Shown in pieces: positions 1 through 64,000 of a DNA stretch of 64,000 nucleotides. How positions within the stretch are numbered: position 1 is the first letter of the stretch; every line of letters begins with the position of its first letter. The DNA comes from Rosistilla ulvae (GTDB lineage: Bacteria > Planctomycetota > Planctomycetia > Pirellulales > Pirellulaceae): the NCBI RefSeq assembly GCF_007741475.1, contig NZ_CP036261.1, positions 62,001 through 126,000 of the forward strand. Reading direction: 5' to 3'. The notes beneath the pieces were generated by a model. That model was not told the DNA's origin. It made no database searches and was given only the letters and a program-made list of their open reading frames with translations. Position numbers and translations under genes: made by a program.

Positions 1-156
1 ACGTTGCGCGAACAGCGTGAAATGGATGCCGAGGAGTCGGCGCAAAAAGCGGGCGTCAAAGTCCTGCTGCCCACGATGCTCCTGATTCTGCCAGCGACGT
101 TTGTCGTCTTGGCTGGGCCCGCAGCGATTGAGGTGTGCCGTGCGTTTTCCAAATAG
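1..156 (+). CDS. tadC: TadC-like Flp pilus inner-membrane protein, 3' end only
   Basis: Only the last 51 codons lie in the window, ending at TAG 154-156. They read as an acidic/basic stretch ([16 protein letters not shown]) followed by a hydrophobic segment with [20 protein letters not shown], the usual C-terminus of the type II secretion F-domain protein TadC: a KAGVK-type lead-in, then a last membrane helix ending in GPA. TadC forms, with TadB, the inner-membrane platform for Flp pilus assembly. The next gene starts inside its last codons, as expected in a tad operon. The call rests on this short tail plus the TadE/TadG-type genes behind it. Confidence 0.7.
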
Positions 157-604
157 AACACGAACAAAACCGGCTGATTTGCAGTCCTCGCGACGCCGAT
201 CGCCACGACATGCGGTGGCGGCGATCGAGCTTGCGATCGCTCTGCCGATGTTGATGCTGTTCACGCTCGCTTGCGCCGACCTTGGGCGTGTGATTCATCT
301 GAAGGTCGCGTTGTCCAACGCCACCCGTGTCGCTGCCGAATACGGTGCGATGCGCAAGGTAACGTCGATCAATCGCGACGAATGGACCGCGGGGATTCAA
401 CAGGCCTTCGCGTCGGATCTGCAAGCAACAGCAGCCTTCGCCGACATCGAAACCACCGTCCAGGCGGATACCGAAGAGGGTGAATTGGGTCTGTATCGCG
501 TGCGTGTCGAGTCGCAGTGTGAGTTTGTGCCGGCTGTCGATTGGCCTGGCCTCCCCTCGTCAATCGATTTGCAAGCATCCGTTGTGATGCTGCAGCTTCG
601 CTAA
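140..604 (+). CDS. TadE-family pseudopilin-like protein
   Basis: A 154-residue protein with a basic N-terminus, one hydrophobic helix at about residues 27-46 preceded by AAIE, and a small extracytoplasmic domain. This is the TadE/TadE-like layout; these minor pseudopilins are needed for Flp pilus biogenesis at the cell envelope. An upstream ATG at 101 is in frame, but GTG 140 is preferred because GAGG (130-133) lies 6 nt before it and it overlaps the tadC stop by 17 nt, typical of translational coupling. It is followed 21 nt later by a second TadE-type gene. Sequence in this family is poorly conserved, so the name rests on topology and context. Confidence 0.75.
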
Positions 605-625
605 CCTTCGCTGGAGTATCGATCG

Positions 626-1087
626 ATGCACCGTAAATTAAATCGTTGTGCTGTCTCGCGTCGCCGCGGAGCCTACACATTAGAAGTCGCGATCACGATG
701 TTGATCTTCCTAGGGGCGATGCTCGCAATGTTGGAGTTTGCTCTGGTCTCGCTGCGTTACAACGCGTTGGGAGAATCGGCGCGGCGGATCGCTAGAGTTG
801 TGATCGTTCGCGGTGAACAAGCGGCTCCCGAACAGAGCGTTCTCGGGCCGGCAGCCTATGTTGGCACCGCCGATGACAGCTCCGATATCGCCGCTGCGGC
901 GCGTCAGCTGTTGGTGACGATGCCGCTGGAAGATGTCGACATTCGAGTCGAGTGGCTCGATGCGGACACGCGCGAAGGGGACCGCGTGTCGATTCAACTC
1001 TCCTACCTCCACAACCCCATCCTGCCGGGATTGCTGGGATCTGCCAAGACGCTTTCTGCGACAACTGTAACGAGGATCGTCCATTGA
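626..1087 (+). CDS. TadE/TadF-like pseudopilin
   Basis: A 153-residue protein starting at ATG 626 with GGAG at 611-614. The N-terminus RRRGAYTLEVAI resembles a prepilin peptidase site: Gly15, then Glu20 at +5, followed by a hydrophobic helix (about 21-42). The remainder is a soluble domain. It is the second TadE-type gene of the tad operon and probably forms a minor pilin pair with the gene ahead. Its stop overlaps the TTG start of the following gene (TTGA at 1084-1087), so translation is probably coupled. Whether it is TadE or TadF proper cannot be decided from the sequence alone. Confidence 0.72.
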   Translation: MHRKLNRCAVSRRRGAYTLEVAITMLIFLGAMLAMLEFALVSLRYNALGESARRIARVVIVRGEQAAPEQSVLGPAAYVGTADDSSDIAAAARQLLVTMPLEDVDIRVEWLDADTREGDRVSIQLSYLHNPILPGLLGSAKTLSATTVTRIVH

Positions 1088-2586
1088 ACACGCACGCCAA
1101 ACAACCGTCGTCTCTCCCAGCACGCCAGATCAAACCGGCGGCGCGAACGGGCAAGGTCTTCGTCTTTTTATGCGTTGCCCTGCCGGGCGTGTTTGCTGTC
1201 TTGGCCCTCGTTTTTGATGCCGGTTTAATGATGACAACCTCGCGCGACTACCAGAACACAACCGACGCAGCAGCTTATGCCGCGGCGACGTGGACGATGA
1301 TGGGAGGGGACGAGAATTCGATCAACACGATCAGCTCGGAATACGTTCAATCGCACAACGCGTTGCCCGGCGCTAATGTGACCACCAACAGTCCGCCCAG
1401 CTCGGGCCCTTACCAGGGAGTTGCAGGATTCTCCGAAGTGATCGTCCAGGGTGAGAGCCCCAGCTATTTTCTGCAGCGGTTTGCGGCAGGCGGACAGCAG
1501 TCGATTACGACCCGAGCTGTGGCGGGAACCAAAACAGCGACCTCGCCCGCGGCGATCATGCTGCTGGACGCCGATCCCGCACCGATCACCGTCGCGTCGA
1601 TCTTGAGCCTGCCGCTCTATCCGAGTCTGCTCGGCGGTCTGGAAGTCCTGGGGCTCGGCACGTTGACTGTCGACGGTGCGATCTTGAGTAACAACACATG
1701 GGGCGGTGTCGACGAATATGGCGAACAGGCGGGCGAATTCCATGGGCCTCCCTACTCGATCGCCTGCACCCCGCTTGTCCCTCTGACATGTGTTCGGTCC
1801 AGCGACATTCGCACCGCCGGCGGCGTCGATCGTCTGCTGCACTACGATGCGCTGCCGGGCCTCGATACGCTCAACTTGAGAGCCAATCGGATGCCGATGC
1901 CCGATCCGATGGGGAACCTAGCGCCGCCGTCGACAGCGTCGGATCCGGACAACGTCGAAGTCGACGATCACGGTGGGGTGATGGTCACATTAAATATCCT
2001 CAAGCCTTTCGGAACGGTTCTCAAGCCGGGCGTCTACGACTGGATCGACGTCACCGCCGGGATCGCTCGTTTTGAACCGGGCGTCTATATCATCCGCGGC
2101 AAGCACCCGATCACGGGGATCGCGCTCGGTATCACCGGCGGGATCGTGTATGCCGATGGCGTGATGTTTTATGTGACTAGCAACAGCAACTACGATCCGG
2201 CGTCCGGGCTGCCCGACGCAGTGGAGAATCGCGAGGTCGCACCGCCCAATACGATTGGCGCTCAATTGCCCAGCGTGCTGATCTCGCCGTTGCCCGGCAG
2301 CCGCCTGTCGGGACTGAACGATCCGAGCAGTCCCTACCACGGAATGCTGGTGTATCAGCGGCCACGCGATCGCCGGCCGATCACGATCCTCAGCCTGCAG
2401 ACGCTTGGCATCACCCAGTTCTCCGGAACGGTCTACTCGCGTTGGGGCCACGCGATCCTGGCGGGCAGCGGAACGTTTAATTCGTCATTTGCTGTCGGGA
2501 CCATGCGGGTCGTCACACTCGGCAATATCTCGCTGCGGCCGTCGGGATATTTCCCCGCCGCATCGGATGTGTATCTCGTCGAGTAG
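1084..2586 (+). CDS. TadG-like Flp pilus assembly protein
   Basis: A 500-residue protein with a short basic N-terminus, a membrane helix at about residues 24-44 (KVFVFLCVALPGVFAVLAL), then D-A-G and a Q-N-T-T-D-A-A-A-Y-A-A-A stretch, the signature of the TadG-like N-terminal domain (PF13400 type). The rest is a large predicted periplasmic region rich in Gly/Pro/Val with no motif I recognise; I see no clear MIDAS for a von Willebrand fold. The start is TTG at 1084, overlapping the preceding stop (TTGA), with GAGG at 1072-1075. The open frame extends back to 952, but that part overlaps a convincing gene in another frame. It is the last gene of the tad operon here and converges with the gene ending at 2617. 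Confidence 0.72.
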   Translation: MNTHAKQPSSLPARQIKPAARTGKVFVFLCVALPGVFAVLALVFDAGLMMTTSRDYQNTTDAAAYAAATWTMMGGDENSINTISSEYVQSHNALPGANVTTNSPPSSGPYQGVAGFSEVIVQGESPSYFLQRFAAGGQQSITTRAVAGTKTATSPAAIMLLDADPAPITVASILSLPLYPSLLGGLEVLGLGTLTVDGAILSNNTWGGVDEYGEQAGEFHGPPYSIACTPLVPLTCVRSSDIRTAGGVDRLLHYDALPGLDTLNLRANRMPMPDPMGNLAPPSTASDPDNVEVDDHGGVMVTLNILKPFGTVLKPGVYDWIDVTAGIARFEPGVYIIRGKHPITGIALGITGGIVYADGVMFYVTSNSNYDPASGLPDAVENREVAPPNTIGAQLPSVLISPLPGSRLSGLNDPSSPYHGMLVYQRPRDRRPITILSLQTLGITQFSGTVYSRWGHAILAGSGTFNSSFAVGTMRVVTLGNISLRPSGYFPAASDVYLVE

Positions 2587-2616
2587 CGTTTCGCAAATCG
2601 AATCGCTACGCGTGCA

Positions 2617-4491
2617 CTATTCCTGCGTCGCGTAGCGTATCGTTTGCAATTCGTCGACCTTCACGTCGTCCAGCAGGCTCTTCGTCCCGTCGCTCCACTG
2701 GACCTCCAGGCTGTCGATCTGCTTCGCATCGCCGAAGCCAAAGGTCAGCGGCAGTTCCACCTGAGTCAGATAGCTGCGCGTCGGCATCACTTGTTGGCGA
2801 TAGGTTTTGTCTCCGGCGGTCACTTCGACCCACGAACCGATCGCATCGCGGTTGATCTGTTTGCCATCGCCGACCAATCGAACTCGCAGCCCGTGACGAC
2901 CGAGTTGTTGATCGTTGCGAAGCAGCCGCGGCGCACTGCCGACAGCGGTGACCAACACGTCTTGATCTCCATCGCGATCGTAATCCAGATACGCCACCGC
3001 GCGACCAACCATCGGCGCGACAAGATCCTCGCCACAGTGTGCCGGATCGACGGCGACAAACTCGGTATCGCTCAACGGCCCCGCGTTCCAGAACAGCTGC
3101 GGCGGCTGGGCGTAATGTTGACTCGGCTGCACCCGATTGATGTCCTCTTCCAAATGCCCGTTGGCACACATCAGATCCAACCGCCCGTCCAGATCGTAAT
3201 CGAGATAACAGACTCCAAAGGTCAACTGCAGCCGCGTGTTGGGGCCCAGCCCGGTCGAGATCGCTTCGTCGGTGAACTGCATCTGCCCGCGCCGCGAGAC
3301 ATACATCGCCGTCATCTCATTGGCGAAGTTGCCGATTGCGATCCCCATCGAATCGCTGCCGCGGATCGCTGCGACGTCGATTCCCATCGCCCCGCGAGCG
3401 TTTCCCGACGGATCGAACGCGATCCCCGCTGGGACTCCAAATTCCAGGAACGTTCCCTTCCCGGTGTTCTTGAAGATCAGATTTTGCACGGTGTCGTTGG
3501 CGACCAGGATGTCGATCCATCCATCTTCGTCGATGTCACAAAACGTCAGCCCCAACGATTTTGCGAGCGGCACGTTGGTCAACGGGTTTTTGACCTGCAG
3601 CCCCGCCTGGGCCGTGACATCGGTGAAGAGGCCGTCGCCATCGTTGCGGTACAGATACGGAAACGTCCCCTCAAAATTCTGAGGGCGTCCATACGCGCGG
3701 CCGCCGCCGACCAATTGGAAGTTCTGGGCGAGGTCGTATTCCTTGTTCCAGCGGACGTAATTGCAGACGAACAGATCGAGATCGCCGTCGTTGTCAAAGT
3801 CGAACCATCCGCATCCGCTGCTCCAATCGGTCTCCTCTCCCGCAGTCTTCGACGACTCGCTGACATCGGCGAACTTCCCATCGCCGAGATTGTGGAACAG
3901 ATGATTCGCCCCGACGGCGGAGACAAAAACATCGACGCGGCCATCGTTGTCGTAGTCTCCCACGGCGGCTCCCATCGCGTAGATCGAGACATCCAGTCCC
4001 GAACCCTGCGTGACGTCGGTGAACTTGCCGTCGTCGTTGCGGTAGAGCGCCAGTTGTTGCGATTGGTCGGGGAGTGGTGCGTCCCAGGGCCAGTTCTTGG
4101 AATTCAGAAACAAGATGTCCTGATCGCCATCGTCGTCGAAGTCGAAGACTGCAACGCCACCTCCCATCGTTTCGGGCAACAGCTTCGCCCCGGTCGCTCC
4201 ACGGTTGTGAACGAATTCAATTCCCGCTGCTTTGGTCACATCGGTGAACTTCACATCGGGAGGTTGCACCGTCGCAACCTGGCGGACGGCGACGGATGCC
4301 AGTTCGGTCTGCTGCGTGGGAGCTGCCGGCTTGGGGCGATTGAACCAGTAGATCGCGCCGCCGCCGATTACCAGGCCGACAATAATCGCGGCCAGCGACC
4401 AGCGAAACGCGGTTCCGATCACTGCATCGTCCTGTTCGACCGACTCCTGCGGATCGGGACGCTTCGTTTTATCGATTGTCTTTTTTGCCAT
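2617..4491 (-). CDS. FG-GAP/VCBS repeat protein with ASPIC/UnbV C-terminal domain
   Basis: A 624-residue protein with a cytoplasmic basic/acidic N-terminus, one membrane helix (about 31-50) and a large exported part. The latter has repeated Ca-binding FG-GAP motifs of the DFDDDGDQDILF, DYDNDGRVDVFV, DFDNDGDLDLFV, DIDEDGWIDILV and DYDLDGRLDLMC type, and a C-terminal ASPIC/UnbV region (QVMPTRSYLTQ ... FGFGDAKQIDSLEVQWSDG). The fold is an integrin-like beta-propeller anchored to the membrane. It lies 50 nt downstream of the pentahaem cytochrome gene on the same strand. This CRTAC1-type protein with a multihaem cytochrome is a recurring Planctomycete pairing. Function is unknown; an extracytoplasmic redox or binding partner is an inference. 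Confidence 0.85.
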   Translation of the reverse strand: MAKKTIDKTKRPDPQESVEQDDAVIGTAFRWSLAAIIVGLVIGGGAIYWFNRPKPAAPTQQTELASVAVRQVATVQPPDVKFTDVTKAAGIEFVHNRGATGAKLLPETMGGGVAVFDFDDDGDQDILFLNSKNWPWDAPLPDQSQQLALYRNDDGKFTDVTQGSGLDVSIYAMGAAVGDYDNDGRVDVFVSAVGANHLFHNLGDGKFADVSESSKTAGEETDWSSGCGWFDFDNDGDLDLFVCNYVRWNKEYDLAQNFQLVGGGRAYGRPQNFEGTFPYLYRNDGDGLFTDVTAQAGLQVKNPLTNVPLAKSLGLTFCDIDEDGWIDILVANDTVQNLIFKNTGKGTFLEFGVPAGIAFDPSGNARGAMGIDVAAIRGSDSMGIAIGNFANEMTAMYVSRRGQMQFTDEAISTGLGPNTRLQLTFGVCYLDYDLDGRLDLMCANGHLEEDINRVQPSQHYAQPPQLFWNAGPLSDTEFVAVDPAHCGEDLVAPMVGRAVAYLDYDRDGDQDVLVTAVGSAPRLLRNDQQLGRHGLRVRLVGDGKQINRDAIGSWVEVTAGDKTYRQQVMPTRSYLTQVELPLTFGFGDAKQIDSLEVQWSDGTKSLLDDVKVDELQTIRYATQE

Positions 4492-4541
4492 CGTGCTTGC
4501 TTTAGTTTGTTACTTGATTTGTCTGCTGCCAAGATCGCGAA

Positions 4542-7388
4542 TCACTGCGGTAATTCGGGAGCCCCGGCCCGCTGCAACGGATAACGAACGACATCTTCCG
4601 CCGCATGATTCGCCGCCGGATACTTTTCACGCGCCAACCGAATCGCTCGTCCCTTGGCGTTATCGTCCGGCTTGTAGCTTTGATGAAACTGTTGGTGCTG
4701 CGCCGACGCTTCGGAATCGCCGATCCGCTCGTACAACAGTTGCAGGTTATAGTGTGCCGTGACGTTGTCGGGATCGATCTCCAGCGTCTCTTGGAACCGT
4801 GCGATCGCATCGTTCCAGTGCGCCAACGCCTCTTCTTCGCGTTGTTGCCGCGCCCGTTGATTACCGAGTTCAAACAACGTCTGACCGGTCAAGTTGATGA
4901 CTTCGTAATCGAGGCCGAAGTCGAACCCGCGGGCTTGCATTTCGGGAGTGTTATCCTCCAAGACGCTGTTCAAATTCTGAACGGCTTCGACCAGCCGACC
5001 CTGCTGGGCGTTGATCGATCCAGACAACCAAGCCCAGCTCCAACGCGGATATCCCTTCTGGTCAGCGTAGGTTTGAGCACGCGTCAGGGCGGCGACCGCA
5101 TCATCCAAGCGGCCTTCGGCATTGTAGACGCGAGCCAGGTTTAGCGGACCATCCCAGCGATCGAAGGTCTCGACTTGCAGGAACGCTTCTTCCGCCTGCC
5201 GCAACGCATTTTTCCCCTTCAACAACTGGCCGATGCCATAATCGTTCCAGCGTTGCCAAACGGGAATCTCCGAATCCGCATTGGTCACCGATTTGTCGAC
5301 GCCCGCGACGGGGAACTCGATCTCGTCGACCGCCAACGTCGTGATCGGCAGCTCGTTGACGTAGGTCTCTCCCGGCCGATGGCCACGGATCGTCTGCCCT
5401 AGCTCTTGATTTCGATCGGCGACAAATTGCATGTACCGCTGGTCGAACTTGCGATACTGCAACTTCACCTCGACGCGAACCGTATCCTCAAGATCTTCGG
5501 GAAGGTCCAAAAGGTATTGCACCGTCTGCCCCGCACCGGGCGGAATCTGGTGGTTGTACAGCGGAGTAAAGATGTTTTCGGGATTGCGGCGATCGATCCG
5601 GTTGCCATCTTTGTCGAGCATGAAGACGTTGACAAAGTGCGACCACGGATCGACTTCTTTGGTCTCTTCGCTCAATCCTCCGCTGCGTCCGATCACGCGG
5701 TCGCCGCTGCGGACGGTGACGTCCAACCAGATCTCGTTTGAATCGGCAGTCCCCTGCGAAAACAGATGCCCCATCTTCAGCGTTCGGATCACCGTTTCCA
5801 ACAGGTACGATTTGCCTGGATCCAGCGTCGGCACGTCGGGACCCAGCGGCGCCGTCTGCGACCCATCGACCTCTCCCGAATCGCGGATCCCAAAAATGTC
5901 GACTCGCATCACCCCCTGCAGATAATCCTGATGAGCTTTGATCACCTCGTCACGATCTCTCAGCCAAGCGATCCCCGTGTTGGCCGAAGGGAACAGATGA
6001 TCGTGAACGCTCATCGCCGTCGCCGCGTCAAACCGCTGGGCTCCGAAATCGTTCGATTCGACAAGCGGCATGTGGCATCGATTGCAGTTCTCTTCCGCTT
6101 TCGGTGGGTAATAAAAACTGCGAGCCCCATGCCCCGAAACGCCGCTTAGTAGGTACGGATCGTAGTGGTTCTGGCCCCGCAAGAAGTCCTTGTAGTGGTT
6201 GAGTGCTCGCGGCAGATGGACCTTGTGGCACGTCGAACAGAACTCCGCCGTTTTGTGCAGCGGCTTCATAAACGTCTTCTTGTGAAACGCCGGCTTGGCT
6301 TTGACCAATTGCTGATTCACCCACTGCAGGACCGCGTTGTCGCTGAACGCAAACGGATAGTGCAGCGGTTCCTCGATCGTGTAGTCGGCGTTGCCGCGCG
6401 GGCTGTTGACGTGCGTGATCGCATGGCAGACCGTACAAGTGATCCCGGCGTTTGAGGTCTCGTGCCCCAGCAGGTCGAAGTTCGGATCGTCGAACGCTCC
6501 GGAAAAGAAGGGGACCGGATCGTGGCAACCGGCGCACCAACGGGCTGCTTGGACATTCCCGTCCCGCTTCATCGCGACGTTCCGGGTTTCCGAGACGCTC
6601 GCCAAATATGGCGGATTGTTGAACGAACTGAAACGATGCACGCTGTCGCTCCACTGAGCGTGCACGTCGGCGTGGCACTTGATGCAATACTGATCGTTCA
6701 TCATCGCATCGGCAGGGATAAAGTCACCGGTCGAGGTTCGCGCCAGCGATGGCTCGAAGTACTGCACGCCCGAATCGGGGCCGATCGAATTCCATTGCCG
6801 CGGGTCTTGAGTTTGAAAGGCGACAAGCGTCAAAACACCAGCCGCACCGACGCTGGTAAACGCCATTCCCGCTCGCCATTTGATCCGCGGTCCGACCAGT
6901 CGATGCAGCCAGTACAGCCATCCGGCGATCAGCGGACATGCGACGTGCATCCAGTAGACGGTGCTGCGGAGCGCCGGTTGCCGCAGGTCGATCCCCAACG
7001 CTCGGGTCAGCATCAACCCGCTGACCAACACCAGAATGCTGATCGCAAACAACGCGTAACCGATCCGCACCGCGCGGCGATTGCGGCGGTCTTTGCTGTT
7101 GATCAGATGGATCACACCAAACACGATCAACGGGACGACTAACAACAGGCCCAGCACCAGATGCGCCAAGAACATGTATTGGTAATAGTAGTCCTGGTAC
7201 GTCTCCCCCTTCACCCATTCCAGAAAGGTGATGATCGATAGGTAAGCCGAATTGGCAAACAGCAGCGAGACGATCGCCAAGACGACGTGCAGCAGTTTCC
7301 GCAGCCGCGGGCCGACGGCGCGGACCGGTTTTTTGATCGGAGCGGTTGGTTGCGGCACGCTGCCGCCGGGCGAAGTTGCTTCGGACAT
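4542..7388 (-). CDS. membrane pentahaem cytochrome c with C-terminal TPR region
   Basis: A 948-residue protein. About five hydrophobic helices occupy residues 32-192, with histidines in them (H34, H76, H94, H148, H161), like a cytochrome b561-type anchor. Then come five CXXCH haem c sites: CIKCH 235-239, CAGCH 285-289, CTVCH 318-322, CSTCH 384-388 and CNRCH 435-439. After a beta-rich middle, the last ~280 residues are TPR-like (ALRQAEEAFLQVE, LNLARVYNAEGRLDDAVAAL, DPDNVTAHYNLQLLYERIGD). Haem attachment implies the middle part faces the periplasm or paryphoplasm. It is the first gene of a two-gene operon with the FG-GAP protein. An electron-transfer role is likely; donor and acceptor cannot be told. 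Confidence 0.85.
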   Translation of the reverse strand: MSEATSPGGSVPQPTAPIKKPVRAVGPRLRKLLHVVLAIVSLLFANSAYLSIITFLEWVKGETYQDYYYQYMFLAHLVLGLLLVVPLIVFGVIHLINSKDRRNRRAVRIGYALFAISILVLVSGLMLTRALGIDLRQPALRSTVYWMHVACPLIAGWLYWLHRLVGPRIKWRAGMAFTSVGAAGVLTLVAFQTQDPRQWNSIGPDSGVQYFEPSLARTSTGDFIPADAMMNDQYCIKCHADVHAQWSDSVHRFSSFNNPPYLASVSETRNVAMKRDGNVQAARWCAGCHDPVPFFSGAFDDPNFDLLGHETSNAGITCTVCHAITHVNSPRGNADYTIEEPLHYPFAFSDNAVLQWVNQQLVKAKPAFHKKTFMKPLHKTAEFCSTCHKVHLPRALNHYKDFLRGQNHYDPYLLSGVSGHGARSFYYPPKAEENCNRCHMPLVESNDFGAQRFDAATAMSVHDHLFPSANTGIAWLRDRDEVIKAHQDYLQGVMRVDIFGIRDSGEVDGSQTAPLGPDVPTLDPGKSYLLETVIRTLKMGHLFSQGTADSNEIWLDVTVRSGDRVIGRSGGLSEETKEVDPWSHFVNVFMLDKDGNRIDRRNPENIFTPLYNHQIPPGAGQTVQYLLDLPEDLEDTVRVEVKLQYRKFDQRYMQFVADRNQELGQTIRGHRPGETYVNELPITTLAVDEIEFPVAGVDKSVTNADSEIPVWQRWNDYGIGQLLKGKNALRQAEEAFLQVETFDRWDGPLNLARVYNAEGRLDDAVAALTRAQTYADQKGYPRWSWAWLSGSINAQQGRLVEAVQNLNSVLEDNTPEMQARGFDFGLDYEVINLTGQTLFELGNQRARQQREEEALAHWNDAIARFQETLEIDPDNVTAHYNLQLLYERIGDSEASAQHQQFHQSYKPDDNAKGRAIRLAREKYPAANHAAEDVVRYPLQRAGAPELPQ

Positions 7389-7634
7389 GAGGGATCTCGA
7401 GATGGGGGAACGCTAGCGAAGAAGGCGAAGCGATCACGCGCGATCTATGCCCGATTCGACTCGGCGTTCCGCTTCGCTTCAGCGATTGCGGGGGGCGGAG
7501 TCGCAGCAGAAGTGAATCGGTCCAAAAGACCAACTCACGACCAACGTTCTCAGGTTTGCCCACCGATACCATTGCAGTGGAACCGGCAGACTCAAAAGGC
7601 CTGGGAAACGTTACTGGATAACGCGTGAGATGCG

Positions 7635-8099
7635 CTACCCGCGAGGCGGCCGTTGGATGCCCAAAGAGAACCCGTCGCAAGGACGAAGCGACGACATGGC
7701 GGTGAGGGAAGATGCGTCGATCATTCCCGGAAGCAAATAGGCAGCGTCGATCCCCAATTGCTGAGAATCTCGCTCGGATGTTGGTGCGGGAGCCGTCGGG
7801 AGACTCGGCAGACCAGGAGCCGCTTGGCACTGGGGCCCTCGACAATCGCAAGGTCGCAGCGGCGAACGGTTTGATGAAAAAGAACCGTCGCTGGGCGAGT
7901 GGTTTGATGCGTCGCGAACCGCAAACTTCAAAGTGTGCTGGAGCGGAACCGATCCCATCGCATGAAGACCGCTGGAATGCGATGGCAGCGGATTGGCCAG
8001 CCAGTCTCCGCAGCTAGCCCACGCCGATTCGCTCATTGCCATACCGGCAACGACCGCGACGATCAGACAGCGAAGAGTGACAAGACGCAACACGATCAA
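7635..8099 (-). CDS. small secreted Cys/Pro-rich protein of unknown function
   Basis: A 154-residue protein with a clear signal peptide: basic start, hydrophobic core VTLRCLIVAVVAGMAM, and an ASC cleavage region near residue 29. The mature part begins CGDWLANP and has a Cys motif (CDCRGPQC) followed by a Pro/Ser-rich segment. I recognise this shape (CGDWLA...CxGPxC) from small exported Planctomycete proteins but know no function for it. It runs divergently from fhcB, with about 150 nt between them, and is in tandem with the cytochrome gene. The 246 nt between 7389 and 7634 hold no further gene. Coding status is supported by the signal peptide but is not certain. Confidence 0.55.
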   Translation of the reverse strand: MIVLRLVTLRCLIVAVVAGMAMSESAWASCGDWLANPLPSHSSGLHAMGSVPLQHTLKFAVRDASNHSPSDGSFSSNRSPLRPCDCRGPQCQAAPGLPSLPTAPAPTSERDSQQLGIDAAYLLPGMIDASSLTAMSSLRPCDGFSLGIQRPPRG

Positions 8100-8248
8100 C
8101 GGATCTCGGGAGAAGAGAATGAACCCGGCATACCTAAACTGAGGAAACCAGACTAGCGTCGCTGACGCGGGGTGTCAATTTTCGATATTCTTAGTTGAAC
8201 GGTCGTCCATTCGTTTGTTGATCCGCCTAGCCACGCAGGAGTTGCCGC

Positions 8249-9589
8249 TTGTCCGAAACCTGGAATCACGTCGCCTGTCCGGGTTGCAGTTGTCTCTGCG
8301 ATGATCTTTCCGTGCAGTTCGACGGCGATCGGCTTTTGTCGTTCGAACCGGCTTGCCCGCGTGGGGAGCAGTGGTTTCGCACGCGGTGCGAATCGTCGCC
8401 CCGCGGGCCGCAGGTCGCCGGAGTCACTGTCGACTACGATTCCGCCATCGCCGTGGCGGTCGAGATCCTTCGCGCGGCGGACTACCCGCTGATCTATGGA
8501 CTTTCCCAAAGTGCGACGCCCGGTCAACGCGCGGCGATCGCTCTGGCAGATGCTTTGAGCGGCGTTGCCGATACGACCGCTTCGTTGGACCACTCCGCAG
8601 CGATCATGGCATTGCAGGAGTTTGGCGAAGTGACCTGCACGCTGGGCGAGATCCGCAATCGCGCCGATCTTGTCATCTTCTGGGGCTGCGATCCGGCGAG
8701 CTCCCATCCGCGACATGCGGAGCGTTATTCGATTCATCCCCGCGGCCGTTGGTTGCCCGGCGGGCGAGACGACCGCACGGTGGTGATGATCGGAACCGCG
8801 GGGCAAGTCGAACAATGCCGATTGGACGCCGAGGGAACGACGCCGGACATCACGATTGCGATCCAGCCGGGGCAAGATTTTGAGACCCTTTCCCTACTGC
8901 GACGGCTCGTCCGCGGAGACCACGTGGCCGATGTCCCGGCACCGCTGGGACAACTGGTTCCGCTGATGAAAGGCTGCAAATATGGCGCCTTCTTTTATGG
9001 ACTAGGACTTGGCAGTGGCGACGACAGCGAATCCTCGGCGGCAGCGCCGATCGATCACGTGAACGTCGCGGCACTGCTGCAATTGGTCGCCGAACTCAAT
9101 GCATTCGCGAGAATTACGGCCCGACGGATGGGGCGGCACGGGGAGGTTTCGGGAGCGGATAACGTTCTCTGTTGGCAGACCGGATATCCATTTGCCGTCG
9201 ATTTCTCTTGCGGTTACCCGCGTCACAATCCGAGCGAGTTCTCTGCGGATGGACTGCTGGCGCGAGGCGATGTCGACGCGGCGGTCTTGGTGGGGGCCGA
9301 AACGATTCCTCGGTTCTCCGCGGCCGCACGAAAACATCTGGAATCGATCCCGACCATTCTGTTGGACCATCCCGCTGCCCAATTGCCGTTCCAGTCGACG
9401 GTCGAATTCAGCACCGCCGTCTACGGTCTACACGCATCCGGAACGACCTTTCGAATGGACAACGTGCCGCTCGCCCTGCACGCGATGGTGCCGACGAAGC
9501 TGCCAACCGATGCCGACGTGCTGACCGATCTGATGAATGGTCTGGCAATAGAAGCAGGCATCGGATCCCGCAGGGATCCCAGACGGTAG
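8249..9589 (+). CDS. fhcB: formylmethanofuran dehydrogenase subunit B-like (FhcB)
   Basis: A 446-residue protein with an N-terminal CPGCSCLCDD cluster (residues 10-19) and the Fwd/FhcB pattern of a molybdopterin-oxidoreductase fold that lacks a full cofactor set (PLIYGLSQSATPGQRAA, LVIFWGCDPASSHPRHAERY). In methylotrophs and Planctomycetes it is part of the formyltransferase/hydrolase complex that turns formyl-H4MPT into formate. TTG 8249 is taken as start because AGGAG (8237-8241) sits 7 nt upstream. No other fhc gene is adjacent, so the complex must be encoded elsewhere. The last codons (GSRRDPRR) run into an interspersed repeat, so the native C-terminus may have been replaced. Confidence 0.8.
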   Translation: MSETWNHVACPGCSCLCDDLSVQFDGDRLLSFEPACPRGEQWFRTRCESSPRGPQVAGVTVDYDSAIAVAVEILRAADYPLIYGLSQSATPGQRAAIALADALSGVADTTASLDHSAAIMALQEFGEVTCTLGEIRNRADLVIFWGCDPASSHPRHAERYSIHPRGRWLPGGRDDRTVVMIGTAGQVEQCRLDAEGTTPDITIAIQPGQDFETLSLLRRLVRGDHVADVPAPLGQLVPLMKGCKYGAFFYGLGLGSGDDSESSAAAPIDHVNVAALLQLVAELNAFARITARRMGRHGEVSGADNVLCWQTGYPFAVDFSCGYPRHNPSEFSADGLLARGDVDAAVLVGAETIPRFSAAARKHLESIPTILLDHPAAQLPFQSTVEFSTAVYGLHASGTTFRMDNVPLALHAMVPTKLPTDADVLTDLMNGLAIEAGIGSRRDPRR

Positions 9590-9690
9590 CCGGTGGTTTG
9601 AGCGGAGCGAATACCGCCCCCGAAGGTGCGCTGCTGCGCGACGAGCTCCGGCTACCATCGTTGGATCCCTTTGGGATGCTCCCCATCGCG
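9560..9690 (+). repeat. interspersed 'GTAGCCGG' mosaic repeat, short copy
   Basis: This stretch contains CCCGCAGGGATCCCAGACG, GTAGCCGGTGGTTTGAGCG, GCTGCGCGACGA, CCGGCTACCATCG and CCCTTTGGGATGCT. The same word set recurs at 16450-16790 and 27780-28145. It is palindromic overall (GTAGCCGG ... CCGGCTAC) and fills the space between fhcB and the XylR gene, overlapping the fhcB 3' end. Confidence 0.7.
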
Positions 9691-9699
9691 TCGCACGTT

Positions 9700-10869
9700 T
9701 TAGGTCGATGTCTTGGCCGATTGGCGATATTTGCTCGGCTGAACCCCGACGACATTTTTGAACGCCACCGAGAGGTATTCGTCGTGGCGGTATCCCGTGC
9801 GGCGAGCGATCTCGGCGAGCGAGAGATCGGTCTGCACCAGCAGTTGCTTGACCCGATCGATCCTCTGCCGCGTGATCTCCTCGTGCGGCGAGCGCCCCAA
9901 GATCTTGAGGAAACGTTTTTCGAGCGCTCGCCGCGAAACGGGGATCTCGTTCAGCACGTCGATCACTTTGATTCCGTCGCAGGCGTGCTCGCGGATGAAA
10001 CGGACGGCCGCGGCGACATCGGGATCGTCGGTCGCCAGGATGTCGGTCGATTGGCGAGTCTGGATCCCCAGCGGTTCCAGCAAAACCTTCGCCGCGCCGA
10101 TCGTGTCTCCCGCCATCATCCGATCCAGCATCGCCGCGGCTTCGTATCCGGTCCGCCGCGTGTTGCAACTGACGCTCGAAAGCGGCGGGTCAGCGAGGTC
10201 GCATAACAATCGGTCGTTGTCGACACCAAGCACGGCGATCTGTTCGGGGACGGCGATGTGCAGCTCGCGGCAGACGTCCAGCAATTGCTGCGCTTTGATG
10301 TCGTAACAGGCGAAGATCCCGATCGGATGCGGCAGTTGTTTGACCCATTGGGCGAGCCGCGCCCGTTCGCTGTTCCACGAATATTCGGGATCGTGGCGGG
10401 GGATCGAATCGTATTGGTAATAGGTTCCGCCGGCTTGCTGGACGTATTGTTCGAAGGCTTGTTGCCGCCACTGCGACCAATTGAATCCCGAATCGCCACA
10501 GAAGGCGAGGTGCCGGAAGCCTCGCTCGACAAGATGTTCGACGGCGATCCGAGCGATCGCATCGTCGTCGGTTTCGACCCATGGGACGCCGGGCAGGTGC
10601 CGAGCCGCACTGACGTCGACGACTGGGCACTGTGTGCGCCGGATCGCTTGAGCGATCTCGTCGGTCTCGATCCGAGCGATGATGCCATCTCCCTGCCAAC
10701 GTTGCAGCCAGTCGGGCGGCCGCGCGCCACGTTCCTGCTCGGGCAGCACCAGCGACCAGCGTTGATGTTGCTGGATGTAATCGATGATGCCAGCCAAGAC
10801 ACCGCGAGCGTAGGCGTTGGAGGTTTCAACCAGCAGGGCCACCGAGCGACGCTTTTGAATAGTCTTCAT
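9700..10869 (-). CDS. XylR-family transcriptional regulator (substrate-binding domain plus AraC HTH)
   Basis: A 389-residue protein. Residues ~8-275 form a LacI/periplasmic-binding-type sensor domain (VALLVETSNAYARGVLAGI; HLAFCGDSGFNWSQWR; IGIFACYDIKAQQLLDVC; VLGVDNDRLLCDLADPPLSS). Residues ~290-385 are an AraC/XylS double HTH with LSLAEIARRTGYRHDEYLSVAFK and GVQPSKYR. This is the XylR sugar-responsive activator architecture, very common in Planctomycetes. It is divergent from a Gfo/Idh/MocA oxidoreductase gene 254 nt away, a plausible target. The effector is unknown; a pentose or sugar acid is an inference from the family. Confidence 0.88.
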   Translation of the reverse strand: MKTIQKRRSVALLVETSNAYARGVLAGIIDYIQQHQRWSLVLPEQERGARPPDWLQRWQGDGIIARIETDEIAQAIRRTQCPVVDVSAARHLPGVPWVETDDDAIARIAVEHLVERGFRHLAFCGDSGFNWSQWRQQAFEQYVQQAGGTYYQYDSIPRHDPEYSWNSERARLAQWVKQLPHPIGIFACYDIKAQQLLDVCRELHIAVPEQIAVLGVDNDRLLCDLADPPLSSVSCNTRRTGYEAAAMLDRMMAGDTIGAAKVLLEPLGIQTRQSTDILATDDPDVAAAVRFIREHACDGIKVIDVLNEIPVSRRALEKRFLKILGRSPHEEITRQRIDRVKQLLVQTDLSLAEIARRTGYRHDEYLSVAFKNVVGVQPSKYRQSAKTST

Positions 10870-11123
10870 GGCTTCCGTTAGATTCCGTAGGTCCGCCGAG
10901 CATTGATCGTGCTACGAGGCCATTATGACGACTAGTCCTTTTGGGGTGTTCTGGTTGGGTGGAAAAACTCAAATGTTGTGCGCACAAGCTCATAGCTTGA
11001 AAATCGGTGCGGGCGATAAAATGTCCTTCGGTGGCGGTTTGTTGCTGCCTGGCTATCGTTGTGGGAAACGGCGGCTGCCCGATGAGTGGACTGAAATCTA
11101 AGATGTGTGACAGGTAGAACTGC
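10870..11123. promoter_or_regulatory. divergent intergenic region between xylR-type regulator and Gfo/Idh/MocA gene
   Basis: This 254-nt non-coding stretch separates two divergently transcribed genes and must hold both promoters. I see no clear operator dyad by eye. The downstream gene has a weak ribosome site (CAGGT) before ATG 11124. Confidence 0.4.
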
Positions 11124-12242
11124 ATGAACGGAAAAGTAAACGGGGCGATGATTGGGCTGGGGTTTGGAGCTGAGTTTTTGCCGATCTATGCGGCGCATCC
11201 TCAGGCGAACATCGGGGCGATCTGCCGCCGCAACGCCGCCGAACTGGAGAAGACTGGGAATCAGTTTAGGATCGAAAAGCGATACACCGACTACGACGCG
11301 GTCCTCGCCGATCCCGAGATCGATTTTGTCCACATCAACAGCCCGATCCCCGATCACGCCTGGATGACGCTCAAGGCTTTGGATGCGGGCAAGCATGTGA
11401 TGTGCACCGTTCCGATGGCGACGACGATCGAGGATTGCCAGAAGATCGTCGAGAAGGTCAAGGCGACGGGGCTCAAATACATGATGGCCGAAACGGTTGT
11501 CTACAGCCGCGAGTATCTGTTCATCAAAGAGATGTTCACCAAGGGAGAGTTGGGGAAGATCCAGCACCTGGCCGCTTCGCATCCGCAAGATATGGACGGC
11601 TGGCCCAGCTATTGGGAACAGATGATCCCGATGCATTACGCCACGCATGCGGTCAGCCCCTGTCTGGGCTTGGTCGATGGATTGGCGGAATACGTCAGCT
11701 GTTTCGGTTCGGGAACGGTCCGCGACGACATCGCGGAGAAATCGGGGAACAAGTTTGCCGTCGAAAGTTGTCACATCAAAGTCAAGGATAGCGATCTGAC
11801 GGCGCACATCTGGCGATTCCTATACGACGTTGCTCGACAGTACCGCGAGAGTTTCGATGTCTACGGAACGAAGAAGAGTTTTGAGTGGACGCTTGTGGAG
11901 AACGAACCGCACGTGCTTCATACCGCCAAGAAACCGGAGCCGGAGATTGCGGAGAAGGTGGAGGTCCCCGATTATGCCCATCTGTTACCCGCCGAGATTC
12001 AGAAGTTCACTCAACCGGCGGAGATCCACGATTCCGAACACCTCTCCTTTATCCAAGGTGGCGGTCATGGCGGTTCGCATCCGCACTTGGTGCACGAGTT
12101 CGTCTCGGCATTAAAGGAGGATCGCGATCCGATGCCCAACGCGGTGACCAGCGCCAACTGGACCTGTGTCGGAATCTGTGCGCACCAATCGGCGCTTCGC
12201 GGCGGTGAGATCGTTCGCCTGCCCGAGTTCACCTTGGGCTAA
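11124..12242 (+). CDS. Gfo/Idh/MocA family oxidoreductase lacking the EKP lysine
   Basis: A 372-residue protein with an N-terminal Rossmann nucleotide site (GAMIGLGFGAEFLP, residues 7-20) and a C-terminal Gfo/Idh/MocA substrate domain. The family acts on sugars, inositols or their derivatives with NAD(P). The usual GKHVxxEKP motif reads GKHVMCTVPMAT here (residues 89-100), so the catalytic-type lysine is replaced by Val96. His residues in ASHPQDMDG and HYATHAV could serve the active site. It is divergent from the XylR regulator. The Lys loss suggests either a subfamily with altered chemistry or a non-redox role; the substrate cannot be read from the sequence. Confidence 0.85.
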   Translation: MNGKVNGAMIGLGFGAEFLPIYAAHPQANIGAICRRNAAELEKTGNQFRIEKRYTDYDAVLADPEIDFVHINSPIPDHAWMTLKALDAGKHVMCTVPMATTIEDCQKIVEKVKATGLKYMMAETVVYSREYLFIKEMFTKGELGKIQHLAASHPQDMDGWPSYWEQMIPMHYATHAVSPCLGLVDGLAEYVSCFGSGTVRDDIAEKSGNKFAVESCHIKVKDSDLTAHIWRFLYDVARQYRESFDVYGTKKSFEWTLVENEPHVLHTAKKPEPEIAEKVEVPDYAHLLPAEIQKFTQPAEIHDSEHLSFIQGGGHGGSHPHLVHEFVSALKEDRDPMPNAVTSANWTCVGICAHQSALRGGEIVRLPEFTLG

Positions 12243-12483
12243 GTCGTCGCCCATCTTCCCGTTGCAGATTGTCGCCTTTCGCTCCGCGAAAGTGCGATCA
12301 GCCATTGCGTGTTGTCAACGCGAAAGGCGGCGATTGATGGTGCTGGGAAACAAGTTGGTTGGCGAGGAGCCTGGATGCCTAAGGGGAATCGACGCGGGGG
12401 GACATGCAAGATTTGCGCGGAACGCTCGGCTGCGACCAAGTCGTTCGCAGGCTTCCGCGCAACCTGAATTGTTTGGTAGCGCG

Positions 12484-12500
12484 GCGGCAGGTCATGCCGC
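12484..12500. terminator. possible bidirectional hairpin between convergent genes
   Basis: GCGGCA (12484-12489) and TGCCGC (12495-12500) form a short stem between the convergent Gfo/Idh/MocA and radical SAM genes. The following TTTCTATTT is only a weak T-tract, so termination is a guess. Confidence 0.3.
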
Positions 12501-12522
12501 GGGCATTTCTATTTCACCAGTT

Positions 12523-14352
12523 CTATTTGGCGTCGGCCATCGCTTCTAATTGAGTCAGCGAGCGACTCTGCTCCTTCTCGAGGAACGTCCGGCCGTATTT
12601 GACGTTCACATGATCCCAGGGGAGCTTATCGGTCAGGCCGTATTGCGTGTGGACCTGTTGGTCGATGTCGATCCCGGCGTCGGCGATCGCATCCCACCAA
12701 CGCTGGGCGTCCATGTGTTCGGTCCAGCCGTCCATTCGCGCGCCGCGTTGCCAGGCGAGTTCGATCGCTTTGCCGGTGCGGCGATCTCCGCGGCTGAGCA
12801 CGCCTTCCAGCAGGCTGGTGTCGATGTCGTGGCACTTGATGTTGATGCTGCGGATCTTCCGGCGGCTCCACAGATATTTGTGCGCCCATTGGAAATATTC
12901 GCGTCGCTGCATGCCGTTCCATTGATAGGGCGTGTGCGACTTGGGGACAAAGTTCGAGACGCTGGCGGTGACTCGCACATAGCGGCCTTTGACTTCTTTG
13001 CCGATCCCTGCGATGTGTTCGGCCATGTCGACGATCCCGTCGAGATCGACAGGCCGCTCGCCCGGCAAGCCGCACATGAAATAGAGTTTGACGCTGTCGA
13101 AGCCGTTCTCGAAAGCATTGCGACATCCGGCGAAGAGGTCTTCGTTTTTGATCTTCTTGCGGATCTGTTCCCGCATGTCGTCGCGAGCGACTTCGGGGGC
13201 GAGGGTCAGCGAACCGCGGCGTTCGGATCCGATCAGGGCGGGCAGCGTTCGCAACGTCTCGTTGACGCGCAGGCTGGGGACGCTGATGTTCACGCCCAGC
13301 GGCCGGAAGACTTCGTGCAGTCGTTTGACTAGCTCTTCGAAGTGCGGGTAATCGCTCGACGACAGCGACAGGATGCTGATCTCGTTGAATCCCGTGTTGC
13401 GATACGATTCCATCGCGGCGTTGATGATCGTGTCGACGCTGCGGATTCGCAGCGGTCGCTTGATGACGGTGCTCTGACAGAACCGGCACTGCCAGGGGCA
13501 GCCGCGCATGATCTCGATCGCGATCCGATCGTGGACGCATTCGACGTAGGGAACGATCGGGCGGGTTGGCAGCGGGATCCCTTCGAGATCGCGGATCACG
13601 CTCGGTTCGATCGTCTCGGGGACGTCGTTCCGCGTGCGGTTGAGCGCGACGACGCGGCCCTCTTTATATTCGGGTTCGTAGAACCGAGGCACATAAGCAA
13701 AGGGCAGTTCGGCGGCGATCTTTTGCAATGCGTCGGCGCGTTGCCGCACGCCGGCGTCTCCTTCAGCAAATCCCTCGGCGCGGGCTTGTTCACGCAGTTG
13801 CAGCCACATGTCGCAGATCAGCGGCAGCGCCGGTTCGCCGTCGCCGGTGACAAACATGTCGATGAAATCGGCCATCGGTTCGGGGTTCTGGCAGCAGGGG
13901 CCGCCGGCGAGGACCAACGGATCGGCCATCGTGCGCTCGGCGGCGTGCAGCGGGATGCCGGCCAGATCGAGCATCGTCAGGACGTTGGGGCTGCTGACCT
14001 CGTATTGCAACGAGATCCCAAAGACGTCGAAATCGGAGACTGCGGTAAAGGTTTCCAGACTGTACAGCGGCACGTTGTGTTCGCGCAGCTGCGCCTCCAT
14101 ATCCTGCCAGGGGCAAAACGCCCGTTCGGCGACCCAGTCGTCGCGGCGGTTCATCAGGGAGTAGAGGACCTGTAGGCCGTGATGGCTCATCCCGATCGTG
14201 TAGGCGTCGGGGAAGGCGAGGCAGATCTTTCCCTTGAGAGTGCGGTGGTCCTTGACGATCGCATTGCGTTCGCCGCCGAGGTATTGGGAAGGCATCGAGA
14301 CTTTGTGAAGAATTCGGCTCTCGACAAACTGCTTCCGCTGGCTGTTGATCAT
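12523..14352 (-). CDS. TIGR03960-type B12-binding/radical SAM protein
   Basis: A 609-residue protein. The N-terminal half resembles a cobalamin-binding-like domain (KICLAFPDAYTIGMSHHGLQ; VFGISLQYEVSSPNVL; LVLAGGPCCQNPEPMADFID). A radical SAM domain follows with CPWQCRFC at residues 285-292 (CX3CX2C). Partner residues expected of the family (SLSSSDYPHFEEL, GSERRGSLTLAPE, FMCGLPGE, SNFVPKSHTPYQW) are all present, as in YgiQ-like/TIGR03960 proteins. In some bacteria this protein is fused or next to a TIGR03936 domain; here the C-terminus stops without it. The biochemical reaction is not known to me. It stands alone on the minus strand. Confidence 0.85.
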   Translation of the reverse strand: MINSQRKQFVESRILHKVSMPSQYLGGERNAIVKDHRTLKGKICLAFPDAYTIGMSHHGLQVLYSLMNRRDDWVAERAFCPWQDMEAQLREHNVPLYSLETFTAVSDFDVFGISLQYEVSSPNVLTMLDLAGIPLHAAERTMADPLVLAGGPCCQNPEPMADFIDMFVTGDGEPALPLICDMWLQLREQARAEGFAEGDAGVRQRADALQKIAAELPFAYVPRFYEPEYKEGRVVALNRTRNDVPETIEPSVIRDLEGIPLPTRPIVPYVECVHDRIAIEIMRGCPWQCRFCQSTVIKRPLRIRSVDTIINAAMESYRNTGFNEISILSLSSSDYPHFEELVKRLHEVFRPLGVNISVPSLRVNETLRTLPALIGSERRGSLTLAPEVARDDMREQIRKKIKNEDLFAGCRNAFENGFDSVKLYFMCGLPGERPVDLDGIVDMAEHIAGIGKEVKGRYVRVTASVSNFVPKSHTPYQWNGMQRREYFQWAHKYLWSRRKIRSINIKCHDIDTSLLEGVLSRGDRRTGKAIELAWQRGARMDGWTEHMDAQRWWDAIADAGIDIDQQVHTQYGLTDKLPWDHVNVKYGRTFLEKEQSRSLTQLEAMADAK

Positions 14353-14496
14353 CGCTGTCTGGCTTTCTGATTTGATCCATAATGAAAGGGAACGAAGCGG
14401 AGGCCATTATAGCTTGATGAAAGCGCCTCGGAGCTGTCGCCGGTTCGTTGCTGCAGGGCTATTAAGTGTTTCAAACAGAAGCGTCAGTGGAAATGG

Positions 14497-14551
14497 AAAC
14501 CCGACGCGTAAGCGAGGAATTTGCATGCTTCCTCGCTTACGCGTCGGGTTT
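14497..14551. repeat. perfect 23-bp inverted repeat hairpin
   Basis: Arms at 14497-14519 and 14529-14551 are perfect complements (core CCCGACGCGTAAGCGAGGA) around a 9-nt loop containing GCATGC. It lies in the 339-nt gap before the Rieske gene, between divergent genes, so it is unlikely to be an ordinary terminator. It looks like an interspersed palindromic repeat. Confidence 0.85.
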
Positions 14552-14691
14552 TCAACAATCCCTAGACTCAAACACTGATTTGCCCTGTTCGTTGCTGGCA
14601 CCGACGCTTTCAGGGGCCTCCCCCTTGTCGATGCCCGCCTTGTCATCCCTAATTTGTCAGATATCCCCATGCCCTTGCAAGAGACGAATCG

Positions 14692-15009
14692 ATGAGCGAC
14701 TTTGAGACCGTTGGAAAAGTAGAAGATTTTGAAGAAGGCAAAGGCCAAGCGATTCCGGTCAACGGGCGGATGGTCGCCGTCTTCCGGGTTGGCGAAGAGT
14801 TCTACGCGATCGACGACCTCTGTCCCCACATGGGCGCTTCGCTAGCCGAAGGGCACGTCGACGACGAGAAGGGAGTCACATGTCCCTGGCACGCCTGGCG
14901 TTTCTGCATCAAAGATGGCACCTGGTGCGACAACCCGAAAGTCAAAACCGAAGCCTTCGAAGTCCGCGTCGTCGACGGCGAAGTCCAAGTCCTCGTCTCC
15001 GACGATTGA
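14692..15009 (+). CDS. Rieske [2Fe-2S] ferredoxin-like protein
   Basis: A 105-residue single-domain Rieske protein with C44-P-H46 and C64-P-W-H67 as cluster ligands (DLCPHMGASL and VTCPWHAWRF). This size and motif spacing fit the ferredoxin component of a ring-hydroxylating dioxygenase or the small subunit of NAD(P)H nitrite reductase (NirD). Neither partner enzyme is next to it, so its electron partner is unknown. It starts at ATG 14692. No signal peptide, so cytoplasmic. The gap upstream is shared with the divergent radical SAM gene and holds the 14497-14551 hairpin. Confidence 0.88.
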   Translation: MSDFETVGKVEDFEEGKGQAIPVNGRMVAVFRVGEEFYAIDDLCPHMGASLAEGHVDDEKGVTCPWHAWRFCIKDGTWCDNPKVKTEAFEVRVVDGEVQVLVSDD

Positions 15010-15053
15010 TCAAACCCGCCGCCAAATCTGCTGATCAAAGCTGTCGCTCTCCG

Positions 15054-15312
15054 CGCCGCATCAGCCGCAGAGCGGCGGTCGCATAAAGCCTGGCGGCGCG
15101 AGCCCAGGCATCGACGGTCCGCAATATCACGCGTCCCAGCAAATCCGCCGCGCCGCATCAGCCGCAGAGCGGCGATCGCATAAAGCCTGGCGGCGCCAGC
15201 CCCAGGCCTCGCGCGTCCAGCTCGATCGCGCGCGTCCCCGGCCAATGCACCAGCACACGCCCAGCCGCGGAGCGGCGGTCGCATAAAGCCTGGTGCCGCA
15301 AGCCCCAGGCCT
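15054..15312. repeat. three imperfect copies of a GC-rich 'CATAAAGCCTGG' repeat
   Basis: The motif GCGGYCGCATAAAGCCTGG followed by a GCGCGAGCCCAGGC-type tail occurs around 15071-15108, 15171-15208 and 15273-15310, each preceded by GCCGCRGAG. The unit is imperfectly palindromic (GCCTGG ... CCAGGC). It fills the gap between the Rieske and alginate lyase genes, where no gene is evident. Confidence 0.75.
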
Positions 15313-15314
15313 CA

Positions 15315-16037
15315 TTACATCTCTCGAACCTGCAACCGATAGATCACCACTTCGCCATACGAATCCTCGGCGTCCCCTTTGCTTGGGTTCGATTGCGTGT
15401 AGCAGCCGGCTTTGAAGTAGCAGCCTGCTCGCGCTACCTGCCAATCCATCGCCAGTTCTCCTTCGTACCAAACTTTGACGCGCCCGCCGCCGGCTTGGAT
15501 CTTCAAATCGAAGGGCGTTCCCAATGGGTATTTGCGGTCGAGCATCACCGTATCCAACGCATTGCGTTCGATGAACAGTTTTGTTCCTTCCAGCCGGATC
15601 ATGATCAGATCGTCTTGGGCGTCGTGGATCTGAGCGCAGACGACGTGCTTCTTTTTGGCAGGCGTCTTCGTGATCGCGACGCGCATCGTCATCGTATGGA
15701 GCGTTTGCCCGGCGGTGCTCCAGTCGGCATCCTCTCGGCCGCGTTCGATCATCTCCCTCAGTTCGCTGCGTGGGAATTTTGAACCCTTCGTCGTGGCGCC
15801 GCCGCAATGGGCGCGAAAGACGACGCCGTCGTCTGCCTCGTTGATGAAGAAATAACGCGGATCGACAAACGTCTTCAGATCGGGGGAGATGATCTCGTCG
15901 GCTCCGCCCGAATCATCGGCGTCGATTGGGAGCGTCAGTTTCCAGTTCGATAGATCCAGAAGCTTTGCCGGCGGGTCGGCATCCACCAGCGAAACGGGGA
16001 TCACCAGAGCGAGGAACATTACAACAAGTCGGGGCAT
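15315..16037 (-). CDS. secreted PL7 alginate lyase-like protein
   Basis: A 240-residue protein with a signal peptide (LVVMFLALVIPVSLVDA, cleavage near residue 20). The mature protein starts with LLDLSNWKLTLP and carries the three polysaccharide lyase family 7 signatures: RSELRE (residues 90-95), QIH (136-138) and YFKAGCYTQ (207-215). These hold the catalytic Arg, Gln, His and Tyr. The enzyme cleaves alginate by beta-elimination outside the cytoplasm, matching a marine algal-polysaccharide lifestyle. Length is that of a single catalytic domain without a carbohydrate-binding module. QIH rather than QVH often goes with guluronate preference, an inference. No other alginate gene is adjacent. Confidence 0.9.
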   Translation of the reverse strand: MPRLVVMFLALVIPVSLVDADPPAKLLDLSNWKLTLPIDADDSGGADEIISPDLKTFVDPRYFFINEADDGVVFRAHCGGATTKGSKFPRSELREMIERGREDADWSTAGQTLHTMTMRVAITKTPAKKKHVVCAQIHDAQDDLIMIRLEGTKLFIERNALDTVMLDRKYPLGTPFDLKIQAGGGRVKVWYEGELAMDWQVARAGCYFKAGCYTQSNPSKGDAEDSYGEVVIYRLQVREM

Positions 16038-16139
16038 AGTGGGGTCCAGTTAACAGGCGGTAGGGCCGGGGCGCGTTGGCGCCGATGCCGTCTCCGCGTA
16101 GAGCGTCATTGTAATGCGGCGCGAGTCGTGAGAGAGATA

Positions 16140-16440
16140 GCGTTTTCGGTGTTTGATCTGTTTCGGAACCCAAGCCATTGGGTAGGGCCGGCCCCTTTGG
16201 CCTCGAGTGTGTGTTGTTCGCGGCCGATTTCCCAGGGCGTTGCCCTGGGCTGGCGTATCGCCGCCCCTTTGGGCCTGATGAGACGCGAACCAATCGCTCA
16301 TGTTTTGGCTTCGATGGACAGCGGGCCAACAATTCGGTTTCGTTGCCCGATCGAATCGAGTGTTCTACGCCCCAACGGGGGCGGCCCTATGTCAGCCCAG
16401 GGCAACGCCCTGGGACTCGATGTCGGAAACGTTTCGGCTA
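16140..16440. repeat. interspersed repeat region with CCCAGGGC...GCCCTGGG palindromes
   Basis: Two palindromes, CCAGGGCGTTGCCCTGG (near 16229-16245) and CCCAGGGCAACGCCCTGGG (near 16397-16415), sit among words such as GGCCGGCCCCTTTGG, CCGCCCCTTTGGGCC and CCCCAACGGGGGCGG. No coding frame is convincing. It is the upstream half of an 800-nt repeat-filled gap behind the alginate lyase gene. Confidence 0.6.
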
Positions 16441-16449
16441 CCATCTGCG

Positions 16450-16790
16450 ATCCCGTCGGGATTCGGTGGCAGTTGCTGGTTTTGCCACAGAGAACTCAGA
16501 GGCCACCGAGGATTGGATTCGTGGCGGATATTCTCTGCGGCCTCTGTGGCAAGCGGTATCCCAAAGGGACTGCAGAAGGTAGCCGGAGGTCGTCGCGCAG
16601 CGGCGCCCTCCGGTACGCGGGAACCCCAACGCGCGATGCTCCCGCAGGGATCGCAGATGAATGTGCGCCCCCCGCCGGGGGCGGCGATCGATTACGTGAA
16701 CGTTTCCGGTGGTATTCGCTGCGCTCAAACCACCGGCTACCGTCTACGATCCCGTCGGGATTCGGTGGCAAGATCGTTTTCAAAATAGAG
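16450..16790. repeat. interspersed 'GTAGCCGG' mosaic repeat, long copy
   Basis: Ordered words CCCGTCGGGATTCGGTGG, TTTTGCCACAGAGA, CTCAGAGGCCACCGAGGATT, GACTGCAGAAGGTAGCCGG, GTCGTCGCGCAGCGGCG, CCCCAACGCGCG, CTCAAACCACCGGCTACCG and a second CCCGTCGGGATTCGGTGG. Almost the same words occur at 27780-28145 in permuted order, and part of them at 9560-9690. No gene is visible. Confidence 0.75.
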
Positions 16791-16840
16791 GGGCGCTGAT
16801 GTATTTCACGCCCGGACAAACGACTGCACCCAATGAAAAA

Positions 16841-16914
16841 TACCCTGAGCGGGACTCGAACCCACGACCTACGCTTTAGGAAAGCGTTGCTCTATCCAAC
16901 TGAGCTACCAGGGC
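16841..16914 (-). tRNA. tRNA-Arg (anticodon CCT)
   Basis: Read on the minus strand, the cloverleaf is complete: acceptor GCCCTGG/TCAGGGT (with G-T pairs at both ends) plus discriminator A; D-arm GCTC-AGTTGGATA-GAGC; anticodon arm ACGCT-TTCCTAA-AGCGT with anticodon CCT; T-arm GTGGG-TTCGAGT-CCCGC. CCA is not encoded. It would decode AGG arginine codons. Confidence 0.95.
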
Positions 16915-17074
16915 GGTTGATGGGGCTGATTATCGCTTGCCTTGCGGCGTTGGTAAACGGTGCCTGAGGATGAATTTCCAAATCGTTGTAGGCGATCGGG
17001 CGAGGGGTTTAGGTTAGAATCGGAGCTGCTCAATCGGTGGCGTTGGCTGCTGCCGACTTCTCGGTCCTCGCTGG

Positions 17075-18559
17075 ATGCCCGCCATGTCTTCGCTTCGAAT
17101 CGCCCTCTCTTTCAGTCTGGCAATGCTGCTGATCGCCTCGCCTGCTCTGGCTCGCAACTGGACCGATAGCACGGGAGCTTACAAGATCGAAGCTGATTTT
17201 GTTGGCTTCGACGGCTCGATCGTGCAACTGAAAAAGGCTGATGGTTCGATCTCGCGACTGCCGATCGCCCGATTGAGCCACCGCGATCAGGTGTGGGTTC
17301 GGGCGGAGATGAAACGGCAGGCCATGCCGACCGATGAACCGGCGGCTTCGGCAGCGGAGGGACTGGCGTCGACCGATTGGCCCGGCTGGCGCGGTCCGCA
17401 GCGCGATGGGATCTCGCGCGAACAGGGACTGCTGAAAGAATGGCCCAGCGTCGGACCGCCTCTTCTTTGGTCGTCGCGTGGACTCGGCAACGGGTTTTCC
17501 TCTTTGGCGATCGCCGGCGACAAGATCTACACGATGGGGAAAAAAGGTGGCCAGGTTCAACTGGTCTGTGCTAGCCGCGACGACGGGAGGGTGATCTGGG
17601 AAACGCCGGTCGGCGACGGCAGCGATCCCAATTGCACGCCGACGTTGGATGTTGAAGCCGGTCTGGTCTACGGACTCTCGCATGCAGGAGACTTGTTGTG
17701 CACGTCGGCCAGCGACGGCGCGGTCGTTTGGCGAAAGAACTTCCCCAATGACTTCGGCGGACGGATGATGTCGATGTGGGGCTACAGCGAATCCCCGTTG
17801 ATCGATGGCGATCGGCTGATCTGCACTCCCGGCAGCGATCGGGCGGTGATGGCAGCTCTCGATAAAAAGACAGGGGATGTGATCTGGCAGACGCCGATGC
17901 AAGAGGGAACGGCGGGGTACGCGTCGCCGGTGATCAGCCACGCCGGCGGGATCAAACAATATGTGAATCTGGTCGGCAAGGGATTGATCGGCATCCGCGC
18001 CGCCGATGGCGAGCCGTTGTGGCATTACCCTCGCGTTGCGAACACCACAGCCAATGTGCCGACACCACTTGTCGACGGGAATTTTGTCTTCTGTTCCAGC
18101 GGGTATGGCGACGGCGGCAGCGCGCTGTTGGAACTGAAGAAGCAGGGGCGGACGATCCGGTATCGCGAGGTCTATTATAAGGACAACCGCACGCTGCAGA
18201 ATCATCACGGCGGGATGATCTTGATCGACGGCAAGATCTACATGGGGCATGGCCACAACCAGGGCTTTCCCCGCTGTGTCGATCTGCGCAGCGGACGGAC
18301 GGTCTGGGGCGAGGGGCAACGCGGGCCGGGCAAAGGTTCGGCGGCGATCGTAGCGGCCGACGGGCATCTGATCTTTCGCTACGAAGATGGCGTCGTGGCA
18401 TTGATCGAAGCGAATCCCGGCGGCTACCAATTAAAGGGAGAGTTCAAGCCGGCGTCGGTCAACGGCAAAGCTTGGGCGCATCCGGTGATCGCGGGCAAAC
18501 GGTTGTATCTGCGCGATCAAGACGAACTCCACTGTTACGACATCGGTGCGGGATCATGA
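17075..18559 (+). CDS. secreted SHD1 plus PQQ-like beta-propeller protein
   Basis: A 494-residue protein with a signal peptide (LRIALSFSLAMLLIASPALA), then an SHD1-type domain (about residues 28-77: WTDSTGAYKIEADF, GSIVQLKKADG, ISRLPIARLSHRDQ), then a PQQ/BamB-like propeller beginning DWPGWRGPQRDGIS. Blades show A-x-D-G-R-V-I-W-E-T-P, TSASDGAVVWRKNF, KKTGDVIWQTP and RAADGEPLWHYP. WRGPxRDG is the hallmark of a large Planctomycete family of secreted PQQ-repeat proteins. No dehydrogenase catalytic residues are evident, so a binding or scaffold role is more likely. The ATG at 17084 is an alternative start. The thiE-type gene follows 84 nt downstream. Confidence 0.85.
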   Translation: MPAMSSLRIALSFSLAMLLIASPALARNWTDSTGAYKIEADFVGFDGSIVQLKKADGSISRLPIARLSHRDQVWVRAEMKRQAMPTDEPAASAAEGLASTDWPGWRGPQRDGISREQGLLKEWPSVGPPLLWSSRGLGNGFSSLAIAGDKIYTMGKKGGQVQLVCASRDDGRVIWETPVGDGSDPNCTPTLDVEAGLVYGLSHAGDLLCTSASDGAVVWRKNFPNDFGGRMMSMWGYSESPLIDGDRLICTPGSDRAVMAALDKKTGDVIWQTPMQEGTAGYASPVISHAGGIKQYVNLVGKGLIGIRAADGEPLWHYPRVANTTANVPTPLVDGNFVFCSSGYGDGGSALLELKKQGRTIRYREVYYKDNRTLQNHHGGMILIDGKIYMGHGHNQGFPRCVDLRSGRTVWGEGQRGPGKGSAAIVAADGHLIFRYEDGVVALIEANPGGYQLKGEFKPASVNGKAWAHPVIAGKRLYLRDQDELHCYDIGAGS

Positions 18560-18643
18560 TTAGAGAAAGGGTGGATGGAAAGGTGCGGGTTTTCAGGCAG
18601 GGAAAAGACCGAAGCGATCGCATCGGTATGGGAGCATAAAGGG

Positions 18644-19717
18644 ATGGATGGAAAGGAATCGACGCCCAGCGGCGTCTGGCGGATCTTGGACGCGTCGTTG
18701 AATCGGGCCAGCGAAGGGCTGCGGACGATCGAGGAGTACGCGCGGTTTGTGCTCGGCGATCCGCAGTTGTCTGAACAGTTGAAACAGCTGCGCCATCAGA
18801 CAGCTACCGCGGCGGAGGGCATGCCGCGCTTGCAGCTGTTGGCCGCTCGCGACACGCCCGGCGATGTCGGCACCGCGATCGAAACGCCTACCGAAACCGA
18901 GCGCGTCGACGCGTTAGCGGTGGCGATCGCCGCTGCGGCTCGCGTTCAACAATCGCTGCGTTGCCTGGAGGAGTACGGCAAGATTGTCGACAGCGGGATC
19001 GGCCGCGCGTTCGAAGCCTGCCGCTACCGCTCGTACACGCTGTTTGCGACGCTGGAACAATTGAGTCAACGGCGCGATCGGTTGGCCGACTGCCAGTTGT
19101 ATGTGCTGGTCGACGGCGGCGATTCGATCGAAGCGATGACCGTCACGATCGCAGAGCTTGCGGAGGCGGGAGCGGATTTGATCCAGTTGCGCGATAAGCG
19201 ATTGAACGATCGCGAACTATATGAACACGCCGCGGCGGCAGCGGCGACGCTGAGGCCCAGCCGCTGTCTGTTCATCGTCAACGATCGCCCCGACATCGCG
19301 GCGGCGGTGCATGCCGACGGCGTGCACGTTGGCCAAGACGAACTGCCAGCCACGGTTGTTCGTCAGATCATCGGTCCGGAAAGATTGTTGGGCGTGTCGA
19401 CGCACTGCGTGGCTCAGGTCGAGCAAGCGGTTTCCGACGGAGCGGACTACATAGGTTGCGGACCGACGTTCCCGTCGGGGACGAAGTCGTTCGAAGCGTT
19501 TCCGGGAACCGATTTCTTGCGCGATGCGGCGGCAACGACTACGCTGCCCGCGTTTGCGATCGGCGGGATCGGGGCGGAGAACCTGGCATACGTGATCGAA
19601 GCGGGATTTTCACGCGTCGCCGTGGCGGGAGCGATCACGCGGAGCGAGTCGCCGGCGGCGATGGTGACGGAACTGAAACAACGGCTGCTGCGGCAGGATG
19701 AATCAACGAACAGGTGA
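18644..19717 (+). CDS. thiE: ThiD2-ThiE fusion (thiamine phosphate synthase)
   Basis: A 357-residue protein from ATG 18644 (GGAG at 18631); the frame is open back to 18575 but that part looks non-coding. The N-terminal ~140 residues match the ThiD2-type domain (WRILDASLNRASEGLRTIEEYARFVL; LKQLRHQTA; VQQSLRCLEEYGKI), proposed as an HMP-phosphate kinase. The C-terminal ~210 residues are a ThiE TIM barrel: LYVLVDGG, GADLIQLRDK, FIVNDRPDIA, DGVHVGQDE, ADYIGCGPTFPSGTK and FAIGGIG. It joins HMP-PP to THZ-P to make thiamine phosphate. The fusion is known in cyanobacteria and others. No TPP riboswitch is visible upstream. Its stop overlaps or abuts the next gene. Confidence 0.88.
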   Translation: MDGKESTPSGVWRILDASLNRASEGLRTIEEYARFVLGDPQLSEQLKQLRHQTATAAEGMPRLQLLAARDTPGDVGTAIETPTETERVDALAVAIAAAARVQQSLRCLEEYGKIVDSGIGRAFEACRYRSYTLFATLEQLSQRRDRLADCQLYVLVDGGDSIEAMTVTIAELAEAGADLIQLRDKRLNDRELYEHAAAAAATLRPSRCLFIVNDRPDIAAAVHADGVHVGQDELPATVVRQIIGPERLLGVSTHCVAQVEQAVSDGADYIGCGPTFPSGTKSFEAFPGTDFLRDAAATTTLPAFAIGGIGAENLAYVIEAGFSRVAVAGAITRSESPAAMVTELKQRLLRQDESTNR

Positions 19718-19725
19718 ACGTGTCG

Positions 19726-20622
19726 ATGAAATTTTCTAGTCAAGGAACTGTCGGTCTGTTGTCGGCGATGCTGCTGTTGGTGGTTGTCGGCATCGGAGTC
19801 GCCGCGTCTGGTCCCGCCGCGGACGAAGCGGCGATCGAAAGCACGCAGTGCACGATCGAGTGCAAGGATGTGGGGGAGAGCAGTGGGGTGGCGGCGTCGT
19901 GGCGGCACGAGGGGATCTTGTGGACGCATAACGATTCGGGCGATTCGCCGCGATTGTTTGCGATGGATCAGCAGGGACGTCATCGCCAGGAGGTCGAGAT
20001 CTCCGGCGCCAAACACGTCGATTGGGAGGACATCGCGTCGTATGAGTTGGACGGCCGGCCGCAACTGTTGATCGCCGATGTCGGCGACAACGGGCGGCGG
20101 CGAAAAGAAGTCGTCTGCTATCGCGTGAACGAACCGAAGCTGGGGAACAAGCGGATCAAGGTCGATCAGATCTGGCGGATCCAATATCCCGACGGGCCGC
20201 GCGATTGCGAAGCGGTGGCTGTCGATGTGCAGGAGCGGGTGATCCTGCTGGCGTCCAAGGTGAGAAATTTTGCGGCGGACGTTTATAGCGTTCCGTTGGA
20301 GACGGGGGAGAAGGATGCGAAGGTGATGGCGACGCGCGTGGGAACGATCGCGATGCCGATGATCACCGCGATGGATATCGATCCGCGCGATGGGCGGATC
20401 GTGGTCGCATCGTATGTCGACGCGATGATCTTTCCCCGGAAACAGGTTGCCGGTGGCGGGAAGGTCGATTGGGAAGCGACCTTCGCTCAAACGCCGACGC
20501 TGTTGCGGACGCCTTGGCGTCGGCAGGGGGAAGCGATCTGCTTCGACCGCCACGACGATGCTGTCTGGCTGACGAGCGAAAAGAAGCCGGCGCCGCTGAT
20601 CCGCGTCGCGGTCCCTCGCTAG
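19726..20622 (+). CDS. secreted propeller-like protein of unknown function
   Basis: A 298-residue protein from ATG 19726 (AGGTG at 19712-19716); GTG 19714 overlapping the thiE stop is an alternative start. A signal peptide (GLLSAMLLLVVVGIGVAA) is followed by a region with ESSGVAASWRHEGILWTHND, SGDSPRLFAMD, HVDWEDIASYEL, LLIADVGDNGRRR and GPRDCEAVAVD. These words resemble secreted beta-propeller proteins in which WTHNDSGD and DWEDIA are conserved. No catalytic residues can be assigned. It probably shares a transcript with the thiamine gene, though a functional link is not obvious. Confidence 0.7.
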   Translation: MKFSSQGTVGLLSAMLLLVVVGIGVAASGPAADEAAIESTQCTIECKDVGESSGVAASWRHEGILWTHNDSGDSPRLFAMDQQGRHRQEVEISGAKHVDWEDIASYELDGRPQLLIADVGDNGRRRKEVVCYRVNEPKLGNKRIKVDQIWRIQYPDGPRDCEAVAVDVQERVILLASKVRNFAADVYSVPLETGEKDAKVMATRVGTIAMPMITAMDIDPRDGRIVVASYVDAMIFPRKQVAGGGKVDWEATFAQTPTLLRTPWRRQGEAICFDRHDDAVWLTSEKKPAPLIRVAVPR

Positions 20623-20679
20623 TGGACGGCAGTTAAGAGACAACGGTCCTCGCTTAAACACAATGCCGTTCAACGAAGC

Positions 20680-20752
20680 GTAGTGGACGAGGCTACGAGT
20701 CCTGTTGCATGCATCAGACCAAATCGCTGGGACTCGTAACCTCGTCCACTAC
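20680..20752. repeat. 23-bp inverted repeat (one mismatch)
   Basis: Left arm 20680-20702 and right arm 20730-20752 (core AGTGGACGAGGCTACGAGTC) are complementary but for one position, with a 27-nt loop. It sits in the 395-nt gap 20623-21017, which otherwise shows no gene. There is no T-tract, so an interspersed palindrome is more likely than a terminator. Confidence 0.8.
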
Positions 20753-21017
20753 ATCCCGCCGCTAATTCTTGCGACGGACCGAGGCTCCTTCGTTGCGCGA
20801 GTGAGTACGAGCACGATGATTGAATCGTGCGTTCGGGGATCTAGCTGCTGAGTCGCCGCTTCGTTCTGTCCGCCGGTGCCCGCCAATTGCGACGGCGGCT
20901 AGGATTGTGAATATTCAAAGGTAACGGGTTCGCGACCAACGTCAGTTAACCTACCTTCAGCACGCGGTTTATCCACTGATTGCTTGCCGCCACCCGACCA
21001 ATCCAACGAGCGCAACG

Positions 21018-21581
21018 ATGTCCCAATACGAAGTCGAACTGAAATTTCCGGTCGCCAATCTGGCGGCGCTTCGCAGGCAATTGATCGATCGCGGCGCGCG
21101 GCCGCTGGGGATCCAGCAGCATCGCGATACATATTACAACCATCCCTGCCGCGATTTTGCCGAGACGCACGAGGCGCTGCGGATCCGCCGCGTCGATGAT
21201 CAGCCGATGATCACCTACAAAGGGGCCAAGCTGGATAGTCCGGTGAAGACCCGGATCGAGCTGGAGTGGGCGTTGGGAGCTGGCGACGTCGACGGATCGA
21301 ACACCGAAGCGATGTTGGTTCATCTGGGATTCCGCCGCGTGGCCGAGGTCGCCAAGCAGCGAGAGTCGTTTGCGGTTCAGCCGGAGGCGCCGTCGAGCGA
21401 GTTGACGGTGACGTTGGACGATGTTCAGCGAGTCGGCACGTATGCGGAGATCGAATGCATCGCCGAAGCCGACGGGATCGGGCGGGCCCAAGAATATGTG
21501 CAAGCGTTTGCCGAATCGTTGGGGTTGCAGAATCCCGAAAAACGAAGCTATCTGCGGATGCTGCTGCAGGCCGATGGCTAG
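21018..21581 (+). CDS. CYTH-domain protein (class IV adenylate cyclase-like)
   Basis: A 187-residue protein opening with the CYTH signature EVELKF (residues 5-10). It continues with the alternating acidic/basic strands expected of a triphosphate tunnel: QQHRDTYYNHP, EALRIRRVDD, MITYKGAK, TRIELEWAL, VAKQRESF, LTVTLDDVQRVGTYAEIE. The EIE near residue 142 and the KR pair at the C-terminus complete the usual ligand set. Family members make cAMP (CyaB type) or hydrolyse thiamine triphosphate or polyphosphate; the length and HRDTYY fit the class IV cyclase-like group. Thiamine triphosphatase activity is possible given the nearby thiE gene, but that is inference. Cytoplasmic and monocistronic. Confidence 0.85.
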   Translation: MSQYEVELKFPVANLAALRRQLIDRGARPLGIQQHRDTYYNHPCRDFAETHEALRIRRVDDQPMITYKGAKLDSPVKTRIELEWALGAGDVDGSNTEAMLVHLGFRRVAEVAKQRESFAVQPEAPSSELTVTLDDVQRVGTYAEIECIAEADGIGRAQEYVQAFAESLGLQNPEKRSYLRMLLQADG

Positions 21582-21717
21582 GCCCGCTCGCGGCGGATCG
21601 CTGTCGCATTCAAGGATCGTACGTGGCAAACCGCCACACATCGCAAGCGATCCCCCTTTGTTCGTTTCGGCTGCCGCGGTTTAAACTGCAAGTTGTTCCG
21701 CAGATCGGTGGCCCATC

Positions 21718-23112
21718 GTGCCGCCGCCGCGTTGCGATCTGCCGCGACGCTGCATTTCAGTTCTCACAGCCCAGGAATCGGTCATCTCCGAGCTCATCGA
21801 AAGCTCTCCCGCCAGCAACGACGACGCGGACGTTCCCGATCGGGAACCGCCCGTCGAGGATCGCGTGCCCGCCGCGGCGTCGAAGAACTTCATCGTATTG
21901 ATGCTGTATCAGGTGGTCTTGCGAGTCGGTTGGATCTTCAAGACCGAGAGCGTGATCATGCCGGCGGTGTTGGACTTTTTGGGAGGCAGCGGGATGCTGC
22001 GCGGCTTGCTGCCGCCGATCAACCGAGTCTGCCAAAGCTTGCCTGCGCTAATGTTGGCCGGGCAGATGCAGATGGCTCCGCGGAAGAAGATCTGGTTGTG
22101 CGTTTGCACGGTGTTGATGGCGATCTGTTTTGCGTTGCTAGCGGTCGGGTTCTACTTGCTGGATGCGCATCCCGTCACGCTGCAGGTCTTTTTCATCGCC
22201 ATCTACGCGATCTTCTTTGTCGCGACGGGGATGACGCAGGTGCTGTTTCATACGCTGCAGGGCAAGTTGATTCCGGTGGGAGATCGTGGTCGTTTGCTGT
22301 TGGTGACAAATGTCGTTGGCGTGACGGCGGCGGTCGGGGCTGTTTGGATCTGCATGCCAGCTTGGGTAACGGCTGAAGGAGTCGAATTCCATTGGTTGTT
22401 TGCCACATCGTCGATTGCGTTTTTTGTCGCCGCGGCGATCGCTTGGTGCGTCGACGAACCGGCGGTGATCAGCGAAGCGCCCGAAGCGGTTCAGGGAATA
22501 CGGGCGCGGTATGCGGAAGCTGTCTTGCCGTTTCGCGACGACCCCAATTTTCGACGGCTCGCAATCGCAGCGGCTCTGTTTGGTTCGACGATCATGTTGT
22601 TCCCGCACTACCAATCGCTTGGCCGCGGCGGATTGCTGGGGGGCGATTTTCGCAGCCTGATGTTGTGGTTGATCGTGCAGAATCTGGGGACCGCCGCGTT
22701 CAGTATGGTCGTCGGGCCGTTAGCCGATCGACGCGGCAATCGGATCGCGCTGCGATTGGGATTGATCGGTGTGACCGCGGCGCCGTTGTTGGCGATCGGG
22801 TTGGTCTGGACCGAGATCGCGTGGGCGTTTCCGATCGTGTTTGTGTTGGTTGGGCTGACGCCGGTGTTGTTGCGATTGTTTATGAATTACACCTTGGAAG
22901 TCGCCCCGACCGACAAGCATCCGTCGTATCTGGCGGCGATCAGCGTCGCCACGGGACTGCCGGTGCTCTGTTCTCCGGTTGTTGGAATGATGATCGATCG
23001 GGTAGGTTTTTCGCCGGTATTTGTGGCGATTTCGCTGTGTGGCGTCGCAGCGTGGTGGATTTCGGGGCGGCTGGAAGAGCCACGTTGTTCGGGGCTCCAT
23101 GGGGAGCGATGA
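21718..23112 (+). CDS. MFS transporter
   Basis: A 464-residue integral membrane protein starting at GTG 21718. After an acidic N-terminus of about 60 residues come roughly twelve hydrophobic helices. A cytoplasmic loop lies in the middle (EPAVISEAPEAVQGIRARYAEAVLPFRDDPNF), splitting the protein 6+6. GPLADRRGNRIALRLG is the MFS loop motif (G-x-L-A-D-R-x-G). Transported substrate unknown. It is followed by a protease gene 93 nt later on the same strand. An ATG around residue 60 would cut the acidic tail but spoil nothing else, so the true start is uncertain. Confidence 0.8.
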   Translation: MPPPRCDLPRRCISVLTAQESVISELIESSPASNDDADVPDREPPVEDRVPAAASKNFIVLMLYQVVLRVGWIFKTESVIMPAVLDFLGGSGMLRGLLPPINRVCQSLPALMLAGQMQMAPRKKIWLCVCTVLMAICFALLAVGFYLLDAHPVTLQVFFIAIYAIFFVATGMTQVLFHTLQGKLIPVGDRGRLLLVTNVVGVTAAVGAVWICMPAWVTAEGVEFHWLFATSSIAFFVAAAIAWCVDEPAVISEAPEAVQGIRARYAEAVLPFRDDPNFRRLAIAAALFGSTIMLFPHYQSLGRGGLLGGDFRSLMLWLIVQNLGTAAFSMVVGPLADRRGNRIALRLGLIGVTAAPLLAIGLVWTEIAWAFPIVFVLVGLTPVLLRLFMNYTLEVAPTDKHPSYLAAISVATGLPVLCSPVVGMMIDRVGFSPVFVAISLCGVAAWWISGRLEEPRCSGLHGER

Positions 23113-23205
23113 TAGTTCGCGTTGAAGCGGAAGAGGCGATCGCATGTAGCGATGGGCCGTTGGTTTGTGGTGCTTAGAAATCGAGATCTTAAAGGTGGTG
23201 TGGGG

Positions 23206-23985
23206 ATGTTAGCCGAGCCGGGACGGACAGCTTACGACGTGAACTTTGGACTGCTTGGGTTTCCCGTTCGGATCTCGATCGGGTTCTGGATCATGGCGCT
23301 CATTTTCGGTTACGACCTCGTCTCGCAATTGTCGCAATTGTTTCCGGGCAGCCGGGGTCCATTGTTGCTGTTGTGGATCTTTTCGGTCTTCGTATCGATC
23401 TTGATTCACGAGCTCGGACACGCCTTGGCGATGCGAATATGTGGGCTGCATTCGTCGATCGTGCTGTATCATTTTGGTGGGTTAGCGATCCCGCAAAACA
23501 CGTTTGGCGCGGGGTTTTCCAAAAAAAAGAACTCTAAAGTTGAAAAAATTTTCATCTCCGCCGCTGGCCCGCTGGCCCAATTGTCGCTGGCTGCGTTCGT
23601 GATCGGACTGGCGAAAGCTCGCGGGTTTGAAATTCTGTTGTTGCCCGAGTTTCTGGCGACGGTGCCGAGCTTGGCAGGGGGAGAACCCATCGATTCCCCT
23701 GGTATGTTTGGCTTGGTGAATTTTTTGGTCTGGCCCAGCGTGATGTGGGCACTGTTGAACTTGATTCCGGTTTATCCACTTGATGGGGGGCAGATTGCCA
23801 AGGAAATCATTGAGCTTTTTGGCGGCACTGCCTATCACGCCTTGGTTTTGTCGATGGGTTGCGCGATGTTGATGGCCCTGTGGGGCTTCATGTCGGGGCG
23901 ATTGTTCATGACCCTGTTGTTTGCGTCGTTAGCGTACAGTAATTACGAAATGTTAGGTGGCGGCGGTTTCCGAAGGCGATATTGA
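23206..23985 (+). CDS. site-2 protease family (M50) zinc metalloprotease
   Basis: A 259-residue membrane protein with HELGH (residues 68-72) in the second hydrophobic segment and a distal NLIPVYPLDGGQ motif, giving the His, His, Asp zinc ligands and Glu catalyst of intramembrane M50 proteases. Five to six hydrophobic segments are visible, with GPLAQLSLAAFVIG between the two motifs, as in the minimal SpoIVFB/Rv-type group without a PDZ domain. ATG 23206 is preferred over the open frame from TTG 23122 because AAAGGTGG lies just upstream. It probably cleaves a membrane-bound regulator; the substrate is unknown. Confidence 0.85.
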   Translation: MLAEPGRTAYDVNFGLLGFPVRISIGFWIMALIFGYDLVSQLSQLFPGSRGPLLLLWIFSVFVSILIHELGHALAMRICGLHSSIVLYHFGGLAIPQNTFGAGFSKKKNSKVEKIFISAAGPLAQLSLAAFVIGLAKARGFEILLLPEFLATVPSLAGGEPIDSPGMFGLVNFLVWPSVMWALLNLIPVYPLDGGQIAKEIIELFGGTAYHALVLSMGCAMLMALWGFMSGRLFMTLLFASLAYSNYEMLGGGGFRRRY

Positions 23986-24274
23986 GCGAGTCGGAGCGTG
24001 GGTCGCGAGGCTATCGAGACTGCAATTTCCGCGACTTGCGGGACGCTGGAAAGTGCGATTTTGGCGAGCGGTTTTTGTGGAAAAGATGTTGCATTAACTT
24101 GCAATGTTCGTACAGTTACGCTCCAGAACGCCAGTCGTGGACTGCGTTTAGCGTCTTGAACGGTCAAGACGCAGACACCCATGCGGTGTTTCGTTCGTCG
24201 GCGGGTGTGGCCGGTGTCGTTTGATCTATTCGACACAAGATCCCGCCGGGCATTCCCCAAGCGGAGCAAGTACA

Positions 24275-24607
24275 GTGGCAAAGAAAAAAGCGACCAAGAA
24301 GAAGGTTACCAAGAAGGCTGTAGCGAAGAAGGCACCTGCCAAGAAAGCAACAGCTAAGAAGGCGCCAGTGAAGAAGGCGACCGCCAAGAAGGCGCCAGTG
24401 AAGAAGGCAACCGCCAAGAAGGCGCCAGTGAAGAAGGCAGCGGCGAAGAAAGCCCCTGTGAAGAAGGCGACAACCAAGAAGAAGGCGCCCGTCAAAAAGG
24501 CCGCTGCAAAGAAGGCGCCTGTCAAAAAGGCTACGAAGAAGGTCACCAAGAAAGCCGTAGCCAAGAAGGCTCCCGCCAAGCGAAAGACCGCCAAGAAGCG
24601 TCGTTAA
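24275..24607 (+). CDS. histone H1-like Lys/Ala-rich DNA-binding protein
   Basis: A 110-residue protein from GTG 24275 (GGAG at 24262-24265) composed almost wholly of Lys, Ala, Pro, Thr and Val in tandem pentad-type repeats ([10 protein letters not shown], seven or so copies), ending [10 protein letters not shown]. It matches the C-terminal tail of eukaryotic H1 and bacterial Hc1/AlgP-like proteins. It probably binds and condenses the nucleoid, relevant to the compact DNA of Planctomycetes. The DNA is itself a tandem repeat (GCGCCAGTGAAGAAGGC-type units), so copy number could vary by slippage. A strong terminator follows 23 nt after the stop. Confidence 0.85.
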
Positions 24608-24630
24608 GCTTCTCGATCTGTCAAACTACT

Positions 24631-24668
24631 AAAAACGCTGTTCCGCTCGGTTGCGGAACAGCGTTTTT
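24631..24668 (+). terminator. Rho-independent terminator of the H1-like gene
   Basis: Arms AAAAACGCTGTTCCGC (24631-24646) and GCGGAACAGCGTTTTT (24653-24668) pair perfectly over 16 bp with a 6-nt loop and end in a T run. This is the clearest intrinsic terminator in the window. Confidence 0.92.
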
Positions 24669-24669
24669 C

Positions 24670-25415
24670 TTTGCCCTGGTGGGATCGGTGGTGCGAACTG
24701 ACGCTCTGGCGTTGGACGCATACCGTGGGCTCTCTGTGAGGTGATTGGGACGAGGTTGCTCACGTCGCTGTTGTCAGCATAGTTGCTTGCCGACTCCGTG
24801 AAAGCATTGCAATCCGAGCTCTGCAACGGCCACGCTTCACCATTTGCCAATCGACATCCCGCGATGCACCAGGCAGACGCCGCGATAGGCTCTTTCTGAG
24901 CCCGTTGTCGCGATCGAGCGGTCGACAGGTCAGCCTGCTCCGTCGATGGACGGAGAAGACCGAAGGGCGTGCTGATCTGGAAGGCGTTCTCCGCCCCTTA
25001 CCACCGCCGTCAGTATGAGCTCCACACGCCTCTTCGCGACATCGACGGGTAGGCATCTGCTGGCTCGCGATCCCGATGGAGGCCAATTCCGATTTGCCCG
25101 GTGGCCGATCCATCCGTCCGCCAACCTTATCCCGGTTCCCTCGAGCGCCGAACGGCTTGCGTACCGGAAGCTGACTTCAATTGGGGCCCTTGTTTAGTCG
25201 GAGGGCGTCGCCGTTTCGGGATGCCCATTGCGGTGGCTCGTCCCGCTGTTCGGACAGCCTCGGTCGTGCCTAAGTTCGCGACTTCCGATGCCCAAGCTCT
25301 AGGCATTCCCCTCTGGTTTGCGGTGGCAAACTGCGCTCATGAAGAAAATTGAAAATTGTTTGAGCCCGCGTTTTGCTGTGATTGGGCGGTTTGATGGGGT
25401 GTGGGCAAAGGCCTT
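24670..25415. other. long stretch without recognisable gene
   Basis: About 750 nt between the H1-like terminator and the amt promoter. Several short frames exist on both strands but overlap each other and have shifted composition (Arg/Ser/Pro-rich) with no family pattern. No tRNA or clear structured RNA was found by eye. It may be a decayed gene or an uncharacterised ncRNA. Confidence 0.5.
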
Positions 25416-25431
25416 TGGCATAGCCGTTGCA
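25416..25431 (+). promoter_or_regulatory. sigma-54 (RpoN) promoter of amt-glnB
   Basis: TGGCATAGCCGTTGCA matches the -24/-12 consensus TGGCACG-N4-TTGCW with GG (25417-25418) and GC (25429-25430) at the required 10-nt gap. The expected start would be near 25442, leaving a leader of about 150 nt before amt at 25596. Sigma-54 control of amt/glnB is well known in other bacteria. No NtrC dyad was recognised upstream. Confidence 0.72.
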
Positions 25432-25595
25432 ATAAGCACACCTTCGCTGACCTAGCACCGATCCGGTCGAGACCACAATGGCCCGGGCAAACAACGGAGC
25501 GTGGCAAGGAGCAATCAGCAAACACTGTTTAGGCGGCTGAGCGTTTCTGCCGTTCCTCGCGTTAAAAGTCCTCAGAAAACAGAAGAGAATCATTC

Positions 25596-27053
25596 ATGTT
25601 ACAGGTTGGAAGAATTCCAGGATGGTCGATTGCGATCATCGCTATTGGGTTGTTGGGGGTGAGTCTGTCACTTACGTCGGTTGCATTTGCGCAGGATGCG
25701 GAACCGGCGACCACGGAAGCCACTGAGGCTGCCGGCGTAAGTGACGCTCCGCCCGTCGAAGAAGAGGTAGTGGTTGAAGAAGAAGTCGAAGCGGGTTCGG
25801 AAGTTGGTTACGCGTTGGACAACGCGATCTTGTTCTTGTGTGCTGTTTTAGTTTTGTTCATGCAGGCTGGCTTCGCGATGGTCGAAGTTGGTTTGAACGC
25901 AGCCAAGAACACGATCAACATCCTTTACAAGAACGTGATGGACCTTTCGGTCGGTGCGTTGTTGTTCTTTGTGATCGGGTTCGGATTGATGTATCCGGGC
26001 AGCTACAAAGAAGATCCCAACCCTTATTTCGACTTTGGTGGCGTGGGGATCTACGCTGCTAGCGAAGGGCAGACCTTCAGCCCCGATGTCGATTGGTTCT
26101 TCCAAGCCGTCTTTGCTGCGACCGCTGCGACGATCGTTTCGGGTGCTGTCGCCGGCCGGATGCAATTCAAGGCTTATTTGATCTACAGTGCGATCCTGAC
26201 CGGGATCATCTATCCAATCAGCGGCTACTGGAAATGGGGCGGCGGATGGTTGACCCAATTCGATGGCGGATTGGCTTTCCAAGACTTCGCCGGATCGGCA
26301 GTTGTCCACGCTTGTGGCGGTTTCGCTGGCTTGGCCGGTGCGATCATCCTGGGCCCACGCCTTGGACGTTTCGCGAGCGACGGAAAATCGGTTCCAATGC
26401 CTGGTCACAACATCGCTTTTGCAGCCCTGGGTGTCTTCATCCTGTGGGTTGGATGGTACGGATTTAACCCTGGCAGCCAATTGGCATTCCAATCGGCAGC
26501 CGACATCGACGCGACCACTTTCATCGCCGTCAACACAACGCTTTCGGCAGCCGCTGGTGTTGTCACCGCGACGATCGTCAGCTGGATCATGTTCGGCAAG
26601 CCCGATCTTTCGATGAGCCTCAACGGTGCGTTGGGTGGCTTGGTCGGCATCACCGCTTGCTGCGATTGCTTTACCAACATGTGGGCGATCGTTATCGGTG
26701 CCGTTTCGGGTGTGATTGTTGTCGCCGCGATCGTCGCTTTGGACAAATTGAAGATCGACGATCCCGTCGGTGCCTTCCCCGTGCACGGTGCTTGTGGAGT
26801 CTGGGGCTGCATGGCCATCGGATTCCTGCCAAACACTCACTTGGACGGTGGATCGACAAGCTTCATGGTGCAGTTGATCGGAACCGCTTCGATCTGTGCT
26901 TGGGCCTTTGTCACGATGATGGTCCTGTTCCTGATCCTCAAAGCTGTTGGTGTTCTGCGTTGCTCGGCTGAAGAAGAGACCGCTGGCTTGGATATCTCCG
27001 AGCACGGTATGCACGCTTACCCAGCAGACAGCTTGGCTCCAGCAGCCGGCTGA
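25596..27053 (+). CDS. amt: ammonium transporter Amt
   Basis: A 485-residue protein. A signal peptide (about 1-32, IAIIAIGLLGVSLSL ... AFAQD) and an acidic spacer (EEEVVVEEEVEAG) precede eleven hydrophobic helices typical of Amt/Rh channels. Family words are intact: MQAGFAMVEVG, NVMDLSVGALLFFVIGFGLMY, DFAGSAVVHACGG with one pore His, ILWVGWYGFNPGS, CDCFTNMWAIVIG and FPVHGACGVWG with the second. It conducts ammonium into the cell. An extended, cleaved N-terminus is known for some Amt proteins. The P-II gene follows 324 nt downstream, the classical amt-glnK/glnB arrangement, and a sigma-54 promoter precedes it. Confidence 0.95.
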   Translation: MLQVGRIPGWSIAIIAIGLLGVSLSLTSVAFAQDAEPATTEATEAAGVSDAPPVEEEVVVEEEVEAGSEVGYALDNAILFLCAVLVLFMQAGFAMVEVGLNAAKNTINILYKNVMDLSVGALLFFVIGFGLMYPGSYKEDPNPYFDFGGVGIYAASEGQTFSPDVDWFFQAVFAATAATIVSGAVAGRMQFKAYLIYSAILTGIIYPISGYWKWGGGWLTQFDGGLAFQDFAGSAVVHACGGFAGLAGAIILGPRLGRFASDGKSVPMPGHNIAFAALGVFILWVGWYGFNPGSQLAFQSAADIDATTFIAVNTTLSAAAGVVTATIVSWIMFGKPDLSMSLNGALGGLVGITACCDCFTNMWAIVIGAVSGVIVVAAIVALDKLKIDDPVGAFPVHGACGVWGCMAIGFLPNTHLDGGSTSFMVQLIGTASICAWAFVTMMVLFLILKAVGVLRCSAEEETAGLDISEHGMHAYPADSLAPAAG

Positions 27054-27377
27054 TGTTCGCTCAAGAGTGGCTGTGAGCTAGCCTGGCTCGCGGACGCTAT
27101 TTGAATCTTCTCGGCTCTTGCCTGGGCCAGAGGATACCCCAATGGCTCGCGGTGGATGTCCGCCTCATCCACCCGAGCCGGGGTTTTTACCTTCTCTTTG
27201 TACTGGCCATTTCGAGCCGGTGCCTCGATCGCGAGCACGAGCGATCGACTCGCGATGCAGCCGGTTGCTGCCCCTTCCAAGATCAAGCCTAGTTGTCACG
27301 GCGTGTGATCGTTGGCTAGATTCATCGCAGTCTCTCAATCCTTTCGATCGCGCCGATCCACCGGAAAGCCCCGTCTG

Positions 27378-27725
27378 ATGAAACTGATCATTGCCATTAT
27401 CCAGCCCGACAAACTGGAAGCGGTTAAGAAAGCGCTGACCGAGGTCGAAGTCTTCCGCTTAACGGTTGTCGATTGCCAGGGCTTCGGCCGCCAGAAAGGT
27501 CAGACCGGCGTCTACCGCGGTCACGAGTTCTCCGTCACGCTGCTCCGCAAAGTCCAGCTGCAGATCGCCGTCAACGACGAGTTTGTGCAGCCGACAGTCG
27601 ATGCGATCCTCTCGGGCGGGCGAACCGGCGAAGAGGGGCAGATCGGCGACGGCAAAGTCTTCGTCCTGCCGATGGACGATTGCGTGCGAATCCGCACAGG
27701 CGAACGAGGCAGCGAAGCGATCTAG
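27378..27725 (+). CDS. glnB: P-II nitrogen regulator with Phe at the uridylylation position
   Basis: A 115-residue P-II protein from ATG 27378; the frame opens earlier at 27312 but the family start is MKLIIAIIQPDKL. It aligns without gaps to E. coli GlnB through the T-loop: GFGRQKGQTGVYRGHEF at 35-51, with Gln39 and Lys58 (nucleotide binding) kept. The C-terminal RIRTGERGSEAI is canonical. Position 51, the uridylylated Tyr in E. coli, is Phe; Tyr46 is kept. It should sense ATP/ADP and 2-oxoglutarate and gate the adjacent Amt channel, but without GlnD-type modification of Tyr51. The 324 nt between amt and glnB show no gene. Confidence 0.92.
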   Translation: MKLIIAIIQPDKLEAVKKALTEVEVFRLTVVDCQGFGRQKGQTGVYRGHEFSVTLLRKVQLQIAVNDEFVQPTVDAILSGGRTGEEGQIGDGKVFVLPMDDCVRIRTGERGSEAI

Positions 27726-27779
27726 TAGGATTTGCGACGATCCCGAAGCACGCGATATTCGCGAGAGGAACGTTCCGGC

Positions 27780-28145
27780 AGTGCTCGCAGATGGTAGCCG
27801 GTGGTCGTCGCGCAGCGGCGCCCTCCGGAACCCGCGGCCCCAACGCGCGCTGGTCCCGCAGTGATCGCAGATCGATGTGCGCCCCGTCGGGGGCGGCGCT
27901 CGATAACGTGAACGGTAGCCGGTGGTATTCGCTGCGCTCAAACCACCGGCTACCGTCTGCGATCCCGTCGGGATTCGGTGGCTGTTGCTGTTGCGATTTT
28001 TGCCACAGAGAGCTCAGAGGCCACCGAGGATTGGGCGCGTGGCTAATTTCCTCTGTGTGCTCGGTGATCTCGGTGGCAAACGACGCTCCCGCAGGGACTG
28101 CAGATGGTAGCCGGAGGTCGTCGCGCAGCGGCGGCCTCCGGATGA
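27780..28145. repeat. interspersed 'GTAGCCGG' mosaic repeat, long copy
   Basis: It contains GCAGATGGTAGCCGGTGG, GTCGTCGCGCAGCGGCG, GCGCCCCGTCGGGGGCGGCG, CGCTGCGCTCAAACCACCGG, CCCGTCGGGATTCGGTGG, TTTTGCCACAGAGAGC and CAGAGGCCACCGAGGATT, closely matching 16450-16790 in a different order. It occupies the whole gap between glnB and the tatC 3' end. Confidence 0.75.
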
Positions 28146-28157
28146 CTCCAGCGCTCG

Positions 28158-29399
28158 CTACGCCGGGTCGTAGCCTTCGCGGCCGATGCCGCGTCCCTTG
28201 GGCATGAACTTGCACAGACCGATGCCGAGGAAGTAGAGCAGGATCAGGGGGAGCATCAGGGCGATCATGCTGTAGATGTCTGCGGGGGTCAGGATCATCG
28301 ACAACACCGCGATCACCAACACGGCGATCCGCCAGCTGGAGATGTAGGCGTCGGTTTCGAACAGCCCGATCCGCTGCAGGAACAACATCACCAACGGCAA
28401 TTGGAACGCGATCCCAAATCCTAGCGGCAGCAACAGCACGAAGTTCACGTAGTTGCTCAGCCGCGGCACTAGGTCGACGTTCAGCGACGCGTTAAACGTC
28501 AACAGGAAGTCGATCACATACTGCAGCACCAGGAAGAAGGCCAGCACGACGCCCGAGACGAACAGCACGACGCTGAAGGGCATGTAAACGTAAACGTATT
28601 TGCGTTCGTGTTCGTACAGTCCCGCCGCGACGAAATTCCAGATGTGGTAGAAGATCCCCGGGCTGCCCAGGATCGCACCGATCACAAGCCCCGCTTTCAA
28701 CCAGATCATGAACGTCTCTTCCATCTGAAACGAACTCAGTCCCGCCCCGGCCGGCCGCCAGATCGTGACCGGTTTCAGATTCTTTTCGGGGTTCTCGAAG
28801 ACCGCGTCGGGAACCTGGGCGTCGATCGTCGTCATCGAACCGCCAGTCGCCCCGGCAGCTTTGGCTTCCGTCTCGTCGGCTGTCGGTTTGGCTGGCTCCG
28901 CCGGCGGTTTGGCGTCGGTTGGCTCGGGCTTGTCGGCTGTGTCCGCTTTTGCAGCGGCTGCTGGTTTGGTCTTCGCGGCGGCAGCTTTCGCCTTTTTCTC
29001 GTTCGCTTGGCGTTGGGCTTCCTCCTGCTCGACAGCCTGCTCGTCGATCATGTAGACGGTTTCGTAGATCATCCCCTTTTCGGTCAGCCACTTCTTCATC
29101 GGCTTGGCGTCTGCGGAGTGCGGGTCGATGTTCATCTTGTACAGCGTCTGATCGGCCATGAACCGCGTGATCGCTTGTTCCAGCGGCAGCTGCACAAACT
29201 GGACGACTCGGTCGGCGAAATAGAGTCCGATCGCGAGGCCAAAGGCGAGCCAGATCGCCGCCTTGAGCAGCGATTTTCGGAGTTCGTCGAGATGTTCGCC
29301 GAACGTCATCGTCGAACCCTCGAACAGATCGTCTTTGGGCGCTTTGGCGGTATTCAGTGCGTTTTGTGCTTTGGCTTGATTCACGGTTCTATCAAACAA
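28158..29399 (-). CDS. tatC: TatC twin-arginine translocase with large Ala/Lys/Pro-rich insert
   Basis: A 413-residue protein, far longer than the usual ~250. N-terminal MTFGEHLDELRKSLLKAA is the TatC signature with helix 1 at about 46-62. C-terminal helices carry HERKYVYVYMPFSVVLF, NYVNFVLLLPLGFGIAFQLPLV, VIAVLSMILTPAD and a final helix. Between them, residues ~100-220 form an insert in the first periplasmic loop: QEEAQRQANEKKAKAAAAKT followed by Lys/Ala/Pro/Glu/Asp repeats. TatC binds RR signal peptides and builds the Tat channel. The start at TTG 29399 is uncertain; GTG 29384 is an alternative. No tatA/B lies nearby. The 5' region 29400-29877 (about 480 nt) shows no gene and is shared with divergent manA. 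Confidence 0.88.
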   Translation of the reverse strand: MFDRTVNQAKAQNALNTAKAPKDDLFEGSTMTFGEHLDELRKSLLKAAIWLAFGLAIGLYFADRVVQFVQLPLEQAITRFMADQTLYKMNIDPHSADAKPMKKWLTEKGMIYETVYMIDEQAVEQEEAQRQANEKKAKAAAAKTKPAAAAKADTADKPEPTDAKPPAEPAKPTADETEAKAAGATGGSMTTIDAQVPDAVFENPEKNLKPVTIWRPAGAGLSSFQMEETFMIWLKAGLVIGAILGSPGIFYHIWNFVAAGLYEHERKYVYVYMPFSVVLFVSGVVLAFFLVLQYVIDFLLTFNASLNVDLVPRLSNYVNFVLLLPLGFGIAFQLPLVMLFLQRIGLFETDAYISSWRIAVLVIAVLSMILTPADIYSMIALMLPLILLYFLGIGLCKFMPKGRGIGREGYDPA

Positions 29400-29877
29400 C
29401 TGAAAGGGAATGGATGGAAGGAGGTCGGTGGCATGTGGGGCGCCAGCGTCGCGATTTCATCAAATGCAGTCCCGGCGTACCGGGAACCGATCGTGGAATC
29501 AGCGGAAACGACTCGCCTGTTGGGCAACTGCGTCGCGGGAAGCGCGAGCGAATTGGGTGGCCATGGGATCTCTCTGCCGTGGATGAATGAGACGATTTTT
29601 AGCCACGGCGAAAGCAAACAAATCAACCAGATTGGGACTGTTTGGACCGCGAGAATTTGGGGGAGCCTTTCCAGGTGTTTGAAACCAGTTATCCACACAG
29701 GCCTTGCCGTTGGCTGAGCCGCGTGGATCGGAAAGCCTTTTCAGTCTAGTTGATTCCTTCCACAAAGCAATACAATAGCGACGCCGATTGTTCTCTGGTG
29801 CGATCCGAAGCGATCGCTTCGACGTCGACAGTTTCGGCTGCTCCCACTCGTTCTCCCTTTTCACCCCGGCGCCACCG

Positions 29878-30846
29878 ATGCAAGCTCCGCTCCGCTTCCA
29901 ACCCCTGTTTCGTGAATACATCTGGGGGGCGCGTCGGTTGGGGAGTGTGTTGGGCAAGCCGATTGGCGATGCTCCGCGGTACGCCGAGAGCTGGGAGATC
30001 GTCGACCATGGCGAGGATCAAAGCATCGTCGCCGACGGGCCGCTGGCCGGCCAATCGCTCTCGGATCTGCTCCGCACTTCCGCCGCCGATCTGCTGGGGG
30101 CCGAACTGGCTTGCGACCGTTTTCCGCTGCTGCTGAAATACCTCGACTGCGACCGCGTCCTGTCGGTCCAAGTCCATCCCGACGACGCCTACGCGCAAAA
30201 GATGACGCCGCCCGATCTGGGCAAGACCGAAGCCTGGTACATCATCGCAGCCGATCCGGGCAGTCTGATCTACGCCGGGCTCAAGGCTGGCGTGGGGCCC
30301 GAGGAGCTTCGCGCCGCGTGCGCCGCCGGACGCACCGAAGATGTTCTGCACACCTTGCAGCCATCGGCTGGCGATTGCGTCTTCATCCCCGCCGGGACGG
30401 TCCACGCGTTGGGGAGCGGTTTGCTGGTCGCTGAAATCCAGCAGTCGAGCGATACGACGTTTCGGCTGTTCGACTGGAACCGCGTCGACGATGCGGGGAA
30501 CAGCCGCCCGCTGCACGTCAGCCAAGCGATCGAAGTGACCGATTACGGCCGCGGGCCTGTCGAGTTTCAGAAGCCGCAATCGCTGCCGACCGGCGGCCAG
30601 CGATTGGTCGGCTGCGATAAGTTTTTCCTCGATCGCTACTGCGGCGGTTCGCAACACGAAGTCGGCGGCGACGGGCGGTTCCGGATCCTGACAGTCGTCA
30701 CCGGGGGGGCGTCTGTCGCTTGGCGGGATGGGCAGTCGATGCCTCTTCCGCTGGGCCAGACCGTTCTGTTGCCCGCGTCGCTGGGCCAGGTGCAGCTGTT
30801 GGGAGGCGACGCCGATACCGTCGTCCTCTGCATGGGCATGCCGTAA
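29878..30846 (+). CDS. manA: type I mannose-6-phosphate isomerase (ManA-like)
   Basis: A 322-residue protein from ATG 29878; the in-frame upstream extension to 29788 has no family similarity. It starts with PLFREYIWGARRL and PRYAESWEI. Zinc-site words follow: VLSVQVHPDDAYA (Gln and His ligands), GKTEAWYIIAADPGS (Glu) and AGTVHALGSGLLVAEIQQSSDTTFRLFDW (His). This is the short B. subtilis-type phosphomannose isomerase, interconverting fructose-6-P and mannose-6-P in the cytoplasm for mannose use or glycan precursors. It is divergent from tatC and stands alone. Confidence 0.92.
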   Translation: MQAPLRFQPLFREYIWGARRLGSVLGKPIGDAPRYAESWEIVDHGEDQSIVADGPLAGQSLSDLLRTSAADLLGAELACDRFPLLLKYLDCDRVLSVQVHPDDAYAQKMTPPDLGKTEAWYIIAADPGSLIYAGLKAGVGPEELRAACAAGRTEDVLHTLQPSAGDCVFIPAGTVHALGSGLLVAEIQQSSDTTFRLFDWNRVDDAGNSRPLHVSQAIEVTDYGRGPVEFQKPQSLPTGGQRLVGCDKFFLDRYCGGSQHEVGGDGRFRILTVVTGGASVAWRDGQSMPLPLGQTVLLPASLGQVQLLGGDADTVVLCMGMP

Positions 30847-31079
30847 CGCACGCGGGGGCCCTCGACTTGGGTGGGACGCCTGGCATTAAATTGTGCGGCG
30901 TGTAGCGGTCCTCTGCCGCCGGGATCTGTTGTTGCAGAAGCGGCCGACGGCGTGCCGATCCCTAACACCAGTCATGACGCTTTGCTAGCAAGTGAAGTTG
31001 CCATTGGCGGGCGGTAGCTGAAAAACCTATGCTCCCACCCCTCCCCCTCTCCATCAGTTACTGGCAAAAGGCACATCCC

Positions 31080-31334
31080 ATGCGATATTCCCTTGCGATC
31101 ATCGCTGCGATTGGCTTCGTTTCGGTTGGCTGCCGCGGGTATAGGACGCCGTTCAACACGTCCCCCGGCACGACACAACAGCAACGATTTGAAGCGGTCG
31201 CACACGATCCTTACCCCGAAAACGACTTGGGGCCTGAAGTTGTCGGCGGTCGCCCGCGGGACTATCAGAAACCGATTGCCGAACCGGTCCGCGATAAGAT
31301 GTACAGCGAGAAACGCTCCTGGTTTTCCAATTGA
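31080..31334 (+). CDS. small lipoprotein, conserved-looking, unknown function
   Basis: An 84-residue protein from ATG 31080 (an upstream in-frame start at 31029 adds a non-signal tail). The N-terminus RYSLAIIAAIGFVSVGC ends in a lipobox (VSVGC), so Cys is probably lipidated. The mature part is Pro/charged: RGYRTPFNTSPGTTQQQ, HDPYPENDLGPEVVGGR, PRDYQKPIAEPVRDKMYSEK. I recall similar short lipoproteins in Planctomycetes but not a function. It precedes the pseudouridine synthase gene by 306 nt containing a palindromic repeat. Confidence 0.65.
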   Translation: MRYSLAIIAAIGFVSVGCRGYRTPFNTSPGTTQQQRFEAVAHDPYPENDLGPEVVGGRPRDYQKPIAEPVRDKMYSEKRSWFSN

Positions 31335-31529
31335 TCCGCCTCGGCAGTGCTCCGGTCCGACCGGTCACAGCCCTCTCAATCGGTCGATCGCAGGGAAAAG
31401 TAGGACGATAAGGGCAGCTTGTATACGCCCGTACCCTACTCTAATGATCAGGGTTTACGTTATCGTTGATGTTTGAATCGTCCGCTACAACATCAAGCGG
31501 GACCGATCAGTGTTTCAGTTTGAGGTATC

Positions 31530-31587
31530 AGCCGGCACGCGCTAGCGTCCGGTTCTCCGGACAACCGGACGCTAGCGCGTGGCGGCT
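31530..31587. repeat. 25-bp inverted repeat with CTAGCG core
   Basis: Arms 31530-31554 and 31563-31587 (core CACGCGCTAGCGTCCGGTT) pair with one mismatch around an 8-nt loop. It lies in the 306-nt gap before the rluB-type gene. The GCGCTAGCG core recalls the 128-bp repeats at 35437 and 50058. Confidence 0.85.
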
Positions 31588-31640
31588 GATTTGCGCAGAG
31601 ACAAATTACTGATTGGCCCTGCATCATCAAGTCGAGCCAG

Positions 31641-32810
31641 ATGCCCAACCCGCCCCGCAAAAAGAAGAGCCCTCAAACGAAAGTCGCCAGCGAATCCGAG
31701 ACCTCCATGGTGCGGCTGCAGCGCGTGTTGGCATCGGCCGGATTTGGCAGCCGGCGGAAGTGTGAGGAGTTGATCACCGAGGGGCGTGTCGATATCGACG
31801 GCCAACCCGTCATCGAACTCGGGACCCGCGTCGATCCGCGCGCGTCGAAGATCCGCGTCGACGGCGTCTCGATCAGGCCGGCCAAACTTGTCTACTTCGC
31901 GCTCAACAAACCTGTCGGGATCGTCACGACCAACCGCGATCCGCAAGGTCGCCCGCGAGTGATCGATCTGATCAACGAACACCAACGCGTCTTTCCCGTC
32001 GGTCGATTGGATCGCAACAGCGAAGGTCTGATCTTGATGACCAACGATGGCGACCTTTCGGAAATGCTCGCCCACCCGCGGCATGGCGTTCGGAAGACCT
32101 ATCAGGTGACGGTGGCGGGACTGGTTCAAGCCGAGACGCTCAAGCAGATGCGAGAAGGAGTCCACTTCCACGAGGGACGGTTCCAAGTCGATGGCGTCAG
32201 CGTGAAGCGGACCCGCGGCAAAGCGACCGAGTTGGAGATCGTGCTTCGCGAAGGAAAGAACCGCGAAATCCGCCGGATCCTGGCTCGGTTGGGACATAAA
32301 GTCGTCCAGCTGAAGCGGACAGCGATCGGAACATTAAAGCTGGGCGATCTGCCGACCGGCGCCTATCGGCCGCTAGACAGTCGCGAAGTCAAGAAGCTGC
32401 GCGATGAAGTCGCTGCGTCGCAAGCGGCTGCCGAATCCGACCAACCGCCGCGTCCTCGCAAGGGCGGAGCGCGAAAGGGTGTCGCTCGAAAAACCGGCCC
32501 CGCGACCGGAAGACCTACTGCGGGCCGACCCACTGCTGGCAAGCCGTCAGCTGGCGGTAAGATGGGAGCTGGCCGAGGGAAGGGCGTCGGGCGAGCGGCC
32601 CAAGCCAAGCCGGCTGGCCGACGACCCGGATCAAGCGATATCATTATTTCGTCCGAATCGACCGGCGGCTTGGGCGGGACCGTGATCGGAGCTCCCGAAC
32701 TGGCAGCTCCTCCGGCGAAGCCCAAGCGTCCTGCGGCGGGCCGTCGCGGGACCAAGAAGGGTGCAACGCGTGGCGGTGCCGCAGCCCGCGGTAAACGCAA
32801 ACGCCGATAG
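31641..32810 (+). CDS. RluB/RsuA-type rRNA pseudouridine synthase with long basic tail
   Basis: A 389-residue protein with an S4 RNA-binding domain (about 25-72: RLQRVLASAGFGSRRKCEELI ... GRVDIDGQ), then the RsuA/RluB catalytic domain with FPVGRLDRNSEGLILMTNDG, whose Asp is the catalytic nucleophile, and REGKNREIRRI. It isomerises a uridine in 23S rRNA. The last ~130 residues are a Lys/Arg/Gly/Pro/Ala-rich low-complexity tail (KGGARKGVARKTGPATGRPT ... GTKKGATRGG), absent from E. coli RluB and probably extra RNA contact. The 205 nt downstream hold no gene. Confidence 0.88.
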   Translation: MPNPPRKKKSPQTKVASESETSMVRLQRVLASAGFGSRRKCEELITEGRVDIDGQPVIELGTRVDPRASKIRVDGVSIRPAKLVYFALNKPVGIVTTNRDPQGRPRVIDLINEHQRVFPVGRLDRNSEGLILMTNDGDLSEMLAHPRHGVRKTYQVTVAGLVQAETLKQMREGVHFHEGRFQVDGVSVKRTRGKATELEIVLREGKNREIRRILARLGHKVVQLKRTAIGTLKLGDLPTGAYRPLDSREVKKLRDEVAASQAAAESDQPPRPRKGGARKGVARKTGPATGRPTAGRPTAGKPSAGGKMGAGRGKGVGRAAQAKPAGRRPGSSDIIISSESTGGLGGTVIGAPELAAPPAKPKRPAAGRRGTKKGATRGGAAARGKRKRR

Positions 32811-33015
32811 GCAGACGAACACGCCGCGGGGCATATGAACACGCCGATAGGCCAGGAAAGGCGTTAGATCTTTCCGGCCGTGGCAAAGCTTTCGTTCGGC
32901 GGACGATCTCCGCCGCCGCAGCGTCTCCGATTGGATCGCTGCTTCGCAACATCTCTGTTGGCGACGGAGGTGTATCCCACCCAGCAACTGCATCATTACT
33001 CGCGAGGATCGCTCG

Positions 33016-33888
33016 ATGACCAGCCCGCTCCATGCTCAACACTACGCCGACTGTGCTGCTTCGCTTCGAGCGGTTGTGACCGCGTCGGACCTGATCGCCG
33101 AAAAGACCTACCGCCTGCGGTTGCACGCTCCGGAGATTGCCAGTCAGATCGTGCCGGGGCAATTTGTCATGATCCGCTTGGACGGATTCAACGATCCGTT
33201 GATCGGTCGCGCTCTGGCGGTCTACCGCGTCGTCGCTAATGGCGATCAACCGCCGGAGGAGTTGGAAGTCGTCTACATCGCCAAGGGCAAACTGACGACT
33301 CGTCTGGCTCGCATCCAAATCGGCCAGCACATCGGCATCTGGGGACCGCTGGGCAATGGCTTTCCGACAGTCGAGTGCGAGCATCTGATCATGGCCGCTG
33401 GTGGAATCGGTCAGACTCCGTTTCTGGCGTTGGGATCCGAAGCCTTGGGCCGCGAATCGTTTCCGGGGCGGACCAGCGGTTACGCCGCCCGAGCGACATT
33501 GTTGTACGGAGTTCGCAGCGCGAGCCTCGCCGCTGGCTTGGACGACTTCGCCGCCGCCGGGATCGATCTGGATCTCTGCACCGATGACGGTAGTCTTGGG
33601 ACGCAGGCGTTGGTCCCCGATCGCTTGGCAACCTTGTTGGCCGCGCCCGATCGCGCTGCGTCGACGCGCGTCGTCTGCTGTGGTCCCGAAATCATGATGG
33701 AGCGAGTGGCCGAGGTTTGCGCTGCGGCGGGCGTTCCCTGCACCGTCTCGTTGGAAACTCCGATGGCTTGTGGGATCGGGATCTGTTTCTCGTGTGTCGC
33801 CAAAGTTCGGCAGGCCGATGGCGAATGGGACTACAAGCGAACCTGCGTCGAAGGGCCGGTCTTCGACGCTGCTAGCGTTGTCTGGTGA
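33016..33888 (+). CDS. pyrK: PyrK-like dihydroorotate dehydrogenase electron-transfer subunit
   Basis: A 290-residue protein with GCGAGG just upstream of ATG 33016. An FAD-binding beta-barrel (GQFVMIRLDGFNDPLIGRAL) is followed by a nucleotide-binding domain (IMAAGGIGQTPFLAL; VVCCGPEIMMERV). A C-terminal [2Fe-2S] cluster site carries Cys in METPMACGIGICFSCVAK-like order (here LETPMACGIGICFSCVAK) and YKRTCVEGPVFDA. This is the PyrK layout, passing electrons from orotate synthesis by PyrDB to NAD. No pyrD lies adjacent, so a related ferredoxin-NADP reductase or sulfide dehydrogenase subunit is an alternative; the GPVFDA ending favours PyrK. Region 33889-34156 shows no gene. Confidence 0.85.
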   Translation: MTSPLHAQHYADCAASLRAVVTASDLIAEKTYRLRLHAPEIASQIVPGQFVMIRLDGFNDPLIGRALAVYRVVANGDQPPEELEVVYIAKGKLTTRLARIQIGQHIGIWGPLGNGFPTVECEHLIMAAGGIGQTPFLALGSEALGRESFPGRTSGYAARATLLYGVRSASLAAGLDDFAAAGIDLDLCTDDGSLGTQALVPDRLATLLAAPDRAASTRVVCCGPEIMMERVAEVCAAAGVPCTVSLETPMACGIGICFSCVAKVRQADGEWDYKRTCVEGPVFDAASVVW

Positions 33889-34156
33889 TCCACCAGGCTG
33901 GGGTGACTTTAGCGATTCTTTTCCGAATTCCAAAATTTCTGCCAACGGTCGCTATTTCGTAAGTGACCGCGCCGCAACAGGTTGCGGATTGCAAGAGCGA
34001 TTACCGCAGCGCAACTTGCACTTGCTCCAGTTGCTGCTCTGCAGCACTATCCCGACTTCGTTCGACCTCACCCGCGCCGTGAACCTGGCAGCATGGATGC
34101 TTGCATTGGGGTTCACTTAGGCTCGTTTGATAGCCGTCCATGGAGGGACTTTGGCA

Positions 34157-35425
34157 ATGCACATGTTGTGCTATTTATTGCTCGCCGCTGGCGTTTCCGG
34201 CAGCAGCGATTCGGTTCTCGTCGAGTTCACACAGCCCGGTTGTCACGCTTGTGTCACGATGGAACCTGTGGTTGGCCAATTGCAGCGCGAAGGCGTTGCG
34301 ATCCGCCGCGTCGACGCTGCTCGCGAAAGTCATCTCGTTCAACGCTATCGCGTTACCAGTTTCCCAACCTATCTTGTCCTTTCCGGCGGCCGCGAGATCG
34401 CTCGCCTGCAAGGGACACAACCGATCCAAACGCTGCGGCAAGCACTTGCCAACCGCCAGGGCCAGCGGATCCGCGACACCGGGGCTCGAAACGTTCAACC
34501 GGAAGTTCCGCAGACACCGTTGTCCGCCGTTGCGGCGAGTCCTGTGTCTCAGGCGATCCCCGGCGAAGCGATGCCCAGCATCGATCTGGCACAAGCCGTC
34601 GAACGCGCTCAAGCTGCAACGGTTCGGATTCGCGTTCGCGAACAGGGAGCGGTAGGTGTTGCGACTGGAACAATTATCGACACACATGGGGAAGAGGCGT
34701 TGGTGCTGACCTGCGGCCACGTCTTCCGCGATTCGCAAGGCAAGGCACCGATCGAGGTCGAGCTGTTCATTCAAGGACAGATCCACACCGTGCCGGGGCA
34801 ACTTATCGATTACGAAGCGAAGACTCGCGACATCGCCTTGGTCTCGATCAAGCCGGGCTTTCCGGTTCAGCCGGTTCCTGTGATCTCGAAGGATCAACTG
34901 CCGGCATCGGGGACCGCCGCGTTCAGCTTTGGCTGCGATCGCGGTGCCGATCCAACCCGCCGCGACACGCGGATCACCGCGGTTAACAAATACAACCAAC
35001 ACCTGGGTGCATCAAATCTGGAGATCGCCGGCGCCCCGACGATCGGCCGCAGCGGCGGCGGATTGTTCGATCACCAGGGCCGAATCGTTGGCGTCTGCAA
35101 CGCCGCCGATTTTGAAGATGACATCGGGATCTATGCCGGCCCGGGGACGATCCAGTGGCAACTGGACCGCGTCAACCTCGCCTCGCTCTATGAAGCTCCC
35201 GCAGCAATTGCATCGACGACGCCGCGATCCAATGTCCCCAAACCGCCGACGCGTTTAGCCGCCGTCACGTCGCCAGCTGCATCCGCCCCCGCGGCACGAA
35301 TCGCCTCCAATCAGGAAGTGATCGTGATCCTTCGCGACAAGAATCGCCCCGACACCCCGACTCAAATCAAAACCTTCGACCAACCGACAGCCGACATGCT
35401 AAAACTGCTCGGCCTAACCCGGTAA
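34157..35425 (+). CDS. secreted thioredoxin-like/trypsin-like serine protease fusion
   Basis: A 422-residue protein from ATG 34157 (GGAGGG upstream), short signal peptide MLCYLLLAAGVSG. Residues ~18-100 are a thioredoxin fold with CHAC (29-32) and cis-Pro in VTSFPTYLVL. Residues ~150-340 are an S1 protease: His188 (LTCGHVF), Asp225 (TRDIALVSI), Ser299 (GRSGGGLFD). A Pro/Ala-rich tail ends in a conserved-looking EVIVILRDKNRP segment. It should act outside the cytoplasm, possibly combining disulfide handling with proteolysis. The two catalytic sets are complete, so neither half looks dead. Immediately downstream begin the island's repeats and the CRISPR array. Confidence 0.82.
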   Translation: MHMLCYLLLAAGVSGSSDSVLVEFTQPGCHACVTMEPVVGQLQREGVAIRRVDAARESHLVQRYRVTSFPTYLVLSGGREIARLQGTQPIQTLRQALANRQGQRIRDTGARNVQPEVPQTPLSAVAASPVSQAIPGEAMPSIDLAQAVERAQAATVRIRVREQGAVGVATGTIIDTHGEEALVLTCGHVFRDSQGKAPIEVELFIQGQIHTVPGQLIDYEAKTRDIALVSIKPGFPVQPVPVISKDQLPASGTAAFSFGCDRGADPTRRDTRITAVNKYNQHLGASNLEIAGAPTIGRSGGGLFDHQGRIVGVCNAADFEDDIGIYAGPGTIQWQLDRVNLASLYEAPAAIASTTPRSNVPKPPTRLAAVTSPAASAPAARIASNQEVIVILRDKNRPDTPTQIKTFDQPTADMLKLLGLTR

Positions 35426-35436
35426 CAACACGATCC

Positions 35437-35650
35437 CATACCAGCACGAAGCGCAAGCGAGTGAACCCCACCGCACCGACGTTTGGCGTTCGATCACTCG
35501 CTAGCGCGTCGTGCAGGTATGTCGATCGCCAATCACCGGTCTTCTGCAAAGCGAACAACGTTCCCATACCAGCACGAAGCGCAAGCGAGTGTTTTTTACG
35601 GCACCGACGCTTGGCTCTCGATCACTCGCTAGCGCTTCGTGCTGGTATAT
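35437..35650. repeat. 128-bp tandem palindromic repeat, two copies, left edge of island
   Basis: Units start at 35437 and 35565 (128 bp apart). Each begins CATACCAGCACGAAGCGCAA and ends in a partly complementary TCACTCGCTAGCGCGTCGTG-type arm plus a GGTATG. The second unit is cut after the hairpin. The same unit forms six copies at 50058-50785. No gene lies in 35426-35804. Confidence 0.9.
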
Positions 35651-35804
35651 CCAACGCCGCCCCCACGCCTGTGCTCACTGCGGGACCGCTGGGAGCCGCA
35701 ACGCCGTCGCAGGACATTTATATCCCCCAGCTTCCATGAGTCGCTGACTGGTTGGTGCTCGGAGAGCCGAGGTGAACCTGCGACCTGTTGACCCCCAGTC
35801 AGAC

Positions 35805-36925
35805 GTTTTAATGAGGCCGTGACTCGATGGTCACGGAAAGGCATGGATCAGGCCGGGAAAATAAAAGCAGAGCGTGCTTCAATGAGGCCGTGACTCGATG
35901 GTCACGGAAAGCTGATCGGCACCGTCGTGGTGTTGGTCTATGAAGGGGTGCTTCAATGAGGCCGTGACTCGATGGTCACGGAAAGCTGGATATACAAAGG
36001 GGCTTGAACCGATCCACTACTGCTTCAATGAGGCCGTGACTCGATGGTCACGGAAAGTCCAGGATCCCAGCGAAGTCGCCGTCGCCAGGATCGCTTCAAT
36101 GAGGCCGTGACTCGATGGTCACGGAAAGGTCATATTCTACCTGTTGCACAGAGGAACCGTTCGCAGGGCTTCAATGAGGCCGTGACTCGATGGTCACGGA
36201 AAGGTGAAGTGAGTGAGGCCATTCTGGATTTTGACCCGCTTCAATGAGGCCGTGACTCGATGGTCACGGAAAGTGGGGGTGGGCCTCCGCGGGTCTTTGT
36301 CCCGAGGACAGCTTCAATGAGGCCGTGACTCGATGGTCACGGAAAGAGAACGATTGAGCAAGCCGAGAAGCGACATGGCATGCTTCAATGAGGCCGTGAC
36401 TCGATGGTCACGGAAAGTCCACTGTGTACTTGTTAGACTTGCCGCGGATTCGGGGCTTCAATGAGGCCGTGACTCGATGGTCACGGAAAGTGTACCGGCG
36501 CACGCGTTCCGGCGTTTTGGCAAATCGCTTCAATGAGGCCGTGACTCGATGGTCACGGAAAGGCTGGCGGTGTGGATGTGCGGGACAACTTCTTGGCCGC
36601 TTCAATGAGGCCGTGACTCGATGGTCACGGAAAGACTTCGCTACGCTTCGCCGCCTGCTTCCGCTCCGCCTGCTTCAATGAGGCCGTGACTCGATGGTCA
36701 CGGAAAGGAGGATTTCACCTCGGCCGCTGAGTCGTCAGCAAGCCGCGCTTCAATGAGGCCGTGACTCGATGGTCACGGAAAGCCGAAGCAACCGCCGCCA
36801 ACACGGCGAGGATGGCAGGCTTCAATGAGGCCGTGACTCGATGGTCACGGAAAGGCCGCCAACACGGCGAGGATGGCAGCAAGGAAACCGCTTCAATGAG
36901 GCCGTGACTCGATGGTCACGGAAAG
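35805..36925 (-). CRISPR. CRISPR array, 16 repeats of 36 nt and 15 spacers (type I-G)
   Basis: Repeats start at 35805, 35876, 35950, 36022, 36093, 36168, 36238, 36311, 36382, 36455, 36527, 36599, 36672, 36747, 36819 and 36890. Each has the dyad CCGTGAC-N6-GTCACGG. Spacers are 34-39 nt. Fifteen repeats are identical; the one at 35805 has two changes in its first five bases, marking the old (trailer) end. The leader is therefore on the cas side and transcription is on the minus strand, so that repeats end CCTCATTGAAGC and crRNAs would carry an ATTGAAGC 5' handle. The two newest spacers overlap in their source sequence. I saw no spacer match elsewhere in the window. Confidence 0.98.
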
Positions 36926-37132
36926 AGCCCAGGGGGCTGAGTGTACAATTTCTGCGGCTGCAGCGGAAGTCTGCGAGCGGTTGTCGGGTATGGGAGCTGA
37001 CGGGAGGTGGGAGTGCATTGAGTTGGTTCCTTGTACTGGGATTTGCTCGGTTTTTGGACTGCGAGCGGGGGGCCGGTTTTTCACGGCACCTGGCCGCTCG
37101 CAGTTCTCAAGGTCCAAAAAAATGAAGTCGAC
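36926..37132 (-). promoter_or_regulatory. CRISPR leader between cas4-cas1 and the array
   Basis: These 207 nt lie between the newest repeat and the cas4-cas1 stop, the expected place for leader, array promoter and integration signals on the minus strand. The sequence is G-rich on the plus strand with no repeat and no credible gene. I cannot point to a specific promoter box. Confidence 0.65.
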
Positions 37133-38929
37133 TCAGCGGGTTACGAAGACCGGAAACGTCTCGATCTCGCCGCGGACCATCTGCGCCATCAGCCGCGTTT
37201 GGATTTCCAGCAGCCGTCGATAGCTGACTCGATATTCGAACAACGGATGGGTTACCAACTGATCCATCCGCAATTCATAGGCGTGAAAAAACGCTTTGCG
37301 GCCACTGTCCGAAAGGAAGACTCCGCGGCCCCCAGGCACAAAGTGCTCCGGCGTTAGCATCCGGTTGTTGACTGCGGAGAGGACGACCGATTCGGCAATC
37401 AGCGGGCGAAACGGTTCCATCAAATCCAACGCCAATGCGGGACGGCCGGGCCGCGGCAGATGATAGAAACCGAGGTAGGGATCCAGTCCCACGGCGGCGG
37501 CTACGACGGTCAGGTCTTTTGCTAACAAGCTGTAGGCCAGGGAGAGCATCGCATTGATCGCGTCGCGGGGCGGTCGTCGGTTGCGGCCGTTAAAATCGAA
37601 GCTCCATCGTGGCGGTGCGGCGATCGCTGCGTCGGGATCAGCCGGCGCGTCGCCTGGTTTAAGCATCCCCGAAAAGGCACCGAAGTAGAGTCGGGCGGCG
37701 GTCCCTTCGACACCTAACAATTGATCGGCGCGAGTGACGTTGTGCAATCGCGCGGCGATCCGTTTCAGTTCGGAAATGATCTCCGTCGGCGGCGATATAT
37801 GGTTTCGCATCAGCAGCACGCGGCAGTTGCGAATCTTGCCTTCGATCAACAGTTTAGCAATCGCAAGGCAGCGGGCGGGGTCGTCTGCGAGGCGGAACTG
37901 CTCGCGGCGCAGCAGGATGTTTTTCAACCCGGTGCCTTGCAGCATGCCGTGAAAATAGCCGCGCCGAGAGAACATCACCATCGGCACTTCCAATGCGCAC
38001 AGCGTCTGGATCGCCTGAGTCGACAGTTGGATGTTGCCGAACAGATTCACTTGGTTCAGTTCCCTCAGTCGCACCTCCTGCAACAATTTTCCCTCTTGCT
38101 TGACCTGCAACACCTCACTCTTTTTGCCCACATACAGCCCTTGAGTGGTCAGGTAGAGCGGTCGTTGTTCATCGCGGGCCGTGGTTGGTAAGCGAGTTGC
38201 CGCGTCGCGGTTGGGATTGCGGTTGCTGCAGCGGTTCGTCTCGTCGGGTAGACAGATCGACGACAGCGAGCAGTGCGGGCATTTGGGGCTGTCGACCAGC
38301 GGCGGCGGTGGCATCGGCAGTTCACGCACGTGCCGTGCTTGGTCGACCGCTTGGCGAGTCAGTTGGATCAGGGCGTCGTCGATCTCGATCTCGACGCGTT
38401 GGCGGGTCTCGTTGAAGTAGAGGATCCCACGGTCACACTGAAACCCGTTTTCGCGCAGGACCAGAGCTTGCAGGCAGATCTGCACGCGTTCGGGAGGCCA
38501 GGCGCCGATCTGTCCGTCGACGCCACGCCGCGGTCGGCCGCGCTTGTAATCAACAGGCGTCGCCAGGTTCCCCGTCGCTTCGACTAGATCCAGCTTGGCG
38601 ATCACGCCCAGTTCATCGCTGGCCAGTGTCACGCTGCGGGCGTGAACCGGAACCGGTTGTGCTGCGGGATCAATTTCCCTTTCGGGAGAATCGGTTTCTT
38701 CATCGGTGGTCTCTTGTCCATCGACGAGATCGATCAAAGCCAACGGATCGACACGGGCGTCGACTCGGCGGTGGACGACATCGCCGTCGGCGGTGAAGCG
38801 GTTGCGTTGAAAGAGTCCCTCGACATGCATCAGGTAGAACAAACGAGGGCAATAGACAGCTTCGTTGATCATCCGAGCCGGCAGGTATTCGGCGTTTTTG
38901 ATTGGGGCGGCGAATGTGGCGGTGGTCAT
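37133..38929 (-). CDS. cas4-cas1: Cas4-Cas1 fusion (adaptation, type I-G)
   Basis: A 598-residue protein from ATG 38929; GTG 38959 would add ten residues. Cas4 part (about 1-230): Cys27 in VYCPRLFYL and C217, C220, C226 in CPHCSLSSIC give four iron-sulfur ligands, with RecB-type residues His53, Asp114 and VDYKRG (127-131). Cas1 part (from ~255): LYLTTQGLYVGKKSE, RELNQVNLFGN, MFSRRGYFHGML, then the helical nuclease lobe with AINAMLSLAYSLL, GLDPYLGFYHLPRPGRPAL and DLMEPFRPLIAE. It trims and orients prespacers and integrates them with Cas2. Cas4-Cas1 fusion is characteristic of type I-G (I-U) systems. It is the last gene before the leader. Confidence 0.93.
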   Translation of the reverse strand: MTTATFAAPIKNAEYLPARMINEAVYCPRLFYLMHVEGLFQRNRFTADGDVVHRRVDARVDPLALIDLVDGQETTDEETDSPEREIDPAAQPVPVHARSVTLASDELGVIAKLDLVEATGNLATPVDYKRGRPRRGVDGQIGAWPPERVQICLQALVLRENGFQCDRGILYFNETRQRVEIEIDDALIQLTRQAVDQARHVRELPMPPPPLVDSPKCPHCSLSSICLPDETNRCSNRNPNRDAATRLPTTARDEQRPLYLTTQGLYVGKKSEVLQVKQEGKLLQEVRLRELNQVNLFGNIQLSTQAIQTLCALEVPMVMFSRRGYFHGMLQGTGLKNILLRREQFRLADDPARCLAIAKLLIEGKIRNCRVLLMRNHISPPTEIISELKRIAARLHNVTRADQLLGVEGTAARLYFGAFSGMLKPGDAPADPDAAIAAPPRWSFDFNGRNRRPPRDAINAMLSLAYSLLAKDLTVVAAAVGLDPYLGFYHLPRPGRPALALDLMEPFRPLIAESVVLSAVNNRMLTPEHFVPGGRGVFLSDSGRKAFFHAYELRMDQLVTHPLFEYRVSYRRLLEIQTRLMAQMVRGEIETFPVFVTR

Positions 38930-39180
38930 GTTGGGTCTCGCAGGTGATTGAAGGAACACAGAACATCCGTGCGGGAGTTTTTTGTAAGCCTCCTTTCATC
39001 GTTTCCAAACGCATTTTGGGGAGAATCGAACTTACGTCGGCCCGCCCCGAAAAACTCGCTAAACGCTCGTTTTTCGACCCTCCCTGCTCGCGCCGGGCGG
39101 GTGAAATTGTGGGGGATTCAGTGCGACTTAACGATTGCGCGCCCTTTGCGTGGGAAAGTGCAATCGCTGATTTCGATCGC

Positions 39181-39471
39181 TCAAACGATTAAGCAAGGGC
39201 TGGCCAGGGCGGTGTAGGGTTGGCCCAAAGCTTCGATTACTCGCTCGCCTCGCCCGGTGGCGGGGCCGAGATCGACCAACAACACTTGGTCGTTGGAATG
39301 ATGGATGATCTGGCTCAGTTGGTCCTTGAGCGTGATCAGATCGTGTTGGCTCAGCTGGCATTCGAAGACCGAATACTGCAGATGGTCGCCCCAGTTCCGC
39401 ATCGTCTTGTGGACTTTGCGGAGCCGTTTATCGTCGCGGATGTCGTAGGTGACGAGAAAGATATTTCGCAT
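39181..39471 (-). CDS. cas2: Cas2
   Basis: A 96-residue protein with the Cas2 ferredoxin-like start FLVTYDIRDDKRLRKVHKTM (Asp at the tip of strand 1), LQYSVFECQLSQHDLITLKD and the DQVLLVDLG strand. It forms the dimeric core of the Cas1-Cas2 integrase. It lies between cas3 (138 nt upstream) and cas4-cas1 (251 nt downstream from the ATG chosen there); both gaps are non-coding and unusually long for a cas operon, so a separate adaptation promoter is possible. Confidence 0.93.
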   Translation of the reverse strand: MRNIFLVTYDIRDDKRLRKVHKTMRNWGDHLQYSVFECQLSQHDLITLKDQLSQIIHHSNDQVLLVDLGPATGRGERVIEALGQPYTALASPCLIV

Positions 39472-39608
39472 GGAGAGTGCTCAGGGAGTGGCAGAAAACA
39501 AAACGAGCAGCCTCCATGCGCCGCCGGGTCCATTCGTGAAACACGAACGACCTCGGCGGATGCATTGCTTGTTTTCAACCAGATTGTGAAAGAACAGGAA
39601 GAGTTGAA

Positions 39609-42600
39609 CTAAAACGCCAACGCGGTCGCTGGGGTTAGGTTCGGTGTTTTGCCAACGAGAATTCTTTGACTGCGGCAGACCTTTCCAATACCCAAGGGAA
39701 GCAGTTCGTCGTGTTGAAGGTTGTCTAGCTGAAGTTGCTGGAGTGAAAGCAAGGTCGATACGACATCCATCGAGGCGGGAGTGGTCCACAATGGCCAAGT
39801 CATAAAGGTGTTGGAAGCACGCAGCCCGCGGAATCCCACCGTTCTCAATCTGTCTCCTACAGGGATCGATTGAAAGAGAGGCCATGCTTCCAACGCCAGT
39901 CGGTTCGCACCGATCATGCCGCCGTTGGACTTGCGCGTTGGGTCACCACTGGGGGTGTGCCATTGGTAGGCATGGCGTCGATCTTCTCGTGGTTCAAGAT
40001 GCAACGAGACACCAGCAATTGGATCGGCATAGTCCCAAGGTTCAAAGAGTGTGCGTGAGAGGTGGGACGCGGCGGTTACGTCTAACAGGCCGCGGATGGC
40101 GATCGAATGATAATCGCGTCGCGATGTCTGCAACTGGGAAATGGCCTCGGGCGATGCCGAATCGGATCCGCTGCAGCTGGTCCAATCGGCGTCGCGTCGA
40201 TCGGATAGGGAAGCAGCTTTCGCGATCTGAAGATACAGCGAGCGTCTCTCACTCGCATTTTCGCATTTTGCCAAAAGGCTGGGGATGCGGAGCGCGGGAT
40301 GTTGCAAGTCTTCACTGGTCAACTGCTGAAGGAGCGCGTCGAGCACGGTGTCACTGTCGAGCGACAGCTCGTCAAGTGATCCAATCATCGGTCGCCATCC
40401 TCCATTCTGAGAGATCCAAGCGAACTGAAGCGGTCTTTCAGGAAACGCTCGGCTGAGCGTGGCGAATGTTCCAAGAGCCGCTAGGAATCCTAACGGCCGA
40501 GTGCCATCGATTCCCGCTAAGACAAGCTCGGTTCGTTTTTTGGGAGCTGGCCGACTATCGTCACGCTTCGTAGTGGGGAAATCGAGTTTCTGTGGCTCCC
40601 CGTTGCCGGGCTTCGCACTGGCGGACCAGTCGGCAAGTCGCAAGATCGACTCCAGGAATGCGAGGCCCCACCATCCGAATCGACGATTCAGCTTCCAAAA
40701 CTGTCCAGCGATACCCGAATCGATTTGATGTGCGGGTGTCCAGTCGGCGCGCTGTTGATGCGAGATCGCGGCGCCGCCAAACGGCTTGAGACTAAATCCG
40801 GGCAAGGTTTCGTCGACAGCGATGGGAGCCAGTGGCCGCGCGAATCCATGATGCGATGCGATCAAATGGCTCATCAACGTCATGTCGCAGGTTTCCTTGT
40901 GTTCGAATTGCTGCAACAGATCGACGCTCAACATTTCATGTCGAAAGCCGGTGTGTAGTTCGCTGCGCCCGCGACCTCCAAGCTGATCCGATTTGGCCCA
41001 CAGCGTTCGTTGCATGTAGGCAACCGCAACGGGTTTGCCCAGCAGCATCGCCTGGAATCGCGGGTCGGATTTACCAACATCATGTAGCTTGGCCGCAGCG
41101 TGGATCGATGCCTCCAGGTCGCTCAGCGGCAAAGCGTTGGTTAACCGCAACGACTCGGCCCAGACGTCCGCTAGATGTTGGTGGAGCGACAGTTTGGATG
41201 TCTCGAGCAGCGTGTCGTCGTCATCGAAGCTCGCCATGGGCAGCGGAGGCATCCCGCCGATTCGTTCGGTTTGAAGTCGCGTCGTCCAGGCGATACCACC
41301 TGGATAGCGTTCCAGTTTTTGAACTTCCTGGCGATCGATCAATCGAGCCAGTTTGGGGAATGAGTTGAGATTCTTGGGGGCGTCGGAATCGAGCGTCAGT
41401 GGTTCTTGCAAAGACTCGCGAACTTCGTCGATGATCGATTCTTTCGAGAATCCGACATCGGATGTTCCACTGGCCTTGAGACGCGTCAACAGCGCATCAA
41501 ACAAGGGGCTTGTTTCTGGATCGGGAATCAGCTTTTTGTGGGCTCGCAAGATGTAACGGGCACGGCTCTGTGAAAAGGCAGCTTCTGCAACATCGATCGA
41601 CGCCAACGGCTTGTCGGTCTGTCTGGGGGATTTCTCCTCCGTTGAATCTCGCGGCTCAGTTGGCGATTGTTGCCAAGGATCGGAAATCGGTTCTGCGGGC
41701 GCTCCCGGTACGTGACCAAACTGGCTCCAGCCCCCAAATTCTGCCGGAATCACAATCGTTGCATTGGGGGGAATTCTGTCGAGGTTGCGAGATTTGCTGA
41801 CGAGGAAACTGGAACTGTGGTTGTCGCCCCGATCTGTCGTTTGGCCATTGCTACGCTGGGCTTGGATTCCCTGCCAAACCAACAGACACCGATATCGAGC
41901 GTTATCCGAAGTGGCGGTCGAATTCCTTTTTTCCGCCTCGGGCTCTGCTTCTCCTAGGACATCGCTCGTCGAGTCGGGTTGGTCTTCTCCGCGAATCCAT
42001 TGTTTGAGTGCATGTAGAGGCACGCTCAACAACTCTGCTGAAGAAGGCGGGCATGCGGCCACCGCTTCGGTCCAAAGTTGTTGGTGTTTGTCGTAGCCTT
42101 GGTCGTTGTTTGGCTTCGCTGGAAATTCCAAATCCGCTCGCCAACAAACTCGAACTTCCGCCAATGTGTTGTCGGTTCCGTGAAGGAACATGGCGACATC
42201 GGGTTCAGGAATTGGACGCGGACTGGTTTGGCAGAGCATGTCCAAGTGGGCCGGCATGAGAACGGGAGCATTGGGAGCCGGTGCGGCTAGGTCTAGATCG
42301 GTCGGATTCGCCTGAATCAGCGCTTCGAATGCCTTAATGCCAAAGTCAATTTCTTGTTTTTCATCGACTAAGGTATTAAGCCAGTGCCATGTTCGGGCCA
42401 ATGCGTTTCCATAAACCGGATCGTACGGCTTTTCGTCGTTCAGTTTTGAAATCGCGGGAATATCGTGTTCCGCGGCAACAATTACTCCACGGCAGGTCGA
42501 TGCGTTGCCCAGTCGATTCAGTCGACCAAATCGTTGCCGAAGCGCGTCGAGCGATGCACACTGAGTGACCATGCCGTCAAAGTCGAGGTCGGCACCCACT

Positions 42601-43790
42601 TCGATGCATTGCGTCGCGACCACGAATTGGGGATGGTGTTCATCTTGACTGGCACCGGAACCGAAACGTTGCTGTAGTTCGTTTGTCAGCGAATCGCGGT
42701 CGCATGGTCGCATTCGGCCGATCATCAATCGACTCTGATCATGTTTCTTTTGGGCAAGCAAGTGATGAGTTGCTTTTGCGATGGCAACACGATTCACCAC
42801 GATGGCAATTTTTTTGCACCCCGATTCGGTTAACTTCATCGCCTGTTCGACAAGTTGCTTCGCGAGTTTATCGGCAAGTACCTTGCCTTTGGCACCTGGA
42901 GCGTCGGTCAACTCAACTGGCTTTTTGCATTCATGCCTACGTGCCAGCACTTTGTCAACTTTGTAGTCGGACTCTTCGTCGAGGGTGAGGAGCGTTCGAT
43001 CTGACTGGTCGCTCGGTGGCGTTGCTGTCATTTGCACCAGAGAAAACGGGAGATCGACAGGTTGTTCGAACCAGTCGTTGCCGCGATAGCGTTGGATTGC
43101 TTCTACCGTTTGGCTGAACGGGCGCGAGCAATGGGCTTCGTCCAGAATGACCAGACTGTCGCACGCGGTCATTGCAGCATGGATTGGCAGGTTGCGATCC
43201 GATACGCCGTAACCTCGGAACAGCATGCGTGACCCGACTTGGTCGACAGTGCTTGTCAGAACGGTTGGCTGCAATGGTGAGCGAACCCAAGCGTCGTCTC
43301 GGTAGATTCCACCTCGCAGTTCAAAGCAGTCCAACGGCGGTGCAGTTGGATCGTTGGCCAGCATTCTCAACCAGGTTGCCACGCGCAAGAGAATGTCGTT
43401 TGGGTTGGCAGTTTTGTCGTTTGCAGCATCCCACAGTTTTTCGGCCATCTTGCGGGTTTGGCGATAGGCTTCGTTGACGACAATGCGGCGGTCGACAACG
43501 AAGAAAATTCGGCGCGGAGCGGTGCGAATGCCGTTGGGGTAATTCGCTTCGCAAGCCTGGAACGCCAACGCAAAGACGGCGATGTCGATAGCCGCAGTCT
43601 TTCCGCTAGAGGTTGGCAGCTTTAGATAGTTGGGCCATTGCCCGCGACAGGCCGCTGTGGCAAGTCGTTTTTGCCATGCGAATGGCATGTATCCGTGGAT
43701 TGCTTCGTAAAATGCCGAGAAGTCTTCGATGGCCAACGGTTTTGTTTGCGCGATCATTGTTGGAAGGTTGGGCATAATCTGGTACCGCAT
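39609..43790 (-). CDS. cas3: Cas3 helicase-HD nuclease with C-terminal Cas8/Csb3-like domain
   Basis: A 1393-residue protein if started at ATG 43790 (frame open to 43859). Residue numbers use that start. Helicase: Walker A LPTSSGKT 58-65, DEAH 217-220, motif VI in QCASLDALRQRFGRLNRLG. HD domain is C-terminal to the helicase, as in GSU0051-type Cas3: KLHDVGK (His903, Asp904) and ASHHG (980-981). From about 1086 to the end a further ~308 residues begin ELVLAGIDGTRPLGFLAALG and contain EDRRHAYQWHTPSGDP and GANRLALEAWPLF, words I associate with Csx17/Csb3 (Cas8-like) subunits of type I-G. So one chain may combine target recognition and destruction. Fusion assignment is inference; helicase and HD are certain. 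Confidence 0.9.
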   Translation of the reverse strand: MRYQIMPNLPTMIAQTKPLAIEDFSAFYEAIHGYMPFAWQKRLATAACRGQWPNYLKLPTSSGKTAAIDIAVFALAFQACEANYPNGIRTAPRRIFFVVDRRIVVNEAYRQTRKMAEKLWDAANDKTANPNDILLRVATWLRMLANDPTAPPLDCFELRGGIYRDDAWVRSPLQPTVLTSTVDQVGSRMLFRGYGVSDRNLPIHAAMTACDSLVILDEAHCSRPFSQTVEAIQRYRGNDWFEQPVDLPFSLVQMTATPPSDQSDRTLLTLDEESDYKVDKVLARRHECKKPVELTDAPGAKGKVLADKLAKQLVEQAMKLTESGCKKIAIVVNRVAIAKATHHLLAQKKHDQSRLMIGRMRPCDRDSLTNELQQRFGSGASQDEHHPQFVVATQCIEVGADLDFDGMVTQCASLDALRQRFGRLNRLGNASTCRGVIVAAEHDIPAISKLNDEKPYDPVYGNALARTWHWLNTLVDEKQEIDFGIKAFEALIQANPTDLDLAAPAPNAPVLMPAHLDMLCQTSPRPIPEPDVAMFLHGTDNTLAEVRVCWRADLEFPAKPNNDQGYDKHQQLWTEAVAACPPSSAELLSVPLHALKQWIRGEDQPDSTSDVLGEAEPEAEKRNSTATSDNARYRCLLVWQGIQAQRSNGQTTDRGDNHSSSFLVSKSRNLDRIPPNATIVIPAEFGGWSQFGHVPGAPAEPISDPWQQSPTEPRDSTEEKSPRQTDKPLASIDVAEAAFSQSRARYILRAHKKLIPDPETSPLFDALLTRLKASGTSDVGFSKESIIDEVRESLQEPLTLDSDAPKNLNSFPKLARLIDRQEVQKLERYPGGIAWTTRLQTERIGGMPPLPMASFDDDDTLLETSKLSLHQHLADVWAESLRLTNALPLSDLEASIHAAAKLHDVGKSDPRFQAMLLGKPVAVAYMQRTLWAKSDQLGGRGRSELHTGFRHEMLSVDLLQQFEHKETCDMTLMSHLIASHHGFARPLAPIAVDETLPGFSLKPFGGAAISHQQRADWTPAHQIDSGIAGQFWKLNRRFGWWGLAFLESILRLADWSASAKPGNGEPQKLDFPTTKRDDSRPAPKKRTELVLAGIDGTRPLGFLAALGTFATLSRAFPERPLQFAWISQNGGWRPMIGSLDELSLDSDTVLDALLQQLTSEDLQHPALRIPSLLAKCENASERRSLYLQIAKAASLSDRRDADWTSCSGSDSASPEAISQLQTSRRDYHSIAIRGLLDVTAASHLSRTLFEPWDYADPIAGVSLHLEPREDRRHAYQWHTPSGDPTRKSNGGMIGANRLALEAWPLFQSIPVGDRLRTVGFRGLRASNTFMTWPLWTTPASMDVVSTLLSLQQLQLDNLQHDELLPLGIGKVCRSQRILVGKTPNLTPATALAF

Positions 43791-43910
43791 TTGGGAGGTG
43801 GTTCGAAGATGACGTGATCTGGCATCCCGTCGGGATGCGTGTGGGGTGGGGCTTGGCAACCGGAGGTGGCGCTGCGCTTACCTCCGGCTAATTGCTTAAA
43901 CGCCGCCGGG

Positions 43911-44066
43911 GTGTTGGTTGGATGACTGCGAAGCAGTCGCAGCGATTAGCCGGAGGTAATCGTAGTGCCACCACCGGAACACGTCGGTGTGTTGGTTGGA
44001 TGACTGCGAAGCAGTCGCAGCGATTAGCCGGTGGTAAGCGTAGCGCCACCACCGGAACACGAACCA
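43911..44066. repeat. two tandem 78-bp REP-like units beside the transposase
   Basis: Units at 43911-43988 and 43989-44066 share GTGTTGGTTGGATGACTGCG, AAGCAGTCGCAGCGATTAGC and a GCCACCACCGGAACACG end. Each contains small dyads (GACTGCGAAGCAGTC; CCGGTGG ... CCACCGG-type). A related hairpin, CCGGAGG ... CCTCCGG, precedes at 43860-43888. These lie between the cas3 start and the REP-associated transposase and look like its substrate repeats. Confidence 0.8.
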
Positions 44067-44100
44067 CCGATGAGACCGCATCCCGCAGGGATGCCAGCGT

Positions 44101-44544
44101 CTACTCCAAATATTGAGGATCATATTCAACTCCTGCCCGTTCTAACATGAAGATCAACTCGTTGCGGAAACTTTGCTTGCGATGATGTTCGCGCTGACTT
44201 GCGATGTATTTCTGCACATCCTTTCGCGCGGTCGCGCTCACGGAAAAGGCTCCGTATCCTTCTTGCCAGGCAAACGCTTCCACTCCAAATTCTTGGTGGA
44301 CCCACTTCGACGATTCCTTTTTCAGTTCGCGCATCAGGTCGGCGATGCGATGGATCGGCTTAAATCCAACCAGCAGGTGAACATGGTCTTCCACGCCGCC
44401 TATCCCTTGCGGGAAGGCGCCCAGGCCAGCCAGAGTGCCTCCGAGGTATTCATGCATTCGAACCTCCCAGTTGGGGGCGATCATCGGTTTCCGGTTTTTC
44501 GTGCTGAAGACGATGTGGCAGTGAAGGCTGGCATAGGTCGACAT
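44101..44544 (-). mobile_element. REP-associated tyrosine transposase (RAYT, IS200-like Y1) gene inside the cas operon
   Basis: A 147-residue Y1 transposase: LHCHIVFSTKNRKP, DHVHLLVGF (HUH metal motif His-Val-His), IHRIADLMRELKKESSKW, and a catalytic Tyr in VQKYIASQREHHRKQSF. Single-domain size and lack of IS ends fit the RAYT group that moves REP hairpins. It begins 3 nt after the csb2 stop, with GAGGTG overlapping that stop, so it is likely translated from the cas mRNA. REP-like units lie downstream of it (43860-44066) and upstream of the operon (47680-47850). The protein looks intact. Confidence 0.88.
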
Positions 44545-44547
44545 GAT

Positions 44548-46206
44548 TCACCTCGATGTGTCGTGGATCGGTTTACAAAGCCCATAACCACTAAATCTAC
44601 CAGCGCCAAGGATCACGGGGCCTGTCACTTGATCGTGAAATTCAATTCTCGCATGCACCTGTGGACGGGTGGGCTTCCCCGCCCGCGAGGGCATTGGCAT
44701 GAACCCGTCTCCAAGTCGTGTTGTCGCTTCGCGTTCCGAGTCGCCACGCAGGCGACGCCGTTTCGACACGGCCCGCGGAACTCCGCGATGCCAGGAAGTT
44801 GTATCGATCTCCACGTTGCTGGGTGTCGGTAGACCCGCCCGCTTGCACGCCAATGCGATCGTTTCGGCAGCTTCGGCGTTCCATCGCATTCGGTCAGTCG
44901 AACGGTCCGACTTGGGGTAGCGATCCAGGACGACTGGTGTGACGCTCGCCCACGCGGAGCTTGGTCGGGTCCAGGTGGCGTTTTGAAGTGTCTTTGCAGC
45001 TGTCGCCTCCGATTCCATGCACAACGTCCAGACACCCAAGTTCCCGAGCTTCAGTTCAATGGGGCGTTCGTCATCGTTCTTGTCTAACAGCAAGCCACGC
45101 AGCGCCTCGCCGCGTGTTTCTGGGGCGATCTGTTTTGGCAATGCGATGGCAAGTCCCATCAGGTGTCCATCACCATATTGCCCACCCGCATAAGGGAGCG
45201 CAACGAATGCAGCGTGAGGATCGGTCGTCGCATTGCCGTTGGCTTCGTGACCGCTGAGCCACACCGGCGGAGGCTGAATTTCGCAGTTGGCCATGGCCGC
45301 GTCGCGCAACCGTTTGGTCAACGCAAGCGAATCTTGAACGCCTAGGTTGGGGCCATCGAGCTTGCGAAACACAAGCAGTTGGGAATCAAAATGCTCGCCT
45401 TCGACGACTTTCCGCCTATTGGTGGGACCGGCGTCGCGGGCATACCCCTGCCATTGTCCGAGCACTGGCGGCGTCGGTTCTGGCGGACGCAAAGACGATT
45501 TGAAGGGCATGCCAAACTCCAATTCAAAAGTCGCCTTTGCCTTGCGCTTTTGCGTTCCTTTGGACGATGAGATCGTCTCAGCCAAATCAGCGAAGCGGTC
45601 GATTCGATCAGCCCCACACGCGATGCGCAGACGTTCGAACTCCCCTTCCCCCGCGATCCGCAACTGAACCTCGGCCCCACGTCGGGTCGGTTCCCAACGC
45701 GGGCGGTTTGGCGTGCCAGCATCGATCTGAGCCCAGGCTCTTACGAGTGACGACGAATGCCCGACGCGGATGACGTTGCTGCAAATCCGCTGCAAGCCAT
45801 CGAGATGGGAAGCGAAGTGCTCAACATCGTGCCAAACAAATGTCACCGTTGCGTCGTCGGGAATCATCGTAGGAAAGGCTCGCTCCTGTTTCGACCGACT
45901 CAATCCCGGTGCGGTTTGCAGCAACGACTTGCTTGCCGTCACCTTGTCGTTGACTGGGACATAGACGGCGTGACGTGAGCGTCTGTTTCCATCACTCGCA
46001 AAAATATCTGGCGGAGGCAATTGTTCGAGCCACTGCAGCGCAGCAACGTCCGCGGCATCTTCCCCCATCTCAAAACAGGTCGCTGCCATCGCCATGAACA
46101 ACCGCCCCGGATGCGGTGGCCATTCCGCCGTTTCACGGTTTGCAACGTCCGCTGCGACGTAGCGTCCGGTGAGCAATTCGACGTCGATCGAAAACGTATT
46201 CATCAC
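44548..46206 (-). CDS. csb2: Csb2 (Cas5-Cas6 fused type, GSU0054 family)
   Basis: A 552-residue protein. The N-terminal FSIDVELLTGRYVAADV ... EWPPHPGRLFMAM is the GSU0054/Csb2 signature, a Cas5-like RRM. The C-terminal part RPQVHARIEFHDQ ... GPVILGAGRFSGYGLCKP has the Cas6-type Gly-rich loop. In type I-G this protein serves as Cas5 and as the crRNA-processing nuclease; candidate catalytic His residues are in DTTSWHRG and PQVHARIEFH. The start overlaps the csb1 stop by 4 nt (ATGA). Its end remains typical for the family, so the neighbouring transposase did not truncate it. Confidence 0.92.
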   Translation of the reverse strand: MMNTFSIDVELLTGRYVAADVANRETAEWPPHPGRLFMAMAATCFEMGEDAADVAALQWLEQLPPPDIFASDGNRRSRHAVYVPVNDKVTASKSLLQTAPGLSRSKQERAFPTMIPDDATVTFVWHDVEHFASHLDGLQRICSNVIRVGHSSSLVRAWAQIDAGTPNRPRWEPTRRGAEVQLRIAGEGEFERLRIACGADRIDRFADLAETISSSKGTQKRKAKATFELEFGMPFKSSLRPPEPTPPVLGQWQGYARDAGPTNRRKVVEGEHFDSQLLVFRKLDGPNLGVQDSLALTKRLRDAAMANCEIQPPPVWLSGHEANGNATTDPHAAFVALPYAGGQYGDGHLMGLAIALPKQIAPETRGEALRGLLLDKNDDERPIELKLGNLGVWTLCMESEATAAKTLQNATWTRPSSAWASVTPVVLDRYPKSDRSTDRMRWNAEAAETIALACKRAGLPTPSNVEIDTTSWHRGVPRAVSKRRRLRGDSEREATTRLGDGFMPMPSRAGKPTRPQVHARIEFHDQVTGPVILGAGRFSGYGLCKPIHDTSR

Positions 46207-47498
46207 TCCCCTCCATCTTCAGCACCGCTGGTGACCGCCAACTCCTGACTCTTGCGAACCAAGTCGACAAGCTTCTGCGCTGGCTTCAAAACGAGAGGTT
46301 CGGTGTTCCAAGGCAGTTGGGCTTCGACAGCTTTTGCGATCGATTCCTCTAGCAGCGCAACGGCTTCGTCAGCCGAAATCATAAATTGTTCAGCCGATTC
46401 GCCAGGCTGAGCCAACAACTCCCAAGTAGGCTTTTCTGTTGGCCATAACAGGCATCGCGACCGCAGATCGAGACCTCGTTCGCTCGCTAAGGCAGCGCTG
46501 CAAACTCCCAAGGCTGCGAGCGCGGTTTGTGCAACCAAATTTGAATCTGCGTCCGTCTTGGACGATCCGTGCGGTGGGAACCGCAAACGCCGCAGGGCGG
46601 GGAACGAAAGTACGGTTGTCTGTTCTGCATAAGCGATCGTCACTCCACCCGCCAGATAGATTCGTCGGTCAGCGTCTCCAATGGGATCTCTGCCTGTCTC
46701 CGAAAGGGAGGGGGCGATATTTCCATGGTTGACTTCCGACGGCTTACCATCTTTCCCGGCCAGCCTTGGCTTCTTCTTATCCATTCGCGCTTGGTTTGCA
46801 TCGAGCGTCCAGTCGCCGTTTTTATCTTCGTATACCGGTCCCGATTTCAACTGAATCGCAAGCGGGTCGATTCGGCTGCTCGTCTTGACACCCAGTTCTG
46901 CATCGATGCCGATGATCTCCGATACCAGTGCTCTTTGGAATTTCACTCCTAGACCTCCTTTGGGCCCGGTGGAATCCCAGATCCCAAAGATCAAAGCTGT
47001 TGGGCAGAGCTCAAGCAGCGGTGTGGCGTTGCGGAGTGTCGCCTGACTGAGTTTTTTGCCGAGCGTGGTCGCCCGAAACGCGACGCCATCGAGTTCGCTG
47101 TCGCGCAGGATCGCGTCTGCGACACGATGTGGTGCCTGCAAGCTTGTAACGCGGCCAATCGGTTCGTACAGTCCAGCATCTTCTGAACCGGGCTCGACGA
47201 TCGGGATCTCGCCAAAGTCGACTTCGACAACGGGGATTTTGATACGTTCATCGTCCACTGCATCTTGAAGTGCTTCTTCAAATCGGTTTGCCTGACTTTG
47301 AACCGAGTCCATCAGAACGCATCGCACAGGCTGGTCTCGCCCCGGTACGCGCCGATACTCCATCGCATAGACGGCTCCCGCATAGGTTGGCGGAAAGACC
47401 TTGTCTCCCTCGCCACCCGCAGGTTGCAGTTTGGTTCGGCAGCGCAGTGCTGCACCGGTCTTTACGGCATCTTTTAGTTTTGAATAGTCAAATGGCAT
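46203..47498 (-). CDS. csb1: Csb1 (Cas7, GSU0053 family)
   Basis: A 431-residue protein, first gene of the operon, with AGGAG 9 nt before ATG 47498. Family words: FDYSKLKDAVKTGAALRCRTKLQPAGGEGDKVFPPTYAG, VLMDSVQSQANRFEEAL, SLQAPHRVADAILRDSE, CPTALIFGIWDSTGPKGG and KFQRALVSEIIG, all hallmarks of the type I-U/I-G Csb1 family (broken here into motifs along residues 3-190). Csb1 is the Cas7 backbone that coats the crRNA spacer. Stop and csb2 start overlap (ATGA), giving coupled translation and the Cas7-Cas5 stoichiometry. Confidence 0.92.
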   Translation of the reverse strand: MPFDYSKLKDAVKTGAALRCRTKLQPAGGEGDKVFPPTYAGAVYAMEYRRVPGRDQPVRCVLMDSVQSQANRFEEALQDAVDDERIKIPVVEVDFGEIPIVEPGSEDAGLYEPIGRVTSLQAPHRVADAILRDSELDGVAFRATTLGKKLSQATLRNATPLLELCPTALIFGIWDSTGPKGGLGVKFQRALVSEIIGIDAELGVKTSSRIDPLAIQLKSGPVYEDKNGDWTLDANQARMDKKKPRLAGKDGKPSEVNHGNIAPSLSETGRDPIGDADRRIYLAGGVTIAYAEQTTVLSFPALRRLRFPPHGSSKTDADSNLVAQTALAALGVCSAALASERGLDLRSRCLLWPTEKPTWELLAQPGESAEQFMISADEAVALLEESIAKAVEAQLPWNTEPLVLKPAQKLVDLVRKSQELAVTSGAEDGGE

Positions 47499-47679
47499 TT
47501 GTGTCTGCTCCTAGATCTGGTGTTGCAAAAAGAAAAGTTAGAACCCGAAAGGATTGGTGTTAACAGTTGGTCGGTATGTCGCATTCAAGCTTCGTTGTAT
47601 TTGCCGTTTGAGTGTTAGCCCCGGTTGCATTTCCTGTTGGGTATGCATAAGTCAGTTTTTGTCCCCGAAGGGATTGCAG

Positions 47680-47850
47680 CCATTAGCCGTAGGTAAGCGA
47701 GGCGCCACCTACGGCTAATGTCAAACAAACAGGTTTTCGACCCCGAAGGCTGTCGCAGCAATCAGGCTGCGACCACCTTCGGGGTCGTATATCGCGTCGC
47801 TTTTCGTCATCCGGTGGTGTTCGCTGCGCTCGACCACCGGCTAATGGCTT
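47680..47850. repeat. three hairpin repeats upstream of the cas operon
   Basis: Three palindromes: ATTAGCCGTAGGT ... ACCTACGGCTAAT (about 47683-47720), GACCCCGAAGGC ... CTTCGGGGTC (about 47739-47786) and CCGGTGGTGTTCGC ... CGACCACCGG (about 47808-47840, followed by CTAATGGC). The 47499-47934 gap holds these, presumably the csb1 promoter, and no gene. They resemble the REP units near the transposase. Confidence 0.75.
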
Positions 47851-47934
47851 TAACGCCTTCGGCGTAGGTTGACTTGTGTATAACTGCCAGGTTTAGCGGC
47901 GCCGGGCCCAGCTAACGCCCAATCCGACGATCCG

Positions 47935-48063
47935 TTAGTATTGGCTACTACGTTCACGGTCGGGGCTATATCGCTGCAACTCCGGTTCGGCAGCCAATTG
48001 CTGCCGTGCACGCTTGAGACGAGTCTTGACTGTGTTCAATGAGATTCCGAGCTTCGTTGTGAT
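47935..48063 (-). pseudogene. truncated ECF-type sigma factor, C-terminal remnant
   Basis: About 41 codons reading ITTKLGISLNTVKTRLKRAR and QQLAAEPEL before a stop match sigma region 4 (the LGIS-x-NTVKTRL-x-RAR helix-turn-helix) of Planctomycete ECF sigma factors. Upstream the frame leaves the family abruptly at a GGCCGGATTCGTCCGGCC hairpin (near 48070-48090). The frame stays open for 400 codons, but that part is shadow sequence. Therefore a decayed gene at the island's centre, not a working sigma factor. Confidence 0.55.
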
Positions 48064-48150
48064 CTTTCCGGGGCCGGATTCGTCCGGCCTCGGCCTCATT
48101 GTTTTTGTTGGACTTTTCGTTGATTGCTCGTTAACATATATGTGAACCTT

Positions 48151-48384
48151 ATGCCGCATGTGCTGTTTGTCTGGAATGACGAAATCGTTGCGTACGTTGC
48201 ACAGCATGGGGTGACCGTCGACGAGTTCGAAGAGGTTGTGTTGAACGCTCGTCGTGTCGATGCAAGTCGTTCGTCCGGGAGGCCTATCGTGTTTGGTGAA
48301 ACCTCTTCGGGAAAGTATCTCGCTTGCGTGTTTGAATACCTCGACGACGTTCATGTCGTTCCGGTAACGGCATACGAGGTGTAG
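48151..48384 (+). CDS. putative toxin-like small protein (BrnT/DUF4258-like)
   Basis: A 77-residue protein from ATG 48151 (TTG 48124 possible). The pattern WNDEIVAYVAQHGVTVDEFE, EVVLNARRVDAS, RPIVFGETSSGKYLACVFEY and VHVVPVTAYEV resembles the small BrnT/DUF4258 group: strand, helix with HGVT-x-EEVEE, then G-x-T-x-x-G-x-Y-L strands and a T-A-Y/R ending. In that group the protein is an RNase-like toxin. It lies 94 nt upstream of an XRE-type HTH gene on the same strand, the usual toxin-first order. Assignment is by shape; no catalytic residue can be fixed. Confidence 0.6.
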   Translation: MPHVLFVWNDEIVAYVAQHGVTVDEFEEVVLNARRVDASRSSGRPIVFGETSSGKYLACVFEYLDDVHVVPVTAYEV

Positions 48385-48478
48385 CGTTGAGAGGATTCGT
48401 GGATCGCGATGTGTGCGATTTGATGGCTTGAATGCTGCGGTCTCATTGAAGTGTCCACCTCGGAAAGGACTTGGTCTT

Positions 48479-48841
48479 ATGAACAAGAAATCGAGTGGTA
48501 ATCGCGTCGTGCGTGAGTTGACGACCGACGAACGGAAACAGCTCGAGACCGCCCGCGCGGAAACCGAAGTTCGTCGCGATTCGATCGTCGCCGAAGCGCG
48601 TGCAAGAAAACGGGCCCTCGAGGCGATGCGGAAAGATGCGCAGGCAACGATCCGGGCAATGAAAGAGGAGCGGGAGCGTCTGGGGTTGTCCTTGGCGGAT
48701 GTGGAAGCACGCAGTGGGCTCAAGCGAAGCTCACTTTCGCGATTGGAAAACGATCCCGATGCCAATCCCACGTTGCTGACATTGCAGCGATATGCCGATG
48801 CGCTGCACTTGTCGCTGAGTACTTCGGTTGGCCAGCCGTGA
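48479..48841 (+). CDS. XRE-family HTH protein, putative antitoxin
   Basis: A 120-residue protein from ATG 48479 (GGAAAGGA upstream; frame opens at 48413). The N-terminal half is a charged helix, probably coiled coil (TTDERKQLETARAETEVRRD ... RKRALEAMRKD). The C-terminal half is an XRE HTH: RERLGLSLADVEARSGLKRS, SLSRLENDPDANPTL, TLQRYADALHL. It likely neutralises the upstream small protein and represses the pair's promoter. The long N-terminal helix is unusual for a minimal antitoxin and may be the toxin-binding part. Confidence 0.7.
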   Translation: MNKKSSGNRVVRELTTDERKQLETARAETEVRRDSIVAEARARKRALEAMRKDAQATIRAMKEERERLGLSLADVEARSGLKRSSLSRLENDPDANPTLLTLQRYADALHLSLSTSVGQP

Positions 48842-48899
48842 AGTCGCAGATTGCATGTCGCCAGGATTCGATAAACAGACGTTGAGAGCATTTTGCCGT

Positions 48900-49892
48900 T
48901 CATCGTGCATGCCTTTCCGAAGTTGGGGCGTAATGCGTCATGGCGGCGGCGAGTTCTGCTTGGATCTCGTCGCGGAGTTCCTGAGGTTCTAAAACTTCCG
49001 CCGACGCGCCGAAGCTGAGGATCCAGCTTTTGATCTCCATCGTGCTTGTCAATTCGAATGTCGCTTCGGCTAGCGCTTGCCCCAGCACCTCGACCTGTTG
49101 GCTGGAGTGCATCCGCTTTTCTTGGATGTAGCGGGCGGCGGTGCCGGTGAAACGGACGCGGACGGTGATCGATTCCTCTCCGGCGACGACGGCAAACGCG
49201 CCGCGAAAATGTTCGGCGGCATCGAAGTCGGTGGGGCGTTCGAAACGGATTTCGGTGACTTCGGCATCGCTCATCCGGTCCACTTTCCAAGTCTTCACCA
49301 TCTCCTCATCGTTATGCCAGCCGATGACGTACAGCGAGCCGCGATGTTCGGCCATCGCGTAGGGGAAGATGTCGTAGGTGACCGGTTCGGTGCTGCGGTT
49401 GGAGCGGTAGGTGATGAAGGTTGCCCGGTTCTCTTCGATTCCCAAGGTGAGGGCGTCGAGGATTTCGCCGTGGGCCGAATAGTCCGATCCGACCTGGGCG
49501 ATATGAACCCGCGGCAGCATCCGTTCAAGGAACCGCTGTTCGTTCGGCCCGATCGCCGCCATGATCTTTTCGAACGCGCACTCGGAGGCTTCGCCCAGCG
49601 GTGTCCCTTGGAAGACGCGGATGCCTGGCCGGCAGAGCATCAGCGCGAGCGCTTCGTCATAGGCGAATTTGATTTGAGGCAACGATTCTTTGGACAGCCA
49701 GTAGCACTTTTGACCGTTGTCGCCGATCTGCTCTTGGATCGCCACGCCAACGCCGCGCAGCGAAGCGATGTCGCGGCGTACCGTCTTGCTGCTGACGCGC
49801 AATGCGGCGGCGAGCGATTCGACGCCTTGTTTCCCTTCGCCGTTGGCGATCAGTAATAATAGTTTCGGATGTCGTTCCGATTGGATGGCCAT
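48900..49892 (-). CDS. WYL-domain transcriptional regulator
   Basis: A 330-residue protein. N-terminal winged HTH of the DeoR/YafY kind (QGVESLAAALRVSSKTVRRD, IASLRGVGV). Residues ~140-225 are a WYL domain (TLGIEENRATFITYRSNRS, YDIFPYAMAEHRGSLYVIGW, VDRMSDAEVTEIRFERP), and a WCX-like C-terminal extension follows (VRVRFTGTAARYIQEKR, SWILSFGASAEVLEP). WYL proteins sense nucleic-acid ligands and often regulate CRISPR or other defence loci, so control of the neighbouring cas operon or TA pair is a reasonable inference. It converges with the HTH antitoxin gene. Confidence 0.85.
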   Translation of the reverse strand: MAIQSERHPKLLLLIANGEGKQGVESLAAALRVSSKTVRRDIASLRGVGVAIQEQIGDNGQKCYWLSKESLPQIKFAYDEALALMLCRPGIRVFQGTPLGEASECAFEKIMAAIGPNEQRFLERMLPRVHIAQVGSDYSAHGEILDALTLGIEENRATFITYRSNRSTEPVTYDIFPYAMAEHRGSLYVIGWHNDEEMVKTWKVDRMSDAEVTEIRFERPTDFDAAEHFRGAFAVVAGEESITVRVRFTGTAARYIQEKRMHSSQQVEVLGQALAEATFELTSTMEIKSWILSFGASAEVLEPQELRDEIQAELAAAMTHYAPTSERHAR

Positions 49893-50057
49893 TCATAAAG
49901 CCCCGTTTGGATGAGTCTTTTCACCAAAGTAGGGGCTAGTGTATCAGTCGCCAGAGGGTGGGGGGCGAGTGCTGGACAAGATGTGTCCAAGCGGAGAATG
50001 TTTTTGCTGCGGGCTGTTTTGTTTGACTAATGGCGGCTTGCCGACGCCTGTGGTTTT

Positions 50058-50785
50058 CATACCAGCACGAAGCGCAAGCGAGTGGTTTTCGCGGCAGCGA
50101 CGATTAGCTTTCGATCACTCGCTAGCGCGTCGTGCTAGTATGTTGATCGCTGATTACCGGGCTTCTGCGGGGCGAACAACGTTCCCATACCAGCACGAAG
50201 CGCAAGCGAGTGTTTTTTGCGGCACCGACGATTAGCTTTCGATCACTCGCTAGCGCGTCGTGCTAGTATGTCGATCGGCGATCACCGGTCTTCTGCAAAG
50301 GGACTCACGCTCCCATACCAGCACGAAGCGCAAGCGAGTGTTTTTTGCGGCAGCGACGATTAGCTTTCGATCACTCGCTAGCGCGTCGTGCTAGTATGTC
50401 GATCGGCGATCACCGGTCTTCTGCAAAGGGACTCACGCTCCCATACCAGCACGAAGCGCAAGCGAGTGTTTTTTGCGGCAGCGACGATTAGCTTTCGATC
50501 ACTCGCTAGCGCGTCGTGCTAGTATGTCGATCGGCGATCACCGGTCTTCTGCAAAGGGACTCACGCTCCCATACCAGCACGAAGCGCAAGCGAGTATTTT
50601 TTACGGCACCAGCGCTTGGAGTTCGAGATCACTCGCTAGCGCGTCGTGCTGGTATGTCGATCGCCAATCACCGGACTTCTGCAGGGCGACTCACGTTCCC
50701 ATACCAGCACGAAGCGCAAGCGAGTGGTTTTCACGGCACCAACGCTTGGAGTTCGAGATCACTCGCTAGCGCGTCGTGCTAGTAT
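50058..50785. repeat. 128-bp tandem palindromic repeat, six copies, right edge of island
   Basis: Units start at 50058, 50186, 50314, 50442, 50570 and 50700 (period 128, last 130). Each has the CACGAAGCGCAAGCGAGTG arm, a variable 30-nt middle and the CACTCGCTAGCGCGTCGTGC arm, then a GTCGATCGGCGATCACCGG linker. The unit is the same as at 35437-35650. The last copy runs into the 3' end of the HlyD gene. The gap 49893-50757 contains only these repeats. Confidence 0.93.
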
Positions 50786-51691
50786 GTCGATCGTTAGGGT
50801 GCCGCTGATGCCGGGGCGGAGGAGCCATTGGGGCTGGCCGTTGGCGGCGGGCAGCTTGCGGTTGTCGGTCACTGTCCAGACAAGGTAGTTGCCGTCGAGG
50901 TCGACTTCCGGGCTGCATCGCGTGATCGTTAGATCGTCCATCACAATCGGTTCTTCGCCGGCGATCTGGAACGTTGCTGTCGCCCGCATCCCGATGATCC
51001 GGTGGGGTGCGATGTCGCGTAGATTCACGATCGCTTGGACCGTCAAGCGATCCATCCGCAGGATCCGCACCACGGGATCGCCTTGGCGACACCATTCCGA
51101 TTGAAAGCGGAACTGCTTGACGATCGTGCCAGCGAACGGCGAGACACTCTCACGCTCCTGCAAATCGATCTCCGCAACCGATAGTTCGGCTTCGGCAACC
51201 TGCCGCGCGTAGAGGTCCTCGCGATGTGCGGCTTCTGCGATTTTCAGCTCCGCCGCACTGCGATCCTTGTTGCTCGCCGCACGGTAGCGTTCCAGATAAG
51301 GCGTGCGGCCGACTTCATCGAGCAGTTCGGTCTCTTTTGTATTCTTCGCCAGTTCGACTTCCGCAGCCCGAATGTTCCATTGGTTCTCCGCTTTGACTGT
51401 CGCTTGATCCAGCTCCGCTCTCGCGACTTCCAATCTCGCCTGCGATTCGTCGTCGCCCAGCTGGAACAGCAGCTGGCCGGTGGCGACATCTTCGCCAGTG
51501 CGCGCATGCAAGGTGGTCAGCAGGCCATCCCGCTCGGCGGCCAAATCGACTTGGTCCAGTATCATCAATAGACAGTCGGTTTCGACGCTCGCGGGTTGCG
51601 AACGATCCTGACCGTGACTGGTCGAACCGACTAGCAGTGCGATCGCGATCAGGAAGTGAAGTGGGGCGATAGGTTTCATAAGATCAGACAT
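50759..51691 (-). CDS. HlyD-family periplasmic adaptor, small
   Basis: A 310-residue protein from ATG 51691 (frame open to 51943; ATG 51679 also possible). Signal-type helix LHFLIAIALLVGSTSHGQ, then a split lipoyl half (DQVDLAAERDGLLTTLHART), a coiled-coil hairpin (LEVARAELDQATVKAENQ ... AELSVAEIDLQERESV), second lipoyl half SPFAGTIVKQFRFQ and a beta-barrel. This is a membrane-fusion protein of an efflux or secretion pump. Start overlaps the upstream adaptor's stop by 8 nt, so the two are coupled. The last residues, LARRASE, are encoded by the 128-bp repeat, which supplies the stop codon. Confidence 0.82.
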   Translation of the reverse strand: MSDLMKPIAPLHFLIAIALLVGSTSHGQDRSQPASVETDCLLMILDQVDLAAERDGLLTTLHARTGEDVATGQLLFQLGDDESQARLEVARAELDQATVKAENQWNIRAAEVELAKNTKETELLDEVGRTPYLERYRAASNKDRSAAELKIAEAAHREDLYARQVAEAELSVAEIDLQERESVSPFAGTIVKQFRFQSEWCRQGDPVVRILRMDRLTVQAIVNLRDIAPHRIIGMRATATFQIAGEEPIVMDDLTITRCSPEVDLDGNYLVWTVTDNRKLPAANGQPQWLLRPGISGTLTIDILARRASE

Positions 51692-54104
51692 ATTTGAACC
51701 AGATTCTCTTGGCCCAGTCGAAGAATTCGTAGAGTTTGCAGTAACCGATCGAGCTCCGCCCGACGTGAATGTGGGCGATGACTTCGGTCCCCGGGCGGGT
51801 GCGGACTTCGGAATCGGCGGGCTGTTTGCCGATGTCGACGTAGACGCGGATGATGTTTCCTTGGTCCTCGTCGACGTCGGCGCTGCGAGCGATCTCGCGG
51901 ATCGTTCCCTCGCGGACCAAGGTGGGGTGCGAGGCGAGAACATACGACGTCTTCAAAGAGCCTGTGTCAGCGTCGTCGTTTTCGGCGGGGTTGGTTGCTG
52001 TCGGCTGTTCGTCGATCACGTCGCGAAGATATCCGCTGCGCTTATCGGCCAGCTTCAGTTCCAATTCCCAGGGGCCCTTGGGATCGGCGATCGTTAACAA
52101 TTTCTGCCCCGGTTGAACCGGGCGTGCTGTCAGGCGTTGCGGCATGTCCCAGGTGACGATCTGGCCGTCGGCGGGGCTGGTGATTTGCAATTGAGACTGC
52201 TTTTCGAGCAGCAGGTCGTATTGGTCTTGAATCTTGCCGAGGCTCGCTTCAAATCCGGCGCACTGGCGGACATTGGTCTGCCGTTGTTCGTCGTCTTTAA
52301 AGTCGCCAAGCAGTCGCTGCAAGCGGCATGTTTTCAGCTTCTGCTGCGTCTCGCGGAGCTTCCCTTCGACGTCGGCGATCTCGGCCGAGAGAGCCGGATT
52401 GGAGAGGGTCAGGAGAACTTGGCCCTGTTGGACCCATTGGCCGTCGCTGACAAGCAATTGGTCGACCACGCCTTCGGTCTGCGCGTAGACCTTGCTGCGC
52501 TGCGTCGGTTGCACGATTCCTTCGCATCGCAATTTGAAGTCGGCCGGGACGAGGCTTAGGGCGGCGATGATCGCGACCAGCAGCAGCGTGATCCCGATCG
52601 CTTTGTTGCGGTGGTGTCCGCGGAACAGGTTGGTGAAGTGCCCCAGTTCTTTCCAGACCGGCATCAGGAACAGACTGTTGTGGCGGCGGGCGTTGGCGAC
52701 CACGTTGACGACTGGCAGTTCGACAGCTTGCCACATCGGCAGGATCTCATCGCGGCACAACGGCCGCTGCAGACCTTCGATCGCAAGGACGCCGACGACG
52801 TCGCCGGGGCTCGCGTCGCGATCGCGAACGATGGCGGCGAGGTCGTCGGGATCGTTGGAGGGTTCCCGCTTTTGGATCAGCGGGATGAAGGCGACCGATT
52901 GCGCATCGGTCGCTTCGTAATAGATGTCCAGCAGTCGCGTCAATTCGGGCGGCAGGTCGGAGGCTTGCTCGGGAGACCAGATCGCCAGCCGCGCGGTGGC
53001 TGATCGCGTAGCGAGCCGCTGGATTGCGACAACCGATTCGCTTCGCCGGTCGAAGACCTGTTGATTGCTGATCGCCCGCACGACACAACTCTGCCCGCGG
53101 AAGATCGACAGACTGATTCGTCCCTCGCCAAAGAAAGCGTGCAGTTCGTTGACGACGTCAAACGCGACTTCGGTCTCGTGCAGGCTGCGGCCGACAACTT
53201 CGGCAACTCGCATCGCTCGGGCCTGTAATTCTGGCGGCTGCGCCATCCGAGCGATTGGGGCAGGGCTGGCGACTTCGGCAATCGCCCGTTCGGTTGGTTC
53301 AGGTTCTGGTGGCGATGTGTTCGTTTCGAGATCCGTAGGCTGCGTCGCGGGAATCGGAGCCGCGATCGGATCGACTGGCGTGGCCGCGTCGGGTTCATCG
53401 ACGGTTTCCTCCGGGGCAGCGACTTCCTGCGAAGCACTCTCCTGTTCCGTTGCTTCGTCGGGCGACTGGTTCCCTTGAGTTGCCGTCGCCGCGATGGCGG
53501 CTAGCGGTGCGGCGGTATCGAGAATTTCTGTGGAGGGTTCGGCGTCGGGGGCGGCTGGCGCGATCGAACGTTCGAGCTGGGTCTGAACTTGTTGCAAGTC
53601 GGCCAGGGTCCAGTGGCTTGCTTCGGGAAGGCGGCTGGGTTGGAACAATTCGACGACCGCTAGCGTCTGCTGGTCGCGGCGGATTGGAAAGACGAGTTGG
53701 CGGTGGAACAGAACCAGTTCGCGAATCGCAGTATCGTCAACCTCCTGGTCGTCGTCGGGATTAGCGTGCTGGTCGAAGGCTTGGGACGATTCGGGAGTGA
53801 CGAAGATGTCGGCGCGTCCTGTTTCGCAGACTTGCTCGGCGTTGGCGACGATATCGGCGGTAAAATCCGAGTCGGGTGCGGCGTCGGCCATTTCGACGCC
53901 ATGGCTAGCCTGCCAGCGAAACCCACCACCATCGGGACTCCAGAGAATTCCGGCCGACGCACCGCAAGCGTCGCACAGCTCGGGCAATCGCTGGGCGATC
54001 GACGTCAGCGGGTCGTCGGGATGGACCGGTGCCGCAACGATCGCCGACAGTAGTCGCGACAAGTCGGTTCGGGGATCGGAATGAGTGGTCGTGTCGGCGG
54101 ACAT
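51684..54104 (-). CDS. GAF-GAF-TM-HlyD membrane adaptor
   Basis: An 806-residue protein from ATG 54104 (frame open to 54215). Residues ~15-180 and ~300-475 are GAF-like domains (SAIVAAPVHPDDPLTSIAQR ... CGASAGILW; AFDVVNELHAFFGEGRISLS ... GVLAIEG), joined by a 100-residue acidic/Pro/Ala linker. One membrane helix lies at about 501-520 (GITLLLVAIIAALSLVPADF). Then an HlyD-type adaptor: QTEGVVDQLLVSDGQWVQQG, coiled coil, ITSPADGQIVTW. The cytoplasmic GAF pair could gate an envelope pump by a ligand. It is divergent from the TolC-like gene and upstream of the smaller adaptor. No pump or ABC gene is in the window. Confidence 0.82.
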   Translation of the reverse strand: MSADTTTHSDPRTDLSRLLSAIVAAPVHPDDPLTSIAQRLPELCDACGASAGILWSPDGGGFRWQASHGVEMADAAPDSDFTADIVANAEQVCETGRADIFVTPESSQAFDQHANPDDDQEVDDTAIRELVLFHRQLVFPIRRDQQTLAVVELFQPSRLPEASHWTLADLQQVQTQLERSIAPAAPDAEPSTEILDTAAPLAAIAATATQGNQSPDEATEQESASQEVAAPEETVDEPDAATPVDPIAAPIPATQPTDLETNTSPPEPEPTERAIAEVASPAPIARMAQPPELQARAMRVAEVVGRSLHETEVAFDVVNELHAFFGEGRISLSIFRGQSCVVRAISNQQVFDRRSESVVAIQRLATRSATARLAIWSPEQASDLPPELTRLLDIYYEATDAQSVAFIPLIQKREPSNDPDDLAAIVRDRDASPGDVVGVLAIEGLQRPLCRDEILPMWQAVELPVVNVVANARRHNSLFLMPVWKELGHFTNLFRGHHRNKAIGITLLLVAIIAALSLVPADFKLRCEGIVQPTQRSKVYAQTEGVVDQLLVSDGQWVQQGQVLLTLSNPALSAEIADVEGKLRETQQKLKTCRLQRLLGDFKDDEQRQTNVRQCAGFEASLGKIQDQYDLLLEKQSQLQITSPADGQIVTWDMPQRLTARPVQPGQKLLTIADPKGPWELELKLADKRSGYLRDVIDEQPTATNPAENDDADTGSLKTSYVLASHPTLVREGTIREIARSADVDEDQGNIIRVYVDIGKQPADSEVRTRPGTEVIAHIHVGRSSIGYCKLYEFFDWAKRIWFKYV

Positions 54105-54496
54105 CGGTCTTGCAAGGCATCGGTTAAGTGGTGCGTCTGCGGGCAAGTTCGCGCGGAGATGGCGTTTACGAAGCGGCGTATTGGGCGGCGAGCAGCGGTT
54201 GAGAAACGATCGCATCGGCGATGGAAATCGTGCCTCTCCCCCGGCTGGACGCGGTGGGACGCTAGCAACAGTCTAATTTGACCGCACCCGTTGTGCAGGT
54301 TTCGGATGTCGATGTGTTTCAAGATAGGTGGTTTGTGTCGAATGTGCCACCTTTTGGCAGGCGTTGGGCGCATCCGCTGCCAGAGGAGGGAATCGGTCGA
54401 TTTCGATTGGCTGTCGAGGATCGGTGCGACCGATCTAATCGTTATATTCGGCGCAGGCTGCCCGATGGTTATGCTTTCCGCACATTTGACGAGGCG

Positions 54497-56869
54497 ATGG
54501 ACTCACCCCGCCCACCAATTCGAATCGCTAGCATTTCGCTGTGTTGCGTCTTGGTTGTCTGCTGCGCTGCGGTCTGGGGTGACGATCTGGGGATCGACGA
54601 GCCGCTGATCACACCTCGCAGCCTGTATCGCAACAATCCATCGCGCTCCGTCGACAAAGGAGCGCCGCGGCCGAGAGACCACCGATTCACTGTCGAATCG
54701 GGATTGGTGAAGGTGCCTCGAGGAAACGCCGCGGCGGTGAGCGAGCCGAGGGGCGCGGAGCCCTTGCCGTCGGTAGCGCCAAAGCAGCTGGCTCGCCCGA
54801 GTGAATCTTCCGCCGCGATGCGCGTTGAATCGGCCCCGCCGGTCGTTCGCGAACCGCAGGGATCGCATCGGGAAGTCGCGCAGCCGGCAGAGCCAGCCCC
54901 TGCGTTGCCGTCGATGGGAGAACGGTCGCCAAGCCGCGGGTTGCACGAATCGCCGGAATCATCGATTGGGCGGGTCGAGGCATTGCCGCAGATCTCGACG
55001 TTGTATTTTCCCGTGCGGCAGCGCCGGGTCGCTGCCGCAGCGTTGCCTGTTTCGGTTGAGGACCAGGCTGGCGAATCGCCAGCGGCGCGTTCGGTGCCTC
55101 GATCGCTATCGTTGGATCCGACGTTGCAGTTGAGTGCTCCAGCGCTTGAGCCCGCGGCGCCGATTCCGTTGGCAAAAGATCCGGTGCTAGTCGATCCGAA
55201 CTTCGACGCTCAGCGGTTCTCGATCACTCAGATTATCGAAAGTGCCAAATCGACATCGATCTTGACCGACCGACCGGCGGTGATGTTGTCGGTCAACGAT
55301 CTATTGGCGAGGACGTTGTTCCATTCGAAGACCGTCAAGATCTTGCGGATTCAACCGGTGGAAGACCGACAGGTGGTCGATCAGGAATTTGGTCAGTTCG
55401 ATTGGGCCGCGTTTTTTGAGAATCGGTTGTTGCACAACAACACGCCTGTAAACCAATTGAATCAAGCGGGTGCCGGTCAGTTGCTTGTTCAAGGGGATGA
55501 TCTGCAATTCCAAACCGGAATGCGAAAGCAGACGACGACCGGTGGGCAGTTCGAAGTCCGCGAATCGATCCGGTTTTTGGATGACAATTCGGGGCGATTG
55601 CAACCGTCGGACCAAGCGATCTCGGCGCTGAGTCTTGTCTATTCGCAGGAGCTGTTGCGCGACGGGGGACGCGATGTGGTGTTGAGTCAAGCGTTGGTTG
55701 CCAGTTACCAGGCCGATCAATCGCAGGCGGAGTCGGTGGCGTTGATCAGCAGCCGATTGCAGGAGGTGTTGAACCAGTACTGGACGCTGTTCGAAAACCG
55801 CGGCAACTATTTTGTGCAACTGGCTCTGACCCGCTGGGCTCACGAGACGCTGATGCAGCTGGAATCGCGGCGTCGGATCGACGCTCAGGAGAATTCGATC
55901 GAGCAGGCGCGAGCACTGTTGCTGGAAGCCAAGGCGGATCTGGTCGACGCGGAGGTGCAGGTCCGGATCGCTCAGGATAAGTTGTTCCGGTTGGTCAACG
56001 ATCCGGCGTTGGATCCCGAGCACGTGGAGATCATCACGACACATCCGCCGCTGATTGGAAGCGTCTTGTTTGAGCCACGCAGCGAGCTGTCGGCGGCGCT
56101 ACAGAACCGCGGCGAGATCTACGAACGGATCGCGGCGATCAGCGAGGCGGCGGTGCAACATCATGTGTCGTTGAACCAATTGTTGCCGCGATTGACGGTT
56201 TCGTTGGAATCATCGCTGAACGGGATCGAGGGGCAGCGGAATATGTTTGCTGCCAAAGCGAACAGTGTCGATACGTCGCCGACGATCGAAGCGAACTTCA
56301 ACTTGGAGTTCTTTCTGAGCAATCGCGCCGCTCGAGCGACAAACCGGCAGACTCAGTTAGCGCTGCGTCGGTTGCAGCTGGAATACGAAGACACGATCGA
56401 ACAGGTGCGGCTGGATGTTTCCGAATCGATCCGCACATTAAACGCATCGGCCGACGTGTTGGATCTGCGCAGCCGAACGTTGCAGGCGCGGCGAACCGAG
56501 TTGGACTATTTGAGGTTGCGTCGGGATGTGATCCCGCAGGCCGACGCCTCGGTGAGCCTGTTGATGGAGCAGTTTTTCCAGGCGTTGTCCCGATTGGTCG
56601 CATCGCAGCAGGGCTATTTGCTGGCGGTCGGCAATCAGCAGCGGGCACTCGCCGATCTGCAGCGGGCCAAGGGGATGTTGATCCACAGCAGCGATGTGCC
56701 CGGTGACGCGTTTGTCCCGGTCCCCACGATCCCACAGGCACTGAAGAAGCAGTTGCGAGGCAAGGGGGAATTGCGGTCGGATATCGACCGGTCCGTGATC
56801 CAGCCGGGCGTCCAGCGACGTTGGCAGCACCAAGCGACGCTGCAGTCGCCGACGGTGCTGGGGCGATAG
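54497..56869 (+). CDS. TolC-family outer-membrane efflux protein
   Basis: A 790-residue protein from ATG 54497 (frame open to 54278 but without signal sequence). Signal peptide IRIASISLCCVLVVCCAAVWG, then a ~200-residue Pro/Ala/Ser-rich, charged region, then the OEP core: FAAFFENRLLHNNTP-like strand region, ESVALISSRLQEVLNQYWTL, RRIDAQENSIEQARALLLEA, and a second half with NFNLEFFLSNRAARATNRQT, LQLEYEDTIEQVRLDVSESI and QFFQALSRLVASQQGYLLAV. Duplicate helical hairpins match TolC. It is divergent from the two adaptors; the 392-nt gap between them holds both promoters. The N-terminal extension is unusual and may bind cell wall or S-layer material. Confidence 0.8.
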   Translation: MDSPRPPIRIASISLCCVLVVCCAAVWGDDLGIDEPLITPRSLYRNNPSRSVDKGAPRPRDHRFTVESGLVKVPRGNAAAVSEPRGAEPLPSVAPKQLARPSESSAAMRVESAPPVVREPQGSHREVAQPAEPAPALPSMGERSPSRGLHESPESSIGRVEALPQISTLYFPVRQRRVAAAALPVSVEDQAGESPAARSVPRSLSLDPTLQLSAPALEPAAPIPLAKDPVLVDPNFDAQRFSITQIIESAKSTSILTDRPAVMLSVNDLLARTLFHSKTVKILRIQPVEDRQVVDQEFGQFDWAAFFENRLLHNNTPVNQLNQAGAGQLLVQGDDLQFQTGMRKQTTTGGQFEVRESIRFLDDNSGRLQPSDQAISALSLVYSQELLRDGGRDVVLSQALVASYQADQSQAESVALISSRLQEVLNQYWTLFENRGNYFVQLALTRWAHETLMQLESRRRIDAQENSIEQARALLLEAKADLVDAEVQVRIAQDKLFRLVNDPALDPEHVEIITTHPPLIGSVLFEPRSELSAALQNRGEIYERIAAISEAAVQHHVSLNQLLPRLTVSLESSLNGIEGQRNMFAAKANSVDTSPTIEANFNLEFFLSNRAARATNRQTQLALRRLQLEYEDTIEQVRLDVSESIRTLNASADVLDLRSRTLQARRTELDYLRLRRDVIPQADASVSLLMEQFFQALSRLVASQQGYLLAVGNQQRALADLQRAKGMLIHSSDVPGDAFVPVPTIPQALKKQLRGKGELRSDIDRSVIQPGVQRRWQHQATLQSPTVLGR

Positions 56870-57024
56870 GACGCCATCGATCGGTTTACGACGGGAGAGA
56901 AGGTGCGACCGTCTGCTAACGACAAAACTTCGCCCCGTCGGGGAGAGACGTCCCGATGGAGCGAAGTTCGTCGCGACAGCCGTCTGCAGGTCACGCAAAT
57001 GAGCCTGCGTTTCCGTTGTGCCTT

Positions 57025-58362
57025 TTAATGGCTAATCGACAGCAGTTTTTGCGCTGTGGAACTGAGTCCCGACATCAACACCGACTGCTCTTCGACAGCC
57101 GCCGCGGCGGTGGTCGTGTTGGTGCTAACTTCGGAGACGCCATCGGCGATTCCCTTGATCGAAAGGACGACCTGTTCGATGTTCGATTGAATGTCGGCGA
57201 CGTTGGTCTCGATGCTGTTGGTCGCTTTGGCTGTTTGCGTCGCCAATTGCTTCACTTCGGTCGCGACGACTGCAAATCCACGACCTGCCTCGCCCGCACG
57301 CGCCGCTTCGATCGTGGCGTTCAGCGCCAGCAAGTTGGTTTGCTCGGCAAGGTCTTGGATCACTCCGACAACTTTGCCAATCGATTTGCTGTTGGAGTTT
57401 AGTTCCTCGACACACTGGGTTGCGGCGTTAGCATCGACTGTCGCGGTCTGAGCCAGGCTGGCGGTTTGCGCGATATTTTGCGAGATCTCGTCGATCGCTT
57501 GGGCCATCTCGGTGACGCTGGCCGCGATTGAAGAGCCCACTTCGCTGGCTTGCCGTTTCGTTTCCATCTGGTGCGAGATATCGGTCGCGTATTTCACGAC
57601 CTTTTCGACTTTCCCCTTCGCGTCAAAGACCGGGTTGTAGGTGGCTTGCAACCAGATTTCCCGGTTCCCTTTGGCGAAGCGTTTGTATTCGTCTTGTTGG
57701 AATTGACCACGCGCCAAGGCGTTCCAGAAGGCGACGTAGTCGCTGCTGTTAGCCCACTCGGGATCGCAGAACATGCGGTGGTGGTGTCCGCGAATTTCAT
57801 CCACCGAATAACCCATCGCCTCGCAGAATTTTTGATTTGCGGTGAGGATCGTGCCGTCGGGACGGAAGTCGATACAAGCCTGAGTCTTGTTCACCGCATC
57901 GATCGCTGCCAATTTCTTGGCGCTGATATCGACCGCAAATTTGACAACTTTGTAGACCTTGCCGTCTGGATCGCGCACTGGATTGTAGGTGGCTTGAATC
58001 CAGATCTCTTTGTTGTTTTTGCCAAATCGTTGGTATTCCGAAGATTGGAATTCCCCGTTGGCAAGCGCGTTCCAGAAGCTCGTGTATTCGGGCGATTGCG
58101 CGTAATGGGGGTCGACAAAGATGCGGTGATGTTGGCCGCGGATTTCCTCGAGCGAATAGCCGAGACAGCTCAAGAAATTTTGGTTGGCTGTAAGAACTTT
58201 GCCCGTCAGGTCGAACTCGATGATCGCTTGGGAGCAGTTGAGGGCGTTGAAAATTTGTGAGTGGTTTGATGATTCGCTGTCTAAGGCCTCCGTTGCCTGG
58301 TCGAGCACTGCGACACTAATATCATTGGCTTCGTGTGCTGCGAAGATTTTATTGTTCCACAT
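57025..58362 (-). CDS. soluble PAS-PAS methyl-accepting chemotaxis protein
   Basis: A 445-residue protein from ATG 58362. Two tandem PAS domains with PAC motifs, near duplicates of each other: [20 protein letters not shown] ... [20 protein letters not shown] and [20 protein letters not shown] ... [20 protein letters not shown], at about 35-275. A short methyl-accepting domain follows with the hairpin tip [20 protein letters not shown]. No membrane helix or HAMP, so it is a cytoplasmic Aer/BdlA-like sensor, possibly of redox or oxygen state through a bound haem or flavin. No other che gene is near. Confidence 0.9.
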
Positions 58363-58560
58363 TTTAATTCGCCCCTTGCGTCGATTTGGCTGGTCACAGT
58401 CGTGAACATGTTGCCGCGGATAAAACACTTTGATATCGAAGCCTAGGTTAGCTCGGTGATGTGTCAAGCTATAAGGGGGGATAAACCTTTGTTTCGATCG
58501 ATCGATCGCCGATCGATTGTGCCTGTCTCGAATGGGGCAGACCGAGCGGCCGCAGATCGA

Positions 58561-60930
58561 TTAGGGGAACTGGATTCGCGTCCAGAAGAACCGTTGGCGA
58601 TCGGCTCGGGTGCGGACATCTTCCAGCATCACGCGCAGGTCGCCGTCGTAGGCGAGCCGAGTCGATTTGGAGCGCCACGAGACGCGGATCGGTTGGTCGA
58701 GCTTGACTCCCATTTCTGGGGAGAGCAAGATGCTGCAAGAATCAGCCGGGATGCTGGTGATCTGTACATCGCCGTTGGCCGTGATCTGGGCCTTGATGTC
58801 GCCGGGGCGCAGCCGGTCGGCGTGTTCCCAAAGAAATGGGCTGATGCTGATCGATGGTTTGAGGTCGTTCAGTTCCAGCCACCAAAAAAATTGATCGCCC
58901 GCCCGCATCGTCGAGACTTCGATCCGTTCGGGAATCGGTTGACGGCGGTGGCTGCGGAGCTGCATCCATTTCAGGATGTCATCGATCTCCTCGTGGAAAT
59001 CCTCTTCGCCACGGCCGCGATAGCTGACCAACATGGTGTCGTATTGAGGCCGCAGGTAGCGTTGCAAGACCGCTCCGTTGCGGATCATCGGAGCTGGGTA
59101 GCCGGCCAGTTCGCCGAGCACGAAATACTGTGGAAAGTATTTGCCGTTGTCGGAGTAGTGTCGGATGTGTTTGTCGGCGTCGGCGGAGATTGTCACGAGC
59201 CCCGCCCACAGATCGGGATGCGACAGCGAGATATCCCAGGCGGCCGATCCACCGGAGCTGTGTCCGGCAAGGAAGACGCGATCGGGGTCGATCGACGTCC
59301 GTCGCAACGCGTCGCGAAGAGAGCTCAACACGCGGTAGTGTTCGCGGGGCGTGAAGCGATATCCGGTGAGGTCTTCGTTTTGCCATTGAGGAGCGATCAC
59401 AACAAATCCATGTCGCGACGCGGGGCCCAGCCGTTGATTTAATTCCGCGTTGTAGGTCCCCGTCCACCATGCGATCTGTTGGTCCAGGCTGCGGCCCGGT
59501 TGGTGCAAGGTGACGATGCAAGGGTAGCTGCGGAGCGGATCGTATTCGGGAGGCAGTTGAATTAGGTATTCGTGGGCAGCGACCTCGCCTCTACCTGGCA
59601 TCGCGATGCGATATAGACCGGGTGTCTCCGGATCGGCCGACTCTTCGGGCAGCGACAGCGGCGGACGCGTGGTGCGAATGATTCGCGAAACGTTTTCGGG
59701 GGTCGCTCCTTCCTGGTTGGCCAGTTCGGCCAGGATCTGTTCGCGCCGCGCCGGATCGCTGCTGGCCAGATACTCATCGACAAGCTCCCGGACTCGGATC
59801 AACGATCGGGCGACCGCGAGGTTTTGTTCGCCTGTTCCCGACCCCAGCAGCCAGCCGCCGATCGCCAGGGCGATTCGGTTCTCGAGGGTGATGTTTTGGA
59901 CTTCGCCAAGCCGTTGGTAATCGCTCAACCGGGCCATTGTTTGCGGCTTCAGATCGCGTCGGATCTCTTCCAGTAAAGGCAATATCGGTTGGGCCGTTTC
60001 GGGGGCGAGTTGTTCGACCTGTTTAGTCAGCCGGTCGACTAGATTGCTCGCTAATTGATCGTCCTCGCGAAACTTGCGGAGTGCATCTTGGACCTTGATT
60101 CGGGTTTCGATGGCAACGTCGTCGATCGGAAAGCTGTGCAGCATTTGCTTGGCAAACTGAGGCTGGCCGGCATCGCGCCGGAGGATCGCTTCGTCGAAGA
60201 TCTGGCTCGCTTCCTGTTGGATCAGCGTCCGCAGTTGCCGCTTCAGCCCCTTGGCTTCGGGGAAGTCTTTGATCGCTTGTTTCAATGTTTCCCGAGCGGC
60301 GGCGTAGCGGCCCGCTTCGATGTAAAAGCGGAACAGCTGCAGGCGGCCATCGAGTTCGGACTGGTCGATCCAGTTGGAGAGGATCGTATTGAGTTGATTT
60401 GACGGGAAGGCGGAAGTGGCGATCCGCATGTCCCAGACGTACGATCGCGTCGACAACAATCCTTCGACTTTGACGTAGCGTGAGTTGAGTTCGGTGATCC
60501 CTTGGTGGATCGTCAGTGGTCCTTTGGGACCCTGCATGCTGAAGGTGCGGCGGCCATAGGGATCGAAGGGGGAGATACCAAAAATCGAACCGACCGCGCT
60601 GACGACGCGGCCGCCGGCGACCGGCGTGCGTTGGTCCAACAGGATCGGTTGGCCAGTGTCGGCCGGAGCGATGATCGTGGGGGGGACCACCATCGCGCGT
60701 TGGTTCAGATAGATCCGCCGCAGACCATCGTCGATCATCCAGATCGGTTTCGCTTCCACCCCTCCCTCAGCGGCCGCTTGAAAAGCGTTTTGGTCGATCG
60801 AGGCGAGTTCAACCACCGAGCCTTGCAGTTGCAAGCCATTGCGGAGCTGAATGATCCGCTCCGCCGCATCGATCGCACCCAATGGTAGCAGGGCGAACAA
60901 CAGAATCGTACGAGTGCGTGTTGCCAACAT
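58561..60930 (-). CDS. secreted alpha/beta-hydrolase (esterase/prolyl oligopeptidase-like)
   Basis: A 789-residue protein from ATG 60930 (frame open to 61083). Signal peptide TRTILLFALLPLGAIDA. The first ~450 residues are a helical/beta region of unknown type with TPR-like parts (YIEAGRYAAARETLKQAIKD). The C-terminal part is an alpha/beta-hydrolase: YLIQLPPEYDPLRSYPCIVT, LHQPGR, then the nucleophile elbow GHSSGG (Ser558), DLWAGLVTISADAD, and a candidate His in EEDFHEEIDDILKW. Substrate unknown; extracytoplasmic peptide, ester or polysaccharide ester are options. Divergent from the small membrane protein gene. Confidence 0.8.
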   Translation of the reverse strand: MLATRTRTILLFALLPLGAIDAAERIIQLRNGLQLQGSVVELASIDQNAFQAAAEGGVEAKPIWMIDDGLRRIYLNQRAMVVPPTIIAPADTGQPILLDQRTPVAGGRVVSAVGSIFGISPFDPYGRRTFSMQGPKGPLTIHQGITELNSRYVKVEGLLSTRSYVWDMRIATSAFPSNQLNTILSNWIDQSELDGRLQLFRFYIEAGRYAAARETLKQAIKDFPEAKGLKRQLRTLIQQEASQIFDEAILRRDAGQPQFAKQMLHSFPIDDVAIETRIKVQDALRKFREDDQLASNLVDRLTKQVEQLAPETAQPILPLLEEIRRDLKPQTMARLSDYQRLGEVQNITLENRIALAIGGWLLGSGTGEQNLAVARSLIRVRELVDEYLASSDPARREQILAELANQEGATPENVSRIIRTTRPPLSLPEESADPETPGLYRIAMPGRGEVAAHEYLIQLPPEYDPLRSYPCIVTLHQPGRSLDQQIAWWTGTYNAELNQRLGPASRHGFVVIAPQWQNEDLTGYRFTPREHYRVLSSLRDALRRTSIDPDRVFLAGHSSGGSAAWDISLSHPDLWAGLVTISADADKHIRHYSDNGKYFPQYFVLGELAGYPAPMIRNGAVLQRYLRPQYDTMLVSYRGRGEEDFHEEIDDILKWMQLRSHRRQPIPERIEVSTMRAGDQFFWWLELNDLKPSISISPFLWEHADRLRPGDIKAQITANGDVQITSIPADSCSILLSPEMGVKLDQPIRVSWRSKSTRLAYDGDLRVMLEDVRTRADRQRFFWTRIQFP

Positions 60931-61182
60931 CGAGCTGGAGGTTCTCCAAATAAATCGTTCGATACGGTTGGGCAGACATTCGCCGGATTTTCGATACACT
61001 GAAGCCCTGGCTGCCGAGCGCCACAAGATGAGCGATGTGTGGGGCTGTGGTCTCCGACGTCCGCATCCCTGTTTGGGATGCATCCGATCTTAGATACAGT
61101 GTAGAACCCCCCAGCATCTGCTGTATTGTTCGGGGGGCTTTGTGCCCAGTCAAATCATTCCGCGAACTAGGAACCAAGTGCA

Positions 61183-61362
61183 ATGCAGGTGTCACGACTG
61201 ACCGGCACGATCGCTGTGACTGGACCACTGTTGTTCATGGTGACAGCAATCGAGCTGCTGTCGGCGTGGTCGGGAGATCCGGCTTTTGCGTCCTTTTTTG
61301 GCACGATTCGGATCGCGATGTTGGTTGTTTTGGTGATCGCGCTGTCGCAGCGACGCCAATAG
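61183..61362 (+). CDS. 59-residue two-helix membrane protein
   Basis: Reading from ATG 61183 (AGGA at 61169-61172) to TAG 61360-61362 gives 59 residues: MQVSRLTGTIAVTGPLLFMV is the first hydrophobic segment, then WSGDPAFASFF, then a second one (RIAMLVVLVIALS) and the basic end QRRQ. The topology of two helices and a positive C-terminus is sensible for a small inner-membrane protein. There is no family I can name. A G6/C6 stem with an inner CAGC/GCTG dyad (61107-61137) lies 45 nt upstream. Confidence 0.45.
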   Translation: MQVSRLTGTIAVTGPLLFMVTAIELLSAWSGDPAFASFFGTIRIAMLVVLVIALSQRRQ

Positions 61363-61476
61363 TCCCGGTGTAAAGAGTCCTCGTCGCTTTGTCCAACCGC
61401 AAGCTCTGGCGGCGCAACGCATTTCTGCATCAGCCGGCCGCCAGGCCCGATTCAGACGTTGGTCAAACGTCTTTTG

Positions 61477-62166
61477 TTATCGTCCGCTGAAGAACTTCTT
61501 AAGCGCTTCGCCCGCCGCATCGCGAGAATTGTCCGACATCTGTTTCTTCATGCTTTGAGGGAGCTTTTGCGGCGGCTTCTTCTCGGGGGGCTTGCGTTTG
61601 CCCGACTCCTCTTTGGAATCCCCATCGCCGACGGACAGTTCACCGCTGAGTTCCTCGTCCCCTTCGATGGTTTTCGAGGCTTCGAAGCTCATCTGCCGCG
61701 TCTCGGGCTCGCCCAGTTTGCGGACACGTTCGATGTTGTCCGCTTCGTCGAGCCAGGAATTGATGTCGACTTCTTCGAACTTGCTGTCGTCACCGGAAGC
61801 ATTGACGGTTCGCTGGGCGGCGTCTTTGACGTCGACGACCTGCGACTTTTTGGGGCCTCCCAAGCCGTATTCGACGAGCACTTCAAATTCCAGTTTGCCG
61901 ACGGTCAGCGCGTCGCCAGGCTTGAGCGCCTTGGCGCGATCTGGTGGCAAGCGGTTGCCGTTGACAAAGGTTCCATTGCGGCTTTTAAGATCTTGGATCA
62001 GCAATTTCCCGTCCCGTTGGACGAGAATGCAATGCTTACGACTCACCGATTCGCTCTTTGGGCGAAGCTGGCACTGATCGTTCCGACCAATCAAAAACTT
62101 CTCCTGGCTCACCGGTATCTCGCGACCGGCATGGCTTCCCGAGAGAACTTTTAGTTTTACCTGCAT
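61477..62166 (-). CDS. FHA-domain protein with disordered tail
   Basis: A 229-residue protein from ATG 62166. Residues ~1-98 are an FHA domain: KFLIGRNDQCQLRPKSESVS (GR, S), RKHC (SRxH), LIQDLKSRNGTFVNGNRL (NGT-x-V-N-G). FHA domains bind phosphothreonine peptides, so a Ser/Thr kinase partner is expected, common in Planctomycetes. The remaining ~130 residues are acidic then Lys/Pro-rich (EESGKRKPPEKKPPQKLPQS), probably disordered, ending in an amphipathic EALKKFFSGR. No kinase or phosphatase gene is adjacent. Confidence 0.9.
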   Translation of the reverse strand: MQVKLKVLSGSHAGREIPVSQEKFLIGRNDQCQLRPKSESVSRKHCILVQRDGKLLIQDLKSRNGTFVNGNRLPPDRAKALKPGDALTVGKLEFEVLVEYGLGGPKKSQVVDVKDAAQRTVNASGDDSKFEEVDINSWLDEADNIERVRKLGEPETRQMSFEASKTIEGDEELSGELSVGDGDSKEESGKRKPPEKKPPQKLPQSMKKQMSDNSRDAAGEALKKFFSGR

Positions 62167-62585
62167 CTTGCACCTAGTTTCTTAATCGACAGTTTGGCTC
62201 TTGGTTTTACGTGCGCTACTCAGCAGTTGGTGGGAATGGATTTGGGATAATAAAGAGATATCGGCGAATCGAAAGTAAATTATAAAAGGCAGTCAACAAT
62301 TGGCTGGTTTGATCGAAATAAAATCAAGGCCAGTGAGGAAGCATAATCAGGACGCGTAGAATTTGCTCTGTGCTGCCAGGAAAAAAATGCGGCTCAAAAA
62401 GAAAATGGCTTGATCCGCATCGTTGAAACAGCCGTAATGGCGGACAACGTACCTGAATTCCAGGTTTGCTTAAACATCGCATCCGCACAAATTGTACCAA
62501 ATTGTCCTAAACGGGCCAGTAACTTGGGACGCAGATTTCTTGCCAAGTAGGTGTGGTGTGGCCGGTGTTTCTTCTTGGGGGGGGG
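62167..62585. other. AT-richer intergenic region without gene
   Basis: About 420 nt between the FHA gene start and the lipoate ligase-type stop. It is more AT-rich than its surroundings (for example AAAGTAAATTATAAAAGGC) and so probably holds the FHA promoter. I find no ORF with family features, no tRNA and no clear terminator. Confidence 0.5.
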
Positions 62586-63338
62586 CTAGCGGCGGTGGGT
62601 CCAAGCCGAGCTGGCAAAACGCGATTTGGCGACTTCGTTGGCTCGAAGAGTCTCGGCGGCGGAGAGTTCGGCCGGCGAGGTATCGGCATCGAGTGCTTTG
62701 GATAGGGTTGCTGTCAGGTGATCAGCGAACTGTGCCGGATCGCACGACTTACCCGAAACGCATTGCAGTCCGGGTAGCATTGGAGCCGCGGGACTGGTCT
62801 GAAGCAGGATGCTGCCGTGCTGTAGTATCGCTCTGCCAACGCGTCGTTGTGCGCTGCCGGCGATCTTGTAGCCCGAGACGACGAGGTCTTCATCGGTCCG
62901 ACGCTCGAAGCACAAGAAGGCGTCGTCGGCGGCTAGCGGCAGCCAACCGCTGTCGGCAAACCGGCGGGCGGTTTGCAGCGCGATCGCCGCAATCGTCTCC
63001 ATGATCGCGTTGTGGACAGTTGCGTAGATCGTCAGATCGGCGCCGTGCCGCGATTTGGGTGTCGCGATGCTAAGGCTGTAGGTGAGTTCCGCATCGTGCA
63101 CAATCGCTCCTCCGCCGGAGCTGCGGCGGACGACGGGCAAGTCGGCGCTCCAGGGGTGCTGTTGGCGATCGTCGTACTGCTGGAAATATCCCAGGCTGAG
63201 CGTCGGCGATTTCCAGCGGTACAGCCGCAGGCAGGCTGCGGCTCCCTGGTCGACCGATTCGGCTAGCGCTTGATCGATCGCCATGTTCATCGCGCCGTCA
63301 AACGGGTCGTCGATGTGTCGGATCAAGCGAGCGTCCAT
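62586..63338 (-). CDS. lipoate-protein ligase A/LipM-like acyltransferase
   Basis: A 250-residue protein of the BPL/LplA fold: MNMAIDQALAESVDQG, YRWKSPTLSLGYFQQ, VVRRSSGGGAIVHDAELTYS (the RRxxGGGAVxHD lipoyl-binding loop), and VSGYKIAGSAQRR with the conserved Lys. It attaches lipoate, or octanoate in the LipM subgroup, to carrier proteins. The adjacent gcvH gene encodes an obvious acceptor. It could alternatively be octanoyltransferase LipM; a Cys near CFERRTDED or CVSGKSC would be needed and cannot be assigned. It follows gcvH by 27 nt on the same strand, so the pair is an operon. Confidence 0.85.
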   Translation of the reverse strand: MDARLIRHIDDPFDGAMNMAIDQALAESVDQGAAACLRLYRWKSPTLSLGYFQQYDDRQQHPWSADLPVVRRSSGGGAIVHDAELTYSLSIATPKSRHGADLTIYATVHNAIMETIAAIALQTARRFADSGWLPLAADDAFLCFERRTDEDLVVSGYKIAGSAQRRVGRAILQHGSILLQTSPAAPMLPGLQCVSGKSCDPAQFADHLTATLSKALDADTSPAELSAAETLRANEVAKSRFASSAWTHRR

Positions 63339-63365
63339 GAGAGTCCTTTGTCTCGGGCCGGCGGA

Positions 63366-63749
63366 TCAGTTGCCTTCGGCGCACTGCTTCTGATAGGCCT
63401 CGTGGTTCAACAGCTTCGACGCGTCGGGTTCGCCGCTGACCCGTACTTTGATCATCCAACCGGCACCAAAAGCATCACTTCCCAGCAGGTCCAGTTTGCT
63501 CGGCAGTTCGGTGTTGATCTCGATCACTTCGCCGGCGACGGGGCTGTACAGCGGGCTGACAGCTTTGACCGATTCGACTTCGCCAAACTCTTCGCCCACG
63601 TTCAACTGGCGGCCGACTTCGGGCAGTTCCATGTAGACCAGGTCGGTCAATTGTTCGGCGGCAAAGGTGGTGATCCCGATCGTGGCGACGCCCGATTCAA
63701 CGTGCACCCATTCGTGAGTTTCCGCGTACAGCAATTCTTCTTGATTCAT
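63366..63749 (-). CDS. gcvH: glycine cleavage system H protein
   Basis: A 127-residue GcvH: YAETHEWVHVESGVATIGIT, AEQLTDLVYMELPEVGRQL, then the lipoylation loop FGEVESVKAVSPLYSPVAGE with the target Lys in ESVKA, and GWMIKVRVSGEPDASKLL. Full-length, no insert. H protein shuttles the aminomethyl group between P, T and L proteins of glycine decarboxylation. It lies between gcvT (40 nt upstream) and the lipoate ligase-like gene, consistent with one operon. Confidence 0.97.
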   Translation of the reverse strand: MNQEELLYAETHEWVHVESGVATIGITTFAAEQLTDLVYMELPEVGRQLNVGEEFGEVESVKAVSPLYSPVAGEVIEINTELPSKLDLLGSDAFGAGWMIKVRVSGEPDASKLLNHEAYQKQCAEGN

Positions 63750-63789
63750 CTTTTGATATCCCAGTTTCAGGCCAAGGCAGCGACGTTGA

Positions 63790-64000
63790 TCAACGGTTTC
63801 GTTTGTAGAACGGTAAGGCGGCGACGGTGGCCGCGGCGCGTTTGCCGCGGATGTCGATCGTTAGCGGCGATCCGATTTGCGAGTGCTCTGCCGCGACGTA
63901 ACCCATCGCGATCGGATATTGCAGTGTCGGCGAGACGGTGCCGCTGGTGATCGCGCCGATGTTTTGCTCGTTGGCGTCGAGGATTTGGCAGCCTTCGCGG
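63790..64000 (-). CDS. gcvT: glycine cleavage system T protein, 3' end only
   Basis: The last 69 codons on the minus strand, running to a stop at 63790-63792, read REGCQILDANEQNIGAITSG, VSPTLQYPIAMGYVAAEH and a final ATVAALPFYKRNR. This is the C-terminal aminomethyltransferase domain with the G-x-ITSGxxSPxLxxxIAMGYV and LPFYKR signatures. The rest lies beyond the window edge. It is the first visible gene of a gcvT-gcvH-ligase cluster. Confidence 0.92.
   Translation of the reverse strand, partial: REGCQILDANEQNIGAITSGTVSPTLQYPIAMGYVAAEHSQIGSPLTIDIRGKRAAATVAALPFYKRNR

Follow-up and report, generated by a model that had tools for sequence, protein, structure and literature searches.

A type I-G CRISPR array occupies positions 35805–36925 of the window, by which we mean the whole stretch of 64 000 nucleotides that was analysed. 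The array consists of 16 repeats of 36 nt each and 15 spacers of 34–39 nt, and its crRNA direction is that of the minus strand. The cas genes lie beside it at 37133–47498, also on the minus strand. They encode a Cas4/Cas1 fusion (37133–38959), which is likely to be both PAM selector and integrase, Cas2 (39181–39471), a protein of 1416 residues in which Cas3, with its HD domain placed after the helicase, is fused to Cas8g (39609–43859; PADLOC assigns residues 42–1083 to Cas3g and 1110–1414 to Cas8g), Csb2 (Cas5-Cas6; 44548–46206) and Csb1 (Cas7; 46203–47498). The Cas4/1 protein matches that of PDB entry 7mi4 with an E-value of 2.5e-143 and aligns with it over residues 25–608 of 608, and the cysteines of the YCPR and KCPxC motifs and of the IC that follows are common to the two proteins.

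Judged by its sequence, this gene set is of type I-G. It includes csb2 (a Cas5-Cas6 fusion) and csb1 (Cas7), a Cas4-Cas1 fusion with Cas2, and Cas3 with the Cas8g large subunit, the latter two as one fused protein; a TTN PAM accompanies these genes (TTG at spacer S2 by overlap and TTT at spacer S9 by a prophage match, with mixed data from the family). The same Csb2, Cas7, Cas3 and Cas8g effector and TTN PAM are described for the I-G system of Thioalkalivibrio sulfidiphilus in the available portion of PMC9638904, and the Cas4/1 fusion is shared with the system of PDB entry 7mi4 (I-G, formerly I-U). In contrast to these two systems, Cas3 and Cas8g form a single 1416-residue protein in the window and a gene for a Y1 (IS200-like) transposase (44101–44544) is located between csb2 and cas3. 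Neighbouring Cas3 and Cas8 matches in the same frame suggest that the Cas3-Cas8g fusion may also be present in two related loci from two other genera (L066 and L060); in the remaining related loci searched the Cas3 match was weaker or absent and no such Cas8 match was found at an E-value of 1e-8. The Y1 transposase had no match at this E-value among the 37 related loci searched.

We note three further features of these loci. Paired inverted repeats beside the array (35430–35660) are part of a REP-like element; one 26-mer taken from it has 147 matches in the genome at up to three mismatches (78 forward and 69 reverse), compared with 0 for a reversed-pattern control; the Y1 transposase at 44101–44544 might be the transposase behind these repeats. 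At locus L139 of genome G037 the Cas4/1 match is split across frames (4854–5159 and 5168–5764) with a gap in the protein between the two parts, and the gene may be broken. At locus L057 of genome G051 a partial Cas4/1 match lies beside a block of tandem repeats, the unit of which resembles a CRISPR repeat and the 'spacers' of which are nearly identical.

Overlapping spacers and array polarity

The two spacers at the high-coordinate end of the array, S1 (35 nt, 36855–36889, minus strand) and S2 (36 nt, 36783–36818, minus strand), overlap in sequence. On the plus strand the last 25 nt of S2 (36794–36818) and the first 25 nt of S1 (36855–36879) are 100% identical (family D5), so that the merged source of the two spacers is 46 nt in length. 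In the crRNA orientation S1 consists of 10 private bases followed by the shared 25, and S2 of the shared 25 followed by 11 private bases; S1 starts 10 nt before S2 starts and ends 11 nt before S2 ends. The triplet immediately before S2 in this orientation, which is supplied by S1, is TTG, and the flanking triplet in the opposite orientation is ACC. An earlier note on this DNA had reported the shared 25 nt, the merged 46 nt, an offset of about 11 nt and both of these triplets, and our measurements reproduce each of them, with the offset resolved into 10 and 11 nt. The shared 25-mer has no further copy in the 7.48 Mb genome at up to three mismatches and is therefore not a common motif; chance is excluded as the origin of an exact 25 nt identity between two neighbouring spacers.

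Since the PAM depends on the direction in which the array is read, its polarity was tested. The terminal repeat at the low-coordinate end is degenerate, with GTTTTAATG in place of GCTTCAATG, as is expected of the old end of an array. For the opposite end, the array of the window was compared with arrays from same-family genomes whose repeats belong to its class (crRNA-strand end ATTGAAGC); after removal of L057, which is made of tandem repeats and is not a CRISPR, the set comprised 28 loci with 29 array calls, two of them in L062, and 920 spacer positions. Leader motifs were counted in the 21 arrays for which each flank reaches 70 nt or more, the other eight of the 29 calls having shorter flanks. 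In 17 of the 21 a CTCGCAA-like motif precedes the first repeat by 51 or 52 nt, and in one it is found on the trailer side (within 100 nt, either strand), counts which refer to a motif picked after inspection of these same flanks. The window is among the 17, with CTCGCAG at 36971–36977 on the minus strand, where it begins 52 nt ahead of the first repeat; the 16 others include L054, L060, L064 and L146. Because the motif keeps a constant distance from the repeats and is largely confined to one side, the leader is assigned to the high-coordinate end; the motif might serve to dock the integration complex. It follows that S1, the leader-proximal spacer, and S2 were the last to be acquired. The degenerate distal repeat and the shared leader motif thus both agree with the minus-strand crRNA and the recent capture of these two spacers that had been proposed earlier.

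The protospacer-adjacent motif

A TTN motif is known for type I-G (PMC9638904, in the part available), and it was with this PAM that the TTG before S2 had been equated. TTN is not universal for the type: the accessible text of PMC8482600 gives TAC, TAN, TTN, AAN and TTC for different genera. A direct read-out of the PAM is informative because TTN is not the only I-G PAM and, given this variation between genera, such a read-out is useful lineage by lineage. In the Methanosarcina barkeri I-G system, which also has a Cas4/1 fusion, the cut adjoins a GAA PAM strand, equivalent to TTC on the opposite strand, according to the available section of PMC10504553; unlike the present analysis, that work is biochemical and concerns an archaeal system, and the section does not mention overlapping spacers.

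Independent support comes from spacer S9 (36274–36310, minus strand). When the array was searched against 149 same-family genomes, 58 gave a match, and all of these were repeat-like or weak except that of S9, the one strong single-spacer match, to a genome of the same genus (G006; E-value 2.7e-8). The match covers the full length of the spacer with 34 of 37 bases identical. In the crRNA orientation the protospacer is flanked on its 5' side by GCGCGTTT, with TTT at the PAM position, and on its 3' side by CCC. It lies in a prophage that carries a terminase small subunit, a DnaD-like helicase loader, DnaB and an integrase ending at a tRNA-Arg; a 645-residue protein of this prophage has relatives in two of 241 genomes, G006 among them, and none in viral_contigs. 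A 20-mer of S9 had no match in viral_contigs, and a 19-mer was found in two contigs of genome_contigs (Saccharopolyspora and Pseudarthrobacter) which agree with S9 at 24 and 25 of 37 bases and were judged to be chance matches.

The dinucleotide TT occupies positions −3 and −2 at a background rate of 6.1% in the searched DNA, at which the probability that both S2 and S9 would show it by chance is approximately 0.004. TTN as the PAM of this array, which the earlier note had put forward, is in our view well supported by the TTG of S2 and the TTT of S9, and is shared in part by other arrays of the family. The remaining matches of window spacers, with BLAST E-values between 0.007 and 4, are weak and taken as chance, and most of them adjoin triplets other than TTN: S1 with a Rhizobium plasmid (28/35, GCC) and with locus L133 (27/35, CGC), S4 with an Amycolatopsis plasmid (30/37, GGA), S11 with L038 (29/39, GAT) and S12 with L040 (27/35, GGC). 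Among 46 fetched loci, excluding the array itself, no window spacer other than S9 had a match above 27/35.

To extend the comparison to related arrays, the 920 spacers were matched to 2.37 Mb of sequence in 146 loci, most of which were selected for the vicinity of terminase, portal or capsid genes and cover part of the places listed for these genes; spacers shorter than 33 nt were excluded from the mismatch distributions. Spacers of at least 33 nt gave 11 matches at up to eight mismatches, compared with none for one reversed and two shuffled spacer sets. The S1 match in L133 was not counted towards the PAM, since an 18-mer of S1/S2 had served to retrieve that locus; two spacers each had two target loci, and counting each spacer once gave n = 8. 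TTN is present at exactly −3 for three of the eight (the TTT of S9, a TTC and a TTG; P = 0.010), or for two of seven when S9 is left out (P = 0.06). The other five triplets are TCG, TCG, CGG, CTT and ATT; one of the two TCG flanks has TTC one base further out, and the ATT belongs to a match inside the window itself. By a looser test, selected post hoc, TT falls anywhere within −4 to −1 in six of the eight against a background of 15% (P = 0.00025), and the opposite-side control, NAA, was found in none of the eight. Examples include a spacer of L062 with its target in L176 (TTC), one of L056 with targets in L184 and L188 (TTG and TTC, respectively) and, as a weaker match with nine mismatches, one of L067 with its target in L205 (TTC). 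These data lean towards TTN and suggest it as the PAM across arrays of the family, without being proof on their own.

Two whole arrays from relatives, used as queries, gave what appeared to be repeat matches, one of which was confirmed as repeat base by base. A spacer of genome G023 (L054:4911–4948) is self-targeting: 37 of its 38 bases are matched in that same genome (L153:4713), with the flank TTCG and at a distance of some 15 kb from a gene for terminase.

The overlap thus yields the PAM of this CRISPR system without recourse to any phage genome, with S9 as independent support, and the value obtained is one already known for type I-G. We regard the locus as ordinary I-G biology with a built-in PAM read-out. 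The same logic was applied in an archaeon, where contigs assembled from overlapping new spacers gave an invariant CCN PAM (PMC3468723, available in part); in contrast to the single pair described here, that study sequenced many newly inserted spacers after the uptake of foreign DNA.

Origin of the spacer pair

The merged 46 nt had been proposed as a query for finding the invader, and no credible protospacer was found for it in the phage, plasmid, viral or genome collections. The exact 25-mer was absent from both viral_contigs and genome_contigs and, at up to three mismatches in 241 same-family genomes, occurred in the window's own genome alone. The array matched ten phage and 19 plasmid records with E-values of 0.3 to 4 only; seven of these 29 were fetched, and the best agreement over the 46 nt was 33/46, in a Rhizobium plasmid, with 28/46 in the others, which we judged to be chance. 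Three 18-mers occurred in one, two and two contigs of viral_contigs, with 31, 23, 25, 26 and 23 of the 46 bases matching, and were likewise rejected as chance matches. One crRNA-strand reading frame of the 46 nt source gives GFLAAILAVLAAVAS, the membrane-helix-like appearance of which makes it plausible that the source was a coding region; the synonymous-codon pattern of this frame had no match in viral_contigs. As the searches of these collections brought up no protospacer for S1 or S2, the single source for both is one that we infer.

The interpretation that we favour, with a probability of roughly 0.85, is that Cas4/1-Cas2 would have taken two prespacers that overlapped on the same strand of one invader, or of its close relatives, both protospacers having been selected beside a TTN PAM that the Cas4 moiety would read. 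Both would then have been inserted next to the leader, one directly after the other or nearly so. The PAM of S2 would be the TTG that is visible through the coverage by S1, and that of S1 would lie outside the recorded 46 nt. One source, a minus-strand crRNA and a TTN PAM are thus retained from the interpretation offered in the earlier note.

Its further suggestion of primed or hotspot acquisition is conjecture. Several type I systems are known to show priming, and the capture of S2 could have led the adaptation complex to return to this short region, with S1 taken 10 nt away; that the two spacers are neighbours in the array, come from the same strand and are offset by 10 nt fits this. We surveyed all pairs among the 920 spacers sharing at least 12 nt, and of the 63 pairs found none but the one in the window is a perfect shifted overlap between spacers of a single array; independent picks from one phage would suffice to produce it. 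For a 40 kb phage the probability of a detectable overlap is approximately 6e-4 per pair, and if the two members of each of the 889 adjacent pairs derived from one such phage 0.53 overlaps would be expected with a shift of up to 24 nt, or 0.25 with a shift of up to 11 nt. The observed count is therefore close to chance if neighbouring spacers often share one phage, and priming is not needed. Nor did the collections searched yield a source genome that could show other spacers clustering around S1 and S2, and we consider priming unlikely. A variant in which the fused Cas3-Cas8g would supply Cas4/1-Cas2 from the exact position of its latest cut, with the next spacer starting about one helical turn from the one before it, is a speculation to which we give slightly less weight still.

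Alternatively, the pair could reflect a single DNA end and not two separate PAM choices, if a long prespacer underwent trimming on two occasions or a degraded fragment was captured in two copies. The nearly equal end offsets of 10 and 11 nt would suit such an origin, but S2 starts exactly after TTG, as predicted by PAM choice, and no feature of the sequence demands a shared fragment, which leaves it improbable. Least credible, with a very small probability, is the generation of one spacer from the other by recombination or duplication within the array. Duplication within arrays does occur, as shown by an exact duplicate spacer in L056 (at 1037 and 1253), but repeat-mediated exchange leaves spacers whole, whereas here the shared segment is the suffix of one spacer and the prefix of the other, at unequal distances from the repeats, and each spacer has bases of its own (10 and 11) between intact flanking repeats.

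Besides this duplicate, the same-array, same-strand pairs from the survey include a same-register pair in L065 with 31 of 36 bases matching, a pair in L062 that shares a 16 nt stretch and is otherwise diverged, and an imperfect end overlap of 14/18 in L058. A perfect 13 nt end overlap between spacers of two genomes (L062 and L149) was also observed and may be due to chance.
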